From NCBI GenBank assembly GCA_947623915.1, contig CANQIB010000001.1, positions 1-64,000 on the forward strand: a stretch of DNA of 64,000 nt, in the 5' to 3' direction. The notes under the pieces are model-generated. The model was not told the origin of the DNA, made no database searches, and saw only the letters and a list, made by a program, of their open reading frames with translations. The stretch is from an uncultured Ruminiclostridium sp. GTDB lineage: Bacteria; Bacillota; Clostridia; Oscillospirales; Ruminococcaceae. A program made the position numbers and the translations under genes. Below are positions 1 to 64,000 of this stretch, piece by piece (within the stretch, counting starts at the first letter, position 1; each line of letters begins with the position of its first letter).

Positions 1-76
1 GACTGCTTACGCAGTCTAGCCGATTTTTTCAGCTTGTCGGGAAATCCGACCGTAGGGAGGGTTTTTCGACAAGCTG
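1..76 (-). repeat. Interspersed hairpin repeat, copy A (cut by window edge)
   Basis: Read on the minus strand, this matches the left part of the repeats at 2109-2306 and 38434-38632. It has the same inverted arms (CAGCTTGTCG / CGACAAGCTG) around a CCCTACGGTCGGAT core, then an AAAAAATCGG run and a small hairpin with a GTAAG-type loop (1-16). The rest of the element would lie left of the window. It sits just beyond the galE stop and its hairpin. It codes for nothing credible. Confidence 0.75.
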
Positions 77-100
77 ACAGCCCCGCACAAGCGGGGCTGT
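77..100. terminator. GC-rich hairpin downstream of galE
   Basis: A perfect 10-bp stem (ACAGCCCCGC / GCGGGGCTGT) with loop ACAA lies 24 bases past the galE stop. Neither side has a long T run, so it may be a weak terminator or an mRNA 3'-end stabiliser. The repeat element starts directly beside it. Confidence 0.5.
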
Positions 101-124
101 GTTTGTCAGTAGACCCTTACAGCA

Positions 125-1135
125 TTAAAGTCCGTTGGGGTTGTTCTTTATGAAATTCCAACTGCTGGCGGTCATTTCGTCCAGCGTCAGCTCAGCCTGC
201 CAATCGAATACTTTTTTCGCCTTATCGGGATTTGCGTAGCAGGTCGCAATATCGCCCGGTCTGCGTGCCAAGACCTTATAAGGCAGCTCTCTGCCGCACG
301 CTTTTTCAAAGCTGTGCAGTACGTCCATTACCGACGAGCCCTTGCCTGTACCAAGGTTCACCGCGTCGCAGCCCTTGTTTTCAAGTATGTATTTCAAAGC
401 GCACAGATGACCTTTGGCAAGATCGACCACATGGATATAATCTCTTACGCCCGTGCCGTCAGGCGTGTCGTAGTCGTTGCCGAATACCCCCAGGCGCTCC
501 AGCTTTCCGACCGCTACCTGACAAATGTACGGCATAAGATTGTTGGGTATGTCGTTGGGGTCTTCTCCTATCAGTCCGCTTTCATGCGCGCCGATGGGAT
601 TGAAATATCTAAGCAGCGATACCGACCACTCGGCGTCGGCGTTGCAGACGTCGCGCAGTATTTGCTCTATCATGACCTTGGTATAACCGTAAGGATTTGT
701 TGCGGAAGTCGGCATATCCTCCGTGTAGGGCGCTTTGTTGACGGGACCGTATACCGTAGCCGAGGAGGAGAACACCATTTTTTTGCAGCCGTGCCTTTTC
801 ATGGCTTCGATGAGCGTGATAGTTCCGATGATGTTGTTGTGGTAGTATTCCACCGGCTTGGCTACCGATTCTCCCACCGCTTTCAGACCGGCGAAATGTA
901 TCACCGCGTCTATCTCGTTTTCCTCGAAGATCTTATCCAACGCTTTTGCGTCCAGCATATCGGCTTCGTAAAAAGCGAAGTCTTTGCCGGTTATCCTGCG
1001 TATCCTGTTGAGCGCTTCGGGCTTGGAGTTGGAGAAGTTGTCCATGATAACTATTTCGTATCCCGCGTCCAGCAGCTCTACCGAGGTGTGACTTCCGATA
1101 AATCCGGCGCCGCCGGTAACAAGTATCTTTGCCAT
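125..1135 (-). CDS. galE: UDP-glucose 4-epimerase GalE
   Basis: GalE interconverts UDP-glucose and UDP-galactose with bound NAD in the cytoplasm. It feeds the Leloir pathway and supplies UDP-galactose for envelope glycans. The 336-residue length is typical. Visible signatures are the N-terminal Rossmann motif TGGAGFIGSH (about residues 7-16), FSSSATVYG with the catalytic Ser, and the YGYTK motif (about 148-152) of the short-chain dehydrogenase YxxxK type. The start is supported by AGAAAGGAAAT upstream. The gene is divergent from an AraC-type regulator and has its own promoter at 1181-1209. No other Leloir gene is next to it, so an envelope-sugar role is as likely as galactose catabolism. Confidence 0.97.
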   Translation of the reverse strand: MAKILVTGGAGFIGSHTSVELLDAGYEIVIMDNFSNSKPEALNRIRRITGKDFAFYEADMLDAKALDKIFEENEIDAVIHFAGLKAVGESVAKPVEYYHNNIIGTITLIEAMKRHGCKKMVFSSSATVYGPVNKAPYTEDMPTSATNPYGYTKVMIEQILRDVCNADAEWSVSLLRYFNPIGAHESGLIGEDPNDIPNNLMPYICQVAVGKLERLGVFGNDYDTPDGTGVRDYIHVVDLAKGHLCALKYILENKGCDAVNLGTGKGSSVMDVLHSFEKACGRELPYKVLARRPGDIATCYANPDKAKKVFDWQAELTLDEMTASSWNFIKNNPNGL

Positions 1136-1180
1136 GTGACCATTTCCTTTCTCAGTTTGCGTTTCCTTTTTGTTGATTTT

Positions 1181-1209
1181 AATATAACATATCCTCGAAA
1201 AAAATTCAA
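1181..1209 (-). promoter_or_regulatory. Predicted galE promoter
   Basis: On the minus strand TTGAAT (1204-1209) and TATATT (1181-1186) are separated by 17 bp. The implied transcript start is about 40 bases upstream of the galE ATG. Confidence 0.55.
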
Positions 1210-1241
1210 TATGAAATTCGTTTCAAATTTATGGATATTTG

Positions 1242-1270
1242 TTGCAAAAACCGATAAAATGTGTTACAAT
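1242..1270 (+). promoter_or_regulatory. Predicted promoter of the AraC-family gene
   Basis: TTGCAA (1242-1247) and TACAAT (1265-1270) have an exact 17-bp spacer. The GTG at 1261 lies inside this promoter, so it cannot be the main start of the downstream gene. Confidence 0.65.
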
Positions 1271-1290
1271 CGTTTAGGGAGGCGACGGCT

Positions 1291-2121
1291 TTGGAAAACA
1301 AATATTATTTCAGAACGGACAGCAAGGAAACCGACACGATCTCCGTATATAACGTCGGATATGAAAAATGCGCGCCGCTGCACAAGTGGGGCAGCGGCGT
1401 TTGGGATCATTATCTTATACATCATATAGTCGGCGGCAAGGGCATTTATACGGTAGGCGGGAAAAGCTATAAGCTCAAGACGGGGGATACCTTTCTTATC
1501 TACCCCAACACTGAGATAACCTATATCGCCGACGCGGAAGAACCTTGGTCGTATTACTGGATAGGCTTTAACGGCTCGGACGCGGAGCGGCTGGTCGCCC
1601 AAACGGATTTCACGCCGGAAAGCCCGATCATCTCCGCCGATTTCGGCGACGAGCTGAAAAACAGCATAAAAGCCGCCTATGATATGAGCGGCAGACATAC
1701 GTCGGATATGCTGAAAATGACGGGACAGCTTTATATCACGCTTGGGCTTATAATAAGCCGCAGCAGACCGAAAAACGGCAGCGGACAAAGCCGCGCCGAA
1801 AGGTGCGTAAGACGCGCACAGACCTACATGAAGTTCAATTACGCCATGAATATAGGGATAAAGGACGCGGCGGATTACGCCGGAGTTTCGCGCACCACGC
1901 TGTACCGCGCGTTTATCGGCGTGGAGAACATCTCGCCCGTGCGCTATCTTACGGTACTCAGAATGAACGCGGCAAAACGACTGCTGGAAAGCACCGCTTT
2001 GCCCGTTCGCACCGTGGCGCGCTCGGTAGGCTTTGAGGACGCGATGTATTTTTCCCGCGTGTTCAAAAACGAAGAAAAGCTGTCTCCGACAGAATACCGC
2101 CGCCGTTTCAGCTTGTCATAA
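1291..2121 (+). CDS. AraC-family transcriptional regulator (cupin + HTH)
   Basis: This is a sugar-responsive type of DNA-binding activator of about 276 residues. The N-terminal ~150 residues form an AraC-type cupin (GGKGIYTVGGKSYKLKTGD, then YPNTEITYIAD). The C-terminal ~100 residues carry the two helix-turn-helix units (IKDAADYAGVSRTTLYRAF and VRTVARSVGFEDAMYFSRVF), ending in the usual SPTEYRRRFS. I chose the TTG at 1291, preceded by AGGGAGG at 8 bases. The more upstream GTG at 1261 overlaps the -10 box. The last three codons and the stop lie inside the repeat starting at 2109, so the protein's extreme C-terminus is supplied by the repeat. Its target is unknown; divergent galE is the obvious candidate. 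Confidence 0.9.
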   Translation: MENKYYFRTDSKETDTISVYNVGYEKCAPLHKWGSGVWDHYLIHHIVGGKGIYTVGGKSYKLKTGDTFLIYPNTEITYIADAEEPWSYYWIGFNGSDAERLVAQTDFTPESPIISADFGDELKNSIKAAYDMSGRHTSDMLKMTGQLYITLGLIISRSRPKNGSGQSRAERCVRRAQTYMKFNYAMNIGIKDAADYAGVSRTTLYRAFIGVENISPVRYLTVLRMNAAKRLLESTALPVRTVARSVGFEDAMYFSRVFKNEEKLSPTEYRRRFSLS

Positions 2122-2306
2122 AATCCGCCCTACGGTCTGATTTTATGACAAGCTGAGAAAATCGAGCAATACCGCATAAGCGGTATTGCTCGATTTTTGC
2201 CGCGCTTTGCGCGGCTCTTATCAAACTTGAGGGTGAAAACCCTGATGGTTTTCCCCTCAAACTCCTCTTTCCTTCCGCTTTATATTGACCTTTTTCTACA
2301 TACTGA
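2109..2306 (+). repeat. Interspersed hairpin repeat, copy B (full length)
   Basis: This ~198-bp element is nearly identical to 38434-38632. In order it contains: an inverted repeat CAGCTTGTCA...TGACAAGCTG; a long hairpin around ACCGCATAAGCGGT flanked by ATCGAGCAAT/ATTGCTCGAT; a GCCGCGC-TTT-GCGCGGC hairpin; an imperfect 14-bp hairpin TTGAGGGTGAAAACC / GGTTTTCCCCTCAA; and a conserved tail ending TTGACCTTTTTCTACA. It lies between the 3' ends of the convergent araC-type gene and the pseudo-enzyme gene. A 71-codon frame on the minus strand is an artefact of the repeat. Confidence 0.85.
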
Positions 2307-2333
2307 AACGGGTGAAAACTCACCCGTTTTTTT
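2306..2333 (+). terminator. Rho-independent terminator after AraC gene/repeat
   Basis: A 10-bp stem (AAACGGGTGA / TCACCCGTTT) with loop AAAC is followed by seven T. It directly abuts the tail of repeat copy B and overlaps the stop codon of the convergent minus-strand gene. Confidence 0.8.
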
Positions 2334-4536
2334 AGGTTATGGCCGCCATAATGTCCGCAAGTCCCGTGTCCTCCGAGCCTTTGAACAGCACCGCGTCGTT
2401 CGGTCTGATGTTCAGCCCTAAAAATTCCATCATTGCCGCCTCGCTTTTCAGTACGATGACGGTTTTTCTTTTAAGGTCCGCGGTCTGAGCGATATTTGCG
2501 GCGGTATCCCCGTAGCAGACGGTAATATCGACGGAGCTTTTGCTTATCACGCTGCCCACGCGGCGGAAAAGGTTTTCTTCATACTCGCCTCCGCCCGCCA
2601 TTTCCGAAAATACCGCGATACGCCTGCCATCCGGAGGTAAGAACGTTCCGCACAGTTCTTTCAGCGCGGCTGCTATGCTTTCGCTGCCGGTATTTTCAAA
2701 ATCCGATATTACGGTAACATTGTTGCCGTTCTTTACGGTATTAAGGCCGGACGCTTTGCGGTATTTTTCTATCGAGGCGGTTATCTGCTTTGTCGGTATA
2801 CCCATTATCTCGCCCAGCGCAAATGTTTCAAGAGCCTGATATATCATGAGTCGGTCATCGGAGTACATTTCTATATGATGGACATTTGCTCCGTTGATTA
2901 TATCGAAGCATATTTTGTCCTCCTCTGTTTTTATGCTCTCCGCATAATAATCCGCCATGTGATTGTCTATCCCGACGGTGATTATATCCTGCTGTATCGA
3001 AAAAATACTTGCAAGATTTTTGTCGTCGATGTTGATTATCACCGCTCCCGCTTCGGACATTCCGCTGCATACTCCCAGCTTTTCTTCAAGCTGCTCCTGC
3101 TTTGACAGCCCGCGCGGATTTACCGACGCGGCGGCGCTGGTCAGTATCGCAACGTCGGTGCCGGATATCATAGATATGCGTTCGGCGTTTTTCTCCTTTT
3201 CGACGGATATCCCGATGACAGCGGCTGCGGTATCCTTAGTGGAGGACAGCAGCGCTTTCAGCATAGCGTTGTAATTATCCTCAAGTGATACGGATTTTAC
3301 TATCTTCATTCTTTCGCTCAGCATGCTGCTTATCATACCCATGGGGTATACCTGTCGGGGACTGTCCAGCACCGCTATCGACCACATGCCGAGCTTGGTC
3401 TTGATATAGGACGCAAGCGTTTCCTTGGCGGTCTCGATGTTTTCCACCACCAGATCGGATATACCGCGGACAGGCTTATCGGTGATAACTACCGCCGCGC
3501 CGTTGTTGTATGCGTCTTTTGCGCTCCTGTCGTCCTCTGCAAAATATGCACAGTCCTTTTTCAGCTTTTGCCTGCCTATCGCTATAGAATTTATAGCGGC
3601 GTCGGGGGAGTTGCGCTGCGATACGTTCAACACCTCGCACAGTTCCGATACCGTAAACAATGCGTCGTCGGGGACAGCGTCCGCGTCGGCTTTCTTTTTA
3701 CCGCTTAACTGCTCGAAATTTTCAAACGTAAAATCCAAAAGCGTTATCGCGTCATAGAAAACATACTTCATCTGCTTTGTATGCTCCGCGCCCAGCACGA
3801 CCGCCATTATCTCCTCTCCGTGCTTTCCCTTAGGCGGAAGAGCGGAGCAGGCAAGACACGCCTTTGATTTTACGGTGTAGCCGCTTTTTATCCCGATGGC
3901 GGTATCGTATTTATACCTTTTGTAAGAACTGTTCACCAGCAAATTTGAGTTGGTAAGAGTACGCTCAGGGCTTTTATCCGTCGCGGCTATGGTGTATTTT
4001 TCGGTACGCGCCACGGTGCGGAAAATGCGGTTGGTCATACAGTATCTGCATATTATGGCAATATCATATGCGTTCGAGAACTGTTCCGAGGTGAAACGGC
4101 CGTTTGCGTCGGTAAGCACGGTGTTTTCCGCGCCCATGAGCTGCGCTTTTGCCTGCATAAGCTGCGCAAACTCGTCCTTGCCTCCGCAGATAAATTCACC
4201 CAACGCGAACATGGAATCGTTGGCGGAAGCCAGCATCATGGAATATACCAGATCCAGCACGGATATATGCTCTCCCTCCACCAGACCTATCGAGGCGGAG
4301 CTTTTCCACCTGCTCATTTCCTGTACGACGCTTTTGGAAATGACCACCGTATCGGACGGACTGCATTTTTCAAGCGCGATTATAGACGCTAATATCTTGG
4401 TGATAAAGGCGGGATACATCTTCTTTTTGGCGTTCTTTTCCAAAAGTATCTTGCCTTCGTTTTGTGTTACTACTATCGCCGCCGTAGCGTTTATCTCCGG
4501 CATATCGGTTTTTTGTACTGCGTTTATCTCGGACAT
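2332..4536 (-). CDS. Degenerate DD-carboxypeptidase-MurF-like fusion, predicted cytoplasmic
   Basis: This 734-residue protein joins two cell-wall enzyme folds that have both lost key residues. Residues ~15-280 match PBP5-type D-Ala-D-Ala carboxypeptidases: SxN (SAN, 104-106) and K[T/S]G (KSG, 217-219) are present. The SxxK nucleophile, however, reads PAFITK, with Phe44 (TTT at 4405-4407) where the family has Ser. Residues ~292-734 align in order with MurF. They match in domain 1, in the region equivalent to the YNANP segment (here FENTGSES), in AVFSEMAGGG and in VLFKGSEDTGL. The ATP loop G[SN]GKT[TS] is replaced by DSPRQVY (391-397). There is no signal peptide, so it should be cytoplasmic, unlike true carboxypeptidases. 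The ATG at 4536 follows AGGAAAGG; the ATG at 4578 lies upstream of the -10 box. Function is unknown; a sensor or scaffold that binds wall precursors is possible. Confidence 0.8.
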   Translation of the reverse strand: MSEINAVQKTDMPEINATAAIVVTQNEGKILLEKNAKKKMYPAFITKILASIIALEKCSPSDTVVISKSVVQEMSRWKSSASIGLVEGEHISVLDLVYSMMLASANDSMFALGEFICGGKDEFAQLMQAKAQLMGAENTVLTDANGRFTSEQFSNAYDIAIICRYCMTNRIFRTVARTEKYTIAATDKSPERTLTNSNLLVNSSYKRYKYDTAIGIKSGYTVKSKACLACSALPPKGKHGEEIMAVVLGAEHTKQMKYVFYDAITLLDFTFENFEQLSGKKKADADAVPDDALFTVSELCEVLNVSQRNSPDAAINSIAIGRQKLKKDCAYFAEDDRSAKDAYNNGAAVVITDKPVRGISDLVVENIETAKETLASYIKTKLGMWSIAVLDSPRQVYPMGMISSMLSERMKIVKSVSLEDNYNAMLKALLSSTKDTAAAVIGISVEKEKNAERISMISGTDVAILTSAAASVNPRGLSKQEQLEEKLGVCSGMSEAGAVIINIDDKNLASIFSIQQDIITVGIDNHMADYYAESIKTEEDKICFDIINGANVHHIEMYSDDRLMIYQALETFALGEIMGIPTKQITASIEKYRKASGLNTVKNGNNVTVISDFENTGSESIAAALKELCGTFLPPDGRRIAVFSEMAGGGEYEENLFRRVGSVISKSSVDITVCYGDTAANIAQTADLKRKTVIVLKSEAAMMEFLGLNIRPNDAVLFKGSEDTGLADIMAAIT

Positions 4537-4560
4537 ATCTGCTTTCCTTTCCTTTTTTAT

Positions 4561-4589
4561 ATTATATACCATGGACAATTTTTCGATAA
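4561..4589 (-). promoter_or_regulatory. Predicted promoter of the pseudo-enzyme fusion gene
   Basis: On the minus strand TTATCG (4584-4589) and TATAAT (4561-4566) have a 17-bp spacer. The predicted transcript start lies about 18 bases before the ATG at 4536, which fixes that start. Confidence 0.6.
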
Positions 4590-4885
4590 CATTAAATTAT
4601 CATAAACTGTAACAGGGGAGAGGACTATGAATTGATGTTATGATGTTATTTTACCATAAAACTGCCGTAATGTCAATTAAAATCGCTGTTTGAGCCGCTT
4701 TTACAGTATATTCGCAAGTTGCTCGAGCGTTCCCGCGGTCGGGAAAGAGTCGGCTGTCGTTTTTTGAAAATACGGCTTATAAAAAGCGACTTTTTAGGAA
4801 AAGTTTATTGTGCAATGTGACGAAATTTTAAAATAAAATCGTGCATTTTTTCTACACATTCAAAAAAATTTTTTCGGGTTATCTA
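4590..4885. other. Intergenic region without recognised gene
   Basis: This ~300-bp AT-rich stretch lies between two divergent promoters. I see no ORF with a ribosome site, no long hairpin and no repeat. It includes a short GC-rich patch near 4726-4760. Confidence 0.5.
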
Positions 4886-4914
4886 TTGACACCATTTTTT
4901 GCGGACTGTATAAT
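4886..4914 (+). promoter_or_regulatory. Perfect consensus sigma-A promoter for the Asp-Thr surface protein
   Basis: TTGACA (4886-4891), a 17-bp spacer and TATAAT (4909-4914) match the consensus at all 12 positions. The predicted leader is about 110 nt. This suggests high expression of the surface protein. Confidence 0.85.
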
Positions 4915-5032
4915 AAAATTACAAAACAGTATAGGAACGCCCGTGTAACGGTTTACAACGGCTTTCCGAGCTGTTTAACGAATGATTATCCGACGTTTCA
5001 AAACGTTTAATATTTTTGAGGAGGATGTTTTC

Positions 5033-7426
5033 ATGACAGACAATGTAAAGAATGAACAGCCTAAACTGACCGCAAGGAAAAAACTGCTCAGAAAAATTAT
5101 AGCGTTCATATTCGCTATAAACATGCTGTTTGCACGCCTGTTTTCTCTTCCGACCGCCGCTCCCGCGCAGAATGCAAATATGGATCTGTTCGGGCAGGGT
5201 GCATCACAGACATACTACACGGAAAACGTATATCAGACCGAGCTTCCCTCGGTTCTTGCCACATCAGATGCGAGCGTATTTGACCAGGAGAGCATTGATT
5301 ACGATACGCTGCTCGGCATGAATGACGACGAAAAGTCCTACGAGTCGGTAAACGGACTGCTTGGCTATGCAGCCGGCTTCAGCATATTTGTTGAAGAGGA
5401 TGCCGTTATTGAAGGCTCCGACTGCGGCGGACGTGCCGCTGTCGGCGGTGATCTTACCGTTACCGCTTCGGACGGTTGGTTCACGTTCAACAATGAGGAC
5501 CTCGGCGGAGAGGGCGCGGCTGACGTTATCGTCGGCGGTAAAGCTGATTTCAAAGTCAGCGACAGCGGACGCGTAATATGGGCTAACGAAGTATCCGACA
5601 GATTTTCCAACCAGCAAAGCGGTGCTACTGTTATCGGTGGCGTAAACGAGCAGACCGATTTCAATTTCAGCAACGCTTTCGACAAACTGAGAGCCGCTTC
5701 CCAAAAGCTCGCCGCAATGGAGACCACCGGCGTATATTCCAACAACTGGGGCAACTTTGAGTTTACCGGTTACTCAGAGGGCGTGAACGTATTCACCGTT
5801 ACCGCCGATGAGATAAATTCCACCAACGGCGCACCTTTCGGACTGTCTTTCAACAACATACCCGAGGGTGCAACCATACTGCTCAACATCGTCGGCGGCG
5901 ACGCTGACACCGTACTTAATCTGCGTATAAACTACGTTACCATCAACGGTACGCAGGTAAGCCAGTACAACGATCCCGAGCATAGATACCGCAACTTCCT
6001 TATCAACGTTGCCGATGCCGGAACGGTTGATCTTTACGGATTTACCGGTTCGCTGCTCGCTCCCAACTCTCATGTAAACGGTGAACAGCGTCACCTTGAA
6101 GGTCAGCTCATCGCTAAGTCCTACAAGGGCGGCATGGAGTTTGGTTGGAATACTTTCGATATCCCCATGAGCGACGACGATTTCGATACTGATACTGATA
6201 CTGATACTGATACGGACACCGATACCGATACGGATACTGACACGGATACCGACACCGATACCGATACTGACACTGACACTGACACTGACACAGATACCGA
6301 TACCGATACTGATACTGACACGGATACCGATACTGACACCGATACCGATACCGACACCGATACCGATACCGATACCGATACTGATACCGATACCGATACA
6401 GACACGGATACCGATACTGATACCGACACTGACACGGATACTGATACAGACACCGATACTGATACTGATACGGATACTGATACGGACACCGATACCGATA
6501 CCGATACCGATACTGACACTGACACGGATACTGACACCGATACCGATACCGATACGGATACCGACACCGATACAGACACGGATACCGATACCGATACTGA
6601 CACGGATACCGATACCGATACCGATACTGACACGGATACTGATACCGACACCGATACCGATACCGATACAGACACGGATACCGACACCGACACAGATACC
6701 GATACCGACACCGATACAGATACCGACACCGATACCGATACAGATACCGACACCGATACCGATACTGACACGGATACCGATACAGATACCGATACCGACA
6801 CTGACACCGATACAGACACGGATACCGATACCGATACCGATACTGATACGGATACCGATACCGATACGGATACTGACACCGATACAGATACAGACACCGA
6901 CACTGACACCGATACAGATACAGATACCGATACCGACACGGATACCGATACCGATACCGATACGGACACCGATACAGATACAGATACCGATACGGACACG
7001 GATACCGATACCGATACAGATACCGATACTGATACAGACACCGATACCGATACTGATACAGACACCGATACCGATACTGACACGGATACAGATACTGATA
7101 CGGACACGGATACCGATACTGACACTGATACTGATACTGATACCGACACAGATACGGATACTGATACTGATGCTGATACGGACACAGATACTGACACGGA
7201 TACTGATACTGACACAGATAGTGATTTTGATTTGCCGGTTCTGGACTTCGACCAGTCCACACCTCAGGGCAATCTTCCGGTTCTTGACTTCGGTCAGCCC
7301 ACGCCTCAGGCTAACAACCCGCACACCGGCGTTGGAATTGACGGAGCAGCCGGCTTAGGTGCAATGGCAGCGGCAGCACTGGCAGCAGCCTCGGTAATTG
7401 CAGGAAAGCGCAGAAGAAATAAGTAA
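5033..7426 (+). CDS. Sortase-anchored choice-of-anchor A surface protein with Asp-Thr repeat stalk
   Basis: This 797-residue cell-wall protein has four parts. First comes a long basic n-region and hydrophobic signal segment (to about residue 47). A choice-of-anchor A type domain follows (~80-380), including GGRAAVGGDLTV and HLEGQLIAKSY...GWNTFDIP. An uninterrupted Asp-Thr dipeptide stalk spans residues 385-728, with a single Asp-Ala. The tail repeats LPVLDF twice and ends in NPHTG (762-766), a hydrophobic Ala-rich helix and KRRRNK, a sortase sorting signal of NPxTG type. The ATG at 5033 has GAGGAGG at the right distance; the ATG at 4982 has no ribosome site. Choice-of-anchor A domains occur in exported adhesin-like proteins; an adhesive role is inference. 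The very acidic stalk could bind calcium. No sortase gene is in the window. Confidence 0.85.
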   Translation: MTDNVKNEQPKLTARKKLLRKIIAFIFAINMLFARLFSLPTAAPAQNANMDLFGQGASQTYYTENVYQTELPSVLATSDASVFDQESIDYDTLLGMNDDEKSYESVNGLLGYAAGFSIFVEEDAVIEGSDCGGRAAVGGDLTVTASDGWFTFNNEDLGGEGAADVIVGGKADFKVSDSGRVIWANEVSDRFSNQQSGATVIGGVNEQTDFNFSNAFDKLRAASQKLAAMETTGVYSNNWGNFEFTGYSEGVNVFTVTADEINSTNGAPFGLSFNNIPEGATILLNIVGGDADTVLNLRINYVTINGTQVSQYNDPEHRYRNFLINVADAGTVDLYGFTGSLLAPNSHVNGEQRHLEGQLIAKSYKGGMEFGWNTFDIPMSDDDFDTDTDTDTDTDTDTDTDTDTDTDTDTDTDTDTDTDTDTDTDTDTDTDTDTDTDTDTDTDTDTDTDTDTDTDTDTDTDTDTDTDTDTDTDTDTDTDTDTDTDTDTDTDTDTDTDTDTDTDTDTDTDTDTDTDTDTDTDTDTDTDTDTDTDTDTDTDTDTDTDTDTDTDTDTDTDTDTDTDTDTDTDTDTDTDTDTDTDTDTDTDTDTDTDTDTDTDTDTDTDTDTDTDTDTDTDTDTDTDTDTDTDTDTDTDTDTDTDTDTDTDTDTDTDTDTDTDTDTDTDTDTDTDTDTDTDTDTDTDTDTDTDTDTDTDTDTDTDTDTDTDTDTDTDADTDTDTDTDTDTDTDSDFDLPVLDFDQSTPQGNLPVLDFGQPTPQANNPHTGVGIDGAAGLGAMAAAALAAASVIAGKRRRNK
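6185..7216 (+). repeat. 1,032-bp GAY-ACN hexanucleotide array encoding (Asp-Thr)n
   Basis: About 172 tandem six-base units encode Asp-Thr. Both codons vary freely (GAT/GAC and ACT/ACC/ACG/ACA), so the array repeats at protein level but is shuffled at DNA level. One unit near 7169 reads GATGCT (Asp-Ala). The antisense frame reads Ser-Val throughout. Confidence 0.95.
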
Positions 7427-7429
7427 AAC

Positions 7430-7463
7430 AAAATCGGCAAGACGTTAGTCTTGCCGATTTTTT
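7430..7463 (+). terminator. Terminator of the surface protein gene
   Basis: A 14-bp stem (AAAATCGGCAAGAC / GTCTTGCCGATTTT) with loop GTTA is followed by further T residues. It begins 4 bases past the stop codon. Confidence 0.9.
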
Positions 7464-7470
7464 GTATTAA

Positions 7471-7502
7471 AACAACCGACCGACAAATGTCGGTCGGTTG
7501 TT
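7471..7502. terminator. Bidirectional terminator between convergent genes
   Basis: A 15-bp inverted repeat (AACAACCGACCGACA / TGTCGGTCGGTTGTT) has a very short centre. On the minus strand it is followed by a TTTTAATAC run, fitting the end of the histidine kinase transcript. Confidence 0.75.
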
Positions 7503-7513
7503 TGTACATCGGT

Positions 7514-8995
7514 TTAGTTATCCTTTTGTATGTCGGTCGGAGCGGGGGATTCGCTACATTCAAACCAAAACGTACTGCCTACTCCCGGCTTGCTGTCCAC
7601 TCCGTAATTGAATTTGTGCATTTCCAAAACGCCCTTTACTATGGACAACCCCAGCCCGCTCCCGCTTTTAGCGCGTATATGGGTCTCGCCGTCCGACTTT
7701 ACCTTATAGTATCTGTCCCAAACATATTTTATATTTTCTTCGTCTATGCCTATTCCTTTGTCCTGCACCTCAAATCTTACTATGCTGCCAGCTTTGCGAT
7801 ACAGGCGGATAGTTACCGTCTTATCGTCTTTGGAATAGTTTATCGCGTTGTTTATGAAATTATATACGACCTGATCTAATTTGGTAATATCCGCTTTGAT
7901 ATAAATATCCGGCTCGGCTTTTAATACGATGTCATGATCCCGCACTTCGTTAAGAAGTACGAACCTTGAAGCCAGATCGCTAAGATGGCGGGAAAAATCA
8001 AAAACTTCCGTGTTAAGCTCGGCTACGCCGCTTTGCAGCTTTGAAAGATCCAGAATATCCGTAACAAGGGAGGATAATCTGTCGGTTTCGTCGATTATTA
8101 CTTTAAGGTGCTTTTCCCGTTTTTCGGGATTGTTACCGGAGAGATCTCTTATCATTTCGGCATACGCCTTTATCATGGTAAGCGGCGTGCGCAGGTCATG
8201 GGATATATTTGCCATCAGCTCCTTGCGCAGGTCTTCCGCCTTTGCTATCTCGTCGGAAGCGGAGTTCAATGTTTCGGTCAACTCTTTTATCTCGGAAAAC
8301 TGCCGACGCTTGGTTTCAAGGTGGAATTCACCCTGCGGCAGCTTCAGCGCGGATTTTGAGATCTGCACGATAGGTCGGGTTATGCTGTTTGAAAAGAATA
8401 TTGAAATTAAAAAAGCACCGAAAATTATCAAAACCGCCGTCAGATTTAGCTGACTGTATATTATTTTGGTGGTAGAGCCTATCGGTTCGAGATAGTTAAA
8501 AACATACGCTTTTACGTCGCCGTTGGCGACATATTCGGAGTTTTCATCTTCCTCGCCCGCAATTCGGGAGATCATCACTATAGCTTTGCTGCCGTCCTTT
8601 GAGCGGGGAAGAGTGGTCATGGAATATACGTCCTCGCCGTTTTGGTAGCGCTCCATCTGTTCTTCGTCAAGGCTGAATATAATATCCCGTATCTCCTGAT
8701 TGTTTCGCCCCAAAAAATTGCGGTGCGCAAAAACTCTGTTGTCGTCGGCAACATGGATATAAAGCTGTCGTTCCGCCGCCAGATCGTTTACCGTTTGGGA
8801 AAGCTCCTGAGGGTCGTTGTTCCATGTTTCTTTGATTATCCTGACGGTATCGGAGGTCTCAAGCGTTTTCATATACTCGTAGTAGCTTGACAGCATGACC
8901 ACCTGAAAAACATAAAGAAAAGCAATTATAAGCAGGGCAAAGATAATGAACATCAGCCATGCTCTGAACCGTATGCTTGAAAATACACCTTTCAC
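7514..8995 (-). CDS. Sensor histidine kinase
   Basis: This is a membrane sensor kinase of 493 residues. It has a transmembrane helix (~11-36), an extracellular sensor region (~37-180), a second helix (~182-202) and a HAMP linker starting at SNSITRPI. The dimerisation helix carries phospho-acceptor His266 (ANISHDLRTPL). An HATPase domain follows with N-box NFINNAINYS, DKGIGID (G1) and GSGLGLSIV (G2). It should autophosphorylate and pass phosphate to the response regulator encoded immediately upstream (9039-9710). The gap is 43 bp, so the two are probably co-transcribed. The layout resembles the PhoR/ResE class; the signal is not evident from the sequence. Confidence 0.93.
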   Translation of the reverse strand: MKGVFSSIRFRAWLMFIIFALLIIAFLYVFQVVMLSSYYEYMKTLETSDTVRIIKETWNNDPQELSQTVNDLAAERQLYIHVADDNRVFAHRNFLGRNNQEIRDIIFSLDEEQMERYQNGEDVYSMTTLPRSKDGSKAIVMISRIAGEEDENSEYVANGDVKAYVFNYLEPIGSTTKIIYSQLNLTAVLIIFGAFLISIFFSNSITRPIVQISKSALKLPQGEFHLETKRRQFSEIKELTETLNSASDEIAKAEDLRKELMANISHDLRTPLTMIKAYAEMIRDLSGNNPEKREKHLKVIIDETDRLSSLVTDILDLSKLQSGVAELNTEVFDFSRHLSDLASRFVLLNEVRDHDIVLKAEPDIYIKADITKLDQVVYNFINNAINYSKDDKTVTIRLYRKAGSIVRFEVQDKGIGIDEENIKYVWDRYYKVKSDGETHIRAKSGSGLGLSIVKGVLEMHKFNYGVDSKPGVGSTFWFECSESPAPTDIQKDN

Positions 8996-9038
8996 ACCAT
9001 CACCCGCTCATAACCGAAATCCTACCCGAACGAATACC

Positions 9039-9710
9039 TTACACTTCAAATTTATAGCCCATGCCTCTGAGGGTAACTATGAATTTTCTGTAAGGGCCGA
9101 GATTGTTGCGCAGCATCTTTATATGAGTATCTATCGTCCTGTCGTCGCCGAAGAAATCATATCCCCATACTTCCTCCAGCAGTCGGTTTCTGGTAAGCGC
9201 TATGTTTTTGTTCTTCACCAGATAAAACAGCAGATCGTACTCTTTAGGCGTAAGATTGGCTTTTTCGCCGTCGATTATCACATCTCTTGCGGTGAAATTT
9301 ATCTCCAGCCCCTCAAACTTAACGGTTTCTCCGGCAGCTTCTCCGGCGGAACGGTTTCGCTTGATTATCGCGTTTATCCTCGCAAGCACTTCCTTAGGCG
9401 AAAACGGCTTTACTACATAATCGTCTACGCCCATTTCAAATCCGAACAGCTTGTCGTATTCCTCGCTCCTTGCCGATAGCATTATGATAGGGGTGTCCTT
9501 TATCTTGCGTATCTCCTTGCAGGCGGAAAATCCGTCCAGCCTCGGCATCATTATATCGAGTATGATAATATCAAAATCCTGCTCTTTTGCCATTTCCACA
9601 GCCTGCATACCGTCTACCGCCTCAAAGACCTCGTGACCCTCATATTCGGCGTATTCGCGTATGACTTCGCGTATCTTCTGCTCGTCGTCCGCTATAAGTA
9701 TTTTGTACAT
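9039..9710 (-). CDS. OmpR/PhoB-family response regulator
   Basis: This is a 223-residue cytoplasmic DNA-binding regulator. The receiver domain (1-~120) has the acidic pair DD (8-9), phospho-acceptor Asp52 in ILDIMMP, and the VKPF lysine. The C-terminal winged helix ends in GDDRTIDTHIKMLRNNLG and TLRGMGYKFE, diagnostic of the OmpR subfamily. It pairs with the downstream kinase. The upstream intergenic region contains repeated CAGTTTAA boxes that may be its own binding sites. Confidence 0.95.
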   Translation of the reverse strand: MYKILIADDEQKIREVIREYAEYEGHEVFEAVDGMQAVEMAKEQDFDIIILDIMMPRLDGFSACKEIRKIKDTPIIMLSARSEEYDKLFGFEMGVDDYVVKPFSPKEVLARINAIIKRNRSAGEAAGETVKFEGLEINFTARDVIIDGEKANLTPKEYDLLFYLVKNKNIALTRNRLLEEVWGYDFFGDDRTIDTHIKMLRNNLGPYRKFIVTLRGMGYKFEV

Positions 9711-9754
9711 ATTGTCTTTCCTTTCTGCTTATTAAATGTTAGGTTTTAAAAAAA

Positions 9755-9884
9755 TATTCAGTTTAAACCGGTTAAACTGAATAGAATACTTGCTGATAAA
9801 GCAAAAATCATAATGGAGAGGAAATCATGATAATTGATATTTTCAACCACCATTGATCTTCGTCAGTTTTCCTGACAGTTTAAA
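9755..9884. promoter_or_regulatory. CAGTTTAAA boxes and 12-bp inverted repeat upstream of the two-component system
   Basis: A perfect 12-bp inverted repeat (TATTCAGTTTAA, 9755-9766; TTAAACTGAATA, 9772-9783) has a 5-bp centre ACCGG. CAGTTTAAA appears again at 9876-9884. OmpR-family regulators bind repeated short sites upstream of their own genes, so autoregulation is plausible but inferred. No convincing -35/-10 pair with standard spacing was found nearby. Confidence 0.4.
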
Positions 9885-9938
9885 TTATAACCGTTTAATA
9901 TGACAAGTGTGTGACAAATCTGAAAAAACAGCATAAAA

Positions 9939-10934
9939 TCACTGTTCGTCGGGCTTGACCGCCGACTCCAGAAATATCTCGGCAAGACGGTACAGCTCCT
10001 CCGCGTCGTTGCTCGTGGAGCTTGATTTGAATACGTTCTCTTTGTGGCATATCGGAAAGCTAAGCTCTACCTCTTCGCTTTTTTCGTTGTGAAACATATT
10101 CATCGAGCCGCCTATGTATTTAATATACAGCGTGGCGGCGAAATAATCAAACTCCGCTTCGGTAAGGCTTCTTTTCGGGTCGTCAAGTATCAGGTATTTA
10201 AAATATAAATATACCCTGTTCGAGTCATGAGACATGGTGACAAGATAGTTTTGCTCATAAGATGAAGTTATCGCTCTTTTGAATATACAAAACAGCGCGG
10301 TAGCGAATATCTGCTTATCTCCGACTATGCTCATATTTCTCAGCGTGTCCGCCTGCGCAGAGAAAAGCTGTATCGAACGCCGATATTTTCCTATAAATCG
10401 GTTGCACGCGCAGGTAACGTCCGAAACTTCCCCGTATATGGGTATGACTCTTTCCTCCGTGGATTCATTGAAAAATATCATCGCCATTTTGTCCAGCACC
10501 TCAAACATACGCAGGGTGTCGCTGCATATCATGTGATGCTTTTCACGAGCGCCGGACGGCAATTCGGAGGAGAACTCGTTAAGTTCGTTTATGTTTTGCT
10601 TGCCGCATTCTATAAGATAGGAAAGCTGTTTAAAGGTGTTTTTATATCCTATATGAAAAACCAGGTCGGCGTTGTCCTTTACCGTCCAGGTGTATATTTT
10701 CGTACCGTCTATATTTACGACAGTACATTCCGCGTTGCAGCAGTGACCCTTGATGTAAACGGGGCATATCATGCCGTTTGTCGGAGTTTTGCCGGAAATG
10801 TCCGAAAAAACTACCTGATTTTCGTCGTATTCGCGGCTGTTCCATTTTACATTGAATTTTTCATCTGATATTATCCTTATCTTGCCGCTTCTTTCAAAAA
10901 GAGAAATTGCTTTTTTAAGTATCGGATCCTCCAT
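9939..10934 (-). CDS. Unrecognised protein, weakly histidine-kinase-like
   Basis: This 331-residue soluble protein has no signal peptide or membrane helix. The first ~130 residues look like a small sensory domain with several Cys (ICPVYIKGHCCNAEC). The middle is helical (ARE-KHHMICSDTLRMFEVLDKMAMIFF). The C-terminal ~130 residues faintly resemble an HATPase fold (FATALFCIFKRAITSSYEQNYLVTMS) without the N, G1 and G2 boxes. It overlaps the preceding DUF896 gene by 20 bp, so the two are translationally coupled. I cannot assign a function; a degenerate sensor kinase is only a guess. Confidence 0.7.
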   Translation of the reverse strand: MEDPILKKAISLFERSGKIRIISDEKFNVKWNSREYDENQVVFSDISGKTPTNGMICPVYIKGHCCNAECTVVNIDGTKIYTWTVKDNADLVFHIGYKNTFKQLSYLIECGKQNINELNEFSSELPSGAREKHHMICSDTLRMFEVLDKMAMIFFNESTEERVIPIYGEVSDVTCACNRFIGKYRRSIQLFSAQADTLRNMSIVGDKQIFATALFCIFKRAITSSYEQNYLVTMSHDSNRVYLYFKYLILDDPKRSLTEAEFDYFAATLYIKYIGGSMNMFHNEKSEEVELSFPICHKENVFKSSSTSNDAEELYRLAEIFLESAVKPDEQ

Positions 10935-11133
10935 TATCCTTTATCAGCTTATGCTGAACTCCTTTCTCGTCTTTTATATAAACTCTGTCCAGCTCGGACA
11001 TAAGGCTTTGCTTGAACTGTGCGCGATATTCGTTCCTCAGCGCGGTCTGCTCGGCTTTTTCTTCCATAGAAAGCTCCCGTATGCGCGACTGCGCGGCAAG
11101 ATAGTTTATTCTGGCAATTTTTTCCTTTTCCAT
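10915..11133 (-). CDS. DUF896 family protein (YnzC-like)
   Basis: This small helical cytoplasmic protein of 72 residues is recognisable by the DUF896 signature KEKIARINYLAAQSR...LSMEEKAEQTALRNEYRAQFKQSL. In Bacillus the family (YnzC, YneF-like) is of unsettled function and its structure is a helical hairpin. The gene overlaps the next gene downstream by 20 bp and lies 37 bp past the Gx transporter gene. Confidence 0.9.
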   Translation of the reverse strand: MEKEKIARINYLAAQSRIRELSMEEKAEQTALRNEYRAQFKQSLMSELDRVYIKDEKGVQHKLIKDNGGSDT

Positions 11134-11170
11134 AGCGTACCTTCTTTATTTTAAGTGTTTCGCGGGCGTT

Positions 11171-11698
11171 TTATATATTTTTGACCGCGGTGATGGGCTT
11201 TATAGGCTTTCGTATCAGCAGGAATATAATTATCCCGCCGAACAGCCCGCTCAAAAATCCCGAAAGCAAAAGTATCGGGATAAACGTCCACACTCCCGCT
11301 CCGTATATAAGCGCCGCCGCCGCGATCTGCCCTATGTTGTGCGCGGCAGCCGCCAAAGGCCCCGCAAACAAAACGGCGGAGCTGTCGGTTATGAGCCGCC
11401 TTATAAGGCACATGACCGCAGCCGCGAGTATCGCGCCGCTCACGCTGAAAAGCAGCGCCGTGGGGTTGCCGGTGATAAGCGCGCTCAGCAGTACCCTTGC
11501 GGTGAGTATAAGTATCCCGTCGAACGCATCCCAGCTTCCTTTGATAAACAGCACCAGCATTATCGGAAGATAGGCAAGCCCTATTTTAACGCCGGGTATC
11601 GGCACTATCGGAGGAAATCCGCTTTCCACGACAAACAGTATCAGCGACACGGCCGTGAACATCGCCGCGCAGCATAGCTTTTTTACCGAATATTTCAT
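11171..11698 (-). CDS. Gx transporter family membrane protein
   Basis: This 175-residue multi-spanning protein is of the family annotated as heptaprenyl diphosphate synthase component I or Gx transporter. It has about five hydrophobic helices and the family's GFPPIVPIPGVKIGLA segment near the start. The ATG at 11698 overlaps the stop of the preceding gene (ATGA), which selects it over the upstream ATG at 11791. In Firmicutes this family sits with NusG-II and ApbE genes in flavin-based extracytosolic electron-transfer loci, and the same trio is seen here. The older prenyl-synthase name is probably misleading. Confidence 0.85.
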   Translation of the reverse strand: MKYSVKKLCCAAMFTAVSLILFVVESGFPPIVPIPGVKIGLAYLPIMLVLFIKGSWDAFDGILILTARVLLSALITGNPTALLFSVSGAILAAAVMCLIRRLITDSSAVLFAGPLAAAAHNIGQIAAAALIYGAGVWTFIPILLLSGFLSGLFGGIIIFLLIRKPIKPITAVKNI

Positions 11699-12060
11699 GG
11701 ACTGTATGCTCCCTCGACGGAAATTATCAGTTTGTTCGGCACGCATATTATGGGGTGCGGGTCGTTTTTGATAGCCGCGGTATTCACGCAAACGCGGTCG
11801 GGACAGTCAGCGTCGGAAACGCTTATCATGCCGTCCTTTACCGTGACTGTGTTTTTCCCTCCGGCGCTGTTGACTATCTCAAAGCTGTAGTCGTCATCGT
11901 CGGAAAGCACGACGGTGCGGACCTTTACACCCTCGCTGTAGATATTTACCCGTTTCGCCGCGTTATCCGTAAAATAGATAAAGTACACGGCAGCGGCTGA
12001 TAAAACCGCCGTTACCGCTATGAACAAGGTCAATATTATTTTTACGGTCTTTTGTTTCAT
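11695..12060 (-). CDS. NusG domain II-containing membrane-anchored protein
   Basis: This 121-residue protein has one N-terminal transmembrane helix (KIILTLFIAVTAVLSAAAVYFIYF) and an extracytosolic NusG-II fold. The signature is DCPDRVC followed by PHPIICVPNKLIISV. It overlaps both neighbours by 4 bp (ATGA), so apbE, this gene and the Gx gene form a coupled operon. NusG-II proteins of this type are associated with flavinylation and electron-transfer systems; the exact role is not established. Confidence 0.88.
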   Translation of the reverse strand: MKQKTVKIILTLFIAVTAVLSAAAVYFIYFTDNAAKRVNIYSEGVKVRTVVLSDDDDYSFEIVNSAGGKNTVTVKDGMISVSDADCPDRVCVNTAAIKNDPHPIICVPNKLIISVEGAYSP

Positions 12061-13064
12061 TGTGTAAATATCTTTTCCGCTCCGTCGGAAAGCCTTATGC
12101 TGCCGTCGTTCAGGGTGATAACGGCGTATACGTTTTCGTATTTGCCGCAAAGCGCAATCGCTTTTTCGCTGCCCGCTACAAAAAACGCCGTAGACAGCGC
12201 GTCGGCTTTAAGCCCGTCGTCGCATACGACGGTCACGCTCTTTATATCGTTTTGCGCGGGGAAACCCGTGCTGCCGTCGATTATGTGATGATACCTTACG
12301 CCGTCATATTCCACATATCTTCGCGAAGCGTTGGAGGTGGATATACAACTCTCGTTTACGGATAACCGCCCTATGGCGGAATTTGTTTCGTCGGCGCTGA
12401 CGGCGACTCCCCAATGCTCCGCTTCGGGAGGAGCAGAGCCTATCGTCTGTATATTTCCCCCAAAGTCTATGACCGCGCTTTTCGTACCCAAAGAAAGCAT
12501 TTCGTCTTTCAGCTTTCCGAGCGCCCAGCCCTTTGCGGCGGCGCCCAGATCCAGCGAAAATCCGTCCTCGGCAAATCCTACCGTCAACTCGTCCTCGTCA
12601 AGTATTATGTTTTCGTAATTTCGCTTGCCGGCAAGCGCTTTTATCTTGTCCGTATCGGGACGATCCGCTGTGCCGTCGCTGTCGGAAAATCCCCACAAGC
12701 GCGAGATCTCGCCCAAGGTTATATCAAACGCACCGTCGCTCTCGCGGGATATCTCGACGCACCTTGAGATAAGCTCAAAGGTGTCCCTGTCCGCTTTGAC
12801 CGGCTGCTTGAACGCGTTTCGGTTTATTTGGCTTATAAGGCTGTTTTCAAAATGCGACGACAACCTGTTTTCGAGCTCTTGCAGCAACTGCTTGCAGCTG
12901 TCGGTTATTTCCGCGTCGCTGTGAGCGCCGTCTGTTTCGTATAAGGTAAACGTTATATAGGTGTCAAAGCAGAACATACTGTATGAGCGCGGGATAATAT
13001 CAGATTTGCAGCCCGACAAAAACAGCACCGTGCATATCGCGGCAAAAATACATATTTTTTTCAT
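12057..13064 (-). CDS. apbE: FAD:protein FMN transferase (ApbE), lipoprotein
   Basis: ApbE covalently attaches FMN from FAD to Thr/Ser of extracytosolic target proteins. The 335-residue protein begins with a lipoprotein signal ending LSGC (Cys about 19), so it acts outside the membrane. Family motifs seen include DTYITFTLYE, FDITLGEISRLWGF, DLGAAAKGWALGKL, VIDFGGNIQTIG and the C-terminal HHIIDGSTGFPAQ with VVCDDGLKADALSTAFFV. It leads the ApbE/NusG-II/Gx operon. No NqrC-like FMN-binding target is in the window, so its substrate must be elsewhere. Confidence 0.95.
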   Translation of the reverse strand: MKKICIFAAICTVLFLSGCKSDIIPRSYSMFCFDTYITFTLYETDGAHSDAEITDSCKQLLQELENRLSSHFENSLISQINRNAFKQPVKADRDTFELISRCVEISRESDGAFDITLGEISRLWGFSDSDGTADRPDTDKIKALAGKRNYENIILDEDELTVGFAEDGFSLDLGAAAKGWALGKLKDEMLSLGTKSAVIDFGGNIQTIGSAPPEAEHWGVAVSADETNSAIGRLSVNESCISTSNASRRYVEYDGVRYHHIIDGSTGFPAQNDIKSVTVVCDDGLKADALSTAFFVAGSEKAIALCGKYENVYAVITLNDGSIRLSDGAEKIFTQ

Positions 13065-13095
13065 AATCCGAGTATATCAAAAAACATTTCCGTTG

Positions 13096-14400
13096 TCAAT
13101 CGTCCAGCCCGTCCAGATACGTCAGCTTTCTTATGTTGGTGTCCTCGCTGAATGTTATGGTGTTGTATGCAAAAAGCACGGCGCTGTATGAATTTGTATC
13201 AATGCCCAGGTCCTTAAACTTCGTATTGATATATCTGAGATCCAGCACGGTAATTTTGCTGTAGTGGTTTACCAAAAAGGGGATAAGCGAATTTGCGTAG
13301 CTGTCCCTGAATATCAGCAGCGAGCCTTTGTCGGCGTCCTCGCTCAGCTCGCTTTCGATAGTCAGCATCGGGACGTTCAACCCCAGAAAGCTGGAGTATT
13401 TATCCTTCTTATCAAGGTATTCCCTAAAGTAAAGACTGTTGTATTCCGTGCTTTCTTCTCCGTCAAAGACCGTCATTTTCAACTTTTGGCTTCCGTCGGA
13501 GGGAATGTAAAAATCTATAATATCCGGTTTTATGCCGCCGTCCAAGGTCTGGGAATACAGAGTGCCTCTAAAATCGTCCGACGCGTGTTCTATGTTGAAA
13601 TAGTCTATGCCGTAAGGCTCAAAGCCCATTATCTTACCGGCTTCGGTGTACGCAAAGAAAGCCCCCAAGCTCGTCCAATGGTGGTCGGTACGGTAAAAGA
13701 TATATTTGTCCCTTTCGGCGGAAAGAATGTTGTATATCCCGACGGGGGTGACGTATTCGGAGTATTTCCCGCACATATCTATGAACGCTTTCTGGTCGGC
13801 AGCCCCGCAAAACGGCGGCAGGGTTTCCTTGTATATTTCCTGCGCGTTAGGGGAGAGCATGAGGTACACCTTTTGATTTTTCCCAACATGGCTTTCGGCA
13901 AAGGCGCTCATAGCGTCTAAATTTTCATTTACGCTTTTTTCGTCCCAGCCCTTCCAAGCCTCCATCATTCTGCCGTCGGCGGTAAAGATATCCTTTATCT
14001 CGGTCTTTCCGAGCAGTCGGTCAACGTTGTTTTTAAGGTTTATCCAATCCTCACGCAGGATAAATCTGTCGGAAAAATAATCCTCAAACCCCTCCATAAA
14101 ATCTTCCGTTAAAATGCTGTCCATATTCAATTCGGGAAAATCGGCAAGATAGCGGTTTTCCGTTTCGCTGAACGTACCGTCGGGCATACCGACAGCCTTT
14201 ATCAAGGTGGTAACGGGGAGTATTATCAAAATAGCCGCAATCAGTATAACGGTAAGCAGCTTATAATTTAAAAACCGCTTTTTCTCGGTCGGCTGAACCG
14301 CGGAGGTATCGCCGCTTTCGTCGGGAGAGGGCATATCGGATATTGTTTCCTGCTCTGTCAGCGGCTCGGCTTTTTCCGTCGGCTGTTTCGCATTATTCAT
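13096..14400 (-). CDS. DHHW family protein (AlgJ/AlgX-like acyltransfer partner)
   Basis: This 434-residue protein has a cytoplasmic acidic N-terminus, one transmembrane helix (~45-65) and a large extracytosolic SGNH-like domain. The signature YRTDHHWTSLGAFFAY gives the family its name, and a FRDSYANSLIPFL segment follows. DHHW proteins work with MBOAT acyltransferases to O-acetylate extracellular polysaccharide or wall polymer. The MBOAT gene is 15 bp upstream. A second, larger DHHW/MBOAT pair is at 60917-64000. The acceptor glycan is unknown. Confidence 0.9.
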   Translation of the reverse strand: MNNAKQPTEKAEPLTEQETISDMPSPDESGDTSAVQPTEKKRFLNYKLLTVILIAAILIILPVTTLIKAVGMPDGTFSETENRYLADFPELNMDSILTEDFMEGFEDYFSDRFILREDWINLKNNVDRLLGKTEIKDIFTADGRMMEAWKGWDEKSVNENLDAMSAFAESHVGKNQKVYLMLSPNAQEIYKETLPPFCGAADQKAFIDMCGKYSEYVTPVGIYNILSAERDKYIFYRTDHHWTSLGAFFAYTEAGKIMGFEPYGIDYFNIEHASDDFRGTLYSQTLDGGIKPDIIDFYIPSDGSQKLKMTVFDGEESTEYNSLYFREYLDKKDKYSSFLGLNVPMLTIESELSEDADKGSLLIFRDSYANSLIPFLVNHYSKITVLDLRYINTKFKDLGIDTNSYSAVLFAYNTITFSEDTNIRKLTYLDGLDD

Positions 14401-14415
14401 TTTTCGCCCTCCTTT

Positions 14416-15852
14416 TTAGAAATTAAAGTACAAAAACGGATTGTAGGTCTCGTCAACAAGGTATGCGGTGCAAAGCAAAAGCATAGCTATCATGACCGCC
14501 GTGCCGGAATAGTTCACAAACGTGGTGAATTTTTTCCTTAAAGCCTTAAATGCGCGCTGCGGCAGGTCGGTACACCCGATGATACATATAATGAATATTA
14601 TTCCGTAATTTGTCAGGTGGTACAGCGCCGCGTCGTCGACAAGTATCCCCGTACCGCCGAACATGGCGGCGATATACGCGCCTGCCGACGGCAAATCGGG
14701 CGTATCGAAAAGTACCCATCCCAAGATGACCAAAAGCATCGTATATATACAGTCTATCGCCGCGGGCAGTTTATCCAGCAGCTTTTTCAAAAACAGCCTT
14801 TCGCAGATTATCACGACTCCGTACAATGTGCCCCACAGTACGAAATTCCAGCTCGCTCCGTGCCATATACCGGTGATGACCCAGACCACCGCAAGATTGA
14901 ACACCGTTCTGCCGAGCCCCTTGCGATTTCCTCCGAGCGGGATATAAATATAAGAGCGAAACCACGAGCCCAGCGTGATATGCCATCTTCGCCAAAATTC
15001 GCTTATGCTTTTTGACATATATGGATAATCGAAGTTTTTCGGGAAGTTGAAGCCCATTATCTTTCCCAGTCCGACCGCCATATCGGAGTAGCCCGAAAAG
15101 TCAAAATATATCTGGAAAGTGAACGCGAGTATTCCCAGCCACGCGCCAAGCACCGATAATTCGCCGAAATCGCTCATCTTGACCGCCGTCCACAGCGAGC
15201 CTATGCTGTTGGCTATCAGCACCTTTTTGGACAGCCCCACTATAAATTTGACTATGCCGTCGTATACCAAGTCCAGCGTTATCGAGCGGTCCTCAAGCTC
15301 CGCCGCGACGTCGTTGTATTTTACTATCGGACCCGCGACTATCTGCGGGAACAGCGTAACGAAAGCGGCAAAGGTGACGGGATTTTTCTGCACCTTTACG
15401 TTTCCGAGATAAAGGTCGATGGTATAGGACATGGACTGGAAAGTGAAAAAGCTGATACCTATAGGCAGTAAGTCCATCGGCAGGTAGTCTATCCCGAAAA
15501 TGTACATCCTGCTTATATCTATGTTCGTGCCGAATATTGCGTTTATGTTGTCAAAGATGAAACCTCCGTATTTGAAGATTCCGAGAAGTCCGACGTTCAT
15601 ACAGATAGAAACGATAAGGCAGATACGGCGCGGCAGCTTTCTCCCCTCGAATTTGTTCATTATAAGCCCCGCAAAGTAGTCTATCATGGTGGACAGCACC
15701 ATTACAACGACATATACCGGCTCTCCCCAGGAATAAAAAAGCAGCCCGCTTATAAGGATTATGAAATTTTTTGATCGGGTAGGTGAAATGTAGTACAGTA
15801 AAAGCACCAGCGGCAAAAATACATACAAAAACACCGGTGTAGAAAAGACCAT
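14416..15852 (-). CDS. MBOAT family O-acyltransferase (AlgI-like)
   Basis: This polytopic membrane enzyme of 478 residues moves acyl groups across the membrane for O-acetylation of surface polysaccharide. Diagnostic segments are FFTFQSMSYTID, FDFSGYSDMAVGLGKIMGF, FWRRWHITLGSWFRSYIYIP and GIWHGASWNFVLWG with the conserved active-site His. Length and topology match AlgI/PatA-like proteins. It is coupled to the DHHW gene. The 63-bp gap to the ribonuclease M5 gene holds a ribosome site but no clear promoter. Confidence 0.94.
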   Translation of the reverse strand: MVFSTPVFLYVFLPLVLLLYYISPTRSKNFIILISGLLFYSWGEPVYVVVMVLSTMIDYFAGLIMNKFEGRKLPRRICLIVSICMNVGLLGIFKYGGFIFDNINAIFGTNIDISRMYIFGIDYLPMDLLPIGISFFTFQSMSYTIDLYLGNVKVQKNPVTFAAFVTLFPQIVAGPIVKYNDVAAELEDRSITLDLVYDGIVKFIVGLSKKVLIANSIGSLWTAVKMSDFGELSVLGAWLGILAFTFQIYFDFSGYSDMAVGLGKIMGFNFPKNFDYPYMSKSISEFWRRWHITLGSWFRSYIYIPLGGNRKGLGRTVFNLAVVWVITGIWHGASWNFVLWGTLYGVVIICERLFLKKLLDKLPAAIDCIYTMLLVILGWVLFDTPDLPSAGAYIAAMFGGTGILVDDAALYHLTNYGIIFIICIIGCTDLPQRAFKALRKKFTTFVNYSGTAVMIAMLLLCTAYLVDETYNPFLYFNF

Positions 15853-15915
15853 GTTGCTTTTCCTTTCTATGCAGGATAATTACGGCAGGGGCTAGCTGCC
15901 CCGCGATATGTGTTT

Positions 15916-16524
15916 TTAAAGAACCTCGCTTTGCTTTATCTCGGCGAGCGCCGCCTCGTAACGTTCTTCGCTGTAAAGGCGGTTTATTATTTCAACGGCG
16001 GCTTTTGTGCTTAGGCATTTCGGCAGCTCCAGAGCCGCCAGCAGCTCTCTGCGCCGCACAGCCGCCCCCGCGGTACCGATAAGCCCGTCGTCGTACATTC
16101 GCGCAATATCAAGGAAATCCTCGTTTTTTTCGACGCAGGCGGAAACTCCCGCAGCGCCGAAAGCGTCCTTTAGCACCGAAAGCTCCATTCCCTCAACGCC
16201 GATAAAGCCCTCCGCCGAGGGACGCTCTTTTCGGCGCTCCTTGCCGGATATCTGCGGAATGTAGATGTTCGTGACCTTTCCGCCCTGTACAAAGCCCCTT
16301 ATGTGGTTTCGTATCCTGAATCCGGCGGTATCGCTGTCGGTGAGTATGATTATTCCCACTCCGTTCGCAAGAGAACGTATAAGCTCTCTTTTTTCCTTGT
16401 CCTTAAATACACCGAAACCGTCGGTAGTGATTATCAGCGCGTCCAGCACCTGCGACAGCCGCGCTTTATCGTATTTTCCCTCGACTATCACGGCTTGTTT
16501 TACGGTAATGCGTTCGTCAGGCAT
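15916..16524 (-). CDS. rnmV: Ribonuclease M5-like TOPRIM protein
   Basis: RNase M5 matures 5S rRNA precursors in Firmicutes. The 202-residue protein has a TOPRIM domain (VEGKYDKARL with the catalytic Glu, then ILTDSDTAGFRIRNHI with the DxD) and a C-terminal DUF4093-type domain (GVEGMELSVLKDAF onward). Bacillus RnmV is slightly shorter (~186). The frame overlaps the holA stop by 8 bp, indicating coupled translation. Family assignment is firm; activity on 5S rRNA is inferred. Confidence 0.87.
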   Translation of the reverse strand: MPDERITVKQAVIVEGKYDKARLSQVLDALIITTDGFGVFKDKEKRELIRSLANGVGIIILTDSDTAGFRIRNHIRGFVQGGKVTNIYIPQISGKERRKERPSAEGFIGVEGMELSVLKDAFGAAGVSACVEKNEDFLDIARMYDDGLIGTAGAAVRRRELLAALELPKCLSTKAAVEIINRLYSEERYEAALAEIKQSEVL

Positions 16525-17554
16525 ACATCAACAGCCCCGCTATAGTTTTTTCCAGTACCGTGCGGCTGTCCGCGCCGGTCGATTTGAGCGAAAGATCCGC
16601 GTCTTTAAGCAGTTTTATACATTTTTTTATGCTTTCGGTCGACATTCCCGATACGGCGGAAAACGCTTTGCCTACCAAAAAAGCGCGGTTTTTCGGATAG
16701 GAAAAGTCCGCCGCGACCTCGTTCGGCGTTTTGCCGGACTTTTTGGCGCAGGACGCTCGGTAAAAATCAATATACGCGCCCGAAAGGGAAGAAAGTATTA
16801 TGACAGGCTCGACCCTTTGAGAATACAGATCGTCCAGCAGCATGAAAGCCTGCTTTTTATCGCGCTTGGCTATCGCGGTACCTATTGAATATGCTTTTGC
16901 GTCGGGCAGCCGCATTACCAGCTTGTTTATCGCCTCGGCGGTTATTTCTCCGCTGCCGACATAGCTGCACAGCTTTTCTACCTCGGCGGAACACGCCGTA
17001 AGACTGTTTAAAGTCATTTCCGCCAGCTCCTCCGCATTTCGGCGGCTTATCGTGCAGTTGCTTTTCGCGGCCTTTTTAATGATAAACTCCGCGATTTTTG
17101 AGGAGCTTAGCGCGGAAAATCGGCATACATATGCGTTTTTTTGCTTAGACAGCTTATCTATGAAACTTTTTGCGCGCTTTTTTGCCAAAAGCTCCTGCGG
17201 GATACCCGTCTGAGAAAATACCACTGTACATTCGTCGGGTACGTTTGAAAGAAGCTCCGTTATCGTATCACATTCCTCATCGGTAAATTTTTCGCAGTCA
17301 AAATCCTTTATCAGGATCAGCTTATGCTCGGCAAAAAACGGAAGGCTTTCTATGCTGTCCGCAAGCTGATCGGTGGTAAACGTTTCGGAAAATTTGACCA
17401 GATTGATGTTGTCGGCGTTTTTTCCCACGGTCTTGGAGATGATACGTCGGGTGTATGTGTCGGTGAGAAACACTTCCTCGCCGCAGAAGTAATAGCAGCA
17501 CTGTATTATCCCGCTTTTAAGCTCGGTTGACAGCTTTTTTTCATCGGCAGTCAT
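16517..17554 (-). CDS. holA: DNA polymerase III subunit delta
   Basis: HolA is the clamp-loader wrench that opens the sliding clamp during replication. At 345 residues it has the usual size and three-domain pattern. An N-terminal AAA-like fold includes FCGEEVFLTDTYTRRI and FFAEHKLILIKDFD; a lid follows, then a C-terminal collar with GTAIAKRDKKQAFMLLDDL. It overlaps comEC by 14 bp and the M5 gene by 8 bp. The comEC-holA order is common in Firmicutes. Confidence 0.93.
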   Translation of the reverse strand: MTADEKKLSTELKSGIIQCCYYFCGEEVFLTDTYTRRIISKTVGKNADNINLVKFSETFTTDQLADSIESLPFFAEHKLILIKDFDCEKFTDEECDTITELLSNVPDECTVVFSQTGIPQELLAKKRAKSFIDKLSKQKNAYVCRFSALSSSKIAEFIIKKAAKSNCTISRRNAEELAEMTLNSLTACSAEVEKLCSYVGSGEITAEAINKLVMRLPDAKAYSIGTAIAKRDKKQAFMLLDDLYSQRVEPVIILSSLSGAYIDFYRASCAKKSGKTPNEVAADFSYPKNRAFLVGKAFSAVSGMSTESIKKCIKLLKDADLSLKSTGADSRTVLEKTIAGLLMYA

Positions 17555-19607
17555 TCACATCTCCTCCTCCTTTTATCACCGTCCCGCCGTCGCGGGAGAT
17601 CTCTATATATGTTTCCTCATAGTAAAGGTTTATATCGTCCGTATATTGCGGCATTTGCCTTTTATCAAAGCAAAAACAGCGACCCGACAGATCCTCGGCG
17701 GGCTTGGTGCTGCCGTAACAAAACTTTATATCCGCGTCGTTTTGCATGGCGGCGGAGGAAAAACTTACGGTCTTTCCGTTTATCACGGCGCTGAAGAAAT
17801 TCGGCACAAAGATAAACAGCGCGTTATCATATTCCAAATGTTCACTCATATCAGAAAATATGAAATTATCGGTGATATCTATATAATCCTCAATGTATGC
17901 CTGTTCGGAATTGCTGCCGTCATTCGCTATATGGATAAAATCAAGCTTTCTTATGTTATCGCTTTGCATTGCGGCGAAAAGCAGTTGGGATATGGTCTCG
18001 CCGCCTCCGTACACCACCGCGCCGCTGTATTCTCGGCTTTCGATGAGTATACAGCCGTTTTCGCCGTCGGAGTAGGGTCTTATCCTCACTCCGTTATATG
18101 TTGTCGTTTTTATGATACAGCTTGTTATAACTATCACTGCTGCGGCGCCGCACACTGATGCGACAGCGGCAGTCCTCGGCTTTTGCGTGAAAAGATAAAC
18201 CGCCAGCACCGCCGCCGCTCCCGCGGCAAAGGCAAACTTTTCGGCGACTCCTCCGCAGTTGAAATGCGAAAACGGCAGCCCTGCGGCAAGGGAGAACACC
18301 CGCTCCATGACCTCGCAGCACACTTGCGCGGGGATAAGCAGAAAATCAAACACGCCGCCGGTAATTGCGAACAGCAGCAGGAAAATAAGGCTTACGGTAA
18401 AGAAAGGTATCACCGCAACGGATACCGCTATTCCGTATATCGGTATCATTTCAAAGTATATCGCCGAGAGGGGAAGCGCGAAAAGCGACGCGCAGACGCT
18501 GCAGCACAGACAGTCGGACGCGGCGGCGATAACAGGCCCCGCTTTTACTGCGGAGCATATCCGCTTTGATAAAAGCGGAGCGACCGCTCCCGCGCCGACC
18601 GTGGTAAGCGCGGAAAAGATAAGACCCGCGTCAAGACAGGCGAGAGGATCGACGGTAAGTATTATCACCAGCGCCGCGCCTATAGAATTAAGGCAGGCGC
18701 TCTTTCGGAAAAAGAGCTGACCGCAGTAATGTATCAGCAGCATAAGCCCTGCCCGCAGGACAGAGGCGGACGCCCCGAAGAATATCATAAATACGGCGAT
18801 GACCGCCGTCGTGAGTATCGTCCTTACTGTCGGCGCTTTCCCGAGTCCGAGCAGCATTAGCAGCGCGGCGAAAATATGTACGATAAGCGATAGGTGCATA
18901 CCCGAAACGGCGGTAAGATGCGCCGCGCCCGCCGCCTTGATATTGTACTTGTCCACGGCGGAAAGCCCGCTTTTATCACCCAGGAATATCGCTTTCATCA
19001 AAGAGCCGCCGTCGCTCGGCTGCAAAAGGGAAATGCGCTCCGAGATATAGTCGCGGTATTCAAATATAACGCGGGTAAGCGAAAATTCGTCGTTTTTTTG
19101 ATAAACCGGCTCGCTCCTGAGCGAGGCGTTCAGCACTATCCCTTGGGAAAGACAGTATCCGCCGCTTGAGAAAGCCGTGCTGTTTTCCACCTCGGAAAAC
19201 TTGACGTCGCAGCTCACGCGGTCGCCGCTTTTTACATCGGCGTCGTCCGCAAACATAAGGAAAGACACCGGCGTTCCGTCAATGTCCGCTTTAAGGATAT
19301 AGCTGCTTATATCGTTTCCCAAGGAGCGTTTGTCTATTATCAAAGCGTCTGCGGAATAAATATTCCCGTCGGCGAGCGAGCGTTGTGCGATAAGAGGGAA
19401 GTATGCCGCGGAAAACAGCAATATCCCTATCGCCGCAAATATCGACGCTATGCTCGGCGTTTGCTTTTTCAGCTTTACCGATATTATGAATACCGCGAGC
19501 AGCACCGCCGCGGCGATAAAGCAAACCGCTTGGGATACAAGAAAAACAGAGGCAAAAACCATTGCGCATAGATATGAAAAACCTGCGACAGCTAATTTTT
19601 GCCTCAT
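17541..19607 (-). CDS. comEC: ComEC/Rec2 competence channel, C-terminal domain degenerate
   Basis: ComEC is the membrane channel for single-stranded DNA uptake. The 688-residue protein has an N-terminal soluble OB-like region (DGNIYSADALIIDKR), the competence domain with HLTAVSGMHLSLIVHI, and about ten membrane helices. The C-terminal part (~510-688) is where the metallo-beta-lactamase domain normally sits. It retains outline similarity (GENGCILIESREYSGAVVYGGG) but lacks the HxHxDH zinc motif (HIANDGSNSEQ instead). It should therefore have no nuclease activity. No comEA or comEB is adjacent, so competence is unproven. The gene lies 12 bp past the HIT gene. Confidence 0.9.
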   Translation of the reverse strand: MRQKLAVAGFSYLCAMVFASVFLVSQAVCFIAAAVLLAVFIISVKLKKQTPSIASIFAAIGILLFSAAYFPLIAQRSLADGNIYSADALIIDKRSLGNDISSYILKADIDGTPVSFLMFADDADVKSGDRVSCDVKFSEVENSTAFSSGGYCLSQGIVLNASLRSEPVYQKNDEFSLTRVIFEYRDYISERISLLQPSDGGSLMKAIFLGDKSGLSAVDKYNIKAAGAAHLTAVSGMHLSLIVHIFAALLMLLGLGKAPTVRTILTTAVIAVFMIFFGASASVLRAGLMLLIHYCGQLFFRKSACLNSIGAALVIILTVDPLACLDAGLIFSALTTVGAGAVAPLLSKRICSAVKAGPVIAAASDCLCCSVCASLFALPLSAIYFEMIPIYGIAVSVAVIPFFTVSLIFLLLFAITGGVFDFLLIPAQVCCEVMERVFSLAAGLPFSHFNCGGVAEKFAFAAGAAAVLAVYLFTQKPRTAAVASVCGAAAVIVITSCIIKTTTYNGVRIRPYSDGENGCILIESREYSGAVVYGGGETISQLLFAAMQSDNIRKLDFIHIANDGSNSEQAYIEDYIDITDNFIFSDMSEHLEYDNALFIFVPNFFSAVINGKTVSFSSAAMQNDADIKFCYGSTKPAEDLSGRCFCFDKRQMPQYTDDINLYYEETYIEISRDGGTVIKGGGDVNDCR

Positions 19608-19619
19608 ATTATCTACCTC

Positions 19620-19958
19620 TCAGGCAAGCTCGGTATTCAGCTTTTTACCGCCGAGAAGATGAAAATGCAAATGCTTTACCGTTTGACCTCCGTGTTCTCC
19701 GACGTTGGTCACAAGACGCCACCCGTCCTCAAGACCGTTTTCTTCGGCAAGTTTGCGGGCGGTGAGCATTATCTCGCTTATTACACCGACGTTGCTTTCG
19801 TCCAAGGTGTTCGCACCGTCGGTGTGTTTTTTGGGGATTATAAGTATATGCACGGGCGCCATGGGGTTTATATCCTTGAACGCCAGCACGTTTTCACTTT
19901 CATAAACTTTTGAAGAGGGGATCTCTCCGTTGATAATTTTACAGAATAAGCAGTCCAT
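19620..19958 (-). CDS. HIT family nucleotide-binding protein
   Basis: This 112-residue HINT-type phosphoramidase/nucleotide hydrolase has the histidine triad HLHFHLLGG near the C-terminus and the N-terminal CLFCKIINGEIP. The purine-nucleoside site segments DINPMAPVHILIIPKKH are present. It acts on AMP-linked substrates such as AMP-NH2 or aminoacyl-AMP in related enzymes. It follows alaS by 20 bp and precedes comEC by 12 bp, so it is part of the same run. Confidence 0.95.
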   Translation of the reverse strand: MDCLFCKIINGEIPSSKVYESENVLAFKDINPMAPVHILIIPKKHTDGANTLDESNVGVISEIMLTARKLAEENGLEDGWRLVTNVGEHGGQTVKHLHFHLLGGKKLNTELA

Positions 19959-19978
19959 AGCTTTGTACCTCTCAATAA

Positions 19979-22615
19979 TTATTTCAGCATCGAGCTTACC
20001 GTATCGTCGAGCGCCATAAGCGCCTCGTCGATCTTCGTAAGGTCGGCTATCCCCGCCATAGCGTTGTCGGGACGTCCGCCGCCCTTGCCGCCCGCTATCG
20101 CGGATATTTCCTTAACTATCCTGCCCGCGTGCGCGCCTTTATCTATAGCCTCCTGACCGCATACGCAGAGGAAATTGCCCTTGCTTCCGTCTGTACCGGC
20201 AAGCAGCGCGACATATGCTCCGCCGATATTCTTTATCTCGTCGCCGGCTTTTCTGAGTGAATCGCCGGTAACGCCTGTCAGCATAGCGGAATACAGCTTT
20301 ATGCCGTTTATCTCCTTAGGATTGTCCAATATCGCCTTGAGCTGACTTGCGGAGATCAGTCGGTTGAGTCGGTCTATCTCGTTTTGCATGGTGCGCATTT
20401 CGGACATAAGGTTTTCGCATTTTTGCAGCAGGGCGGAGGGGTTGGAGAGCTTCAGCATTTGCGCCGCTCCTCCCACCAAAGCTCTTGACTGGTCGAGCGT
20501 TTCCAGAACGCCGTAGCCCGTTACCGCTTCTATACGCCTTACGCCGGAGGAAACGGACGATTCGGATATTATCTTGAACAGTCCCGCTTTAGCCGTGTTG
20601 TCAAGGTGCGTGCCTCCGCAAAATTCGGTGGAAAAATCTCCCGCCTGCACCACTCTTACTATATCTCCGTACTTCTCGCCAAACAACGCCATCGCGCCCT
20701 TTTTGCGAGCCTCCTCTATCGGGAGCTGCTCGGTGATAACGGGAGAGCCTTTGAGTATCTCCTCATTTACCAGCTTTTCGGTCTGCTCCAGCTCCTGCGG
20801 AGTCATGGCGCTGAAATGGCTGAAATCGAAACGGCATCTGTACGGATCTACATACGAGCCCGCCTGATGAACATGATCACCCAGTACCTTTCTGAGCGCG
20901 GCTTGCAAAAGGTGCGCGCAGGTGTGGTTTCTCATGGTGGCTTCGCGCTTTTCGCGGTTCACGGCCGCTTTGACCTTATCGTCAACGTAAAAGCTGCCGC
21001 TTTCAACATGGCAGTAGCATATATGCTGTCCTGCGGGAGTTTTCTTTGTATCTATGACGTTCAGCACGCTGTCGCCCGCGGTGATACTTCCGCAGTCTCC
21101 CACCTGTCCGCCGCTTTCGGCGTAGAACGGTGTAACGTCCAGTATCACGCTTACGTCGTCGCCCTCGGTGCAGTTATCTACCGACGCGCCGTCTTTAAGT
21201 ATAGCGGTCAGCGTGCCGTCACATTCCAACCTGTCATATCCGACAAATTCCGTCACCAACGAACTCAGAGCGTCCGCCGCCGCCTCGTCCCAGCCGCCCT
21301 TGAACGCCTGATTTGAACGCGCCTTTGCGCGCTGCTCGTTCATAAGCTCCATGAATTTTTCCTCGTCTATGCCGATACTGCGTTCCGCAAGTATCTCGCG
21401 GGTAAGGTCGATGGGGAAACCGTAGGTGTCATGCAGCTTGAAAAGATTTTCACCGCTCAGCACGGGATGTGACCGCTCCTGAGCCGACATTTCCTTTATG
21501 AACTCGTCCAGTATCTGCATACCCTTTTCCACCGTCTTGGCAAAGCTCTCTTCTTCCGTGCGTATAACTTTTTTGATATACTCGCGCTTTTCCTCAAGCT
21601 CCGGATATGCGCATTTGTTTTCGTCGATGACCGAATCACATATCTCGTAGAGGAACGGGCGGTTTATCCCAAGCAGTCTGCCGTGTCTTGCGGCACGGCG
21701 GATAAGCCTTCTCAAAACATATCCGCGCCCCTCGTTGGAAGGACGTATACCGTCGCCCGTAATAAAGGTCGAGGAACGGATATGGTCGGTTATAACTCTT
21801 ATCGAAATGTCCGACTGCGGGTCGTCATGGTATTTTACTCCTGCGATACGGCAGATCTCGGTTATTATGCTCTTGATGGTGTCGACCTCGAACAGGTTGT
21901 CCACGTCCTGCATAACGCACGCCAGACGCTCCAGTCCCATGCCGGTGTCGATGTTCTTGGTGGCAAGCTGAGTGTAATTGCCGTTTCCGTCGTTGTCAAA
22001 CTGCGTAAATACAAGATTCCATATCTCTATTATGCGGTCGCTTTCTCCCGCCTGCTCGAAATTTTCAAACGGACCGTATTTTTCACCGCGGTCAAAATGT
22101 ATTTCGGAGCAAGGTCCGCAAGGTCCGCTTCCGTGCTCCCAGAAATTATCCTTCTTGCCCAGCTTTATGATACGGTCACGGGGAACGCCGATATTGTTAG
22201 CCCATATCTCTCCGGCTTCGTCGTCCTCCTCGTATATCGTGACCCACAGCCTGTCCTCAGGTATCTCCAATACCTTGGTAAGATATTCCCAAGCCCAGTC
22301 GATGGCTTCGGTCTTAAAATAATCCCCGAACGAGAAATTGCCGAGCATTTCAAAATATGTGCCGTGCCTTGCGGTCTTTCCGACGTTTTCTATATCGGGA
22401 GTCCTTATACATTTCTGACAGGTGGTGACTCTGTGGCGGGGCGGTTCTTCCAGTCCCTGAAAATATTTTTTCAACGGAGTCATGCCCGCGTTGATAAGCA
22501 GCACGGAGTTGTCGCCCTGCGGCACAAGCGGCGCGGACGGCATGATAAGATGTCCCTTGCTTTCAAAAAATTTCAGATAGCTTTCTCTCAGGTCGTTAAG
22601 TCCTGTCCATTTCAT
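19979..22615 (-). CDS. alaS: Alanyl-tRNA synthetase
   Basis: AlaS charges tRNA-Ala and edits misactivated Ser/Gly. The 878-residue protein is full length. It has the class II catalytic domain (FFESKGHLIMPSAPLVP; RVTTCQKCIRTPDIENVG), the tRNA-recognition domain and the editing domain with HxxxH (HTCAHLL). Also present are the CGGTH zinc motif and the C-terminal C-Ala/DHHA1 domain (GGKGGGRPDNAMAG). No T-box leader is possible in the 62-bp gap upstream, so it is probably expressed from the upstream genes or a promoter I could not see. Confidence 0.98.
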   Translation of the reverse strand: MKWTGLNDLRESYLKFFESKGHLIMPSAPLVPQGDNSVLLINAGMTPLKKYFQGLEEPPRHRVTTCQKCIRTPDIENVGKTARHGTYFEMLGNFSFGDYFKTEAIDWAWEYLTKVLEIPEDRLWVTIYEEDDEAGEIWANNIGVPRDRIIKLGKKDNFWEHGSGPCGPCSEIHFDRGEKYGPFENFEQAGESDRIIEIWNLVFTQFDNDGNGNYTQLATKNIDTGMGLERLACVMQDVDNLFEVDTIKSIITEICRIAGVKYHDDPQSDISIRVITDHIRSSTFITGDGIRPSNEGRGYVLRRLIRRAARHGRLLGINRPFLYEICDSVIDENKCAYPELEEKREYIKKVIRTEEESFAKTVEKGMQILDEFIKEMSAQERSHPVLSGENLFKLHDTYGFPIDLTREILAERSIGIDEEKFMELMNEQRAKARSNQAFKGGWDEAAADALSSLVTEFVGYDRLECDGTLTAILKDGASVDNCTEGDDVSVILDVTPFYAESGGQVGDCGSITAGDSVLNVIDTKKTPAGQHICYCHVESGSFYVDDKVKAAVNREKREATMRNHTCAHLLQAALRKVLGDHVHQAGSYVDPYRCRFDFSHFSAMTPQELEQTEKLVNEEILKGSPVITEQLPIEEARKKGAMALFGEKYGDIVRVVQAGDFSTEFCGGTHLDNTAKAGLFKIISESSVSSGVRRIEAVTGYGVLETLDQSRALVGGAAQMLKLSNPSALLQKCENLMSEMRTMQNEIDRLNRLISASQLKAILDNPKEINGIKLYSAMLTGVTGDSLRKAGDEIKNIGGAYVALLAGTDGSKGNFLCVCGQEAIDKGAHAGRIVKEISAIAGGKGGGRPDNAMAGIADLTKIDEALMALDDTVSSMLK

Positions 22616-22677
22616 ACTAAACTGTTTCCTTCCTTTTCTTGTTTATCTGTTGCGGCATAACTGCCGTTTTTGCGGTT

Positions 22678-23679
22678 TTATTCGCTCGGTTCGGCTTCCT
22701 CGTCCGCCACGGAGGTTTGACTTTGAACTTCCGCCTCGGAGGAATTTTCCTGACCGACGGCGTATTTGTCGCCGCTCAGCTCCTCGGCAATGCTTTCGAT
22801 AAGCTCGGCAAGTCTTGCGCTCGGACGCTCGAAATACTTGTTGTTCAGAGTGATGACGCGTTCTTCCTTTACCGCCTCAAGATCGGAGTACACCTTGTTT
22901 TTTTTCAAATTATCGATAGAGTATTCGTCGTTGAGGAAAACGACGTCTATCTCGGACTCGGCAAGGCTTTCGGCGGGATAATCGTAGGCTGTGCCGTCCT
23001 TGGCGGCGTTTTCTCCGAACAGGCTCAGCACGGAGCTTTCAAAGGTGTTGCCGCCGGCGGGGGAAAGAGCCGCCGTTATATAAACAAACTTTATCTTAGG
23101 CATATCTTTCAGCTTTTCGACGGAGCTTTGTATAGCGCCGTATGCTTGTTCACCTTTATCTTCTCCTATGAACATTCCGTCAAATGCCAGCCCGAACAGC
23201 TTGTATATGCTTTCAAGCTGCCCAAGCGAAGTGGGGGAGGGTACGGTAAGCACCTTTATGCCGAGCGATTCCAACGCCGCTTTATCCTTTGTTACGATGG
23301 GCGTGCCGGTTATGAGCAGATCCGGCTTTAACTCGGATATCTTGTCTATATCGGGGTCGGTGCTGCTGGATACCTTGGGGAGCTCTTTTACGTTTTCGGG
23401 ATAGTCGCAGTAGTCGCTTACCGCTATAAGTCGGTCGCCGTATCCCATTTCAAAAAGTATCTCGGTATAAGCCGGAGTAAGGGAAATGACGGTTTCGGGC
23501 GACGCGGTTATTTCCGTGCCGTTAAGTATCACGGGGTAATCGTTTATATCGTTTGATACCGTGTTTTTGTTTTCGGAAATGCTGCCGGAGGACTGACCCG
23601 GCACCAGCACTATCTTGTCACAGCCGCTCAGCAGCAAACTGCCTGCCAAAAAAAGGGCACATAAAAGGATCTTCTTCAT
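22678..23679 (-). CDS. BtuF/FhuD-like substrate-binding lipoprotein
   Basis: This 333-residue extracytosolic binding protein has a lipoprotein signal (LLLSGC, Cys about 19). The class III periplasmic-binding fold is recognisable by VISLTPAYTEILFEMGYGDRLIAVSDYCDYP and ISELKPDLLITGTP. Members bind cobalamin, heme or siderophores for ABC importers. No permease or ATPase gene is adjacent, so the ligand is unknown. The C-terminal ~25 residues are acidic and low complexity. Confidence 0.87.
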   Translation of the reverse strand: MKKILLCALFLAGSLLLSGCDKIVLVPGQSSGSISENKNTVSNDINDYPVILNGTEITASPETVISLTPAYTEILFEMGYGDRLIAVSDYCDYPENVKELPKVSSSTDPDIDKISELKPDLLITGTPIVTKDKAALESLGIKVLTVPSPTSLGQLESIYKLFGLAFDGMFIGEDKGEQAYGAIQSSVEKLKDMPKIKFVYITAALSPAGGNTFESSVLSLFGENAAKDGTAYDYPAESLAESEIDVVFLNDEYSIDNLKKNKVYSDLEAVKEERVITLNNKYFERPSARLAELIESIAEELSGDKYAVGQENSSEAEVQSQTSVADEEAEPSE

Positions 23680-23692
23680 TTATCGGGATACC

Positions 23693-24880
23693 TCACTCAA
23701 TGTCTATGCCCAAGGCGATTTTGGACTGTATGCTGTCAACAAACTGCCGCGCCGTTCTGGGAGAACGGCTGTTCCGCCTTAGCGCAAATCGCTCCGCGCA
23801 TCTGTACAGCTTGTCCTTGTCTATGATAATTCCTCTGTCCTGTGCGATACCGTGTACTATCTCCAGATAATCCTCGCGCCCCGGAGCAAGGAACGTTACG
23901 AACAGACCGAAACGGTCGGACAGCGATACGCTTTCGTCTATTTCGTCCGCAAGATGTACGTTGTCACCGGTACGGCTGCTTTCCGTTTCCTTGATAAGGT
24001 GGCGGCGGTTCGTGGTGGCATATATGAGCGTGTTGGCAGGCTTTACGCATAGAGAGCCCTCCAAGACCTTTTTCAGCGTTCCGAATCCCGCGTCGTTTTC
24101 ACCGAACGACAGGTCGTCGATAAAGATAATGAACTTCAGCGGGCTGTTCTTGACGGCTTGGTATATCGACGGAATGTCGCCCACGTCGTTTTTATCCAGC
24201 TGTATTATCCTCAAAGTTTCGTATTCGTTAAGCAAAGCCTTTACCGTCGAGGATTTTCCCGTTCCTCTGTCGCCGTAAAGCAGCGCGTTGTCCGCGGGCT
24301 GCCCCGCGATAAAAGCACGGGTGTTTTCGATTATCCGCTGACGCTGCGCCTCGTACTTTTTAAGCTCCGATAAACGTATGGTATCGGGATTTTCGATAGG
24401 GCAGGGCTTGCCGTTTTCAAAGACGAACGCCTTGTATTTTGCGTATATCCCCGAACCGAACCTGCGCACATGGTCGATAAAATATTCGGCGTTTTTGTCA
24501 AATCCGCCGCATACATATTCCGGCAGCGAGAAAATAAAATTCTCGCTGAACTTTTCAAAAAGATAATCCTTTACTTTGTGCGCGGAAAACGCCGCCAGCT
24601 CCCTAATCACCGAAATATCGTATTCTATCGCGTACATCGCGTTTTCGTTCCCGCCGTTAAGACAGCTTTCGATAAGAGGACTTTCGCTGTAGGTCAAAAG
24701 CTCACAGAGATAATCGGCGAGGGTCTTGTTTTCCGTCAGCAGCCTGTTTGTTATCGCCGTGTATGCTTCAACGGCAACGCCGAGGTCGCCGTCGGACAGT
24801 CGGCAAAAGTTTTTGATAAGCTCGTCGTCGGCTATTTCAAAAGCCGTTACCGATTTCAGTTTGTACTTTATATTTTTCAT
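23693..24880 (-). CDS. DUF815 family AAA+ ATPase
   Basis: This 395-residue protein has an uncharacterised ~180-residue N-terminal region followed by a P-loop domain. Walker A is GDRGTGKSS and Walker B is FIIFIDDLSF. Sensor region IYATTNRRHLI and LSDRFGLFVTFLAPGREDYLEIV are typical of DUF815. The family's function is not established; a chaperone-like or regulatory ATPase is the usual assumption. It stops 14 bp before the BtuF-like gene starts. Confidence 0.9.
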   Translation of the reverse strand: MKNIKYKLKSVTAFEIADDELIKNFCRLSDGDLGVAVEAYTAITNRLLTENKTLADYLCELLTYSESPLIESCLNGGNENAMYAIEYDISVIRELAAFSAHKVKDYLFEKFSENFIFSLPEYVCGGFDKNAEYFIDHVRRFGSGIYAKYKAFVFENGKPCPIENPDTIRLSELKKYEAQRQRIIENTRAFIAGQPADNALLYGDRGTGKSSTVKALLNEYETLRIIQLDKNDVGDIPSIYQAVKNSPLKFIIFIDDLSFGENDAGFGTLKKVLEGSLCVKPANTLIYATTNRRHLIKETESSRTGDNVHLADEIDESVSLSDRFGLFVTFLAPGREDYLEIVHGIAQDRGIIIDKDKLYRCAERFALRRNSRSPRTARQFVDSIQSKIALGIDIE

Positions 24881-24898
24881 TACGTTATCCTTTTTGCT

Positions 24899-25894
24899 TT
24901 ACGGATTTTCCTCTCGGACGCGTTTTACCAGCCCGTAAAGGTCGCCGAGAGAGGAGAGCGTTCCGCACATACGGCGGTACTCCGTGGCGTTCTTTTTGCC
25001 CTTGAGATACCACGCGGCGTGCTTTCTCGCTTCTTTCATTCCTATATATTCGCCCTTGTCCTTTACCAACAGCTCGATATGAGAGATCATTATATCCAAC
25101 TGCTCGTTTGTTTCGGGTTCGGGTATGACCGTACCGTCGGTAAGATAGCTTTTTATTTGGCTGAATATCCACGGTCTGCCGCAAGCCGCTCTGCCTACCA
25201 TTATAAGGTCGCAGCCGGTAGCGTCGTACATGGCTTTCGCAGCTTCCGCGCTGTCAACGTCCCCGTTTCCTATGACAGGAATGTTCACCGCACGCTTGAC
25301 TTTGGCTATCGTTTCAAGGTCGGCTTTTCCGCTGTAAAGCTGTTCTTTGGTGCGCGCATGGACCGTTACGGCCGCAGCGCCGTTTTGCTCCGCCGCCTGA
25401 GCCGCCTCCACCGCGTTTTCGGAAGAAAGCGACCAACCGCGCCTTATCTTTACCGTTACGGGTATATCGACAGCGTTCACAACCGCCTTTACTATCCTGC
25501 CGAGCAGCTCGACGTCCTTCATCAAAGCCGAGCCTGCGCCGATACCCGTTACCTTGGGAACGGGACAGCCGCAGTTTATATCTATTATATCGGGACGGCG
25601 CGCCGCAGCCTGTATTGCGGCTTTTGCCATGAAATCCGGCTCGCTGCCGAAAAGCTGTACTGCCATGGGACGTTCCGTATCCGTTACGGCAAGCAGCTCC
25701 GCGCTCTTTTTGTCGCCGTAGCAGATACCCTTTGCGCTGACCATTTCGCTTGTGACGGCGGCAGCGCCGAAATTCCTGCATATGAGGCGAAAAGCATGAT
25801 CCGCCACCGACGCCATCGGAGCAAGCACAGCCGTGTGCTCTATTTTTACGCCGCCGATGTCGATGAACTCAAGGTTTGATTTTGGTACATTCAT
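24899..25894 (-). CDS. dusB: tRNA-dihydrouridine synthase (DusB-like)
   Basis: This flavoenzyme reduces uridines in the D-loop of tRNA. It is 331 residues with a TIM barrel: APMASVADHAFRLICR, INCGCPVPKVTGIGAGSALMKD with the catalytic Cys, VTVHARTKEQLYSG, and IPVIGNGDV...GCDLIMVGRAACGRPWIF. It is the first gene of the minus-strand run to 9939. The predicted -10 (25901-25906) is so close to the ATG that the message would have almost no leader, and no Shine-Dalgarno sequence is seen. Confidence 0.95.
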   Translation of the reverse strand: MNVPKSNLEFIDIGGVKIEHTAVLAPMASVADHAFRLICRNFGAAAVTSEMVSAKGICYGDKKSAELLAVTDTERPMAVQLFGSEPDFMAKAAIQAAARRPDIIDINCGCPVPKVTGIGAGSALMKDVELLGRIVKAVVNAVDIPVTVKIRRGWSLSSENAVEAAQAAEQNGAAAVTVHARTKEQLYSGKADLETIAKVKRAVNIPVIGNGDVDSAEAAKAMYDATGCDLIMVGRAACGRPWIFSQIKSYLTDGTVIPEPETNEQLDIMISHIELLVKDKGEYIGMKEARKHAAWYLKGKKNATEYRRMCGTLSSLGDLYGLVKRVREENP

Positions 25895-25900
25895 ACATTA

Positions 25901-25929
25901 AGTATACCACTTTTCGGAAATACATTCAA
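25901..25929 (-). promoter_or_regulatory. Predicted promoter of dus and the downstream run
   Basis: On the minus strand TTGAAT (25924-25929) and TATACT (25901-25906) have a 17-bp spacer. The transcript would begin at or next to the dus ATG (25894), implying a leaderless message. Confidence 0.55.
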
Positions 25930-26064
25930 TAGTTTTTTTAAATTTACTCTTCTTTATTTCAAAAAAATTCGGTAAGCGTAAAACGGGTCTTTCTCGGCAA
26001 ATATTGAAAGGACCGCAAACGCTTTGCCTGTCGGAAAATCTGCAAAAATCAGCGCCGAGGGTAC

Positions 26065-26093
26065 TTGAAATCTGTGGAAAAAAGTGGTATAAT
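26065..26093 (+). promoter_or_regulatory. Predicted promoter of the 80-residue ORF
   Basis: TTGAAA (26065-26070) and TATAAT (26088-26093) are 17 bp apart, 41 bases before the ATG. Confidence 0.7.
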
Positions 26094-26133
26094 TAGTAAA
26101 ATAATCACAAACTGCACGGAGAAAGGAAGTAAA

Positions 26134-26376
26134 ATGATTACCGAAAAAGAGCGCGAACTGTTTGATCTGGTGAAAAATCTGCCTTGCGAGAGCGGTGAAC
26201 CGATGTCCTGCGAAGATATAAACACCCGCGTGATAATAGGAATTTACGCCCACGAAAAAGGCTTGACCGAAGAATTTATCGAAACGATAAAGTCGATGGA
26301 CAAGCCCACGCTCGAACAGGTCGATAAGCGGCTGCTCGGTGATTTTTCACCGTTTGAGTTATTTTGCGCCGAGTAG
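26134..26376 (+). CDS. Small hypothetical protein (80 aa)
   Basis: This is a short, mostly helical, acidic cytoplasmic protein beginning MITEKERELFDLVKNLP. It has no recognised domain. The ATG at 26134 follows GGAGAAAGGAAG, and a good promoter precedes it. A longer reading from 26065 starts inside the -35 box and is rejected. A hairpin terminator follows at 26452. It is next to a toxin-antitoxin-like pair but has its own transcription unit. Confidence 0.75.
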   Translation: MITEKERELFDLVKNLPCESGEPMSCEDINTRVIIGIYAHEKGLTEEFIETIKSMDKPTLEQVDKRLLGDFSPFELFCAE

Positions 26377-26451
26377 CGGCAGGGAGGGTATCTGTTGATT
26401 TTGAGGTATTTCCGAACAGGACAGGTATTTTCGGAAAAACAATATACCGAT

Positions 26452-26491
26452 ATGCACAAATATTCGCAAAGAAATTTGTGCATAATTTTTT
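26452..26491 (+). terminator. Terminator after the 80-residue ORF
   Basis: A 10-bp stem ATGCACAAAT / ATTTGTGCAT (26452-26461, 26473-26482) is followed by AATTTTTTT. It insulates the next operon from upstream transcription. Confidence 0.75.
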
Positions 26492-26502
26492 TAAATATAA
26501 TG

Positions 26503-26531
26503 TTGATAAATTCACGGTACCGTGATATAAT
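26503..26531 (+). promoter_or_regulatory. Promoter with palindromic operator filling the spacer
   Basis: TTGATA (26503-26508) and TATAAT (26526-26531) have a 17-bp spacer. Fourteen of those bases are the perfect palindrome TCACGGTACCGTGA (26512-26525). A dimeric repressor bound here would block RNA polymerase. The DUF2442/HTH protein encoded downstream is the natural candidate. Confidence 0.8.
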
Positions 26532-26555
26532 ATATTCTGAAAGAGGTGAGGAACG

Positions 26556-26807
26556 GTGCCTGAAATTACAAGGTTTTACGGAATAGTGATAAAGATATTC
26601 CTTACAAGAGAGCACAATCCGCCGCATTTTCACGCGGTCTGCGGAGAGTACAATGCCGAAATATCCATTGAAGACGGCGAAATGCTTGAAGGCGACTTAC
26701 CTTTAAGAGCTCAGAAAATGATAAAAGAGTGGTGGTCGCTTCATAAAGATGAAATCGCTGAAATGTGGGAAACCAAAACTTTGAAAAAACTTCCGCCTCT
26801 TGAATGA
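26556..26807 (+). CDS. DUF4160 protein, probable toxin-like partner
   Basis: This 83-residue protein has the DUF4160 signature FYGIVIKIFLTREHNPPHFHAVCGEYNAEI. It starts at GTG 26556 after AGAGGTGAGG. DUF4160 genes commonly sit directly before DUF2442 genes, an arrangement proposed as a toxin-antitoxin-like module. The conserved HxPPHFHA residues could be catalytic, but no activity is established. It is co-transcribed with the next gene from the palindrome-controlled promoter. Confidence 0.88.
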   Translation: MPEITRFYGIVIKIFLTREHNPPHFHAVCGEYNAEISIEDGEMLEGDLPLRAQKMIKEWWSLHKDEIAEMWETKTLKKLPPLE

Positions 26808-26834
26808 GATGGCAGTTATAAAGGAGGCGCGACC

Positions 26835-27266
26835 ATGGAAAAAATCAAGGTAAAAGCCGTTTATCCGACAAGCGACTTAAATATAATCGTTGTTTTTACT
26901 AACGGTATAATAAAGCGTTATGATGTAAAGCGGCTGTTCTCGCAGTTTGACTGGTATCAAGAATTAGAAAATCCCGATTTGTTCCAACTGGTCAAGGTGG
27001 ATTGCGGCGGCTGCGGCGTAGCGTGGAATGAGGACATAGACATATCCGAGTATGAGCTGTGGGAAAACTCCGAGCCGTATATATCCCCGTTTGAGGGTTT
27101 AATGTCGTTTGCCGAAGCTGCCGAAAGGTGGCATATAGACGACAGTACTTTACGCAAGGCTGTGTCTAACGGCAGATTAGTAGAAAATATCGATATAAAA
27201 AAATTCGGCAAGCAATGGGTAGTGACTGAAAATTCAATGCGCAGTATTTTCGGCGAGACGAAATAG
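26835..27266 (+). CDS. DUF2442 protein with C-terminal helix-turn-helix
   Basis: This 143-residue protein has two parts. Residues 1-~80 form a DUF2442 domain (VKAVYPTSDLNIIVVFTNG, WNEDIDISEYELWEN). Residues ~93-143 form a MerR/excisionase-like helix-turn-helix (MSFAEAAERWHIDDSTLRKAV...KKFGKQWVV). The ribosome site AAAGGAGG is strong. A DNA-binding tail on a DUF2442 partner fits an antitoxin that represses its own operon at the 26512-26525 palindrome. This is inference from layout. Confidence 0.85.
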   Translation: MEKIKVKAVYPTSDLNIIVVFTNGIIKRYDVKRLFSQFDWYQELENPDLFQLVKVDCGGCGVAWNEDIDISEYELWENSEPYISPFEGLMSFAEAAERWHIDDSTLRKAVSNGRLVENIDIKKFGKQWVVTENSMRSIFGETK

Positions 27267-27274
27267 ATTATAAA

Positions 27275-27361
27275 AAGCGTCTGATTTTTCAGACAAGCGT
27301 CTGATTTTTCAGACAAGCGTCTGATTTTTCAGACAAGCGTCTGATTTTTCAGACGCCTTTT
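27275..27361 (+). terminator. Four tandem 20-bp hairpin units ending in a terminator
   Basis: Four exact copies of the unit AAGCGTCTGATTTTTCAGAC run from 27275 to 27354. Each can fold GTCTGA / TCAGAC, and the last is followed by GCCTTTT. The first GCGTCTGA can also pair with the terminal TCAGACGC. The array starts 9 bases after the DUF2442 stop. Confidence 0.85.
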
Positions 27362-27491
27362 ATCATTATCGGCTTTTGCCGATGTAATTTATATCGTTAT
27401 TCTTATGACATGAATTTGACAGGCATATTTTCGTAAAAAACGGAAATTTTAAGAGATTTTCCGCCCAAAACGACATAAAAACAAAAATAAA

Positions 27492-27535
27492 AATATCCTC
27501 TTAAACCCTTTATTCATGCGGTTTAAGAGGATATT
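27492..27535 (-). terminator. Terminator of tRNA-Arg
   Basis: A 16-bp perfect stem (27492-27507 and 27520-27535) lies 5 bases past the tRNA CCA end. On the minus strand it is followed by TTTTATTTTTG. Confidence 0.85.
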
Positions 27536-27540
27536 CCATT

Positions 27541-27617
27541 TGGTACGCCCGACGGGATTCGAACCCACGGCACATAGCGTCGGAGGCTATTGCTCTATCC
27601 AGCTGAGCTACGGGCGC
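27541..27617 (-). tRNA. tRNA-Arg (anticodon CCG)
   Basis: A 77-nt cloverleaf reads on the minus strand with acceptor GCGCCCG / CGGGCGT (one G-U), D-arm GCTC...GAGC, anticodon loop CTCCGAC and T-loop TTCGAAT. An encoded CCA is at the 3' end. Anticodon CCG reads the CGG codon. Confidence 0.97.
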
Positions 27618-27731
27618 ATATCAACGCGGGGACGGAATACCGACCCCGCATTTATTATTTTAGCATGAAATAAGTCCGTTGTCAAGTCGTGCCGCCGATA
27701 TGGCGAAAACACCCGACGCGCCGTCAGTATT

Positions 27732-29030
27732 TCACTTGTTTCTAAGGTCGATAACTCTTTGCGCCTTGCCCTGAAAACGCTGTATCGTTTTCGGCTCTAC
27801 CAAAGATACCTTGACCGAAATGCCCAGTACGGTCTTTAAATCGTGATCGACTTTCTTTCTCAGCGCTTCCAGAGCGGAAAAGCTCTCCAACAGGCTTTCG
27901 TCGGCTATCTCGCACTTTACCTCCAAAGCGTCGTGGCTGCCCTCGCGGGTGACGACTATCTGGTAATGCGGAGCGACCTCCTTTATTGTCATGATGACGC
28001 TTTCTATCTGGGAGGGGAAGACGTTAACGCCGCGTATTTTCAGCATATCGTCGGTGCGTCCGGTGGTTTTTGCCATACGCGCATGTGTGCGCCCGCATTC
28101 ACATTTTTCGTAGGTGATCGAGGTGATGTCCTTGGTGCGGTATCTGAGTACGGGGAGCGCCTCCTTGGAAAGCGTGGTCACGACCAGCTCTCCTTTTTCT
28201 CCCTCCGGCAGGATCTCTCCGCTTTCGGGGTCGATTATCTCCGGCAGGAAGTGATCCTCGTTGAAGTGCAGACCGCAGCGCAGATGACATTCGCCGGATA
28301 CGCCCGGACCTATAAGCTCGCTCATGCCGTAGTTATCGGTGGCGAGAAGATGCAGACGTTCTTCCACCTGAGCCCTCATTTCGGCGGTGCAGCCCTCCGA
28401 GCCGAAAAGTCCCAGCCGCAGCTTTATGTCGTCGGCGGTATAACCCAGCTCCTGCGCCATTTCGCCGATATGCAGCGCATAGGACGGAGTGGACACCAGA
28501 GCGGTCGTGCCGAAGTCCTTCATCAGCATGATCTGCTTTTCGGTATTGCCGGAGGAGCAGGGAACCACCGTCGCGCCTATTTTTTCAAGTCCGTAATGCA
28601 GCCCCAACGCGCCGGTGAACAGACCGTAACCGAACGAAATTTGAACGATGTCCTCATCGGTAGCGCCCGCCGCCGTAACTATCCTCGCCATGCAGTCCGA
28701 CCACATATCAAGGTCGTTTGCGGTATAGCCTACAACGGTAGGCTTTCCCGTAGTGCCGGAGGACGCGTGCAGACGGGTGACCTTTTTGAGCGGCACGGCA
28801 AACATTCCGAACGGGTAGTTGTCGCGAAAATCCGCCTTGGTGGTGAACGGTATGTATTTGATGTCCGAAAGCGTTTTGAGCTTGGAGCAGTCAAATCCCG
28901 CCTCGTCGAATTTCCTTTTGTACAGCGGAACATTGTCGTAGCAATATTTGGTCATGTACTTCAGCTTTTCAAGCTGGAGCTTTTCTATTTCCGCCCTCGG
29001 CATGGTTTCGATATCTTTTTGAAAAAACAT
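27732..29030 (-). CDS. paaK: Phenylacetate-CoA ligase-family AMP-dependent enzyme
   Basis: This 432-residue enzyme activates an aryl acid to its CoA thioester through an adenylate. The P-loop LHASSGTTGKPTVVGYT, NYGMSELIGPG, and C-terminal RTDDMLKIRGVNVFPSQIE are those of PaaK. In gut anaerobes such genes often serve phenylacetate or indoleacetate metabolism. Here the gene follows GH43 by 15 bp in one apparent operon with a symporter, an unusual partner set that may be incidental. Confidence 0.93.
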   Translation of the reverse strand: MFFQKDIETMPRAEIEKLQLEKLKYMTKYCYDNVPLYKRKFDEAGFDCSKLKTLSDIKYIPFTTKADFRDNYPFGMFAVPLKKVTRLHASSGTTGKPTVVGYTANDLDMWSDCMARIVTAAGATDEDIVQISFGYGLFTGALGLHYGLEKIGATVVPCSSGNTEKQIMLMKDFGTTALVSTPSYALHIGEMAQELGYTADDIKLRLGLFGSEGCTAEMRAQVEERLHLLATDNYGMSELIGPGVSGECHLRCGLHFNEDHFLPEIIDPESGEILPEGEKGELVVTTLSKEALPVLRYRTKDITSITYEKCECGRTHARMAKTTGRTDDMLKIRGVNVFPSQIESVIMTIKEVAPHYQIVVTREGSHDALEVKCEIADESLLESFSALEALRKKVDHDLKTVLGISVKVSLVEPKTIQRFQGKAQRVIDLRNK

Positions 29031-29045
29031 GACATTATCCTTCTT

Positions 29046-30524
29046 TCAGCTTGTATATTCGCATTTAAAGTCAGTAAACTGCGCGGTGTTTTCTCCTACC
29101 GCGTAAAGCCCCAGCATAACTCCCGTAAATCCGCCGGATACTTCGGTGGACAGATATTTTGCCTGTCCCGTTCCGAGAAATATCTCCTTTTCGTCCTGTA
29201 CGGCATAAAACCTGTAAAACAGGTTATCTGCGCGGATGAGCAGCTTTGCGCTGCCGCCCGAAAGCGGCACGGTACATTCGATATGCTTTATCCCGCCGAC
29301 GTTGAGCCGCAAAACGGCTTGATATGCGCCGTCGTTTTCCTTTATCGCAAGGTCGTAATGCTCCTGCTCGCACATATACACCGTTATGCCCGCCTCGGCG
29401 ACGTCAAGCGTAAGTTCAGTCGAAAGCTCAAAGCAAAATTCCCGCTGCCTGAGCGCGATAAAGGTCGGCGAAGCCGCCTCGTCCGGCGTGACGTCCGTGC
29501 CGTGCAGAATGTACCGTTCGGCGGAAAGCTCATAGCTTTCCGGCTTGGGACTGCGCAGAAAGCACCAGTCGATATGCGGGTCGGTATTTGCAAAGGTGAA
29601 TATCGGCAGCCGCTTTTGCTCAAAGCTGCCTTTTATCTCGTATTCAGCGTCCGTTGTGCCGTCTTTGCCCGCTTTTATCCAGCCGTCATCGGTAAAGGTG
29701 ATAGGGGTGAGGAACACCTCTCTGCCCAGAGTATGATAGGCCAGCCACAGATGTATCTGCCGAAAACCCAGACTGAGTATGAACCAGTCCCCGCCGCGGC
29801 TTTGGATAAGGTCGCCGTGTCCTATCCCCTGAATGATGTACGGTGCTTTGTTTCGGTTAGTCAGTATCGGCTCTTCACCGCGAACGGTAAATTCTCCCCA
29901 AACGCCGTCCGATACGGCAAGCGTTATCATATGTCCGTATTCGGTGCCGCCTTCCGCCGCCATAAGATAATATTTCCCGTTTATCTTATACATATGAGGG
30001 CTTTCCAGAAATCTGCCGCCCGTACCTTGCCAGATACAGCGCGAGGGGGACAGCTTTTTGCCGGTGGAAATGTCTATTTCGCATTGAACGACTCCGTGTG
30101 TGCCGTTGTCGTCCGAGCCGTTGCTCATGAAATAGACCTTTCCGTCCTCGAAGAACAGCGACGGGTCGATGCCGTCCTGCTCCACCGTGATGGGATCGGA
30201 CCACTCTCCGTATATATCGTCGGTGTAAACGTAAAAATTCTCATGCGTGGTGTCGTTGGTGGTCACCATATAGAACCGCCCGTCGTTGTACCGTATCGTC
30301 GGGGCGAATACTCCGCCGGAGCTGTTGACGTTTTCCAACGCCACCTGATTTTTTCTGGTGAGTACATGACCTATCTGCTTCCAGTTTACCAAGTCCTCGC
30401 TTTCAAACAGCGGCACGCCGGGAAAATACTGGAACGAACTGCACACCATGTAGAATTTTTCGCCTGCCCGACAAACGCTGGGATCGGGATAAAAGCCGCT
30501 CAGCACAGGGTTTTTATAGATCAT
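29046..30524 (-). CDS. Glycoside hydrolase family 43 (beta-xylosidase/arabinofuranosidase-like)
   Basis: This 492-residue enzyme without a signal peptide probably cleaves imported xylo- or arabino-oligosaccharides in the cytoplasm. The five-bladed propeller is evident from NPVLSGFYPDPSVCRAG (catalytic base Asp), DGIDPSLFFEDGKVYF (pKa modulator Asp) and RFLESPHMYKINGKYYL (acid Glu). Residues ~320-492 form a beta-sandwich accessory domain. It sits 12 bp after the symporter gene, so the substrate is probably the symporter's cargo or a product of it. The exact sugar specificity is not readable. Confidence 0.92.
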   Translation of the reverse strand: MIYKNPVLSGFYPDPSVCRAGEKFYMVCSSFQYFPGVPLFESEDLVNWKQIGHVLTRKNQVALENVNSSGGVFAPTIRYNDGRFYMVTTNDTTHENFYVYTDDIYGEWSDPITVEQDGIDPSLFFEDGKVYFMSNGSDDNGTHGVVQCEIDISTGKKLSPSRCIWQGTGGRFLESPHMYKINGKYYLMAAEGGTEYGHMITLAVSDGVWGEFTVRGEEPILTNRNKAPYIIQGIGHGDLIQSRGGDWFILSLGFRQIHLWLAYHTLGREVFLTPITFTDDGWIKAGKDGTTDAEYEIKGSFEQKRLPIFTFANTDPHIDWCFLRSPKPESYELSAERYILHGTDVTPDEAASPTFIALRQREFCFELSTELTLDVAEAGITVYMCEQEHYDLAIKENDGAYQAVLRLNVGGIKHIECTVPLSGGSAKLLIRADNLFYRFYAVQDEKEIFLGTGQAKYLSTEVSGGFTGVMLGLYAVGENTAQFTDFKCEYTS

Positions 30525-30536
30525 CTCAAGCCTCCG

Positions 30537-32081
30537 TCAGTCCTTGTCGCCGCCTATGGCTTCGGTCACGACAACTTCGTTCTTCTCCTCATAGCAGGAG
30601 AAAATATCGTCCAGCTCTTCTTTTTTCATCTTGGGCGTGATAAGGCTGACTATCGGAACGATTATAAGTCCGAGTATCATGGTCAGCGCGCCGAGGTTAA
30701 CGGGCGACGCAAGCGAAAATCCGAGGAACGTGCCGGTAGGCTTTATTATCATGTGCAGCACGGTAGCGCCTACACCCACCGCAAAGCTGGTGTATACCGC
30801 CGCTTTGGTGACTCCTTTCCAGAACAGCCCGTACATGAACGGCGCCAGGAACGCGCCCGCAAGCGCTCCCCAGGAATACCCCATAAGGTCGGAAATGAGC
30901 GCGTTTTTGTTGAGCGCGATGACTACCGATACGATAAGGAATACCGCGATAAGCACGCGCATTATTATAAGCGATCTCTTTTCGTCTATCTTTCCCTTTG
31001 AAAAAGGCTTGATAAGATCCAGCGTGAGCGTCGAGCTGGAGGTCAATACCAGCGAGGACAGAGTTGACATGGAGGCGGAAAGCACCAGTACCACGACAAC
31101 GCCTATCAGTATCTCAGGCAGGCTTTCCAGCATTTTCGGAACAACGCCGTCCGAGCCTATCTCGGCAAACTGCTCGTTGGTAACGAAAATACGTCCGAAA
31201 CCGCCGAGGAAGTAGCTGCCGCCGGCTATCACGAGCGCAAAAACTGTGGAAACTATCGTGCCCGTCTTAATGGATCTTTCGTCCTTTATCGCATAGAATT
31301 TATGTACCATCTGCGGCAGTCCCCAAGTGCCGAGCGAGGTAAGTATTATAACTCCCAGCAGGTTCATCGGGTCCGGACCGAAGAATGAGGCAAACCCGCC
31401 GTTAAGCTCAGGCGTAGGCGTGTCGGCCGTGCTTACCTGCGAAAGCTGGTTTATCGCCTCGGTAAATCCGCCCTTTGACGCAAGTGTCGCGCCTATGACC
31501 GCAACTATGCCTATCAGCATGATAAGACCTTGAACAAAGTCGTTTATCGCGGTGGCTTTGTATCCGCCTATGATGACATACACCGCGGTTATCACCGCCA
31601 TACCGATGACGCAGTAGGAATAATCTATCTGGAACGCCATCTCGAACAGACGGGAAAGTCCGTTGTAAACGCTGGCGGTGTAGGGGATAAGGAATACGAA
31701 CACCACGAGCGCCGAAATTATCTTTATCGTTTTGCTGTTGAAACGCTTTTCAAAAAACTCCGGCATCGTCGAGCTGTCAAAGTGCTTGGTCATTATCCTT
31801 GTACGTCTGCCGAGTATCACCCACGCCATGAGCGAACCGATTATCGCGTTGCCTATACCTACCCATGTCGTGGCAAGACCGTAGCTCCAGCCGAATTTAC
31901 CGGCATAGCCGACAAAGATGACCGCCGAAAAATACGACGTTCCGTAAGCGAACGCCGTCAGCCACGGTCCGACGGAGCGTCCTCCCAAAACATAGTCGTC
32001 TACCGTTCCCGCTTTTTTGCGGCAGTATATCCCTATACCGATAACAAAAAGCACATAGATGATAAGAATTGCAAGTACCAT
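30537..32081 (-). CDS. Sodium:solute symporter (SSS/PutP family)
   Basis: This 514-residue protein has about thirteen membrane helices. It has the SSS signature region GGYKATAINDFVQGLIM, an N-terminal FAYGTSYFSAVIFVGYAGKFGW, and a charged C-terminal tail. It resembles PutP in sequence. Pairing with GH43 and divergence from the fucose operon suggests a sugar or sugar-acid cargo, though proline cannot be excluded. Expression comes from a consensus promoter whose -10 box lies in a large palindrome. Ribosome site AGTAGGAGG precedes the ATG. Confidence 0.9.
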   Translation of the reverse strand: MVLAILIIYVLFVIGIGIYCRKKAGTVDDYVLGGRSVGPWLTAFAYGTSYFSAVIFVGYAGKFGWSYGLATTWVGIGNAIIGSLMAWVILGRRTRIMTKHFDSSTMPEFFEKRFNSKTIKIISALVVFVFLIPYTASVYNGLSRLFEMAFQIDYSYCVIGMAVITAVYVIIGGYKATAINDFVQGLIMLIGIVAVIGATLASKGGFTEAINQLSQVSTADTPTPELNGGFASFFGPDPMNLLGVIILTSLGTWGLPQMVHKFYAIKDERSIKTGTIVSTVFALVIAGGSYFLGGFGRIFVTNEQFAEIGSDGVVPKMLESLPEILIGVVVVLVLSASMSTLSSLVLTSSSTLTLDLIKPFSKGKIDEKRSLIIMRVLIAVFLIVSVVIALNKNALISDLMGYSWGALAGAFLAPFMYGLFWKGVTKAAVYTSFAVGVGATVLHMIIKPTGTFLGFSLASPVNLGALTMILGLIIVPIVSLITPKMKKEELDDIFSCYEEKNEVVVTEAIGGDKD

Positions 32082-32106
32082 ATAAGGTTTTCCTCCTACT
32101 TTAATT

Positions 32107-32132
32107 GCTTTAAAGCACGGTCGCTTTAAAGC
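32107..32132. promoter_or_regulatory. Paired GCTTTAAAGC palindromes in the symporter leader
   Basis: The 10-bp palindrome GCTTTAAAGC occurs at 32107-32116 and 32123-32132, centres 16 bp apart. The two could form one long stem in the leader RNA or a two-site operator. They lie between the -10 region and the ribosome site of the symporter gene. Confidence 0.5.
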
Positions 32133-32151
32133 AGTAAATCATATAAACGTG

Positions 32152-32188
32152 TTATTTCGATTATAACCGAAATAATTTGTTTTGTCAA
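32152..32188 (-). promoter_or_regulatory. Perfect consensus promoter with -10 inside a 24-bp palindrome
   Basis: On the minus strand TTGACA (32183-32188), a 17-bp spacer and TATAAT (32160-32165) match consensus fully. A 24-bp palindrome (32152-32175, 11 of 12 pairs matched, arms TTATTTCG / CGAAATAA) is centred on the -10. Such a strong promoter blocked by an operator implies a dedicated repressor for the symporter-GH43-PaaK operon. Confidence 0.8.
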
Positions 32189-32376
32189 CACTCCGAAAGC
32201 TCCGCAAGAAACCCGTTGCTTTGTACAATTTTTACTGTGATTTTTTTATAACCGCAAAGGAAAAAGCCTTTATAAAAGGGAATTTAAAATATCGGACGCT
32301 CTGAGGCAAAAAAGTGGAATGTGAATATCGTTATACTAATGTTACAATCAGACTAGAAAAAATTTTTAAGACGTGT

Positions 32377-32382
32377 TATAAT
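32377..32382 (+). promoter_or_regulatory. Possible -10 of the fucose operon
   Basis: TATAAT lies 64 bases before the fucI ATG. The matching -35 (TAGAAA, 32354-32359) is poor, which would fit a promoter needing an activator. The 364-bp divergent region holds no other recognisable gene. Confidence 0.4.
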
Positions 32383-32445
32383 ATTTTGTGAAAATTACAC
32401 AGCACCGAGCTGTGCCGTAATAACCTACAGGAAGGAACAGTACAA

Positions 32446-34248
32446 ATGGCAATTAACAGACTTATAGGCGATTATCCCGTAATAGGCATACGTCCCACGA
32501 TAGACGGACGCAGGGGCGTTTTGGGCGTGAGAGAATCTCTGGAAGAGCAGACCATGAACATGGCGAGATCTGCGGCAAAGCTGTTTGAGGAAAACATAAG
32601 GTACTCGAACGGCGAGCCGGTAAAGGTGGTCATAGCCGACACCACCATCGGCAGAGTTGCGGAGGCAGCCGCCTGCGCTGACAAATTCAAAAAGGCGGGA
32701 GTGGACATTACGCTGACGGTAACTCCCTGCTGGTGCTACGGAGCGGAGACCATGGATATGGATCCCATGACGATAAAAGGCGTATGGGGCTTTAACGGTA
32801 CCGAAAGACCGGGCGCGGTATATCTTGCCTCGGTGCTTGCCACCCACGCGCAAAAGGGACTGCCCGCATTCGGCATTTACGGACACGACGTATGCGAAGC
32901 CGACGATACCTCAATACCCGACGACGTGAAAGAAAAGCTGCTGCGTTTTGCACGCGCGGCGGTAGCCTGCGCGACCATGCGCGGCAAGAGCTATTTGCAG
33001 ATAGGCTCTATCACCATGGGTATAGGCGGTTCGATAATAGATCCCGCGTTTATTGAGGAATATCTCGGTATGCGGGTGGAATCCGTGGACGAGGTAGAGA
33101 TAATCCGCCGCATGACGGAAGGCATATACGACGAGGCGGAATATCAAAAGGCGCTCAAATGGGCTAAGGAAAAATGCAAGGAAGGCTTTGACAAAAACCC
33201 CGAAGAGCTTCAGAAAAGCCGCGAGCAAAAGGACGCCGACTGGGAATTTGTCGTAAAGATGATGTGCATTATCAAGGATCTCATGAACGGCAATAAAAAT
33301 CTTCCCGCCGGCTGCGAGGAAGAGATGGTCGGTCATAACGCGATAGCTGCGGGATTTCAAGGGCAAAGACAATGGACGGACTTTTATCCCAACTGCGATT
33401 TTCCGGAGGCTATGCTCAATACCTCCTTTGACTGGAATGGCGCGCGCGAGCCTTATATACTCGCCACCGAAAACGATACCCTCAACGGACTCGGTATGCT
33501 GTTTATGAAACTGCTCACCAACCGCGCGCAGATATTCGCCGACGTTCGTACTTACTGGAGTCCCGAAGCGGTAAAGAAAGCGACCGGCTATGAGGTCGAG
33601 GGAACAGCAAAGCTCAGCGGCGGATTCATTCATTTGATAAACTCCGGCGCGGCTTGCCTTGATGCCTGCGGCAAAGCGGTCGGAAAAGACGGTCAGCCCG
33701 AAATGAAACAATGGTTCGATATGACCGAAAAGGACATCGACGCGATAATGGACGCTACCACTTGGAATTATGCCGATCTCGGATATTTCAGAGGGGGCGG
33801 ATATTCCTCGCGCTTTGTGACCGAGGCGGAAATGCCGGTCACCATGATACGGCTCAATCTTGTCAAAGGGCTTGGTCCGATGCTGCAAATAGCCGAGGGC
33901 TGGACGGTACATCTGCCTGACGAGGTAACGGATAAGCTGTGGAAGCGCACCGATTACACCTGGCCCTGCACGTGGTTCGCTCCGCGCACGACGGGAGAGG
34001 GAGCTTTCAAGACCGCATACGACGTTATGAACAACTGGGGCGCAAATCACGGCGCGATAAGCTACGGACACATAGGAGCGGATCTTATCACGCTTTGCTC
34101 AATGCTGAGGATACCCGTTGCGATGCACAACGTACCCGAGGATAAGATATTCCGTCCCGCGGCATGGAACGCGTTCGGCATGGATAAAGAGGGTCAGGAT
34201 TACAGAGCCTGCAAGGCTTACGGTCCGATGTACAAAAATATAAGATAA
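32446..34248 (+). CDS. fucI: L-fucose isomerase
   Basis: FucI converts L-fucose to L-fuculose in the cytoplasm, a manganese-dependent ketol isomerisation. The 600-residue length is standard. Recognised segments are [53 protein letters not shown] and [24 protein letters not shown]. It leads the operon fucI-fucK-fucU-fucA. Its stop overlaps the kinase start by 1 base (TAATG). Confidence 0.97.
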
Positions 34249-35720
34249 TGGGTAGAAAGGTACTTGCGATAGATTTCGGCGCGTCCAGCGGGCGAGCGAT
34301 AATAGGCTCGCTTGAGGGAGAAAAGCTCTCCCTCACCGAAATACACAGATTTTCAAACGACCCCGTGATACTCGGCGGTACTATGTACTGGGATGTGCTG
34401 AGGCTGTTTCACGAGATAAAACAAAGTCTGATAAAGTCCAAGGAGTACGGCAGGATAGACAGCATCGCCATTGACACTTGGGGAGTGGATTTCGGACTTT
34501 TGGACAAGGACGGCAGGCTGCTGGAAAATCCCGTGCATTACCGCGACGGCAGGACTGCCGGTATGACGGAAAAAGCGTTCGGCCTTATCGGAAAGGACGA
34601 ATTGTACGCCGCCACGGGAAACCAGATAATGGAGATAAACACCGCTTTTCAGCTGCTGTCACTGGCGGAAAACCGCCCCGAACTGCTTGAAAGAGCGGAT
34701 AAGCTGCTTATGATGCCGGATCTGTTTGCTTATTTTCTTTGCGGGAGCAAGCGGGCGGAGCTTTCCATAGCGTCCACCACGCAGCTTTTCGACCAGGGAA
34801 AAAGGGACTGGGCATACGAGGTAGCGGACAGGCTCGGTATCAAGCGCACCCTGCTGCCAAAGGTCGCGGAGAGCGGCAGCGTTCTCGGAAAGCTCTCCGA
34901 CGAGATCTGCGAGGAGCTGGATATACCTCCCTGCGACGTGATAGCGGTCTGCGGACATGACACTCAGTCGGCGCTTGCGGCGGTACCCGCTGAAGAAAAG
35001 GATTTTGCCTTTTTGTCAAGCGGCACATGGTCGCTGCTCGGCACGGAGCTCGACGCCCCCGTGATAAGCGAAAGCTCCGCCGCGCTGAACGTGACCAACG
35101 AGCAGGGCTACGGCAAAAAAACGTCCTTGCTGAAAAACATAATCGGTCTGTGGCTGATACAGGAGAGCCGCCGTCAATGGATAAGGGAAGGGAAGAATTA
35201 CAGCTTTGCCGAGCTGGAAACCGCCGCAAAGGCGGCTGAGCCTTTTTACTGCTTTATCGACCCCGACGCGCCGGAATTTACCCCCGCAGGAAATATCCCG
35301 CGCAGGATACGCGAATATTGTGTGCGCACAGGTCAGAAATCTCCGGATACCGTAGGGCAGACCATGAGATGTATATATGAGAGCCTTGCTTTAAAATACC
35401 GCGCCGCCGTCGGTCAGCTGGAAAAGTGTACGGGCAAAAAATTCGGCACTTTGTACGTCATAGGCGGAGGCACTAAGGATAAATTCCTTTCGGAGCTTAC
35501 CGCGTCGGCGTGCAATATGACCGTGTCCGCCGGACCTACCGAGGCTACCGCCTTGGGCAACATAGCGGTACAGCTCATCTGCCACGGCGAGATAGCCGAC
35601 CTTTCCCACGCAAGGCGGATCATTTCAAAAAGCGAAGAGGTAAGCCGCTTTTATCCCGCCGATACAAAGCTGTGGGATGAGGCTTATGAGCGCTTTTGTA
35701 AAGTTACGGGACTTTTGTGA
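34248..35720 (+). CDS. fucK: L-fuculokinase (rhamnulokinase-like FGGY kinase)
   Basis: This kinase phosphorylates L-fuculose at C1. It is 490 residues of the FGGY fold: AIDFGASSGRAIIG, SIAIDTWGVDFGLLD, CGHDTQSALAAVP, FLSSGTWSLLGTEL and YVIGGGTKDKFLSELTA. The sequence is closer in feel to RhaB than to enteric FucK, a common situation in Firmicutes fucose operons. The neighbours FucI, FucU and FucA argue for L-fuculose as the substrate. Confidence 0.9.
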   Translation: MGRKVLAIDFGASSGRAIIGSLEGEKLSLTEIHRFSNDPVILGGTMYWDVLRLFHEIKQSLIKSKEYGRIDSIAIDTWGVDFGLLDKDGRLLENPVHYRDGRTAGMTEKAFGLIGKDELYAATGNQIMEINTAFQLLSLAENRPELLERADKLLMMPDLFAYFLCGSKRAELSIASTTQLFDQGKRDWAYEVADRLGIKRTLLPKVAESGSVLGKLSDEICEELDIPPCDVIAVCGHDTQSALAAVPAEEKDFAFLSSGTWSLLGTELDAPVISESSAALNVTNEQGYGKKTSLLKNIIGLWLIQESRRQWIREGKNYSFAELETAAKAAEPFYCFIDPDAPEFTPAGNIPRRIREYCVRTGQKSPDTVGQTMRCIYESLALKYRAAVGQLEKCTGKKFGTLYVIGGGTKDKFLSELTASACNMTVSAGPTEATALGNIAVQLICHGEIADLSHARRIISKSEEVSRFYPADTKLWDEAYERFCKVTGLL

Positions 35721-35733
35721 AAGGAAGAGATAA

Positions 35734-36168
35734 ATGCTTAAAAATATCCCCGCGATACTTTCTCCTGAGCTGCTTAAAACGCTCTGCGAGATGGGACACA
35801 GCGACCGCATAGTAATAGCGGACGGAAATTTCCCCAGCGAGAGCATAGGCAAAAATTCCAAGGTGATACGCTGTGACGGACACGGCGTTCCCGAACTTTT
35901 GGACGCGATACTTACGCTGTTTCCGCTGGATACCTATGTAGATAAGCCTGTCAGCCTTATGCAGGTCATGGCGGGAGATACCGCAAAAACTCCCATATGG
36001 GAGGAATACAAACGTATAATAGCGAAATACGACCCCCGCGGCGCGGCGACCGTGGGCGAGATAGAGCGCTTTGCTTTTTACGAGGAGGCAAAAAAAGCGT
36101 ATGCCGTTATAGCCACCGGCGAAAAGGCGGTATATGCGAATATCATGCTCCAAAAGGGAGTCGTATAA
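35734..36168 (+). CDS. fucU: L-fucose mutarotase (FucU/RbsD family)
   Basis: This 144-residue protein interconverts alpha and beta anomers of fucose. Family features are LKTLCEMGHSDRIVIADGNFP with the catalytic His, and YAVIATGEKAVYANIMLQKGVV at the C-terminus. It starts 13 bases after fucK with GGAAGAG as ribosome site. Confidence 0.93.
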   Translation: MLKNIPAILSPELLKTLCEMGHSDRIVIADGNFPSESIGKNSKVIRCDGHGVPELLDAILTLFPLDTYVDKPVSLMQVMAGDTAKTPIWEEYKRIIAKYDPRGAATVGEIERFAFYEEAKKAYAVIATGEKAVYANIMLQKGVV

Positions 36169-36190
36169 TTTTTTAAAGGAGGACAATGAT

Positions 36191-36865
36191 ATGTATGAGG
36201 AAATAAAGGATCAGATAGTGGACATTTGCCACAAGCTGTGGCAAAAGGGCTGGGTAGCCGCAAACGACGGCAACATAACCGTAAAGGTCGGCGAAAATAA
36301 ATATCTCGCCACTCAGACGGGAGTGAGCAAGGCGTTTATCACGCCGGATAAGATAGGACTTATAGACGGTGATTTTAACATACTCGACGCAAAAGAGGGC
36401 TGGAAGCCCTCGTCCGAGGTAAAAATGCACCTGCGCTGCTATCGGGAGCGCCCCGACGTCGGAGCGGTCGTACACGCGCACCCTCCCGTTTCCACGGGAT
36501 TTGCCTGCGCTCATCTTCCGATGGACGATTACTGCATGATAGAAACCGTTATCGCGGTAGGATCGATACCGCTGACGCCTTACGGAACGCCGTCCACTTA
36601 TGAAGTACCCGACGCGATAACGCCGTATTTAAAGGACCATGACTGTATGCTGCTTGAAAATCACGGAGCGCTTACCGTAGGCGCGGACCTTATCACCGCA
36701 TACTACAGAATGGAAACCATGGAATTGCAGGCGCATATCTCTCTGGTAGCGCGGCTGTTGGGCGGAGTGAAGGACATTTCGCGCGAAAATATCGACCGCC
36801 TTATCGGTATGAGAGAGCAGTACGGCGTGACCGGTAAGCACCCCGGTTATAAAAAATATCAATAA
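36191..36865 (+). CDS. fucA: L-fuculose-phosphate aldolase
   Basis: This zinc class II aldolase of 224 residues splits fuculose-1-phosphate into DHAP and lactaldehyde. It shows GWVAANDGNITVKV, TQTGVSKAFITP, VHAHPPVSTGFA (zinc His pair) and LLENHGALTVGADL (third His). The ATG at 36191 follows AAAGGAGGACA; a frame opening at 36134 is rejected. It is the last gene of the operon. No lactaldehyde reductase or fucose permease is adjacent. Confidence 0.96.
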   Translation: MYEEIKDQIVDICHKLWQKGWVAANDGNITVKVGENKYLATQTGVSKAFITPDKIGLIDGDFNILDAKEGWKPSSEVKMHLRCYRERPDVGAVVHAHPPVSTGFACAHLPMDDYCMIETVIAVGSIPLTPYGTPSTYEVPDAITPYLKDHDCMLLENHGALTVGADLITAYYRMETMELQAHISLVARLLGGVKDISRENIDRLIGMREQYGVTGKHPGYKKYQ

Positions 36866-36931
36866 TATTTTCCGCCGTATTTAAACCGTAAAATTCTTCG
36901 GCACGGCGAACGGTAAAAAGGAGGATACGGA

Positions 36932-36982
36932 GTGTATCTGTTTATGCTGCTTTGCAGCGTTTTTGCTCCATGCAGGGTTTGA
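36932..36982 (+). CDS. Possible 16-residue leader peptide before MFS gene
   Basis: GTG at 36932 follows AAAAGGAGG at good spacing and encodes MYLFMLLCSVFAPCRV, then TGA. The stop overlaps the first arm of a hairpin (36981-36988) that precedes the exporter gene. This is the layout of ribosome-controlled attenuators of antibiotic efflux genes. The peptide could be chance; only the ribosome site and position support it. Confidence 0.4.
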   Translation: MYLFMLLCSVFAPCRV

Positions 36983-37056
36983 GGACACCGCATGGAGGAT
37001 AAGACGGGCATACCGAAACCGACTTGGGCTCGATTTCCGCATACCTAAGTGTCCTC
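36981..37056 (+). promoter_or_regulatory. Hairpin region in the MFS leader
   Basis: Outer arms GAGGACAC (36981-36988) and GTGTCCTC (37049-37056) enclose a stretch related to the hairpin at 52811-52857, sharing CCGAAACCGACTTGGG (37013-37028) and CCGCATACCT. It lies 53 bases before the exporter ATG and starts at the leader-peptide stop. Confidence 0.5.
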
Positions 37057-37109
37057 GGACTTTGCATAATTTTATTGTAATACTGCATTTAAAAGGAGCA
37101 AAGTCAAAA

Positions 37110-38396
37110 ATGAAAATTTCAAATATAAAAAAACTGAAAGATTATCTGATACTCTGGAGTACACAGTCGCTGTCGGCTTTAGGCAGCGGAATGACCGGCT
37201 ATGCGCTGGTCATGTGGCTCTATCTTAAAACAGGTTCCGCGTTGGAAACGGCGTTGCTGTCGGTATGTTCATATGCACCGTATGTTATTATGAGCATATT
37301 TGCCGGAGCGTTGGTGGACAGGTGGAACAAAAAGCGCACTATGCTGGTTTGCGACGCGGCGGCGGCGCTGACCCCGCTCGCGGTACTTCTGCTGATAAAG
37401 ACAGACTCGCTGTGCGCGTGGCATTTGTATATACTCAACGCGTTGAACGGGTTGATGAATACCGTACAGCAGCCCGCGAGCGAGGCGGCGTCCACTATTC
37501 TGATACCCGAAGAATACTACCAAAAAACGAGCGGACTGCGCTCGTTCTCACAGTCGCTCGTGTCTGTTCTGACTCCCGTGCTTGCGGCGTCGCTGTTCGC
37601 TTTTTTCGGGATAGACGCGGTGATAGCGGTAGATCTTGGTACGTTTGCGGCGGCATTTGTTGCGTTAGCTTTTTTGATACGCATACCCGAAAGCAAAACG
37701 GAGCAAAAGTCGGAAAAGCTGCTGCGTTCCGCCAAAGACGGGCTGCTGTGGCTCAAACGCGAGCCTTTGATATCGAATTTGATAATTTTTCTCGCGTGCA
37801 TAAATTTTTTCGCCTCGATATACGACGCTGCGCTGCCCGCAATGCTTTTGTCAAAGCCGAACGGCGGAGAAACGGTGCTGGGAGCGGTGAACGCCTGCGT
37901 AGGCGCGGCGTCGCTGGCGGGAAGTGTAATCGCCGCGTTTGCGCCCGTTCCGAAAAACCGCGTGAGAGTTATCTGCCTTACTCTGCTGTTTTCGATGGGT
38001 ACGGAAAATTTCTTTCTGGCATTCGGCAACACCCCGCTGTTATGGTGCGTCGGCGCGGTGCTTGGTTGGGCGGTCATACCATTGATGAACGCGAATATGG
38101 ACGTGATATTCCGCACGACTATACCGCTTGAGATGCAGGGTCGTGTTTACGCTTGCAGGAACACGCTGCAATTTTTTACCATACCGCTCGGCTTGCTTGC
38201 GGGAGGATTTTTGACGGACAGCGTGTTTGAACCGTTGGCAGCGTCGTTAGCTCCAAACGGTTTTGCGGCGGAGCTTTTCGGCAGGGAAAAGGGTTCGGGC
38301 GCGGCTATGCTGTTTTGCGCGGTCGGCGTCGCCGGAGTGTTGGTGTCGGTTTTCTTTTTATTTAAACTCAGAAAATACGGTCGAACCGATAAATAA
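37110..38396 (+). CDS. MFS efflux transporter
   Basis: This 428-residue protein has about twelve membrane helices and resembles the macrolide/multidrug exporter group of the major facilitator superfamily. The loop 2-3 motif is FAGALVDRWNKKRTMLVCD; EMQGRVYACRNTLQFFTIPLG is typical of this subgroup. The ATG at 37110 has AAAAGGAGC. A longer frame from 36963 runs through the leader hairpin and is rejected. A possible leader peptide and hairpin upstream suggest induction by a ribosome-acting drug, which is inference. Confidence 0.9.
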   Translation: MKISNIKKLKDYLILWSTQSLSALGSGMTGYALVMWLYLKTGSALETALLSVCSYAPYVIMSIFAGALVDRWNKKRTMLVCDAAAALTPLAVLLLIKTDSLCAWHLYILNALNGLMNTVQQPASEAASTILIPEEYYQKTSGLRSFSQSLVSVLTPVLAASLFAFFGIDAVIAVDLGTFAAAFVALAFLIRIPESKTEQKSEKLLRSAKDGLLWLKREPLISNLIIFLACINFFASIYDAALPAMLLSKPNGGETVLGAVNACVGAASLAGSVIAAFAPVPKNRVRVICLTLLFSMGTENFFLAFGNTPLLWCVGAVLGWAVIPLMNANMDVIFRTTIPLEMQGRVYACRNTLQFFTIPLGLLAGGFLTDSVFEPLAASLAPNGFAAELFGREKGSGAAMLFCAVGVAGVLVSVFFLFKLRKYGRTDK

Positions 38397-38400
38397 TAAA

Positions 38401-38430
38401 CGAGCCGTCGGACAAATGTCCGACGGCTCG
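38401..38430. terminator. Terminator hairpin after MFS gene
   Basis: A 14-bp stem (CGAGCCGTCGGACA / TGTCCGACGGCTCG) lies 5 bases past the MFS stop. An identical 30-bp copy is at 38635-38664 on the far side of the repeat. Confidence 0.75.
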
Positions 38431-38433
38431 GCT

Positions 38434-38632
38434 CAGCTTGTCGAAAATTCCTCCCTACGGTCGGATTTTCCGACAAGCTGACAAAAAATCGGCGATACCG
38501 CATAAGCGGTATCGCTCGATTTTTGCCGCGCTTTGCGCGGCTCTTATCAAACTTGAGGGTGAAAACCCTGATGGTTTTCCCCTCAAACTCCTCTTTCCTT
38601 CCGCTTTATATCGACCTTTTTCTACAGTCTGA
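38434..38632 (+). repeat. Interspersed hairpin repeat, copy C (full length)
   Basis: This matches copy B at 2109-2306 nearly base for base, including the CAGCTTGTC inverted repeat, the ACCGCATAAGCGGT hairpin, the GCCGCGC-TTT-GCGCGGC hairpin, the TTGAGGG...CCCTCAA hairpin and the tail TCGACCTTTTTCTACA. It lies between the 3' ends of the convergent MFS and lipoprotein genes. A 64-codon minus-strand frame is not a gene. Confidence 0.85.
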
Positions 38633-38634
38633 AA

Positions 38635-38664
38635 CGAGCCGTCGGACAAATGTCCGACGGCTCG
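38635..38664. terminator. Second identical terminator hairpin flanking repeat copy C
   Basis: These 30 bases are identical to 38401-38430. It ends 14 bases from the stop of the minus-strand lipoprotein gene and serves as its terminator. The duplication brackets the repeat. Confidence 0.75.
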
Positions 38665-38678
38665 GCTCGTACTTAGGT

Positions 38679-39326
38679 TTATTTTATTTCTATGCTGTCT
38701 ATCAGCGCGGTTATCATATCCGAAAAACCGTCGTCCCAGCCGCCCTGCGAGAAAGAAAGCGTGTACAGCGTTTCGCCCGACTGTATCTCATATTGATAAA
38801 TGACGGTATCCGTCGTCATCATCGAATACTTGCCGGATATGTTCATATATACGGCGGGCTTTCCTTTTATGTCGGTATGCTGAAAGTCAATAAGCTGAAA
38901 ATCCGTCATCATCGTTTCGTAAGTTCCCGCCATTTGCTCCTGTGTAACGTCCTCGACACTGGAATATGTGGCGGTAGAGATGAGATTAAAGGTGTTATTT
39001 ACCGAATCTTCGTTTTCAAACTGGAAAGCGACGCCGTTGTCGGTCATTTCCCAGCCTTCGGGAACGTCAAAGGAAAAAGTGTTGTCCGGCAGGGAAAACC
39101 TGCCGTTTTCAATATATTTATGCTCTTCCTCTACTGCGGAGGTTTCGGGCGGCGCGTCGGTTTGCGAGCTTTCCGCCGTGGTCTGCGCTTCGCTGTATTC
39201 GGAGGAAACATCGGGCTGTGAAACGGTCGAGCTTTGCTCCGTGCCGACTTTTTCGCACCCGGCTGATAATAGGGTGAACGAAATTAAAAGACTAACTCCT
39301 ATCCGGCTGCAAATGTATCTTTTCAT
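38679..39326 (-). CDS. Lipoprotein with PsbP/DUF1795-like domain
   Basis: This 215-residue exported lipoprotein has a signal ending LLSAGC and a Ser/Thr/Glu-rich linker (~28-70). A beta-rich domain follows (FSLPDNTFSFDVPEGWEMTD...QFENEDS), like small PsbP-fold lipoproteins of Clostridia. Function is unknown. The ATG at 39326 is 7 bases from AAGGAG; the ATG at 39332 is too close to it. No operon partner. Confidence 0.8.
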   Translation of the reverse strand: MKRYICSRIGVSLLISFTLLSAGCEKVGTEQSSTVSQPDVSSEYSEAQTTAESSQTDAPPETSAVEEEHKYIENGRFSLPDNTFSFDVPEGWEMTDNGVAFQFENEDSVNNTFNLISTATYSSVEDVTQEQMAGTYETMMTDFQLIDFQHTDIKGKPAVYMNISGKYSMMTTDTVIYQYEIQSGETLYTLSFSQGGWDDGFSDMITALIDSIEIK

Positions 39327-39405
39327 AAACATTCTCCTTAAAATAAGATAAAATCATTCTATCATAATATGCGTAAAATGTCAATGAAAATCCGATGAAA
39401 ACGTA

Positions 39406-39434
39406 TTGACAATTTACAAAATGTGTGATAAAAT
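39406..39434 (+). promoter_or_regulatory. ssrA promoter
   Basis: TTGACA (39406-39411), 17-bp spacer and TAAAAT (39429-39434) lie about 29 bases before the mature tmRNA 5' end. Confidence 0.8.
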
Positions 39435-39462
39435 TACCGTTGCGCACACATTCGCGCCATAC

Positions 39463-39812
39463 GGGGCCGTAAAGGTTTCGACGGGGGCGATGAAGCCGGT
39501 CAAGCACGCAGAGTCCGCCTGAGCTCTTCAAAACGGGCAATTTAAAATTAAACGCAGACAACAGATCTGAGTTAGCAGCTGCCTAACGGCACTGCCGTCC
39601 GCACGGGAAACGCTGCGATCCCGTATCGGGCGTCGATCAGCAGCCAACATCTTCGGTGAGAGCCTTGCAGCCGTCGATGTATCAAAGGGCTACCGAAACG
39701 GTTATCCTGTAAGCCGGAGCGCCGCGAGGGAATTTTAAAAGACTTAATAAGCGTGTAGAAAAGCCGTCGGACTTGCTTTCGGACAGGGGTTCAATTCCCC
39801 TCGGCTCCACCA
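39463..39812 (+). ncRNA. ssrA: tmRNA (ssrA)
   Basis: tmRNA rescues stalled ribosomes and tags the nascent chain for proteolysis. The tRNA-like domain is closed by GGGGCCG (39463) and CGGCTCC-A-CCA (ending 39812). The 5' part has the typical GTAAAGGTTTCGACGGGG; the T-arm is GGGGTTCAATTCCCC. The tag frame ends NADNRSELAAA followed by TAA (about 39583). The 3' end is also the attachment site of the adjoining island. Confidence 0.97.
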
Positions 39813-41607
39813 ATGCTCCCACATCCGTATATACGGGTGTGGGAGGTTTTTGTAGCGGGTGGGTAGGCTGATTACTTCGGACAGAATTCTGAATATCCTT
39901 TATGCGGTTATTAAATTTTTCTATGATCCGGTGCGAATTGTCGGGTTTTGTGTTATGGTAAAATGTGAATTTTTTTATATTTTCATATAACCCGATTTCG
40001 TCATCCGTGTAAGGGCATTTAGTCATAGCTGTTTCTCTGCTTATTGCTACTGTATGTATATATAGATTATTTTTTAGCTCCTCGTCCTCGTATAAAAGCG
40101 TGGCAGGCACCCTAAAGGTGACTGCCACGCTTTCATTTGTAACTTCGATACATTCTATATACTGTGATAGTATATATTTTAGATTTGCAAGGTTCTGAGG
40201 ATCGCTGAGGTTGTTCCTTAGCTTATTAAGTGCCTTTTCGACTTCAGCCTCCGTAACATTTCTAATGCTTAGCTCTTTCTTATACTGCTCTATAATCTCC
40301 GATGTGTCTTTTATGTTCTGCTCACATTCCTGATACTTAGCGGAAAGCGTGCCGGTAATACCGGTCTGAGAAATAGCATTTACAAGATTGTCCCTTATTT
40401 GGGTAAGCTCGGCAAGGTGCAAGGCTGCATTATTCAGCTTGATATTGTCTGAGCTATTGTTAAGCTGCTCATTTATAGAAGCGGTTATTATAGAAATGCT
40501 GTTATCGTTGAAAAACTCTTTGAAGAACAGTCCTATAACCCAATCCTCTATATACTTGCATTGTATCTCCTTACAACCGCAGTTATGCTTATTTTCTCTG
40601 CTATTACAGCGGTAAGTATAGTATACCAAAGGACGGTTCCTATACCTCTTTACATTGCCATGCAGCCTTCCTCCGCAGCACCCACAGCGCAGAAGTCCCG
40701 AAAGGAGATATTGATGTCTGATACTGTTTTCCTTCAAATGCCTCATGGCTTTTCTAATCGAGTTCGCTTTGTCCCATAATTGTTCCGAAACTATTGCCGG
40801 ACAGCCGTTTGGTATCCTTATTATTTCGCTGTCCGACTTAAACTCGTGATTGTTTCGTACACCGCAATTAGCGGAGGAACGCTTATTAAAGCAGAATTCG
40901 CCTTTGTATTTCTCGTTTATTATTATCTCATAAAGGCTGTTTTTACCAAATTCTTTTCCCTTTTTTGTCTTATAGCCTTGCGCATTTAAGTGCCTGATAA
41001 TAGTATCATACCCTTTGCCTTCCGCCATCATTTGAAATATTATCCGTACTGCCTGAGCCTCATTTGGGTTTATAACCATCTTTTTGTCTACGACGTCATA
41101 TCCTAACGGCGGTTTGCCTCCTGTCCATAAGCACTTTAAGGCGTTTTCTTTCAGCCCTTTCATTACCTCCCTTCCGAGATTTACCGAATAGAAGTCGCTA
41201 ATACCGAAAATCAAGCTCTCCAGCAATATACTCTCAGGTGTGTCATCAAGCGGTTCAAGAACGCTTATCAGCCTTACCCCTCTTCTTTTAAGCTCGTTTT
41301 TGTAAAGTATCGCGTCGTTCATATTCCTTGCGAAGCGGTCGAATTTGTGTACTATAACCGCCTCAAAATCTCCATTGGCTGAATCGCTTATCATACGCAA
41401 AAATTCTTCTCGCCTGTCATTTGTGCCTGTTTTTGCCCGGTCACAATACTCCTCGACCACCTCGATAGAATGCTTGCCGCAGTATTCGTGCATGGCACGA
41501 AGCTGCGCGTCAATAGACATATCCCGTTGGTTTTCGCTTGAATAGCGTGCATATAGCGCCGCTTTTCTTATGTCGTTTAAATTAAGTAGTTTTTTTCTTC
41601 TTTTCAT
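39682..41607 (-). CDS. Large serine recombinase (integrase of the ssrA island)
   Basis: This site-specific recombinase is 641 residues in the integrated form. It has a resolvase domain with catalytic Ser in ALYARYSSENQ (about residue 24), the DRFARN helix, a recombinase domain (GKPPLGYDVVDKK) and a zinc ribbon (GLLRCGCCGGRL ... YRCNSRENKHNCGC). A coiled-coil stretch follows. The frame crosses attL and continues about 43 codons through antisense ssrA, ending ITVSVAL. The island-encoded part ends at about GALVEP. In the excised circle the frame would close after NDKE. It starts with GGAAAGGAC upstream. Confidence 0.93.
   Translation of the reverse strand: MKRRKKLLNLNDIRKAALYARYSSENQRDMSIDAQLRAMHEYCGKHSIEVVEEYCDRAKTGTNDRREEFLRMISDSANGDFEAVIVHKFDRFARNMNDAILYKNELKRRGVRLISVLEPLDDTPESILLESLIFGISDFYSVNLGREVMKGLKENALKCLWTGGKPPLGYDVVDKKMVINPNEAQAVRIIFQMMAEGKGYDTIIRHLNAQGYKTKKGKEFGKNSLYEIIINEKYKGEFCFNKRSSANCGVRNNHEFKSDSEIIRIPNGCPAIVSEQLWDKANSIRKAMRHLKENSIRHQYLLSGLLRCGCCGGRLHGNVKRYRNRPLVYYTYRCNSRENKHNCGCKEIQCKYIEDWVIGLFFKEFFNDNSISIITASINEQLNNSSDNIKLNNAALHLAELTQIRDNLVNAISQTGITGTLSAKYQECEQNIKDTSEIIEQYKKELSIRNVTEAEVEKALNKLRNNLSDPQNLANLKYILSQYIECIEVTNESVAVTFRVPATLLYEDEELKNNLYIHTVAISRETAMTKCPYTDDEIGLYENIKKFTFYHNTKPDNSHRIIEKFNNRIKDIQNSVRSNQPTHPLQKPPTPVYTDVGALVEPRGIEPLSESKSDGFSTRLLSLLKFPRGAPAYRITVSVAL
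39801..39812 (+). repeat. attL: ssrA 3'-end direct repeat
   Basis: TCGGCTCCACCA, the last 12 bases of ssrA, is repeated at 49497-49508. Confidence 0.85.
39816..39851 (+). terminator. Terminator downstream of ssrA, inside the island edge
   Basis: The stem CTCCCACAT-CCGT / ACGG-GTGTGGGAG is followed by GTTTTT. It terminates tmRNA transcription, and the recombinase frame reads through it on the other strand. Confidence 0.8.
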
Positions 41608-41703
41608 TGTAAAAGTCCTTTCCGTTATATTTTTGTAATAATATATATTTATTTTTTGCGTTGCTTCGGATTACCGGGAAGTAACCCGAAGCAACGCAGA
41701 AGA

Positions 41704-41868
41704 CTAATGTTGGATAAATAAATCGATAAGAACACTTACTACAGGCTTGAAAAATTGCTTGTCCTCTATTAAGGTTTCTGAAACTTTAGCATTATAGTCG
41801 TTAGGGCTTTTGCTTTGAGAAAGCAATTTTTCTCGACTTGATGTAAGCGTTATTTTTTGGATGTACAT
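41704..41868 (-). CDS. Small island protein (54 aa)
   Basis: This short frame begins MYIQKITLTSSREKLLSQS and ends VLIDLFIQH. It has AAGGAGAA at 8 bases from its ATG. It lies between the helicase-like gene and the recombinase on the same strand. No known domain; helical, mixed charge. It could be a recombinase-associated factor, as small ORFs often sit here. Confidence 0.6.
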   Translation of the reverse strand: MYIQKITLTSSREKLLSQSKSPNDYNAKVSETLIEDKQFFKPVVSVLIDLFIQH

Positions 41869-41883
41869 AAGTTGTTCTCCTTA

Positions 41884-43590
41884 TTATGTCGGCGAATTAG
41901 GTAACATAAAACAGTAGTATGCGACTTTTTGATTAGTACGCCTAACTTTGATCCGATAGGTGAGTCTGCCGTCACTATCTGTTTTTAATATTTTTTCATT
42001 TTTCAGTTTATTTAGTATACATCTGTAATTATTTATATTATTCTTATTCATCAAATCTTCAAAATAATTTTTAATAATACATATTTTTGTGTAATCCTTC
42101 GTATTTTGCACCATGCCTATGCAATTACTTATCTTGTCATTTTCATCATTTGCGCCTCCGTATTTATACCCATTAGCTTTTACATCATATAATAAGACTT
42201 GTATTAAATTCTCCTCCGGGTTTTCGCGAAGCGCGTTACGGTTAATTAAATTACATGCAAACTTCTTTATTTCGTCGCAATTAAGTCTGAAAAAACCTTG
42301 AAAAATTTCGTTCATATACATTGCCGTCAGGATAACGACCGCGAGCTTTGAAGCCATGCGAACCGTTAAGCGGCTTTCTTTTGACTGCGACGCTAAGGTT
42401 TCTTTTATCATTTTATACTTTTTTTCGATTTCACTATACTGCTTCTTTACCAGTTGCTCTAAAAAAATACTACCTGCCATACCGTAATTATTAAGAACGG
42501 CGTTTTTTATCTTTTCACTGTTATCAGCACTCAAAGTATATTTTTCGTTAAGCTCGAACACCCTTGCCTCAAGTCCCTCAGGGGAATGCTCCGTTAAGAT
42601 GTCAAACTCCGCTGTAGAAAGTATGATATTAGAATACTTCTTTACTTCCTTTAACGTTGAGTCGCCATTAAGCTTTCTTCGAGATGACCCTGAGCAAAAT
42701 GTATACATTAGCTTGGTAAAATCTTTACTGTCCGCCATAGCGACTTCGTCTATGCAGGCTGTTAATCCATTGGCGTTGGCAAGAGTTTCTTCCAGCGATA
42801 GCCTTGTCGCGTTGTATGAAAGCATAGTGCCCTCGTTAATTACCGGCGAACCCCATACGCTCGACGCAAGCATAGCCGCTGTAGTCTTTCCTGTTGACGA
42901 CGCACCCGATAGGCTGAAAAGTATCGAGCCTAATTGGTAAGCATCGTCCAATAACGCAAGCAACGGGCTTGCAAATCCTAATGCCAGCACCCATTCCATG
43001 GGTGTATTGCCTATCACCTCGTTTTTTACCATTCCTACCCAGTTTTTGAATTCACCTTTACTTTTAATGTTAAAAGAGCCTTCATAACAACAATCATCTA
43101 ACACTTTCTCAGCAGTATAAACCTTATTGCCTCTAAAGCATAATTGACCGTTTATGTTATTCCAGCCAAGCTTGCTGTATACCTTCTGATTGGCGGCATG
43201 TGCCTCTGAAAACATCAGGTAATTCGATAGCAATTCAGCGTTTTTTTCCTCAAATCGCACACCAAATGTTAATAATAAACTTATTTTTTGCTTTGATAAC
43301 ACAGCACTGCTTACTGTTTCACTTACATATTCTGTTCCATTGAATATTCTTAGCTTGAAGGTCACTTCGTTACTATCCATATTTATTTTCCTTTTTTCAA
43401 CTGTGACATAAGTTGAAATTAACAACAGATAGTATCTGCTATTGTTTTTGACAACCTTAAACACGTTTTTGTCATAGTTTGAGAAGTAAGGATATGATGA
43501 GTGAGCTTTTAGCTTTTTAACGTAATCCTCGGTGATTTTTTTGCGTCCGGACAAATCGCAGTCCATTCTTAAGTCGAAAAGTTCGTACAT
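41884..43590 (-). CDS. DUF927 helicase-like ATPase of the island
   Basis: This 568-residue protein has a DUF927 P-loop domain: Walker A GASSTGKTTAAMLA, acidic LTACIDEVAMAD, and sensor NIILSTAEFDILTE. The N-terminal ~200 residues form the usual DUF927 front domain (VYSKLGWNNINGQLCF). The C-terminal ~170 residues look like a winged-helix tail. DUF927 proteins occur on mobile elements and act like superfamily III helicases in replication. It has its own regulated promoter and a ~340-nt leader, and lies 15 bp from the 54-aa ORF. Confidence 0.88.
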   Translation of the reverse strand: MYELFDLRMDCDLSGRKKITEDYVKKLKAHSSYPYFSNYDKNVFKVVKNNSRYYLLLISTYVTVEKRKINMDSNEVTFKLRIFNGTEYVSETVSSAVLSKQKISLLLTFGVRFEEKNAELLSNYLMFSEAHAANQKVYSKLGWNNINGQLCFRGNKVYTAEKVLDDCCYEGSFNIKSKGEFKNWVGMVKNEVIGNTPMEWVLALGFASPLLALLDDAYQLGSILFSLSGASSTGKTTAAMLASSVWGSPVINEGTMLSYNATRLSLEETLANANGLTACIDEVAMADSKDFTKLMYTFCSGSSRRKLNGDSTLKEVKKYSNIILSTAEFDILTEHSPEGLEARVFELNEKYTLSADNSEKIKNAVLNNYGMAGSIFLEQLVKKQYSEIEKKYKMIKETLASQSKESRLTVRMASKLAVVILTAMYMNEIFQGFFRLNCDEIKKFACNLINRNALRENPEENLIQVLLYDVKANGYKYGGANDENDKISNCIGMVQNTKDYTKICIIKNYFEDLMNKNNINNYRCILNKLKNEKILKTDSDGRLTYRIKVRRTNQKVAYYCFMLPNSPT

Positions 43591-43939
43591 CGTTTCACCT
43601 CCTTGCTGTAAATATTTACAAGCTGAGCGGAGAAATTAAAAAGACGCTGACATCAAACCAAAAAACTGTCATTAGACTTTACAACATTCATATAATTACT
43701 TATTTGTGTTTAACTTACATTTAATATTACATTTAATAGTTACTTATTATCACAAAATTCTTAACAATGAATATATCTAATAAAGTTATCTTGGTTTGGG
43801 TCAACGCCCTAAATTTCACATTATCATAATACGGCTTTTATAAACCGTTAATCAACCATAAATCTATTATTGTTCTCCAAGCAGACCGTTCCTCCTTCTG
43901 ATAAATAACGGTAAATATTTGCTTTTCGCTTGTGTAATT
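43591..43939. other. AT-rich leader/possible origin region of the island
   Basis: There is no gene here. The stretch is AT-rich and has two head-to-tail 12-mers TTACATTTAATA (43715-43738). Placed directly upstream of a helicase-like gene, it could hold an iteron-type replication start, but two short repeats are weak evidence. Confidence 0.4.
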
Positions 43940-43968
43940 ACTATACAGCTTTTTTGCAAAAAAGTCAA
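43940..43968 (-). promoter_or_regulatory. Promoter of the DUF927 gene with palindrome in the spacer
   Basis: On the minus strand TTGACT (43963-43968) and TATAGT (43940-43945) have a 17-bp spacer. The perfect 16-bp palindrome CTTTTTTGCAAAAAAG (43949-43964) fills it, a likely operator for repression of island replication/excision genes. Confidence 0.65.
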
Positions 43969-44108
43969 TACAAAAAAAATATTTTGTGCGAATTGACGAT
44001 ACGAAATTTTTTGCACCTCGTTCGGCTCCTAAGGACTTACCCTTGCCTTGGGTCGCTTTTTTGGGCGTTTGTTAAATATGCACAAAAGGAACCCCGTTTC
44101 CCCGTTGT

Positions 44109-44152
44109 CCCGAAGTATACATATACAAAACCTCATATACATATACTTCGGG
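44109..44152. terminator. Hairpin after the DUF1643 gene
   Basis: Arms CCCGAAGTATA (44109-44119) and TATACTTCGGG (44142-44152) lie 11 bases past the DUF1643 stop. There is no T tract, so termination strength is uncertain. Confidence 0.45.
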
Positions 44153-44162
44153 TATGTTCGGG

Positions 44163-44663
44163 TCACTTTATTGTAATAGCTTTTATATCCCATTCATGCG
44201 CCATAGGTGACAGCGGGTGAGAAAAAGGCAAGCCCTTACTGTCCATTATTGTATAAAGCTTTTCTTTGAACGGCTTTAACAGTTCAAGCAGCTTTTCTTT
44301 ATCCTCGACATAGCTTGTACTTCTGCCGTATGCTATAATTATTTTATCCGCCTGTTCACACTCGGTCATTATTATGGAGTAATTCAGCTTATCGCTCTTT
44401 GGCAGATTGCCGTTTATGGTAGGAAACAGGTTAAGTATTGTCACCGAGCCAAAACCGTTTTTTACAGCTCCGTTCCTTACAAGCATAGTTGTCTGGTCGA
44501 GCAGACAGGAATCGGCAGTAGACGGGAAAGTCATAATTATCGCAAGATGTTCCTTGCTTTTATCCCACAGCATATTCAGCTTATACCTATTACTCTTATC
44601 CTTTGAGAAAACAGCGTTGGTGCTGAATACGCTGTTTTCTTCCGTTAAATTCTGATTAGCCAT
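44163..44663 (-). CDS. DUF1643 family protein
   Basis: This 166-residue cytoplasmic protein matches DUF1643: YKLNMLWDKSKEHLAIIMTFPSTADSCLLDQTT, VTILNLFPTINGNLP, and the C-terminal KGLPFSHPLSPM. The family is frequent on phages and mobile elements; its function is unknown. It overlaps the preceding gene by 8 bp and is the last gene of the island's long minus-strand operon. Confidence 0.88.
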   Translation of the reverse strand: MANQNLTEENSVFSTNAVFSKDKSNRYKLNMLWDKSKEHLAIIMTFPSTADSCLLDQTTMLVRNGAVKNGFGSVTILNLFPTINGNLPKSDKLNYSIIMTECEQADKIIIAYGRSTSYVEDKEKLLELLKPFKEKLYTIMDSKGLPFSHPLSPMAHEWDIKAITIK

Positions 44664-45006
44664 TTTTTGCTCCTTTTAGCCATTCGTTATAAAGCTCACT
44701 TTTGGAAATAATATTGATGGCATAGTCATTGTCAACCGTGACACATATAATACTATAATCATCAAACGAGGTCGCCCATTCGATACAGTCAATAGTTATC
44801 GGAAAGGCAAGTCCGAAAGCTTTATAGTCGTCAAATTCCTTTAATTCCTCAACAAAAAATATTGCCCCGATCGCAGATATTGAGCGATCGGGGCAATATA
44901 AGCCGTATTCCTTGAGCAGATAATTGAGCAGTTGCGAAACATACTCGTTTACCTTTGGAACATCCTGCAAAAGGTCAAGGTCTGAGTGTTTTGTTATCCT
45001 TATCAT
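44656..45006 (-). CDS. Hypothetical island protein (116 aa)
   Basis: This is a soluble acidic protein beginning MIRITKHSDLDLLQDVPKVNEYV. No recognised domain. The ATG at 45006 overlaps the stop of the tiny membrane ORF upstream (ATGA); a longer frame from 45036 lacks support. It overlaps DUF1643 by 8 bp, so the two are probably functionally linked. Confidence 0.72.
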   Translation of the reverse strand: MIRITKHSDLDLLQDVPKVNEYVSQLLNYLLKEYGLYCPDRSISAIGAIFFVEELKEFDDYKAFGLAFPITIDCIEWATSFDDYSIICVTVDNDYAINIISKSELYNEWLKGAKNG

Positions 45007-45122
45007 TTTCTTTTTCTCACCTTTGACCCTGCACACAGTAAAGTTACCGAAGCAGCTGCACCGCTTAAAATCATTTCAATAGCGGTCTTTGCGGCAAGCC
45101 CTGCAAATAAAGCCATAAACAT
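45003..45122 (-). CDS. Tiny membrane protein (39 aa)
   Basis: It begins MFMALFAGLAAKTAIEMILS, has one hydrophobic helix, and ends with the basic tail SKVRKRK. GAAAGGAGGG at 6 bases before the ATG and the ATGA overlap with the next gene make it convincing. Size and shape resemble type I toxin or phage-type small membrane proteins, but that is resemblance only. Confidence 0.65.
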   Translation of the reverse strand: MFMALFAGLAAKTAIEMILSGAAASVTLLCAGSKVRKRK

Positions 45123-45136
45123 TATAATCCCTCCTT

Positions 45137-45217
45137 TCATCTATCGATTATTCTTTCGGCTACAACTATTGCAGCAGTAGTTACGGTAAATCCCAGTAAA
45201 AACCATAACGCTTCCAT
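45137..45217 (-). CDS. Tiny membrane protein (26 aa)
   Basis: It begins MEALWFLLGFTVTTAAIVVA and ends ERIIDR, a single hydrophobic helix. The ribosome site AAAGGAGATG is strong. The stop overlaps the ribosome site region of the next tiny ORF (14-bp gap). Confidence 0.6.
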   Translation of the reverse strand: MEALWFLLGFTVTTAAIVVAERIIDR

Positions 45218-45246
45218 TTTTACATCTCCTTTCGTTTTTATATAAA

Positions 45247-45275
45247 TATCCCCTCAGCTTTTGACCGAGGGGATA
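45247..45275 (-). terminator. Hairpin between tiny ORFs
   Basis: TATCCCCTC / GAGGGGATA arms (45247-45255, 45267-45275) lie in a 65-bp gap in the island operon. It may attenuate rather than end transcription, as there is only a short AT tract after it. Confidence 0.45.
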
Positions 45276-45282
45276 GCATAAT

Positions 45283-45435
45283 TTATTGCTGTTTTATCAT
45301 TACGTGCTTACCTGTAGGTGTAGCGGGACATTTGCCGAGCCCGACTGTAGGCGTCGGCGGGTTTGCCATGCTTGTTACCTTTTTGACCTGCTTACCGCAA
45401 TGCAGACACACCCAAATATGAGTATATGAGGGCAT
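45283..45435 (-). CDS. Small Cys-containing protein (50 aa)
   Basis: It begins MPSYTHIWVCLHCGKQVKKV. A CxxC pair and a later lone Cys (GKCPATPTGKH) suggest a zinc-knuckle-like peptide. The ribosome site AAAGGAGG is strong. No family recognised. Confidence 0.6.
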   Translation of the reverse strand: MPSYTHIWVCLHCGKQVKKVTSMANPPTPTVGLGKCPATPTGKHVMIKQQ

Positions 45436-45450
45436 AATTTTTCCTCCTTT

Positions 45451-45705
45451 CTACTTCTTTTGTCTTGCTTTTTCATTGGCAATACATTCCTTTAATTCGA
45501 GCTGCTTTTCCCTTCTTATTTCTTTAAGACGTTCACGCTGCTCAGGTGTACACTTGCTCATATTGTCGTCGCACGCACGTATGGCGTTTTGCGTGTTGAA
45601 CTTTTTGACCTTTTCGGTTATATCCTGACCGGCTTCTGTTTCTGTAAGAGCTATCGCAGCGACTCCGAACAACGCCAAACCTAACAATTCTCCGAATACG
45701 CCCAT
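45451..45705 (-). CDS. Small membrane protein with charged tail (84 aa)
   Basis: The N-terminal hydrophobic segment MGVFGELLGLALFGVAAIAL is followed by a highly charged helix (CTPEQRERLKEIRREKQLEL). The ATG at 45705 follows AAGGAGG; the longer frame from 45759 overlaps the upstream gene and is rejected. Unknown function; part of the island operon. Confidence 0.7.
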   Translation of the reverse strand: MGVFGELLGLALFGVAAIALTETEAGQDITEKVKKFNTQNAIRACDDNMSKCTPEQRERLKEIRREKQLELKECIANEKARQKK

Positions 45706-45721
45706 TTTTCCTGCCTCCTTA

Positions 45722-46528
45722 TTACATCTTATCCAAAAATTCCTGCTTTTTAGCGGCAAATTCTTCCTCGGTAAGTACGCCCGCCTCTTTCATTTCGTGA
45801 AGCTCCTTTATCTGCTTCATTATCTCCTGAGGATCGCCTTTTTGTACGGCTTTTTTGGGAGCTTCACCCGACGAGCCGCCCGAGGAGCCGCCGGATATTT
45901 TATCCTTTATGCCGGACGCAGCACCCGATATACCGCTTACGGCGTTTTGAGTCATTTCTTTGAGCTTTTCGCTGTTAAAGCCTAATTGAGCGCCTTCGCC
46001 GCCCGCCTCGTTATCCGAATTTACCATATCAAAGACCTTGTTGCCTTTAAGATTGAAAAACTGTATTACGGCTACCGCGAGTATAGCTATATAGCAAAGA
46101 AGTATTATCCAGTAGCCTATCTGCGGGGTTATCTCGGAATCGACCTTGACCGACGCGCCGCCGTAATTTCCGCCTACGGAGGCTATCTCAGACGCTATGT
46201 TGCCGGGTACTATTATAAGGCAGATTATACCGACTACGGCAGAGCCCGCCAACACAAATTTTCTGTACTGTTTAAGCTGCGGAAGATACGACGATAATAT
46301 GATGATAACTATACATATATCGAGCAGTATTCCGAACAGTCCGCCGGAAGTCACCATTGAAAAGCCGTCTAAAACCGTATCGCCGCCGCCTGCGCTTGCG
46401 CTGAACCCGCCTGCCGACGCGGTGGCGGTCGCCTTTACCGAGATAAACGGCAGGAACATCGCCACTATCGATATTACAGCCAAAACAGCCGTAAGATTTT
46501 TGAATATAAATTCCTTATTGATTTTCAT
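45722..46528 (-). CDS. Membrane protein with C-terminal SHOCT domain
   Basis: This 268-residue protein has four predicted membrane helices in the first ~170 residues and a Gly/Ser-rich linker. A C-terminal SHOCT domain follows (MKQIKELHEMKEAGVLTEEEFAAKKQEFLDKM, shown by its positions ~235-268). SHOCT motifs are short oligomerisation helices. The same motif ends the protein at 47685-48905, so the two may assemble together. Confidence 0.82.
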   Translation of the reverse strand: MKINKEFIFKNLTAVLAVISIVAMFLPFISVKATATASAGGFSASAGGGDTVLDGFSMVTSGGLFGILLDICIVIIILSSYLPQLKQYRKFVLAGSAVVGIICLIIVPGNIASEIASVGGNYGGASVKVDSEITPQIGYWIILLCYIAILAVAVIQFFNLKGNKVFDMVNSDNEAGGEGAQLGFNSEKLKEMTQNAVSGISGAASGIKDKISGGSSGGSSGEAPKKAVQKGDPQEIMKQIKELHEMKEAGVLTEEEFAAKKQEFLDKM

Positions 46529-46547
46529 TTTGTTTTTCTCCTATATT

Positions 46548-47657
46548 TTATTCGGGCAACCGTATGCTGCAAGTTTCTATTTCGTCTAACGATACCGTTT
46601 CCCCACCGTTAAAGGTCAATTGATAGCCATCGACCTGAGCCGTTATATAATAACTGCCTGTCATTTCATGATATTCACAGCTTATGCTGTCGCCTAACAG
46701 CGCTTGGAGCGAGTCGTACGAGGTGTTTTCAAGCTGAGGGAAGAGATCCTCGACATAAGCGATTATCTCTACCGGCGTACCTGTAGGAGTGACCCTTTCC
46801 TGCGAATAATCACGCGCATAGTTTATCGTAAGGCTCATGTGGTCTTCACGCACATTAAACGAAGCCCAGCCCATAGCGTCATTATCGACATTAGGAACAT
46901 TTCCGTTAAAATATGTGTCGGCGTCCTCTAAGAACAATAATCCGATAATTTCGGGAATATGGACTTCTCCTTGAGCTTGTTCCTGAGAATCGGGCGGCTC
47001 AGTCACAGGCGGCTCGGTAGCGGGCGACTCGGTCGCGGGCGGCTCAGTCACGAGTGCATCGGTTTCGGGAATTGTTACCTCCTGCTGATCGGTAACGGGC
47101 GGCTGTACGTTTATATCGCTTTCGGTCTCGCTTTCGGTTTCGGAATTGATAATATCGTACAGCTCGTCGGATATCTCGGTTTCGCTCTTATATGTACCGT
47201 TGAAAAATCCCGTTCCCTCATCAGCCGATATTACCAGAGTATCAAGCGATAAATACGCTGTGCAAAGGTCGGAATAGGTATCCCCGTAAGCCGAGATAGT
47301 AAGGATGAGCTTGCCGTCCTGCGTTTCAAAGGTGCCGGTCTCGGACTGTGCGGTAACGTTTCCGTCCTTGTCCATTTCCTTATAGACAAGCGTCTTATCG
47401 GTCTTAAAGTCGAGCTGCGCCGTTCCCGCCTCTATCTCCTTATCCCACAAGCCGTAAAGGTTTGCGGGCGTCACGTCGCGCAGTTCTCCCATATCTGCGG
47501 GCGGCTGTACGGCGTTTCCTCCTTTATTTCCGGAGGTCACGACAAAATAGATTATGACCGCCAAAATAACGGCGACAATAATACCGATAATTATCAATGC
47601 ACCCTTATCCGGCTTTTTCGCGGTTTGGGACTGATTAGCGTTTTGTTGTTCTTCCAT
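46548..47657 (-). CDS. Membrane-anchored extracytosolic protein
   Basis: This 369-residue protein has a short cytosolic N-terminus and one transmembrane helix (~25-45). Its first outer domain resembles small lipocalin-like DUF5640-type folds (LYGLWDKEIEAGTAQLDFKTDKTLVYKE...GTFETQDGKLIL). A Thr/Pro/Glu-rich linker (TEPPATESPATEPPVTEPP) leads to a second beta-rich domain. It lies between the two SHOCT genes with gaps of 19 and 27 bp, so the three likely form one cargo module. Confidence 0.75.
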   Translation of the reverse strand: MEEQQNANQSQTAKKPDKGALIIIGIIVAVILAVIIYFVVTSGNKGGNAVQPPADMGELRDVTPANLYGLWDKEIEAGTAQLDFKTDKTLVYKEMDKDGNVTAQSETGTFETQDGKLILTISAYGDTYSDLCTAYLSLDTLVISADEGTGFFNGTYKSETEISDELYDIINSETESETESDINVQPPVTDQQEVTIPETDALVTEPPATESPATEPPVTEPPDSQEQAQGEVHIPEIIGLLFLEDADTYFNGNVPNVDNDAMGWASFNVREDHMSLTINYARDYSQERVTPTGTPVEIIAYVEDLFPQLENTSYDSLQALLGDSISCEYHEMTGSYYITAQVDGYQLTFNGGETVSLDEIETCSIRLPE

Positions 47658-47684
47658 AGTGTTCTCCTTTACTTATAAAAATTT

Positions 47685-48905
47685 TTACAGCTTGCTGAGC
47701 AGGTCTGCTTTTTTAGCGTTAAATTCTTCCTCGGAGATAACTCCCATTTCTTTGAGCTTGTTGAGCTTTTCAAGCTGTTCGAGCGGGTCGGGCGCTGTCG
47801 AGGCTGCCGCCTGCTGCACTACCACCTGAGGCTTTTTAGCCTCTTCTTTAATGCTTCTTCTGCAATCTCTGTATACCTTTATTACCTTTTCAGCCTCGTA
47901 AGTAAATAAGGTTTGCAGCTTTTCCTTAGCTCCCGCTACCGATATTTCGAGATCACAAAACGAGAATGCCGCGGTAAGCGCAAGGTCGATAAGTCCGTTT
48001 GTTTCCTGTAAGGTAGCCATCGAGGTAACGTCCTCGTAATAAAATTGCTTTACGTTTTTGGTAAGACCGAACGCCTCGCGGTCAAGTACCACCATCTGCT
48101 TGTCCGAGCATACCACAAAGTCCTTTGCGGAAAGCGAGTCGCCGCCCCATGCGAAATACAGCAGCAATTCGTCCTCGTATACATACTGTCTGACGGTCTT
48201 GAGTATATTTTCGCCGATCTTTTTCTTGATAAGCGCGTCTATCTGCTCGTTAGTGATAGTAAAGTCTTTCTCGGCTATTCTTCTCACATATTCGTCGAAT
48301 GCGTCAACGTCTAACGCGAACGCTTTAGCTTCTCTGAACACCTCTACGCCGTTTACACGGAAAATAAAATTTTCACCCTCGGCGGAGTATGACAGGCTCG
48401 CTATCTTGTTGATATCGATAACGCCGCAGGAATTAAACAGCACGTCCCCTTCAAGCGTCTTTACAAAATAAAGCGCCTTAGTGGAGAGTATCACCCTCTG
48501 ACTGTTTTTGCCAAGCAGCATAAATACCGGCTTTTCGGACGCGGCGTCATATTGAGGAAGAGATTTGCCCGCCTGCTTTTCTATTTTCTTGTCGTTAGGG
48601 TGGAAAGTGAGATAGCTTGCGCTTACGCTGTGAGCGGGGAGATACAGCTTATCGTAAAACTCCTCGGTAAAGCTCAGCAGCGTATTAGAGTCCATGTCAA
48701 ACAGATTTCCGCTCGCCGCGTTTATCTGCTCGGTAAGTCCGGCGACGATATTGTCTATCTCGCCCTGCTTTTGCGCTTTGACAAGCTCGCGTTCCGCTTT
48801 GTTTGCCGCCATTTTCTCCTTTTGCTCATTCATAGCCGTTTTGGCTGACTGAGCAACGGTAGAAGCGCTTTCCTTTGCTTTCTTTAGAAAGTCGTTGAAT
48901 GCCAT
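47685..48905 (-). CDS. PH-like/SHOCT domain protein
   Basis: This is a 406-residue soluble protein. A helical basic N-terminus (KAKESASTVAQSAKTAMNEQKEKM) is followed by two bacterial PH-like regions (VILSTKALYFVKTLEGDVLFNSCGVIDINKIASL; FVVCSDKQMVVLDREAFGLTKNVKQF). A C-terminal SHOCT motif follows (LEKLNKLKEMGVISEEEF). The ATG at 48905 has GGAGG. PH-like plus SHOCT proteins often act near membranes. Function unknown; top of the island cargo operon. Confidence 0.8.
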   Translation of the reverse strand: MAFNDFLKKAKESASTVAQSAKTAMNEQKEKMAANKAERELVKAQKQGEIDNIVAGLTEQINAASGNLFDMDSNTLLSFTEEFYDKLYLPAHSVSASYLTFHPNDKKIEKQAGKSLPQYDAASEKPVFMLLGKNSQRVILSTKALYFVKTLEGDVLFNSCGVIDINKIASLSYSAEGENFIFRVNGVEVFREAKAFALDVDAFDEYVRRIAEKDFTITNEQIDALIKKKIGENILKTVRQYVYEDELLLYFAWGGDSLSAKDFVVCSDKQMVVLDREAFGLTKNVKQFYYEDVTSMATLQETNGLIDLALTAAFSFCDLEISVAGAKEKLQTLFTYEAEKVIKVYRDCRRSIKEEAKKPQVVVQQAAASTAPDPLEQLEKLNKLKEMGVISEEEFNAKKADLLSKL

Positions 48906-48929
48906 TTTGTGTTCCTCCATTTCACATTT

Positions 48930-49196
48930 TTAACTGTCTATGTTTTTCTTCAACAGTTTTCGTATCGTTCTTTCCGAATAGGAATATTTTACGGCTATTT
49001 TATTGATAGACTCACTCGTGCCGTCGTAGCTTTTGATAGCCTCCTGTAAAACAAATTCCTTGGAAAAAAGTCTGGTCGGGAAATTTATCTGACTTCCCTT
49101 ATAATGCTCATACAGCTTTATTACGTTATCCATGCCGATAAGCTCGTTCATTGTCTCATATACACCGTTAAGCATAGGAATATTATGTCTGTCCAT
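48930..49196 (-). CDS. Mor-like transcriptional regulator
   Basis: This 88-residue protein resembles the Mu middle operon regulator family: MNELIGMDNVIKLYEHYKGSQINFP, then the helix-turn-helix SINKIAVKYSYSERTIRKLLKK. The ATG at 49196 is supported by AAAAGAGAA; the longer frame to 49328 runs through a terminator. It is 24 bp upstream of the cargo operon and probably controls it. Confidence 0.78.
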   Translation of the reverse strand: MDRHNIPMLNGVYETMNELIGMDNVIKLYEHYKGSQINFPTRLFSKEFVLQEAIKSYDGTSESINKIAVKYSYSERTIRKLLKKNIDS

Positions 49197-49341
49197 AGCG
49201 GTTCTCTTTTCTCGTATTTTATTATAATTGTAACTCTGTTTGAAAATTTTTTCATCTGCTTTTTTCCACGCAAATTTCCAAAGGCTTACTAAAGACGATT
49301 TCCAAAAAGTCGTTTGTGAATGCTGCAATTACAACAAAAAA

Positions 49342-49370
49342 GTCTGCGGGGATGACCGCAGACCTTTTTT
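49342..49370. terminator. Bidirectional terminator at the island right end
   Basis: GTCTGCGG / CCGCAGAC arms with loop GGATGA are flanked by A6 and T6. Confidence 0.85.
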
Positions 49371-49496
49371 AAACAAGCAGCAAAGCAAACGACTTTTAAA
49401 TACCGTAATTGTTTTGTATTTATAAACGCCATTACAAAAGGCTGATTTTTACAGCCCGATAAATTATATTTCGATGTGGAGCTCACTCCTTATCAT

Positions 49497-49508
49497 TCGG
49501 CTCCACCA
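49497..49508 (+). repeat. attR: copy of the ssrA 3' end
   Basis: TCGGCTCCACCA is identical to the last 12 bases of ssrA at 39801-39812. The 100-bp tandem array begins at the next base. Confidence 0.85.
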
Positions 49509-49847
49509 GCGGCAGGCTGCCGCTCCCAATTATCGCGGAGCGTGCAGCAATACGCCGAGCTTAATACCCCGATGGCGGGGTCAGGCTATGAAATCGAACG
49601 CTCTATCTGCGGCAGGCTGCCGCTCCCAAATATCGCGGAGCGTGCAGCAATACGCCGAGCTTAATACCCCGATGGCGGGGTAAGGCTTTGAAATCGAACG
49701 CTCTATCTGCGGCAGGCTGCCGCTCCCAATTATCGCGGAGCGTGCAGCAATACGCCGAGCTTAATACCCCGATGGCGGGGTCAGGCTATGAAATCGAACG
49801 CTCTATCTGCGGCAGGCTGCCGCTCCCAATTATCGCGGAGCGTGCAG
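49509..49847 (+). repeat. 100-bp tandem repeat array (3.4 units)
   Basis: Units start at 49509, 49609 and 49709, with a 39-bp partial at 49809. They differ at only a few positions. Each unit has a GCGGCA-GGC-TGCCGC hairpin, CGCTCC/GGAGCG arms, a GCGT/ACGC pair and a CCCCGATGGCGGGG hairpin. It is too regular and hairpin-rich to be coding, and unlike CRISPR in having no distinct spacers. In the uninterrupted chromosome it would directly follow ssrA. Confidence 0.9.
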
Positions 49848-49943
49848 CTTGATTTACGTTAAAAAGCTCATGATCGAGTCAAAATGTTTTTTGATCGGCA
49901 GATACCATAAGCTGATATATCAAAAAGAAAAGGGGAAATGAAT

Positions 49944-50501
49944 ATGGCTAATTTTACCAAGAAAGCAATACAGGGATCGTTTTGGAAACTTTTGACTGAG
50001 CGTCCTCTTTCCCGCATAACGGTCAAGGACATCGTAGCCGACTGCGGTATCAACCGCAACACGTTCTATTATTATTTTGAAGATATTCCCAAGCTGATAG
50101 AAGATATGGTAGAGGAGGATGCGGAAACCATCATTCGTACATATCCCACCGTGGAGAAATACGAGGACTGTCTTGATTCTTTGATAGATATGGCATTGTC
50201 TAAAAAAACCGCTGTGCTGCATATTTATCATTCCGCAAACAGGGATATTTACGAGCTTTATCTTTGGAAAGTATGCGACCATGTGATAAATTCGTATATG
50301 AATACCGTTTTGTCCGGCAGGAAGATAAACGAACGTGACAGAGAGATAATCGTAAAATATCTTTCGGGCGTGGCGTTCGGGGCGATATCTTTCTGGCTGA
50401 AAAACGATATGAAAGACGATATTCGCAACGACCTTGCGCGCCTTGAGCAGCTCAAAAAAGGAATGTTGGAGGAAATGCTTTCCCGCTGTGAGGAAAAGTG
50501 A
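49944..50501 (+). CDS. TetR/AcrR-family regulator
   Basis: This is a 185-residue regulator. The N-terminal helix-turn-helix (PLSRITVKDIVADCGINRNTFYYYFEDIPKLI) is diagnostic; the C-terminal helical ligand domain matches the TetR_C group common in Clostridia. The ATG at 49944 is about 8 bases from AGGGG; the ATG at 49938 is closer to it and less likely. A strong terminator ends it as a single-gene unit. Target unknown. Confidence 0.92.
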   Translation: MANFTKKAIQGSFWKLLTERPLSRITVKDIVADCGINRNTFYYYFEDIPKLIEDMVEEDAETIIRTYPTVEKYEDCLDSLIDMALSKKTAVLHIYHSANRDIYELYLWKVCDHVINSYMNTVLSGRKINERDREIIVKYLSGVAFGAISFWLKNDMKDDIRNDLARLEQLKKGMLEEMLSRCEEK

Positions 50502-50511
50502 CCTAACCTAT

Positions 50512-50550
50512 AAAACCTCCCCGCGTCAAAAACCGACGCGGGGAGGTTTT
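50512..50550. terminator. Strong terminator after the TetR gene
   Basis: A perfect 16-bp stem (AAAACCTCCCCGCGTC / GACGCGGGGAGGTTTT) with a 7-nt loop can act in both directions, also serving the convergent lipoprotein gene. Confidence 0.9.
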
Positions 50551-50579
50551 ATGGGAACATTTCGTGCAATAGGCATTGC

Positions 50580-52034
50580 TCACCATATTGTCGAATATGA
50601 AAAGTTATTGCTTGAGAAGTACAGAAAATCCTCCTTATCGCAGGCGTTAAGATAGCAATAATAGTACCTGTCGTCGTTGAGATTGTGCGCGGTTATTTTG
50701 TAATACGGAGCAATGATAAAATCGACCCACTCAAGCTCTTTGTTTTCCTCCTGCTTTGACAGATATACCAGCCTTGCTTCGTTGATCTCAAAATCAACAT
50801 GGTCGGTCAGCTTGCCGCTTATCTCCTTTGCCGCTTCTTCAAAGGACATCATATCCGTCCGTTCGGTTTTATCGGCTATTTCCATTGCGCGCATATAATT
50901 GCCTTCAAGAATGTCTACCTCGTCGCTGCGTATCATAAGACCGATATTATTGTCTGCACTTAACGAAACTCCTTCGACATCATATAAATCGCCCATATAG
51001 TCATATTTGATACCGTCATATTCTCTTACGGAATTAAAAATATAAGCGTACACATCATCTATCCTGCAAACATAAACATTAAACGTTTTGAAGTTGAATT
51101 CGGGCTCGACAATGGACGGGATAGAGTTGACATAATCCTCGTATACCTTTACCGCGTCCTTTACGGATATTTCCTTGTCAAGCAGCTTATAGCTTTTTTC
51201 GCTGTCAGGCTGGAGTACTTCAACAAGCTCATCGAAATATGAAGGCGATGCAGAAGCCGCCATATAGGTGCTAATATCTCCTCTTTCATAAAGTATTTTA
51301 CCGAATTCTCCTTTGTCGACAACAAAATATGCGCCTGCGGAAGGGTAAAGAGTATAAAATCCCACCAGACCGTCCCTGGGTGTCCCTTCATAGAGCGGCA
51401 GAGCGGTTTCGTCATAAAAATCCGCCCAGTTATCAGCTTCGCGGCTGTCCCGCAAATCGTCATAAACAAACGCGATATTATAATACTCGTCTAAAACTTT
51501 GCCGTCTATAATATCCTGATAATTTTTGTAAAAGGGAATATATTTCGGAGTGGGCTTTTCGTCATTCTGTTTTATTCCTTTAAGATAAAAATAGTCGGGG
51601 TAAAATACGGCGTCTTTGAAAAAGTATCTGAACATATCAAAAAAATGCTTTACTTGCTCTTTTAAAGGCGGAAAGCCTTCTTTTCCGAGCCGTCTTTCGG
51701 TATAATAGGAAAGATGCTCGATAGAGCTAGGCAAGTCGATGTACAGATTTTCCGCGGCGGTGAATTTATCTATGCTGTTTATTATCTCGGCTGCCTGTTC
51801 TGCGGTATAATCTTCTCGTTTATTATTAAACTCGACCGGCTTTGCGGGCGGCGGCGGGACAGCGTCGTCTATAGTTACCCAGTCGTCCTGTATAAGCTCC
51901 TCTACATCGACCGAGGTCGTTTGGGAACTGTCGGCGGTACTGTCGGAGGCGGAAGAAACAGGCGTGCTGCCTTTAAGGTCCGCACAGCCGGTAAGCATGA
52001 GTGATAAGACGGTCAATAAAATAATTTTTTTCAT
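50580..52034 (-). CDS. Hypothetical lipoprotein (484 aa)
   Basis: The lipoprotein signal MKKIILLTVLSLMLTGC is followed by a Ser/Thr-rich linker and a large extracellular domain of mixed helix and strand. It contains EDYTAEQAAEIINSIDKF and a Tyr-rich C-terminus (DRYYYCYLNACDKEDFLYF). I recognise no family. It is not clearly co-transcribed with the secreted protein upstream (70-bp gap). Confidence 0.75.
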   Translation of the reverse strand: MKKIILLTVLSLMLTGCADLKGSTPVSSASDSTADSSQTTSVDVEELIQDDWVTIDDAVPPPPAKPVEFNNKREDYTAEQAAEIINSIDKFTAAENLYIDLPSSIEHLSYYTERRLGKEGFPPLKEQVKHFFDMFRYFFKDAVFYPDYFYLKGIKQNDEKPTPKYIPFYKNYQDIIDGKVLDEYYNIAFVYDDLRDSREADNWADFYDETALPLYEGTPRDGLVGFYTLYPSAGAYFVVDKGEFGKILYERGDISTYMAASASPSYFDELVEVLQPDSEKSYKLLDKEISVKDAVKVYEDYVNSIPSIVEPEFNFKTFNVYVCRIDDVYAYIFNSVREYDGIKYDYMGDLYDVEGVSLSADNNIGLMIRSDEVDILEGNYMRAMEIADKTERTDMMSFEEAAKEISGKLTDHVDFEINEARLVYLSKQEENKELEWVDFIIAPYYKITAHNLNDDRYYYCYLNACDKEDFLYFSSNNFSYSTIW

Positions 52035-52104
52035 ATCTTCTCCCTTTCATTAAACTAAGTGGATATGTGGCACGCCGCATATCCATAAACGGCGTGCCTA
52101 AATG

Positions 52105-52548
52105 TCATTTGTTGTATTTTACTATACTCCCTTTTACAGATATTTGGTTATTTGCTGTTGAAGTGTATGATGAAAATTTATAATGTGCCGATTTAGGAGG
52201 GAGCGCATGATAATCCCAAGGTTCCAAAATTTCTTCCTGTCCGTTTTTAGTCAATTTTGCACTTGTTTCTGTGAGATTAGTTTCGGTCACCTTGACTGTT
52301 GCATAGCTGTCAGCATTACTGTAAGTGTTTTTGAAATATGTTACCGTAACTTTATTTCCGCCGGTACCGCAGTATAGGTAATATGTTTCACTACTTCCTG
52401 TGTTTGACGGACCGTGCGGAACATTAGTATATGCTGTTGCCCATGAAGCACTATTTACGGGCGTTTCTGCCGATGCGTAACCGCCTATGTTTACTGCCGC
52501 TACTAATGTTGCGGCGACTGCCGCAAAAAACTTTGTGGATTTTCTCAT
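52105..52548 (-). CDS. Small secreted protein (147 aa)
   Basis: A cleavable signal peptide (MRKSTKFFAAVAATLVAAVN ... ASA) is followed by ~120 residues of predicted beta structure rich in Thr/Ser/Tyr. No domain recognised. A strong promoter (52656-52684) and a long 5'-leader hairpin suggest abundant, stable mRNA. GGAGG is present before the ATG. Confidence 0.78.
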   Translation of the reverse strand: MRKSTKFFAAVAATLVAAVNIGGYASAETPVNSASWATAYTNVPHGPSNTGSSETYYLYCGTGGNKVTVTYFKNTYSNADSYATVKVTETNLTETSAKLTKNGQEEILEPWDYHALPPKSAHYKFSSYTSTANNQISVKGSIVKYNK

Positions 52549-52587
52549 TGAAAATTCCTCCTTTTAAGTATATTAAAGTTGTTATTA

Positions 52588-52636
52588 GCAAAAAGTTTTT
52601 AAATTTTTATTTAAAAAAACTTTAAAAACTTTTTGC
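52588..52636 (-). other. Long AT hairpin in the leader of the secreted protein gene
   Basis: A perfect 16-bp inverted repeat (GCAAAAAGTTTTTAAA at 52588-52603; its complement at 52621-52636) lies between the transcript start and the ribosome site. It probably stabilises or regulates the mRNA 5' end. Confidence 0.7.
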
Positions 52637-52655
52637 AAAACCTTTTACATATTCT

Positions 52656-52684
52656 ATTATACATGGAAACAACATAAAAGTCAA
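52656..52684 (-). promoter_or_regulatory. Promoter of the secreted protein gene
   Basis: On the minus strand TTGACT (52679-52684), 17-bp spacer and TATAAT (52656-52661) are present. Confidence 0.8.
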
Positions 52685-52773
52685 TAGTATTTGAAAGAAA
52701 CATAAAATTTTATCAATTTAAGAAGAGCTTAGACAAAGCATAATATTAAAAACACCGAAAACCTATAACTGTC

Positions 52774-52801
52774 GTAAAAAAAGCCGCTCTTCAAGCGGCT
52801 C
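52774..52801 (-). terminator. Terminator downstream of the SpoIIE-type gene
   Basis: The minus-strand stem AGCCGCT / AGCGGCT has loop TGAAG and is followed by seven T. Confidence 0.85.
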
Positions 52802-52810
52802 AAATCAAAT

Positions 52811-52857
52811 AGGTATGCGGGAGCCGAAACCGACTTGGGTCCGGCTCCCGCATACCT
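52811..52857. repeat. Hairpin element with CCGAAACCGACTTGGG loop, copy 2
   Basis: A perfect 16-bp stem (52811-52826 / 52842-52857) has a 15-nt loop. The loop region CCGAAACCGACTTGGG and the 3' arm recur at 37013-37046 in the MFS leader. Here it lies between the SpoIIE-type gene and its terminator. Confidence 0.7.
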
Positions 52858-52881
52858 ATATTGTTTTTAAAAAATTCTGCG

Positions 52882-55710
52882 TTATTCCAACGCTATGACT
52901 GCCTCCAAAATGTTGCAGCCGTTCTCGTACTTATATTCCATGCTTTTGGTCATCTTTTTGACCATAAAAATTCCGAGTCCTCCTATTTGTCTTTCCTCGG
53001 CGGAAAGAGTAGTATCCGGTGTTTCCGCCTTGAGCGGGTCGTAGGGCGTGCCGTTGTCCTTAAATATCAGGTGCAGCTCTTTATTTTCGATATTGCAGAT
53101 TATCTCGGCGACAGTCGCTTTGCTGTAGTTTATGATATTTGAGGCTATCTCGTCTATCGCTATATTTACTTTTCCTGAAATTTTCGGTATAATGTCCAAT
53201 TTTGCGGTAAGCTGTTGCGAAAACTCCGACACCAGCAGCGCGCCGTTGGCGTTCGGAACGAATTCCAGTCTGTTCTCATCTTTGACGCCGTCCAGTCGGA
53301 AACCGACCATGGTAATATCGTCAAACTGCGGAGCATCACCCACAAAAACGTCTATATCCCGCCGCACCGTTTCGCATAATTTTTGCGGCTCGGAGTCGTT
53401 CGACGAGTTAAGCAGCTCCTTCAGCCTGTCCTCGCCGTACAGTTGGTTCTCGGTGTTTGTCGCCTCGGTGATTCCGTCGGTGTATAAGAACACGCGGTCG
53501 CCTACCGAAAGCTGTATCTCGGTCTTTTTATATTTTATGTTATCCATTCCCGCAAGCACAAATCCCGCGCGCTGCTTTACATAATCAAATTCTCCGTCGC
53601 GGCGGCATATCAGGGGAGGATTGTGTCCGGCGTTGGCAACGCTCATGATACCCGTCTTTAAGTCAACTATCGCCATCCACGCGGTAACGAACATTCCCGC
53701 GTCGTTGTTTTCACACAGCTTGTTGTTTGCCTGCGTCAGAATATCGTTTACCTCAAGACCGCTTTCCGCAAGGTCCTTTATAATGGTCTTGGCTTTCATC
53801 ATGAACATCGCGGCGGGTATGCCTTTGCCTGAAACGTCGGCGATAAGAAACGCTATCGTCGAGTCGTCGAGCATATAAAAGTCGTAGAAATCTCCGCCCA
53901 CTTCTTTTGCCGTGTCCATCATCGCGTAAATGTCAAATTCTTTTTTATTCGGGTAAGGAGGGAATACCGACGGCAAGGCGGAATGTTGTATCTGCTTTGC
54001 AAATTCCAGCTCCGCGTCTATTCTTGCCTCCGCCTCGGATATGTATTTTTTCAAAGTGTCAACGGTGGAGTTTATATCGTCCGAAAGAGAAGCGAATTCC
54101 TCGTTCGAGCGGACGTTAACCGTTACGTTAAGGTCGCCCGCCGCTATTTTGGAAAGCGAACGGTTGACCTCGACAAGGTTGTCGATGATGATTTTCTTGA
54201 TAAGGAAGTACAGCAGTACGAACAATGCCGCAAATATTATCATCTGCATAAAGGAACTCAGATATACCGATACGTCGCGCATAAACAGCGCCTCGGATTC
54301 CGGCAGAGCGCCGAATATATAGTAGCCCTCCACATATTCATACGCGCATAAATATTTTGTCCCGTCGAACAGCGCGGTAAATATCGTGTCCTCGGCTCTT
54401 GCGCTGCCGTCAGCGTTCAAGATGGTCTCAGACAGGTTTTCGCCGCTTAATGTTCCGCCCTCGCTCACGACGTTGCAGTCGCTGTCGCAGATGATTATAA
54501 AGCCGTTTTCGCCGATATGACGGTTTTTGGCTATTTTTTCAACGGTGCTGCTTATGTCCGCCTGAAACTCTTCCGCGTCGTAACCTACCTGCAAAAATCC
54601 GCCCAACGGCAGAGTTACCGCCCCGTACTTTCTCGGCGTTGCTCCGTCAAAGGTCTGGGGTTGATATTCCTGTACATAAGACTGCGTAACGCCGTCCAGC
54701 AGCACCATAAATTCCGCGGACTGCGCTCCGCCCGACATATCAAATCCGATATATTCGGGGCTGTTTGAGTGGGTTATTATTCCGTATGTGTCCACTATCT
54801 GTATCTCGGCGACCTTGTATTTTTCCGCAAGCTCGCCCAGTATGTCGTTTTCCTCACCCTCTGCCGCAAGATATTCCTCTTTGATGGCGGTCGTTTTTTC
54901 AAGAAGATTTTCGTCGGAGGTGTCCAGTATATCCTGCATTACGTCGTTTACATTCGTCTTGATAACGGATTCGGTCTCTGTGCCGGACATCTGACTTTGC
55001 AATACATAAGTGTAAGTTCCTGTGAGACCGTACGCTATCACGATACATAAGAACAGCCACACCTGAAAGGTGCGGGATATGTGCTTTTTTTCCATGCGCG
55101 CGGTTTTTTTGTCCCTGCTTATCAGCGATATGACAAGGACTGCCGCGCCGACGGAAAATCCGTTGCAAAACATCATCGGAAGCGAGCATACTTTCACAAC
55201 GCCGAACGCCGTCGCGGGGTCCGAGGCGTTGGTGAAAAATATAGTCAGCATATGTATTACTTCACATATGATACCGATAAATAAACCGTATATCCAGCCG
55301 GGCTTTTTATCGTCGAACATGAATTTTCTGAGCAGAGCGGCGATAACTCCGGCAAGGACGGTGGAAATTGAGCAGGCTATTTGGGTGTATATTCCGGTGA
55401 TACCGAAAAACGCCGTGACATAACGGAACACGCCGCCTATAATACCCGCGATCAAGCCGGCGGGCGCGCCGAAGATAAGCCCCGCGCAAATCGGAGCGGC
55501 GTCCCTTACATTCATTATCGTGCCGTCGCCTATATCCACGCCTCCGATGTCCAGACTGGCAAAGCACGCCATAAGTCCGAACAGTACGCCTATTACTGTC
55601 TGCTTGACTTTGTTCGACATTTTGCCGAACGGCGTATTTCTTTCCGCTATGTATATGAGTATCGCCAGCATGGCGTTATATAACGCTGTGAATATAAGTT
55701 TAACTACCAT
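52882..55710 (-). CDS. SpoIIE-type PP2C phosphatase with fused RsbW-like kinase domain
   Basis: This is a 942-residue membrane signalling protein. In order it has: a 5TM-LYT-type region (~1-200, with NVRDAAPICAGLIFGAPAGLIAG); an extracellular cache-like domain (~235-490); a membrane helix and HAMP (~500-570); and a PP2C/SpoIIE phosphatase (EVGGDFYDFYML, IADVSGKGIPAAMFM, VANAGHNPPLI, QFDDITMVGF). A C-terminal HATPase of the anti-sigma RsbW type follows (NIAIDEIASNIINYSKA, FKDNGTPYDP, GGLGIFMVKKM). Phosphatase and kinase of a partner-switching pathway are thus in one chain. No anti-sigma antagonist or sigma factor gene is adjacent. Transcribed alone from 55771-55799. Confidence 0.93.
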   Translation of the reverse strand: MVVKLIFTALYNAMLAILIYIAERNTPFGKMSNKVKQTVIGVLFGLMACFASLDIGGVDIGDGTIMNVRDAAPICAGLIFGAPAGLIAGIIGGVFRYVTAFFGITGIYTQIACSISTVLAGVIAALLRKFMFDDKKPGWIYGLFIGIICEVIHMLTIFFTNASDPATAFGVVKVCSLPMMFCNGFSVGAAVLVISLISRDKKTARMEKKHISRTFQVWLFLCIVIAYGLTGTYTYVLQSQMSGTETESVIKTNVNDVMQDILDTSDENLLEKTTAIKEEYLAAEGEENDILGELAEKYKVAEIQIVDTYGIITHSNSPEYIGFDMSGGAQSAEFMVLLDGVTQSYVQEYQPQTFDGATPRKYGAVTLPLGGFLQVGYDAEEFQADISSTVEKIAKNRHIGENGFIIICDSDCNVVSEGGTLSGENLSETILNADGSARAEDTIFTALFDGTKYLCAYEYVEGYYIFGALPESEALFMRDVSVYLSSFMQMIIFAALFVLLYFLIKKIIIDNLVEVNRSLSKIAAGDLNVTVNVRSNEEFASLSDDINSTVDTLKKYISEAEARIDAELEFAKQIQHSALPSVFPPYPNKKEFDIYAMMDTAKEVGGDFYDFYMLDDSTIAFLIADVSGKGIPAAMFMMKAKTIIKDLAESGLEVNDILTQANNKLCENNDAGMFVTAWMAIVDLKTGIMSVANAGHNPPLICRRDGEFDYVKQRAGFVLAGMDNIKYKKTEIQLSVGDRVFLYTDGITEATNTENQLYGEDRLKELLNSSNDSEPQKLCETVRRDIDVFVGDAPQFDDITMVGFRLDGVKDENRLEFVPNANGALLVSEFSQQLTAKLDIIPKISGKVNIAIDEIASNIINYSKATVAEIICNIENKELHLIFKDNGTPYDPLKAETPDTTLSAEERQIGGLGIFMVKKMTKSMEYKYENGCNILEAVIALE

Positions 55711-55770
55711 TTTATGTTCTCCCGAAAAGCTCGCTTTGCTTGCACAAATATGGTTTTTTCTGCTGTTAAT

Positions 55771-55799
55771 ATAATATCAAAAAAACGGAAATTTGTCAA
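55771..55799 (-). promoter_or_regulatory. Promoter of the SpoIIE-type gene
   Basis: On the minus strand TTGACA (55794-55799), 17-bp spacer and TATTAT (55771-55776) are present. Confidence 0.8.
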
Positions 55800-55927
55800 T
55801 GTTTACATAGATATTCTCGGGCGGGATATAAAAGCCGTTCTGTCGAAAAACGATTGATTTATATAAATTTATTGTAAAAATTATCATATCCCGCCGCATA
55901 TAGCGACGGGGGACATCTTGCCTATGT

Positions 55928-55953
55928 TATATTGACCTTTTTCTATAGACTGT
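55928..55953 (+). repeat. Interspersed repeat, tail fragment D
   Basis: TATATTGACCTTTTTCTATA plus GACTGT matches the right-hand tail of copies B and C. As in those copies it abuts a terminator hairpin at the end of a minus-strand gene. The rest of the element is absent. Confidence 0.6.
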
Positions 55954-55955
55954 AT

Positions 55956-55982
55956 CGCCCCGTTTCTTTTGGGAACGGGGCG
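55956..55982 (-). terminator. Terminator hairpin after rluA-type gene
   Basis: CGCCCCGTT / AACGGGGCG arms lie 14 bases past the stop. There is no clear T run on the minus strand. Confidence 0.6.
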
Positions 55983-55996
55983 AATTTGTATATTCT

Positions 55997-56953
55997 TTAT
56001 TCTACCGATTTGAAATTCTTTGCAAATTCCGGCAGGGGCGCGGAAAATTCCTTTTTGTCAAGGTATTGCAATATTCCCGCGTCGGTGGTAAATTTGAAGA
56101 TAAGCCGATAGCTGCAAAGCGCCTGATATTTATATCCGTATTTTTTGTTCAGCTTATTGCTGTCGTATTTTCCGTCCCCGATGAGCTGATGACCGATATA
56201 CGCGAAATGTGCGCGTATCTGATGGGTGCGGCCGGTAAGCAGGTCGACTTCCACCAGGGAATTTTCACCGTCATATCCCAGCACCCTGTAGCCGGTCTTT
56301 ATTGTGAGATTAGAGGGCGTTTTCCTGTCGGAGATCTTCACGGTGTTGGTTTTGGTATCTTTTTCCAAAAACGCGGTAAGCACGCCGCTTTGCGGAGTCA
56401 GCTTTCCCGCCGCAAGGCACAGATACAGCTTTTGTATCTCGCGGTCGCGTATCTTTTGACTCATTATCCGCAGCGCCTCGGCGTTTTTGGCGGCTATTAC
56501 TATCCCGCAGGTGTTGCGGTCTATGCGATTGCACAGGGCGGGGGCAAAGCTGTTTTCCTCTTCTGGACGGTATTCGCCTTTTGCGAAAAGGTAGCTTTGG
56601 ATACGGTTTATCAGCGTGTCCTGCTCGTTGTCAGCGTCCTCGTGTACCACAAGCCCGCACGGCTTGTTCACAAGCAAGATGTTTTCGTCCTCGTAGATAA
56701 CGTCTATATCGGTAGATGCTGTCCCGATAACGTGCGGCGCCGGCTTTTCGGACAGGTCGTCCGATATGTACAGCCTAATTACGTCGCCTACCTCCAGTTT
56801 GGTGTTCAGCGGGCGCTTTTTCCCGCACAGCTTTATGCAGTTTTTGCGGTTCAGCTTTTGCAGCATTCCCTCCGTCAGCTTGGGACAGCATTTATTGACA
56901 AACCTGTCCAGCCGCTGACCGGCGTCGTTTTTGCCGACAGACAGCTCTATCAT
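55997..56953 (-). CDS. RluA-family pseudouridine synthase
   Basis: This 318-residue enzyme converts specific uridines of rRNA/tRNA to pseudouridine. It has an N-terminal S4 domain (QRLDRFVNKCCPKL...GMLQKLNRKNCIKLCGKK). The catalytic motif NRIDRNTCGIVIAAKN carries the conserved Asp (usual HRLDRxTSG, so His is Asn here). LTGRTHQIRAHFAYIGHQLIGDGKY also matches. Substrate position cannot be read. It is the last gene of the hydrolase-murF-ddl operon, overlapping the 71-residue ORF by 4 bp. Confidence 0.93.
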   Translation of the reverse strand: MIELSVGKNDAGQRLDRFVNKCCPKLTEGMLQKLNRKNCIKLCGKKRPLNTKLEVGDVIRLYISDDLSEKPAPHVIGTASTDIDVIYEDENILLVNKPCGLVVHEDADNEQDTLINRIQSYLFAKGEYRPEEENSFAPALCNRIDRNTCGIVIAAKNAEALRIMSQKIRDREIQKLYLCLAAGKLTPQSGVLTAFLEKDTKTNTVKISDRKTPSNLTIKTGYRVLGYDGENSLVEVDLLTGRTHQIRAHFAYIGHQLIGDGKYDSNKLNKKYGYKYQALCSYRLIFKFTTDAGILQYLDKKEFSAPLPEFAKNFKSVE

Positions 56954-57165
56954 TTTTGTATTCTCGTAAAGCCGTAGGAGTTGAAATGCTCTATCGCCTT
57001 GGAGAAAAATTCACCGCTGCTGCGGCTTTTTTCGGCGACCTCCCCCAAGCCGGCTTTTGCTTCCTCCCATGTTTTTTCACATTCGGGAGTGTCCTTGCCG
57101 ACCAGCCAAAGCTGATTTTCCCATATGCCGTATTTAAGATTGATTATATATGCTTTTGACTTCAT
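56950..57165 (-). CDS. Small hypothetical protein (71 aa)
   Basis: This soluble protein begins MKSKAYIINLKYGIWENQLWL. No family recognised. It has a GAAAGGAAAG ribosome site and lies between ddl (12 bp) and the pseudouridine synthase (4-bp overlap), so it is very likely real and co-translated. Confidence 0.75.
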   Translation of the reverse strand: MKSKAYIINLKYGIWENQLWLVGKDTPECEKTWEEAKAGLGEVAEKSRSSGEFFSKAIEHFNSYGFTRIQK

Positions 57166-57177
57166 TTAACTTTCCTT

Positions 57178-58380
57178 TCACGGATTTTTTAGTTTTCCGC
57201 CCTTTGCTCCGCCCAGCTTGCTTCCGGTAAAGTTTTCGAGTATGTTGCTGTCAAAGCTGAAGGTCAGCGCTTTTTTCTCGCGTTCACGCTTCAGTGCTAG
57301 GGAAATTATCCTGTCCAGAAGTTGGGGGTATTTTACTCCCAACGGCTCCCAAAGATAAAACGCCAACGAGCCCGGTATCGTGTTTATTTCGGTAAGGTAT
57401 ATATTTCCGTTATCGTTGTCAAGCATGAAATCTATCCTTGCTATCCCGTTGCAGTTCAGCGCTTTGAACGCCTTTACCGCAAGACTGCGCACCAGCTCGC
57501 GCTGTTCGGGCGATATATCGGCGGGTATCTTGCGTTTCAGACTCGCCATGCCGCTTTGCTTGCCGCCCTTAGCGTCGGATATGTACTTGTCGTCAAAGCT
57601 GAGTATATCTCCTCCCGACAGCGGCTGCTCACATTCCGACGCCTGCGCGTCGGAAATATCGCCCACCACCGAGCAGTTTATCTCGGTAAGATTTGTTATG
57701 GCGTGTTCCGCAAGCACCCTATCGGCATAACCGAACGCATAGTTCAGCGCCTCGTCCAGCTCGTCGGCGTTGTGCGCTATCTGTATGCCTACGCTTGAGC
57801 CGAGATTTATCGGCTTTATTATGACAGGATAGCCTATCTTTTCCTCTATCTCTTTTTTTACCTCGCCGCCTTGCGCGACATATCGGGAGGAATGTACCGT
57901 AACGCAGTCCAGCACGGGTATCCTGCTGTCACGGAATACGCATTTCATCATGTATTTATCCATTCCCACCGCCGACGCGCCTACGTCGCAAAAGGTGTAG
58001 GGAACACCCACCGTTTGCAGGTAGCCCTGCAAAGCTCCATCCTCGACGTTCGTCCCGTGGACTATCGGCATGGCTATGTCGATATAATCATATACGTTGT
58101 TCCCGAATTTCTTTGGCGGGTAATAGCAAAGCTGCGTTTTTCCCGCGTCGCCGACAAGTATCACACGATGGCTGTTTTTCAGCAGTTCGGGTATATTGCG
58201 GTAGCTCTCTATCTTTCCGACCGCATCTCCGACGTACATTTCGGTCTTTTTAGTGATGTAAATAGGGATAACGTCATATTTATCCCTGTCCAACGCGCTG
58301 CACGCCTGAAGCGCCGAGATGACCGAAACTTCGTGTTCGACGCTCATTCCGCCGAACAACACTCCGACCTTTATCTTCAT
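57178..58380 (-). CDS. ddl: D-alanine-D-alanine ligase
   Basis: Ddl makes the D-Ala-D-Ala dipeptide of peptidoglycan. It is an ATP-grasp enzyme of 400 residues with VLFGGMSVEHEVSVISA at the start. Also seen are PIVHGTNVEDGALQGYLQ, YPVIIKPINLGSSVGI, DFMLDNDNGNIYLTEINTIPGSLAFYLW and the metal Glu/Asn. The mobile-loop segment GMASLKRKIPADIS has no feature I would tie to a vancomycin-type D-Lac ligase. The ATG at 58380 is 8 bases after AGGAG; the ATG at 58386 is too close. It is coupled to murF, whose product uses its dipeptide. Confidence 0.95.
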   Translation of the reverse strand: MKIKVGVLFGGMSVEHEVSVISALQACSALDRDKYDVIPIYITKKTEMYVGDAVGKIESYRNIPELLKNSHRVILVGDAGKTQLCYYPPKKFGNNVYDYIDIAMPIVHGTNVEDGALQGYLQTVGVPYTFCDVGASAVGMDKYMMKCVFRDSRIPVLDCVTVHSSRYVAQGGEVKKEIEEKIGYPVIIKPINLGSSVGIQIAHNADELDEALNYAFGYADRVLAEHAITNLTEINCSVVGDISDAQASECEQPLSGGDILSFDDKYISDAKGGKQSGMASLKRKIPADISPEQRELVRSLAVKAFKALNCNGIARIDFMLDNDNGNIYLTEINTIPGSLAFYLWEPLGVKYPQLLDRIISLALKREREKKALTFSFDSNILENFTGSKLGGAKGGKLKNP

Positions 58381-58396
58381 ATCCATATCTCCTTTA

Positions 58397-59998
58397 TCAG
58401 TAATTATCCGGCAGGTCGTTCTCCAGCAGGATAATTTTCTTTTTACCGCCCGTTTTCAGCGCGTCGACTTGCTTTAGCGCTTCGTCCAGCGTCGACGCCG
58501 CGTAGAACTTCTCTTCGGGATAGCCGGCGGTCCTTACTCCGTCGCGGATTGGAACGGCTTGCTTTTCGCCGACCGCGATTATATAGTCGCAGACGGCCGC
58601 CGCCTGAGTACCGAACGTTTTGTTAAGCTCGTATTCCTTTTCCCCAAGCTCTATCATGCCAGGCGTGACCAGTATCTTGTACCCGTCGAACACCGCAAGC
58701 GTGTCCAACGCCGCTTTCGCGCCGCTGGGGTTGGAATTGAACGCGTCATCTATTACCGTATCCGCTCCGCGCTTTATTATCTGTAAACGGTGCGGCACGC
58801 TTTCAAGCCTGCGAACAGGCATGACCAAAGCCTCCAGCTCCACGCCGAGCGTGTTCGCCGCCGCAATCGCGCCGACTATGTTCTGCACGTTATGAGCACC
58901 GATAAGGCCTGTGGAAAACTCCCTGCTTTCGTTTTTGTGGTGCAGGGTGAACCGCGTACCGTTTTCGTTTACCGTTATGTTGTCGGCATAATAATCCTCG
59001 TCGCCGCCGTTCAGCCCGTAGGTCACTTTCTTGCCGGAATGACCGTGGCCGCGGATATATTCGTTGTCATAGTTCAAAAACGCCGTGCCGGTCGCGGGCA
59101 GGCTGTCCGCAAGCTCAAACTTGGTTTTTACGATATTTTCCAACGAGCCGAACGACTCAAGATGCTGCGGACCTATCGAGGTTATCAGTCCGTATTTCGG
59201 CTTTACTATATCGCATATCTCTTTTATTTCCCCGACGTTTTTAGCGCCCATTTCACACAGGAATATCTCGTGTGTGGCTCTTAACGAGCCGCGCACGGTC
59301 TTTACCACACCCATGGTGGTATTGTAGCTTTCCGGCGTCATAAGCACATTGTATTTTGCGCTCAGCAGCTTTTCCAGAAAGAACTTGGTGCTGGTCTTGC
59401 CGTAGCTGCCGGTAAGCCCTACAACGGTAAGAAAGGGAAATCCGTTTATTATCTCTTTTGCCTCGTTGATGTAATGCTCGTTTATGCCGTGTTCTATCGG
59501 CTTATTTATAACGTTCGCGATAATGACCGCCACCGAGGACAAAAGCTGCATACCGCAGGCGATAAGCAGCGAGGTCATGCTTATCCCGCAGAATATCAGC
59601 GGCAGGATAAGCGCCGCCGCGTAAATTATACCGGCGGTCACAGTCATGCGGATAACGCGCGGGGTGTAGACCAGCTTTTTCTTTACCTTTTTATGTCCGT
59701 AAAAAAGGCTGTTGATATTCACCGCCATGAATATCGCGGCCGCCGCGAGCAAAGCGACGACGCTCGCGCCGTCGGGCGCTCTGCCGCCGGTAAAGGCTAT
59801 GATAACGGCTGTCGCCGAGATAAGTGTGAAAATATGCCTGCATATAACGTGCGGCAGATTTTCCTTTATCCATTTGAATTGCTCTCCCGCATGGTAGGAG
59901 TTTAGCTGGAACATATGCATATAGTGTCGGAAATTCAACACGCAGCTTGCAAGCAGCGCGGCATAAAAGCACGCGACCGCGATATAGGTGAATATCAT
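58397..59998 (-). CDS. murF: Membrane-anchored MurF-type Mur ligase
   Basis: This 533-residue ligase adds D-Ala-D-Ala to UDP-MurNAc-tripeptide. Residues ~1-190 hold about five hydrophobic helices in place of the normal MurF N-terminal substrate domain. The catalytic domain follows: VVGLTGSYGKTSTKFFLEKLL (ATP loop, ~199-211), CEMGAKNVGEI, GAHNVQNIVGAIAAA, and DDAFNSNPSGAKAALDTL equivalent to the YNANP region. So the enzyme would be attached to the membrane beside MraY/MurG. The neighbour ddl supports the MurF assignment. The start has AAAGGGG. Confidence 0.9.
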   Translation of the reverse strand: MIFTYIAVACFYAALLASCVLNFRHYMHMFQLNSYHAGEQFKWIKENLPHVICRHIFTLISATAVIIAFTGGRAPDGASVVALLAAAAIFMAVNINSLFYGHKKVKKKLVYTPRVIRMTVTAGIIYAAALILPLIFCGISMTSLLIACGMQLLSSVAVIIANVINKPIEHGINEHYINEAKEIINGFPFLTVVGLTGSYGKTSTKFFLEKLLSAKYNVLMTPESYNTTMGVVKTVRGSLRATHEIFLCEMGAKNVGEIKEICDIVKPKYGLITSIGPQHLESFGSLENIVKTKFELADSLPATGTAFLNYDNEYIRGHGHSGKKVTYGLNGGDEDYYADNITVNENGTRFTLHHKNESREFSTGLIGAHNVQNIVGAIAAANTLGVELEALVMPVRRLESVPHRLQIIKRGADTVIDDAFNSNPSGAKAALDTLAVFDGYKILVTPGMIELGEKEYELNKTFGTQAAAVCDYIIAVGEKQAVPIRDGVRTAGYPEEKFYAASTLDEALKQVDALKTGGKKKIILLENDLPDNY

Positions 59999-60009
59999 GG
60001 CTTTCCCCT

Positions 60010-60777
60010 TTATAAATTCAAAAATGACGCAAGTATTCGCGCGTAGGTGTACGGATCGTCAAGAAAAGAATAATGTCCCGCTCCCTTTATCACCGCAAGT
60101 CCGCCGTCGGGTATCAGTTTTTCCATCAACTGCCCGTCGGAAAGCGGCGTTGCGTCGTCGTTTTCTCCCCAAATCAGCAAAGCGGATTGCTTTATATGCG
60201 GCAGCAGGTCGGTAAGATCCTCGTTGACGGTGTTGACCAACGTTTGCCGCATTATAGGAGACGCCGCGAGATAATCCGCGCTGCCGCGCTTATTGCGCAT
60301 ATTTTCCACCGCGTCGGGGAACAGGGCGCTCATGGGCTTTGCGGACATGACTTTCCTGCCGATCTTGTACAGCTTGGTGTTCACCTTGCTTTTAAGGCTC
60401 TTTTTCGGCATTATTCCGGCGCTGTCGGTAAGTATCAGCTTTTCCGCTTTTACAAAGGGCGAGTCTTTGGTGACGAGCTTTATTATGACCCTGCCGCCGA
60501 AGCTGTGTCCGAGCAGCACCGCCTTTGAAACGTTCAGCTTTGCGCAGAATTTTTCGGTAAAATCAACATAGTCGTCCACCCGCCACGCCGACTTGGGCTC
60601 GTCGCTCTCTCCAAAGCCGGGCATATCCGGCGCGATTACCCTCATGTGCGGGGAAAGCTGCTCCGTTATCCTTGAAAAAAGAGTTATATTTGAACCCCAA
60701 CCGTGCAGCAAAAGTATACATTCTCCGCTGCCGACGTCGGTGTAGTTTATTCTAAGACCGTCTATCTCGGTAAACAA
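60010..60777 (-). CDS. Alpha/beta hydrolase
   Basis: This 255-residue serine hydrolase has an oxyanion segment LLLHGWGSN, nucleophile GHSFGGRV, acid WGENDDATPL and catalytic His GAGHYSFLD. The fold and size match proline-iminopeptidase or esterase groups, but the substrate is unknown. It starts with TTG (60777), supported by AAAGGAG at 8 bases. It is the first gene of the five-gene cell-wall operon driven from the consensus promoter 60817-60845. Confidence 0.9.
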   Translation of the reverse strand: MFTEIDGLRINYTDVGSGECILLLHGWGSNITLFSRITEQLSPHMRVIAPDMPGFGESDEPKSAWRVDDYVDFTEKFCAKLNVSKAVLLGHSFGGRVIIKLVTKDSPFVKAEKLILTDSAGIMPKKSLKSKVNTKLYKIGRKVMSAKPMSALFPDAVENMRNKRGSADYLAASPIMRQTLVNTVNEDLTDLLPHIKQSALLIWGENDDATPLSDGQLMEKLIPDGGLAVIKGAGHYSFLDDPYTYARILASFLNL

Positions 60778-60816
60778 AACAGCACTCCTTTACCATTTTT
60801 TGCGCATCTAAATAAT

Positions 60817-60845
60817 ATTATATGATTTTTCGCTCCCGATGTCAA
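60817..60845 (-). promoter_or_regulatory. Perfect consensus promoter of the hydrolase-murF-ddl operon
   Basis: On the minus strand TTGACA (60840-60845), 17-bp spacer and TATAAT (60817-60822) match consensus at all positions, with about 30 nt of leader. Confidence 0.88.
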
Positions 60846-60880
60846 GAAAAAACGCCTCGGCTTTAATATATATATGCGGA

Positions 60881-60913
60881 AAATCCGCGGGGACTGACCG
60901 TCTCCGCGGATTT
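60881..60913. terminator. Terminator of the second DHHW/MBOAT operon
   Basis: AAATCCGCGG / CCGCGGATTT arms with a 13-nt loop lie 4 bases past the DHHW stop. Confidence 0.75.
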
Positions 60914-60916
60914 TTG

Positions 60917-62641
60917 TCAGTTTTGAAGATAATCGAGGTAGCTGCCCACTTCGCCAAGCGAGTTGCTTATCGTAAGTCCGAACAGTACGTCGGTCGCGCC
61001 CTGTTCGTTGATGAAGTCGGCGACGTTGAAATTACAATGCCGTACGTCTATCACGAAAATTTCCTCAAAAGAGGAGGTAAGGCAGGGGACTGCCGCCGAG
61101 AGGTAGTCGTCCTTTAATACCACCAGCTTTTTGCCGTTTTTAACGTCGGTGGTTATATGCTTGATATAGTCGTCCGCCACCATGTACAGCGAATAAAAGC
61201 CGTTTGCACTGTAGTCATTTTCAGGCATAAGCGGATATGTGAACAGATATTGATAATCAGCGTCGTAATAGTCTACCGTAAATTCGTTCGGCGGGATATA
61301 GTAGGTAAAGGTCTCGTACGCGCCCTCCAGTCCCTCGAACTGTGTAAAGGTGTATATCGAGCCTATTGAATCCCGCTGCTTTTCGGTATAACCGTTAAGC
61401 GGAGCATATTCGACGCCCGCAGACTTTGCGAATTCCGCCGCTGCATAGTATGCGCCGAGCTGCTGCCAGTGGGTATCGCGTTTAAAATATATATCCTCGT
61501 TCGCGTGCTTTGCAAGCGCGTCGAATATGTCAACGACCTTTACGTCTTTGCTTATGAGGTTTGACAGATAGGTTGCGTCCTCTTTTTCGGTATATGTGCC
61601 GCCGTTGAGCTGCGTCGGTGTGACGAATGTGTTCTGCGTTAGTATAGGCATATAGTAAACGTTCGCGTTGACGGCATTTTTTAAAGCCGATACGGTCGCC
61701 GCAAAATATTCCGCATTCTCGCGGTTGCCGTTATACAGCGTTCCCGCGTAAAGCTCGCCGCCGCTGCGGTACACGATGTTGCTTGCCTCGCTCATCAGTA
61801 CCTGCGCGTCGGGGTCGGACGGAGTGGTAAATTCCGGCGCGGGAGCGTCCTGCGGCTTGGGAGTCGTGCTTTCCGGCGCGGGCGTGCTTTCGGTATTTGC
61901 CGACGAACTTCCCGTCGATTCGGGAGCGGAAGAGTTTTCGTCCTTGGGAGCGGGCGTAACTATGACGATAGGCTTGGTAGAGGCGGTGGTGACCTCCGGC
62001 TCGCTTTCGTCCGGCTTTATCTGCTCGACCGGTCCTACTACCGAGTTGCCTTGGAGATTTATTCCGAAAAGGGAGCGGAATGCCGCGCCCAGTCGTTTGA
62101 AATCATCACGGTACGGGATAGTGTCGTTATAATATTCGCTTATCTGCTCGTTATATTTTCCGCTCCAGTAGTCCTCCCACGAAAAGGTCGGGAACTCCGT
62201 GAGCCTGCGATGCTCAAGCTCGGATTCGGTGGGGCGGGGCAGTATCAGCAGCATGAGCGCGGCGGAAAAGAATACCGTGCCGCAGATGATGATACTGACT
62301 ATATGAGGGATATTGCGGTTTTTCTCTTTTTTCTCCCCGTCGGCTTGCGAAGCGTTCTCTTGCTCTGCTTCAGCCTTGCTTTCATGCTTGACCGCCGACG
62401 GCTTTTCGGCGGTTTCAGCCTTTTCGGCTTTTGGCGAAGGCTCTTTCTTTGCGGGACGTTCTTTCGCCGATTTGTCGGACGGCTCGCTTTTTTTGACGGG
62501 CTGTTTTGTCCGCTCGCCCTCGGACGGTGCTTTGCCGTCGGGGGCTTTTGCTTTTTTGCCGCGGTGTTTTTGTTCGCGTAGCTTTTGCTCGTATGCTTCG
62601 TTCAGCTCGTCAAGCTCGTTGTCGTCGATATAGTCTGCCAT
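60917..62641 (-). CDS. DHHW family protein, long form
   Basis: This 574-residue protein has a ~110-residue cytoplasmic Lys/Glu/Ala-rich tail (EQKLREQKHRGKKAKAPDGK onward), one membrane helix (IVSIIICGTVFFSAALMLLIL) and an extracytosolic domain. A Pro/Thr/Ser linker splits the domain (TTASTKPIVIVTPAPKDENS). The signature is FKRDTHWQQLGAYYAAAEF (DTHW, a variant of DHHW) with KDDYLSAAVPCL near the end. It pairs with the MBOAT gene 18 bp upstream. It is diverged from the pair at 13096-15852, implying a different acceptor. Confidence 0.87.
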   Translation of the reverse strand: MADYIDDNELDELNEAYEQKLREQKHRGKKAKAPDGKAPSEGERTKQPVKKSEPSDKSAKERPAKKEPSPKAEKAETAEKPSAVKHESKAEAEQENASQADGEKKEKNRNIPHIVSIIICGTVFFSAALMLLILPRPTESELEHRRLTEFPTFSWEDYWSGKYNEQISEYYNDTIPYRDDFKRLGAAFRSLFGINLQGNSVVGPVEQIKPDESEPEVTTASTKPIVIVTPAPKDENSSAPESTGSSSANTESTPAPESTTPKPQDAPAPEFTTPSDPDAQVLMSEASNIVYRSGGELYAGTLYNGNRENAEYFAATVSALKNAVNANVYYMPILTQNTFVTPTQLNGGTYTEKEDATYLSNLISKDVKVVDIFDALAKHANEDIYFKRDTHWQQLGAYYAAAEFAKSAGVEYAPLNGYTEKQRDSIGSIYTFTQFEGLEGAYETFTYYIPPNEFTVDYYDADYQYLFTYPLMPENDYSANGFYSLYMVADDYIKHITTDVKNGKKLVVLKDDYLSAAVPCLTSSFEEIFVIDVRHCNFNVADFINEQGATDVLFGLTISNSLGEVGSYLDYLQN

Positions 62642-62659
62642 GCTTTATCCCTCCCTTTC

Positions 62660-64000
62660 TTAAAAATTCCAGTATATGAACGGATTGTTCGTCGCGTTTA
62701 CCAGCAGCACGCTGCTAAGCATGAAAATGAATATGCAGGCTGCCGTTCGGGCGTATATATACGCGGAGGACTGCGCAAGCTCCTTGTATTTTTTCTTTAC
62801 CCACGGGATTATCGGCAGGCAGCAGATTATGCAGGCGGCTATCAGCCAACAGTTCGACGCCATGCTCATAAGCGATATGCGGTCGGTCAGCGGATTGCCG
62901 TTCGCTCCTACAAGGTTGCCCAAAAACGTACCGAGCTGCCCTATATCCTCAAAGTAGAAGATGCCGAAACCTATTGTGATTACCAGCAGGCTGTATATAT
63001 GCGAAACAGCGGCGGGCAGTTTTTTGAGCCGCTTGTTGCCTATAAGCCGTTCTATCAGGATAAAGAAACCGAAATACAGTCCCCAGATGATGTAATTCCA
63101 GCTAGCTCCGTGCCAAAAGCCCGTGCAGAACCATACGAGGAACAGGTTAAGATACTGTCTGCGCTTGCCGAAGATGGTGACGTACAGCAGATAATCCCTG
63201 AAAAAGCTGCCCAGCGAGATATGCCATCTTTGCCAAAATTCCGTTATATTCTTGCTGATAAACGGATAGCGGAAGTTTTCGTCAAATTTAAAGCCGAACA
63301 GTCTGCCCAGACCTATCGCGATGTCCGAATATCCCGAAAAATCAAAGTATACCTGCATTGCGTATACTATCACGCCGTACCACGTTCCCGCTACCGACAG
63401 GCTGCCCAGACTGCCCGCCGAAAAAAGCGCCTCGACTATCGTATGGAGGTTGTTGGCAAGTATGACCTTTTTGCCCAGACCTATCGAGATACGCGCTATT
63501 CCCTCGGTAATATCGGCGGGGTCGGTCCTGCGGTGATCTATCTGACCCTCTATCGTGCTGTAGCGGACGATAGGTCCCGCTATAAGCTGCGGGAACAGCG
63601 AAATATACATCAGCAGCTTGAACCAGCTTTTCTGGACGTGTATCTTTCCCCAGTAGCAGTCGAGGATATACGAGATTATCTGGAAAGTGAAAAAGCTGAT
63701 GCCTATCGGCATTATATCGTCCGGCGGCACCGGCAGGTCAAGCCCGCTGACGGCGTTTATGTTTTCGATGAAAAATCCCGTGTACTTAAATCCGACCAGC
63801 ACGCCTATGTCGAACACCAGCGTAAGTCCCGTAAGCACAAAGCCCGCTTTGCTTTCCCGAAATTTATCTATATACAGTCCGGCAAGGAAGTTGACGGTCA
63901 CGCTGAAGATAAGCAGAAATACATATACCGGCTCTCCGAACGCGTAAAATATCATGGAAAAAGCTACCAGTACGATATTTCTGTAAACGGTGTTTTTAGA
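62660..64000 (-). CDS. MBOAT family O-acyltransferase, 5' end beyond window
   Basis: At least 446 residues are visible; the frame stays open to the window edge (15 codons upstream of the ATG at 63955), matching the region before the FYSWGEP-like segment of the paralogue at 14416. The enzyme has FFTFQIISYILDCYWG, VYFDFSGYSDIAIGLGRLFGF, FWQRWHISLGSFFRDYLLYV and GFWHGASWNYIIWG with the active-site His. Together with the DHHW gene it should O-acylate a surface polymer. Confidence 0.93.
   Translation of the reverse strand, partial: SKNTVYRNIVLVAFSMIFYAFGEPVYVFLLIFSVTVNFLAGLYIDKFRESKAGFVLTGLTLVFDIGVLVGFKYTGFFIENINAVSGLDLPVPPDDIMPIGISFFTFQIISYILDCYWGKIHVQKSWFKLLMYISLFPQLIAGPIVRYSTIEGQIDHRRTDPADITEGIARISIGLGKKVILANNLHTIVEALFSAGSLGSLSVAGTWYGVIVYAMQVYFDFSGYSDIAIGLGRLFGFKFDENFRYPFISKNITEFWQRWHISLGSFFRDYLLYVTIFGKRRQYLNLFLVWFCTGFWHGASWNYIIWGLYFGFFILIERLIGNKRLKKLPAAVSHIYSLLVITIGFGIFYFEDIGQLGTFLGNLVGANGNPLTDRISLMSMASNCWLIAACIICCLPIIPWVKKKYKELAQSSAYIYARTAACIFIFMLSSVLLVNATNNPFIYWNF

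Follow-up and report, generated by a model that had tools for sequence, protein, structure and literature searches.

We analyzed a stretch of 64,000 nucleotides (hereafter, the window) from an uncultured Ruminiclostridium sp. (assembly GCA_947623915.1, contig CANQIB010000001.1, positions 1 to 64,000 of the forward strand). Near its beginning, a minus-strand gene encodes a Peptidase_S11 half of the PBP5 type fused to a MurF-like half, and an adhesin gene lies upstream of it in the divergent orientation. The features of the window to which we refer are as follows, with the basis of each assignment in parentheses.

2332..4536, minus strand: fusion gene, pseudo-S11 (PBP5-type) plus pseudo-MurF, no visible signal peptide (frame, Pfam, orthologues)
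3784..4515, minus strand: Peptidase_S11 domain, residues 8-251 (Pfam; structural model, matches to PBP5-type structures)
4405..4407, minus strand: codon of Phe44, which replaces the nucleophile Ser of SxxK (Phe in 10/10 orthologues, Ser in 21/21 paralogue loci)
4396..4398, minus strand: codon of Lys47, the kept Lys of SxxK (10/10 orthologues)
4219..4227, minus strand: S104-A105-N106, the kept SxN motif (10/10 orthologues)
3880..3888, minus strand: K217-S218-G219, the kept KTG-type motif (10/10 orthologues)
2335..3669, minus strand: MurF-like half, residues 290-734 (Pfam; best PDB match of the model, MurF 2am1, 9.4e-29)
3346..3366, minus strand: DSPRQVY, residues 391-397, at the place of the MurF P-loop TGSxGKT (alignment; D391 and P398 invariant in 10/10)
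4648..4676, minus strand: promoter-like site of the fusion gene, TTGACA-17-TAAAAT, 11/12 letters (promoter scan)
4886..4914, plus strand: perfect sigma-70 promoter of the adhesin gene, TTGACA-17-TATAAT (promoter scan)
4982..7426, plus strand: adhesin gene with conserved leader, choice-of-anchor A / pAdhesive_15 domain, (DT)173 stalk and NPXTG-like C-terminus (NCBIfam, Pfam)
57178..58386, minus strand: Ddl (D-Ala-D-Ala ligase), adjoining the 533-aa MurF (sequence)
58397..59998, minus strand: MurF, 533 aa, N-terminal part hydrophobic by eye, GSYGKTS intact (sequence)

The frame of the fusion gene is intact and runs over 734 codons from an ATG (4536 to 2335 on the minus strand, with the stop codon at 2332-2334), as a preliminary description made from the sequence alone had stated. 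Three Pfam domains were found above the cut-off, namely Peptidase_S11 (residues 8-251, E = 1.4e-38), Mur_ligase_M (residues 401-547, E = 4.1e-6) and Mur_ligase_C (residues 600-721, E = 6.8e-13). The NCBIfam murF model gave 115.5 bits, below its cut-off of 288.6; this cut-off is a weak test, because only 2 of the 71 genomes of the genus have any match above it. Among the matches listed from Pfam and NCBIfam, no model covered both halves, in agreement with the earlier remark that no named family is known to have this architecture. The promoter that had been called good corresponds to the 11/12-letter site listed above. The best sites on this strand have 9-11/12 letters in the ten genomes that carry the gene, and they do not all lie at the same position. 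The maximum 15-residue hydropathy within the N-terminal 40 residues was 0.62-0.86 in all ten orthologues, compared with 1.87-2.72 in four S11 paralogues of the same genome, which bears out the claim that a signal peptide is lacking. One orthologue contains an internal 19-residue stretch with a hydropathy of 1.88, the remaining nine reaching 1.18-1.48. Judged by hydropathy, the protein has no visible export signal and would hence be cytosolic.

Full-length orthologues occur in 10 of the 71 genus genomes (own genome included; labels in G below denote genomes and labels in L aligned orthologue rows), with identities of 55-100% and no internal stop in any of the ten. Phe44, Lys47, SAN, KSG, D391 and P398 are invariant in all ten, and a P-loop or GKT is present in none, so that the replaced nucleophile and the altered ATP loop are both common to the whole group. 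Orthologues with Ser44, with a GKT loop or with broken frames, which the preliminary description had named as evidence against its reading, numbered 0/10. For the closest pair, dN/dS values (NG86) were 0.049 in the S11 half and 0.036 in the MurF half. Pairs apart from L006/L007 are close to or past silent-site saturation; among them, a second pair with saturated silent sites gave 0.038 and 0.028, and three pairs including the window protein gave 0.05-0.06 and 0.10-0.15. The fusion protein is under strong purifying selection. The fusion is almost certainly a maintained double pseudo-enzyme, and the earlier view that the gene is not decaying holds, with the frame intact in 10/10, Phe44 fixed and dN/dS about 0.04 in the closest pair.

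In the S11 half, Phe44 sits in PAFITK, and the same column holds Ser at all 21 S11 paralogue loci in the alignment (four from this genome); these loci are a subset of the S11 matches found across the genus. An earlier model of the whole protein was poor in this half (mean pLDDT 63.7 overall). Modeling of residues 1-289, with an input alignment that included canonical S11 rows and paralogues, yielded a PBP5-type fold with pLDDT 92 and pTM 0.90. This model matched 3mfd (E = 3.2e-20, rmsd 2.7, query TM 0.75) and 1skf (query TM 0.78). The fusion thus shares with the S11 D,D-carboxypeptidases (PBP5 / DacA, DacB) the fold, the Lys of SxxK, SxN and K[ST]G, and the residues reported earlier, Phe in place of the nucleophile together with SxN and KSG, were confirmed. 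Unlike these enzymes, it has Phe for Ser, shows no visible signal peptide and carries a MurF-like half. From these residues, the peptide pocket looks preserved except for the nucleophile, a pattern that fits the earlier idea of binding.

The MurF-like half was likewise correctly described, with DSPRQVY found at residues 391-397 in place of the ATP loop. The pLDDT of this half is mostly 70-90 in the whole-protein model. That model aligned with MurF 2am1 over 463 columns (TM-score 0.59 of the MurF target), and the domain arrangement is unsure because the rmsd of this match is 10.8. Across 33 other MurF-type rows, 38 columns reach a conservation of at least 90%; 20 of them differ in the majority of nine family rows (L007 was left out, being near-identical to L006), and 18 are kept. 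Some of the 20 changes are conservative. The lost columns comprise the Thr, the glycines and the final Thr of the P-loop, the Mg-binding Glu of EMG, the His and Glu of HxE, and an Arg. The kept columns include K486 and D504, the carbamylated Lys and a conserved Asp of MurF ligases (both in 9/9 rows), as well as D612 and G676. At the column of the P-loop Lys, six of the nine family rows have Lys, and the window protein does not. The fusion therefore shares with MurF the domain content, the fold match and 18/38 conserved columns, and differs from it in lacking the P-loop GxxGKT (absent in 10/10), the Mg Glu and the HxE His (lost in the majority of the nine rows), as well as in its low murF score. 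From the lost columns, the ATP site does not look preserved, and much of the ATP/Mg site appears to be gone. As a hallmark of each of the two enzyme families is missing from the fusion, we placed it in neither.

The 533-aa MurF encoded beside Ddl is probably the working MurF of the cell. Matches to the murF model at 1e-30 were found in 68/71 genus genomes, some of them being other Mur ligases or fusions (above the cut-off, 2/71). By our own count, 64/71 genomes contain a frame similar in size to the window MurF (shorter at contig edges) that scores about 203-240 bits. In the MurF tree, 12 MurFs of this type form one clade. An intact MurF in this genome and across the genus indicates that the fusion is probably not needed as a MurF. 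This gene pair, the adhesin neighbor and the reverse-order cousins treated below had not been noticed in the preliminary description.

The adhesin starts at 4982 or, more likely, at 5033. Its adhesive domain was detected with E = 4.8e-41 (NCBIfam) and 2.4e-39 (Pfam), its stalk consists of 173 Asp-Thr-type pairs, and its C-terminus scored 20.3 bits against the NCBIfam Rumino_NPXTG anchor, slightly below the cut-off of 23.5. The adhesin gene adjoins the fusion gene, upstream and divergent, in 10/10 genomes, with a gap of 338-446 bp by called ORF starts, and the remaining neighbors are mostly common to few genomes at most. The promoter on the adhesin strand has 12/12 letters in all ten genomes, compared with 0/2000 shuffled sequences. 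Using the N-terminal 379 residues as the query for the genus, we found leader-bearing homologues (E <= 1e-64) in the same 10/71 genomes that carry the fusion gene; 20 further genomes matched from residue 74 onward only (E = 1.4e-27 or weaker). Between the window and five more distant relatives, identity amounts to 65-77% in the 26-aa leader and to 42-51% in the adhesive domain; in two nearer relatives the values for leader versus domain are 84.6 versus 83.0% (G036) and 80.8 versus 92.3% (G064), the comparison concerning a short stretch picked post hoc. Stronger conservation of the leader than of the domain behind it would be compatible with recognition by a specific reader in the cytosol. The adhesin is split into two ORFs in G051, where the intergenic gap also holds a 60-codon ORF, and in G054, G021 and G032 its ORF stops within the repeats, without an anchor.

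The nearest AlaRS group comprised 15 genomes (at least 76% identity), namely the 10 carriers, three genomes with a reverse-order fusion (G024, G026 and G034) and two with neither (G050 and G053); G024 and G054 were placed from partial matches, and 5/71 genomes had no match at the limit. An AlaRS tree was built for 20 genomes, comprising 13 of the nearest group and seven others (G024 and G054 were left out and 9/10 carriers were included); on it, the carrier label requires four changes, at least three of them on starred branches. Two close relatives of G021, namely G024 and G026, have the same flanking block, which stops no more than about 110 bases from the position at which the fusion gene ends in G021; beyond it lie other genes, and the fusion-adhesin pair is absent (one side compared). 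For G034, no match to the flanking gene was found. Because adjacent genes can be gained or lost together in one event, their co-occurrence is not independent proof of a link, and a sign test on three independent pairs gave P = 0.25, where three pairs could not reach 0.05. Persistent adjacency at 55-61% fusion identity, amid changing surroundings, is the stronger point compared with joint loss. In all ten carriers, the fusion gene is found solely beside the adhesin gene, which suggests a new, non-catalytic job for the dead enzymes.

Both orders of S11-MurF fusion occur within this one genus. In G024, G026 and G034, a MurF with an intact P-loop (GSIGKTTVKD) is followed by a degraded S11 domain in which Ser is kept and the Lys of SxxK, SxN and the Thr of KTG are lost (ASLIS, GAADA, KEG). 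G003 encodes a 963-aa protein of MurF, degraded S11 and a hexapeptide domain and, two genes further along in the same orientation, a degraded S11 that stands alone, both proteins with ASLIT, SGT and KEG. Pfam recognized S11 in the G026 fusion (2.3e-22) and in the two G003 proteins (6.2e-14 and 5.9e-15). As catalytic-motif residues are missing, these S11 domains would be dead. The reverse-order fusions and the solo S11 of G003 share with the window type the domain types and the lack of a visible signal; they differ in their opposite order, in MurF halves that keep the P-loop, Glu and HxE, and in an S11 part with Ser kept and Lys, Asn and Thr lost. The two branches would thus contrast a dead ligase with a kept peptidase pocket and an intact ligase with a degraded pocket.

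When a profile built from the five S11 domains of the reverse type was searched at E <= 1e-25 in the 71 genomes, it recovered all five known domains as a positive control, and its non-self matches were window-type fusions (6/10), with no canonical S11 among them. At 1e-40, the same profile found nothing in 396 genomes of the family, a sample that, among the genomes listed, contained none of the known carriers. In the S11 tree, a branch with weak support (89/59) separates 15 pseudo-domains from 23 canonical rows, with a long-branch warning; the MurF tree does not group the two orders as sisters, its deep forks being weak. These trees make a common origin plausible for the S11 part and possible for the fusion. 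In the four reverse-order genomes, the 71-genome search gave no match to the window adhesin (0/4). In G034, the end of a protein with DT repeats and NPNTG lies two genes from the reverse fusion. The G003 locus contains GT2-like genes, a TupA-type ATP-grasp gene (Pfam), a CapA+MurF+LRR protein and hexapeptide domains, and that of G063 a similar cluster with CapA and MurF split in two frames, together with a Ddl-like ligase and with a VanY that lacks a visible signal. By gene content, both loci look like a surface-polymer cluster.

We found no full-length relative outside the genus in 396 family, 394 order and 391 class genomes (E limits 1e-30, 1e-70 and 1e-70), the full-length matches in 4, 6 and 1 genomes, respectively, all being genus members. 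These evenly drawn samples overlap and include members of the genus, and in the first look at most two candidates per genome among the matches listed were scored; strongly diverged or reverse-order forms could be missed. Four records of metagenome-assembled genomes with the full-length gene (three uncultured Ruminiclostridium sp. and one Eubacterium sp.) are within the ten carriers. A phage origin was considered and rejected, as none of the 67 phage records matched by tblastn covered 80% of the query (five records listed match one half); a scan of viral contigs likewise gave no relative of the fusion. No description of such a fusion or pseudo-enzyme was found among the titles and abstract openings listed from the open-access literature. 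Fitting neither enzyme family examined, the architecture and the gene arrangement appear to be categorically new, and the mechanism given below is a proposal.

Normally, PBP5-type S11 enzymes act outside the membrane and MurF acts inside it, and sortase substrates become attached to cell-wall precursor. We tentatively propose that the fusion protein is a dedicated, cytosolic and non-catalytic partner of the adhesin that holds a D-Ala-D-Ala-type ligand in its S11 pocket and couples adhesin display to precursor. The S11 half would hold a D-Ala-D-Ala-type peptide (the free dipeptide, UDP-MurNAc-pentapeptide or lipid II) with no cleavage, and the MurF half, without much of its ATP/Mg site, would serve as a protein-binding scaffold. 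Together, the two halves might bind the pre-adhesin, either at the conserved leader or along the DT stalk, and this binding would make its export, or its anchoring in the wall, depend on precursor supply. Of the parts of this proposal, a functional link between fusion and adhesin is probable, ligand binding by the fusion is quite possible, and action at adhesin export or anchoring is rather doubtful.

Two known systems offer partial likenesses. According to a report on accessory Sec export (PMC5578698), Asp1-3 are located inside the cell; the adhesin GspB can be bound by Asp2 and by Asp3, and export does not depend on the catalytic residues of Asp2. What would be shared is an intracellular position and service in the export of a repeat-stalk adhesin, a works-like analogy only; an adhesin gene adjoining that of its partner, a feature of that system, was found in 10/10 genomes. 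The PDB matches of the whole fusion model included 8r6s_Q (PAP11/AtMurE), which another report (PMC4080259) describes as a Mur-ligase family protein of the plastid RNA polymerase, outside cell-wall synthesis. It is a Mur-ligase relative in a non-wall role, and differs from the fusion in being of the MurE type, in plastids and without an S11 part.

The conserved residues of the S11 half can also be read differently. The fusion could be a cytosolic sensor or regulator of cell-wall precursor that acts independently of the adhesin, with the S11 pocket reading D-Ala-D-Ala or UDP-MurNAc-pentapeptide, the MurF half docking on a Mur enzyme to tune synthesis, and the adhesin neighbor being a positional accident. 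The invariance of K47, SxN and KSG despite the loss of the nucleophile, and the presence of Ddl and an intact MurF in the genome, accord with such a sensor; however, the adhesin adjoins the fusion in 10/10 genomes, and absence from 61/71 genus genomes would make it a dispensable regulator, so that we consider this reading unlikely. The reverse-order cousins might point instead to an offshoot of a cytosolic pathway of peptide or polymer assembly, in which MurF-like ligases with degraded S11 modules would build a surface peptide or glycopeptide and the window-type protein, as a non-catalytic subunit, would position substrate for another ligase, possibly modifying the adhesin stalk. Such a role would be in keeping with the retained P-loop, Glu and HxE of the reverse fusions and with the position of one of them, in G003, beside GT2-like, TupA-type and CapA+MurF genes, a similar cluster being present in G063. 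We regard it as more doubtful still, as the neighborhood of the window-type gene includes no conserved ligase or glycosyltransferase gene and the tree does not unite the MurF halves of the two orders as sisters, although its deep forks are weak.

Residual catalysis is improbable. An enzyme with altered chemistry, such as an ATP-independent ligase or a lyase, would account for the kept K47, S104, N106 and K217 of the S11 half and K486, D504 and D612 of the MurF half, but the nucleophile, the P-loop, the Mg-binding Glu and the HxE His are all lost. The chance that the gene is decaying or reflects a sequencing error is negligible: the loss of catalytic residues, and nothing further, would favor it, and ten assemblies with intact frames and invariant Phe44, together with the low dN/dS, rule it out.

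The proposal of an adhesin partner may be part of a wider pattern. Dead D,D-peptidase modules joined to Mur ligases in both orders could represent a new cytosolic system that handles D-Ala-D-Ala and couples precursor to surface adhesins or polymers, an extension that we put forward as speculative and rather unlikely. What the locus presents is a pair of cell-wall enzyme folds from opposite sides of the membrane that have become joined, have lost their catalytic sites and are maintained by selection in the cell interior. The reverse-order cousins provide a natural experiment on the division of tasks between the two halves. If the pocket still binds, the protein would be a natural cytosolic receptor for D-Ala-D-Ala, and if the link to the adhesin is functional, it would constitute a new route by which the display of a surface protein is tied to the status of the wall precursor.

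The adhesin encoded divergently from the fusion gene and four further genes or gene pairs of the window are as follows:

4982-7426, forward strand: adhesin with a (DT)173 stalk
within 39682-43590, reverse strand: CcrB-like large serine recombinase, scoring below the curated cut-off
within 39682-43590, reverse strand: Cch1-like helicase, scoring below the curated cut-off
57178-59998, reverse strand: Ddl adjoining a MurF whose N-terminal part is hydrophobic
62660-63955, reverse strand: DltB-like protein, scoring below its curated cut-off

The stalk length varied among relatives, and the adhesin frame of genome G001 comprised 2023 aa. At the fusion locus of G051 (L056), the adhesin was split into two ORFs; a secreted-type S11 gene lay immediately 3΄ of the fusion, an arrangement observed in this genome only. 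The reverse-strand genes at 39682-43590 resemble those of SCCmec-type cassettes.

MurF matches of the kind encoded at 57178-59998 were frequent across the genus, with scores below the curated murF cut-off. Two clusters, L147 (G003:C71) and L148 (G063:C18), both contained the combination CapA + MurF + LRR and a TupA-type ATP-grasp protein; L147 additionally encoded MurF fused to a degraded S11 domain (lacking several pocket motif residues) and a hexapeptide domain, and L148 a Ddl-like ligase together with a VanY in which no signal was visible. Both clusters thus resemble surface-polymer loci.
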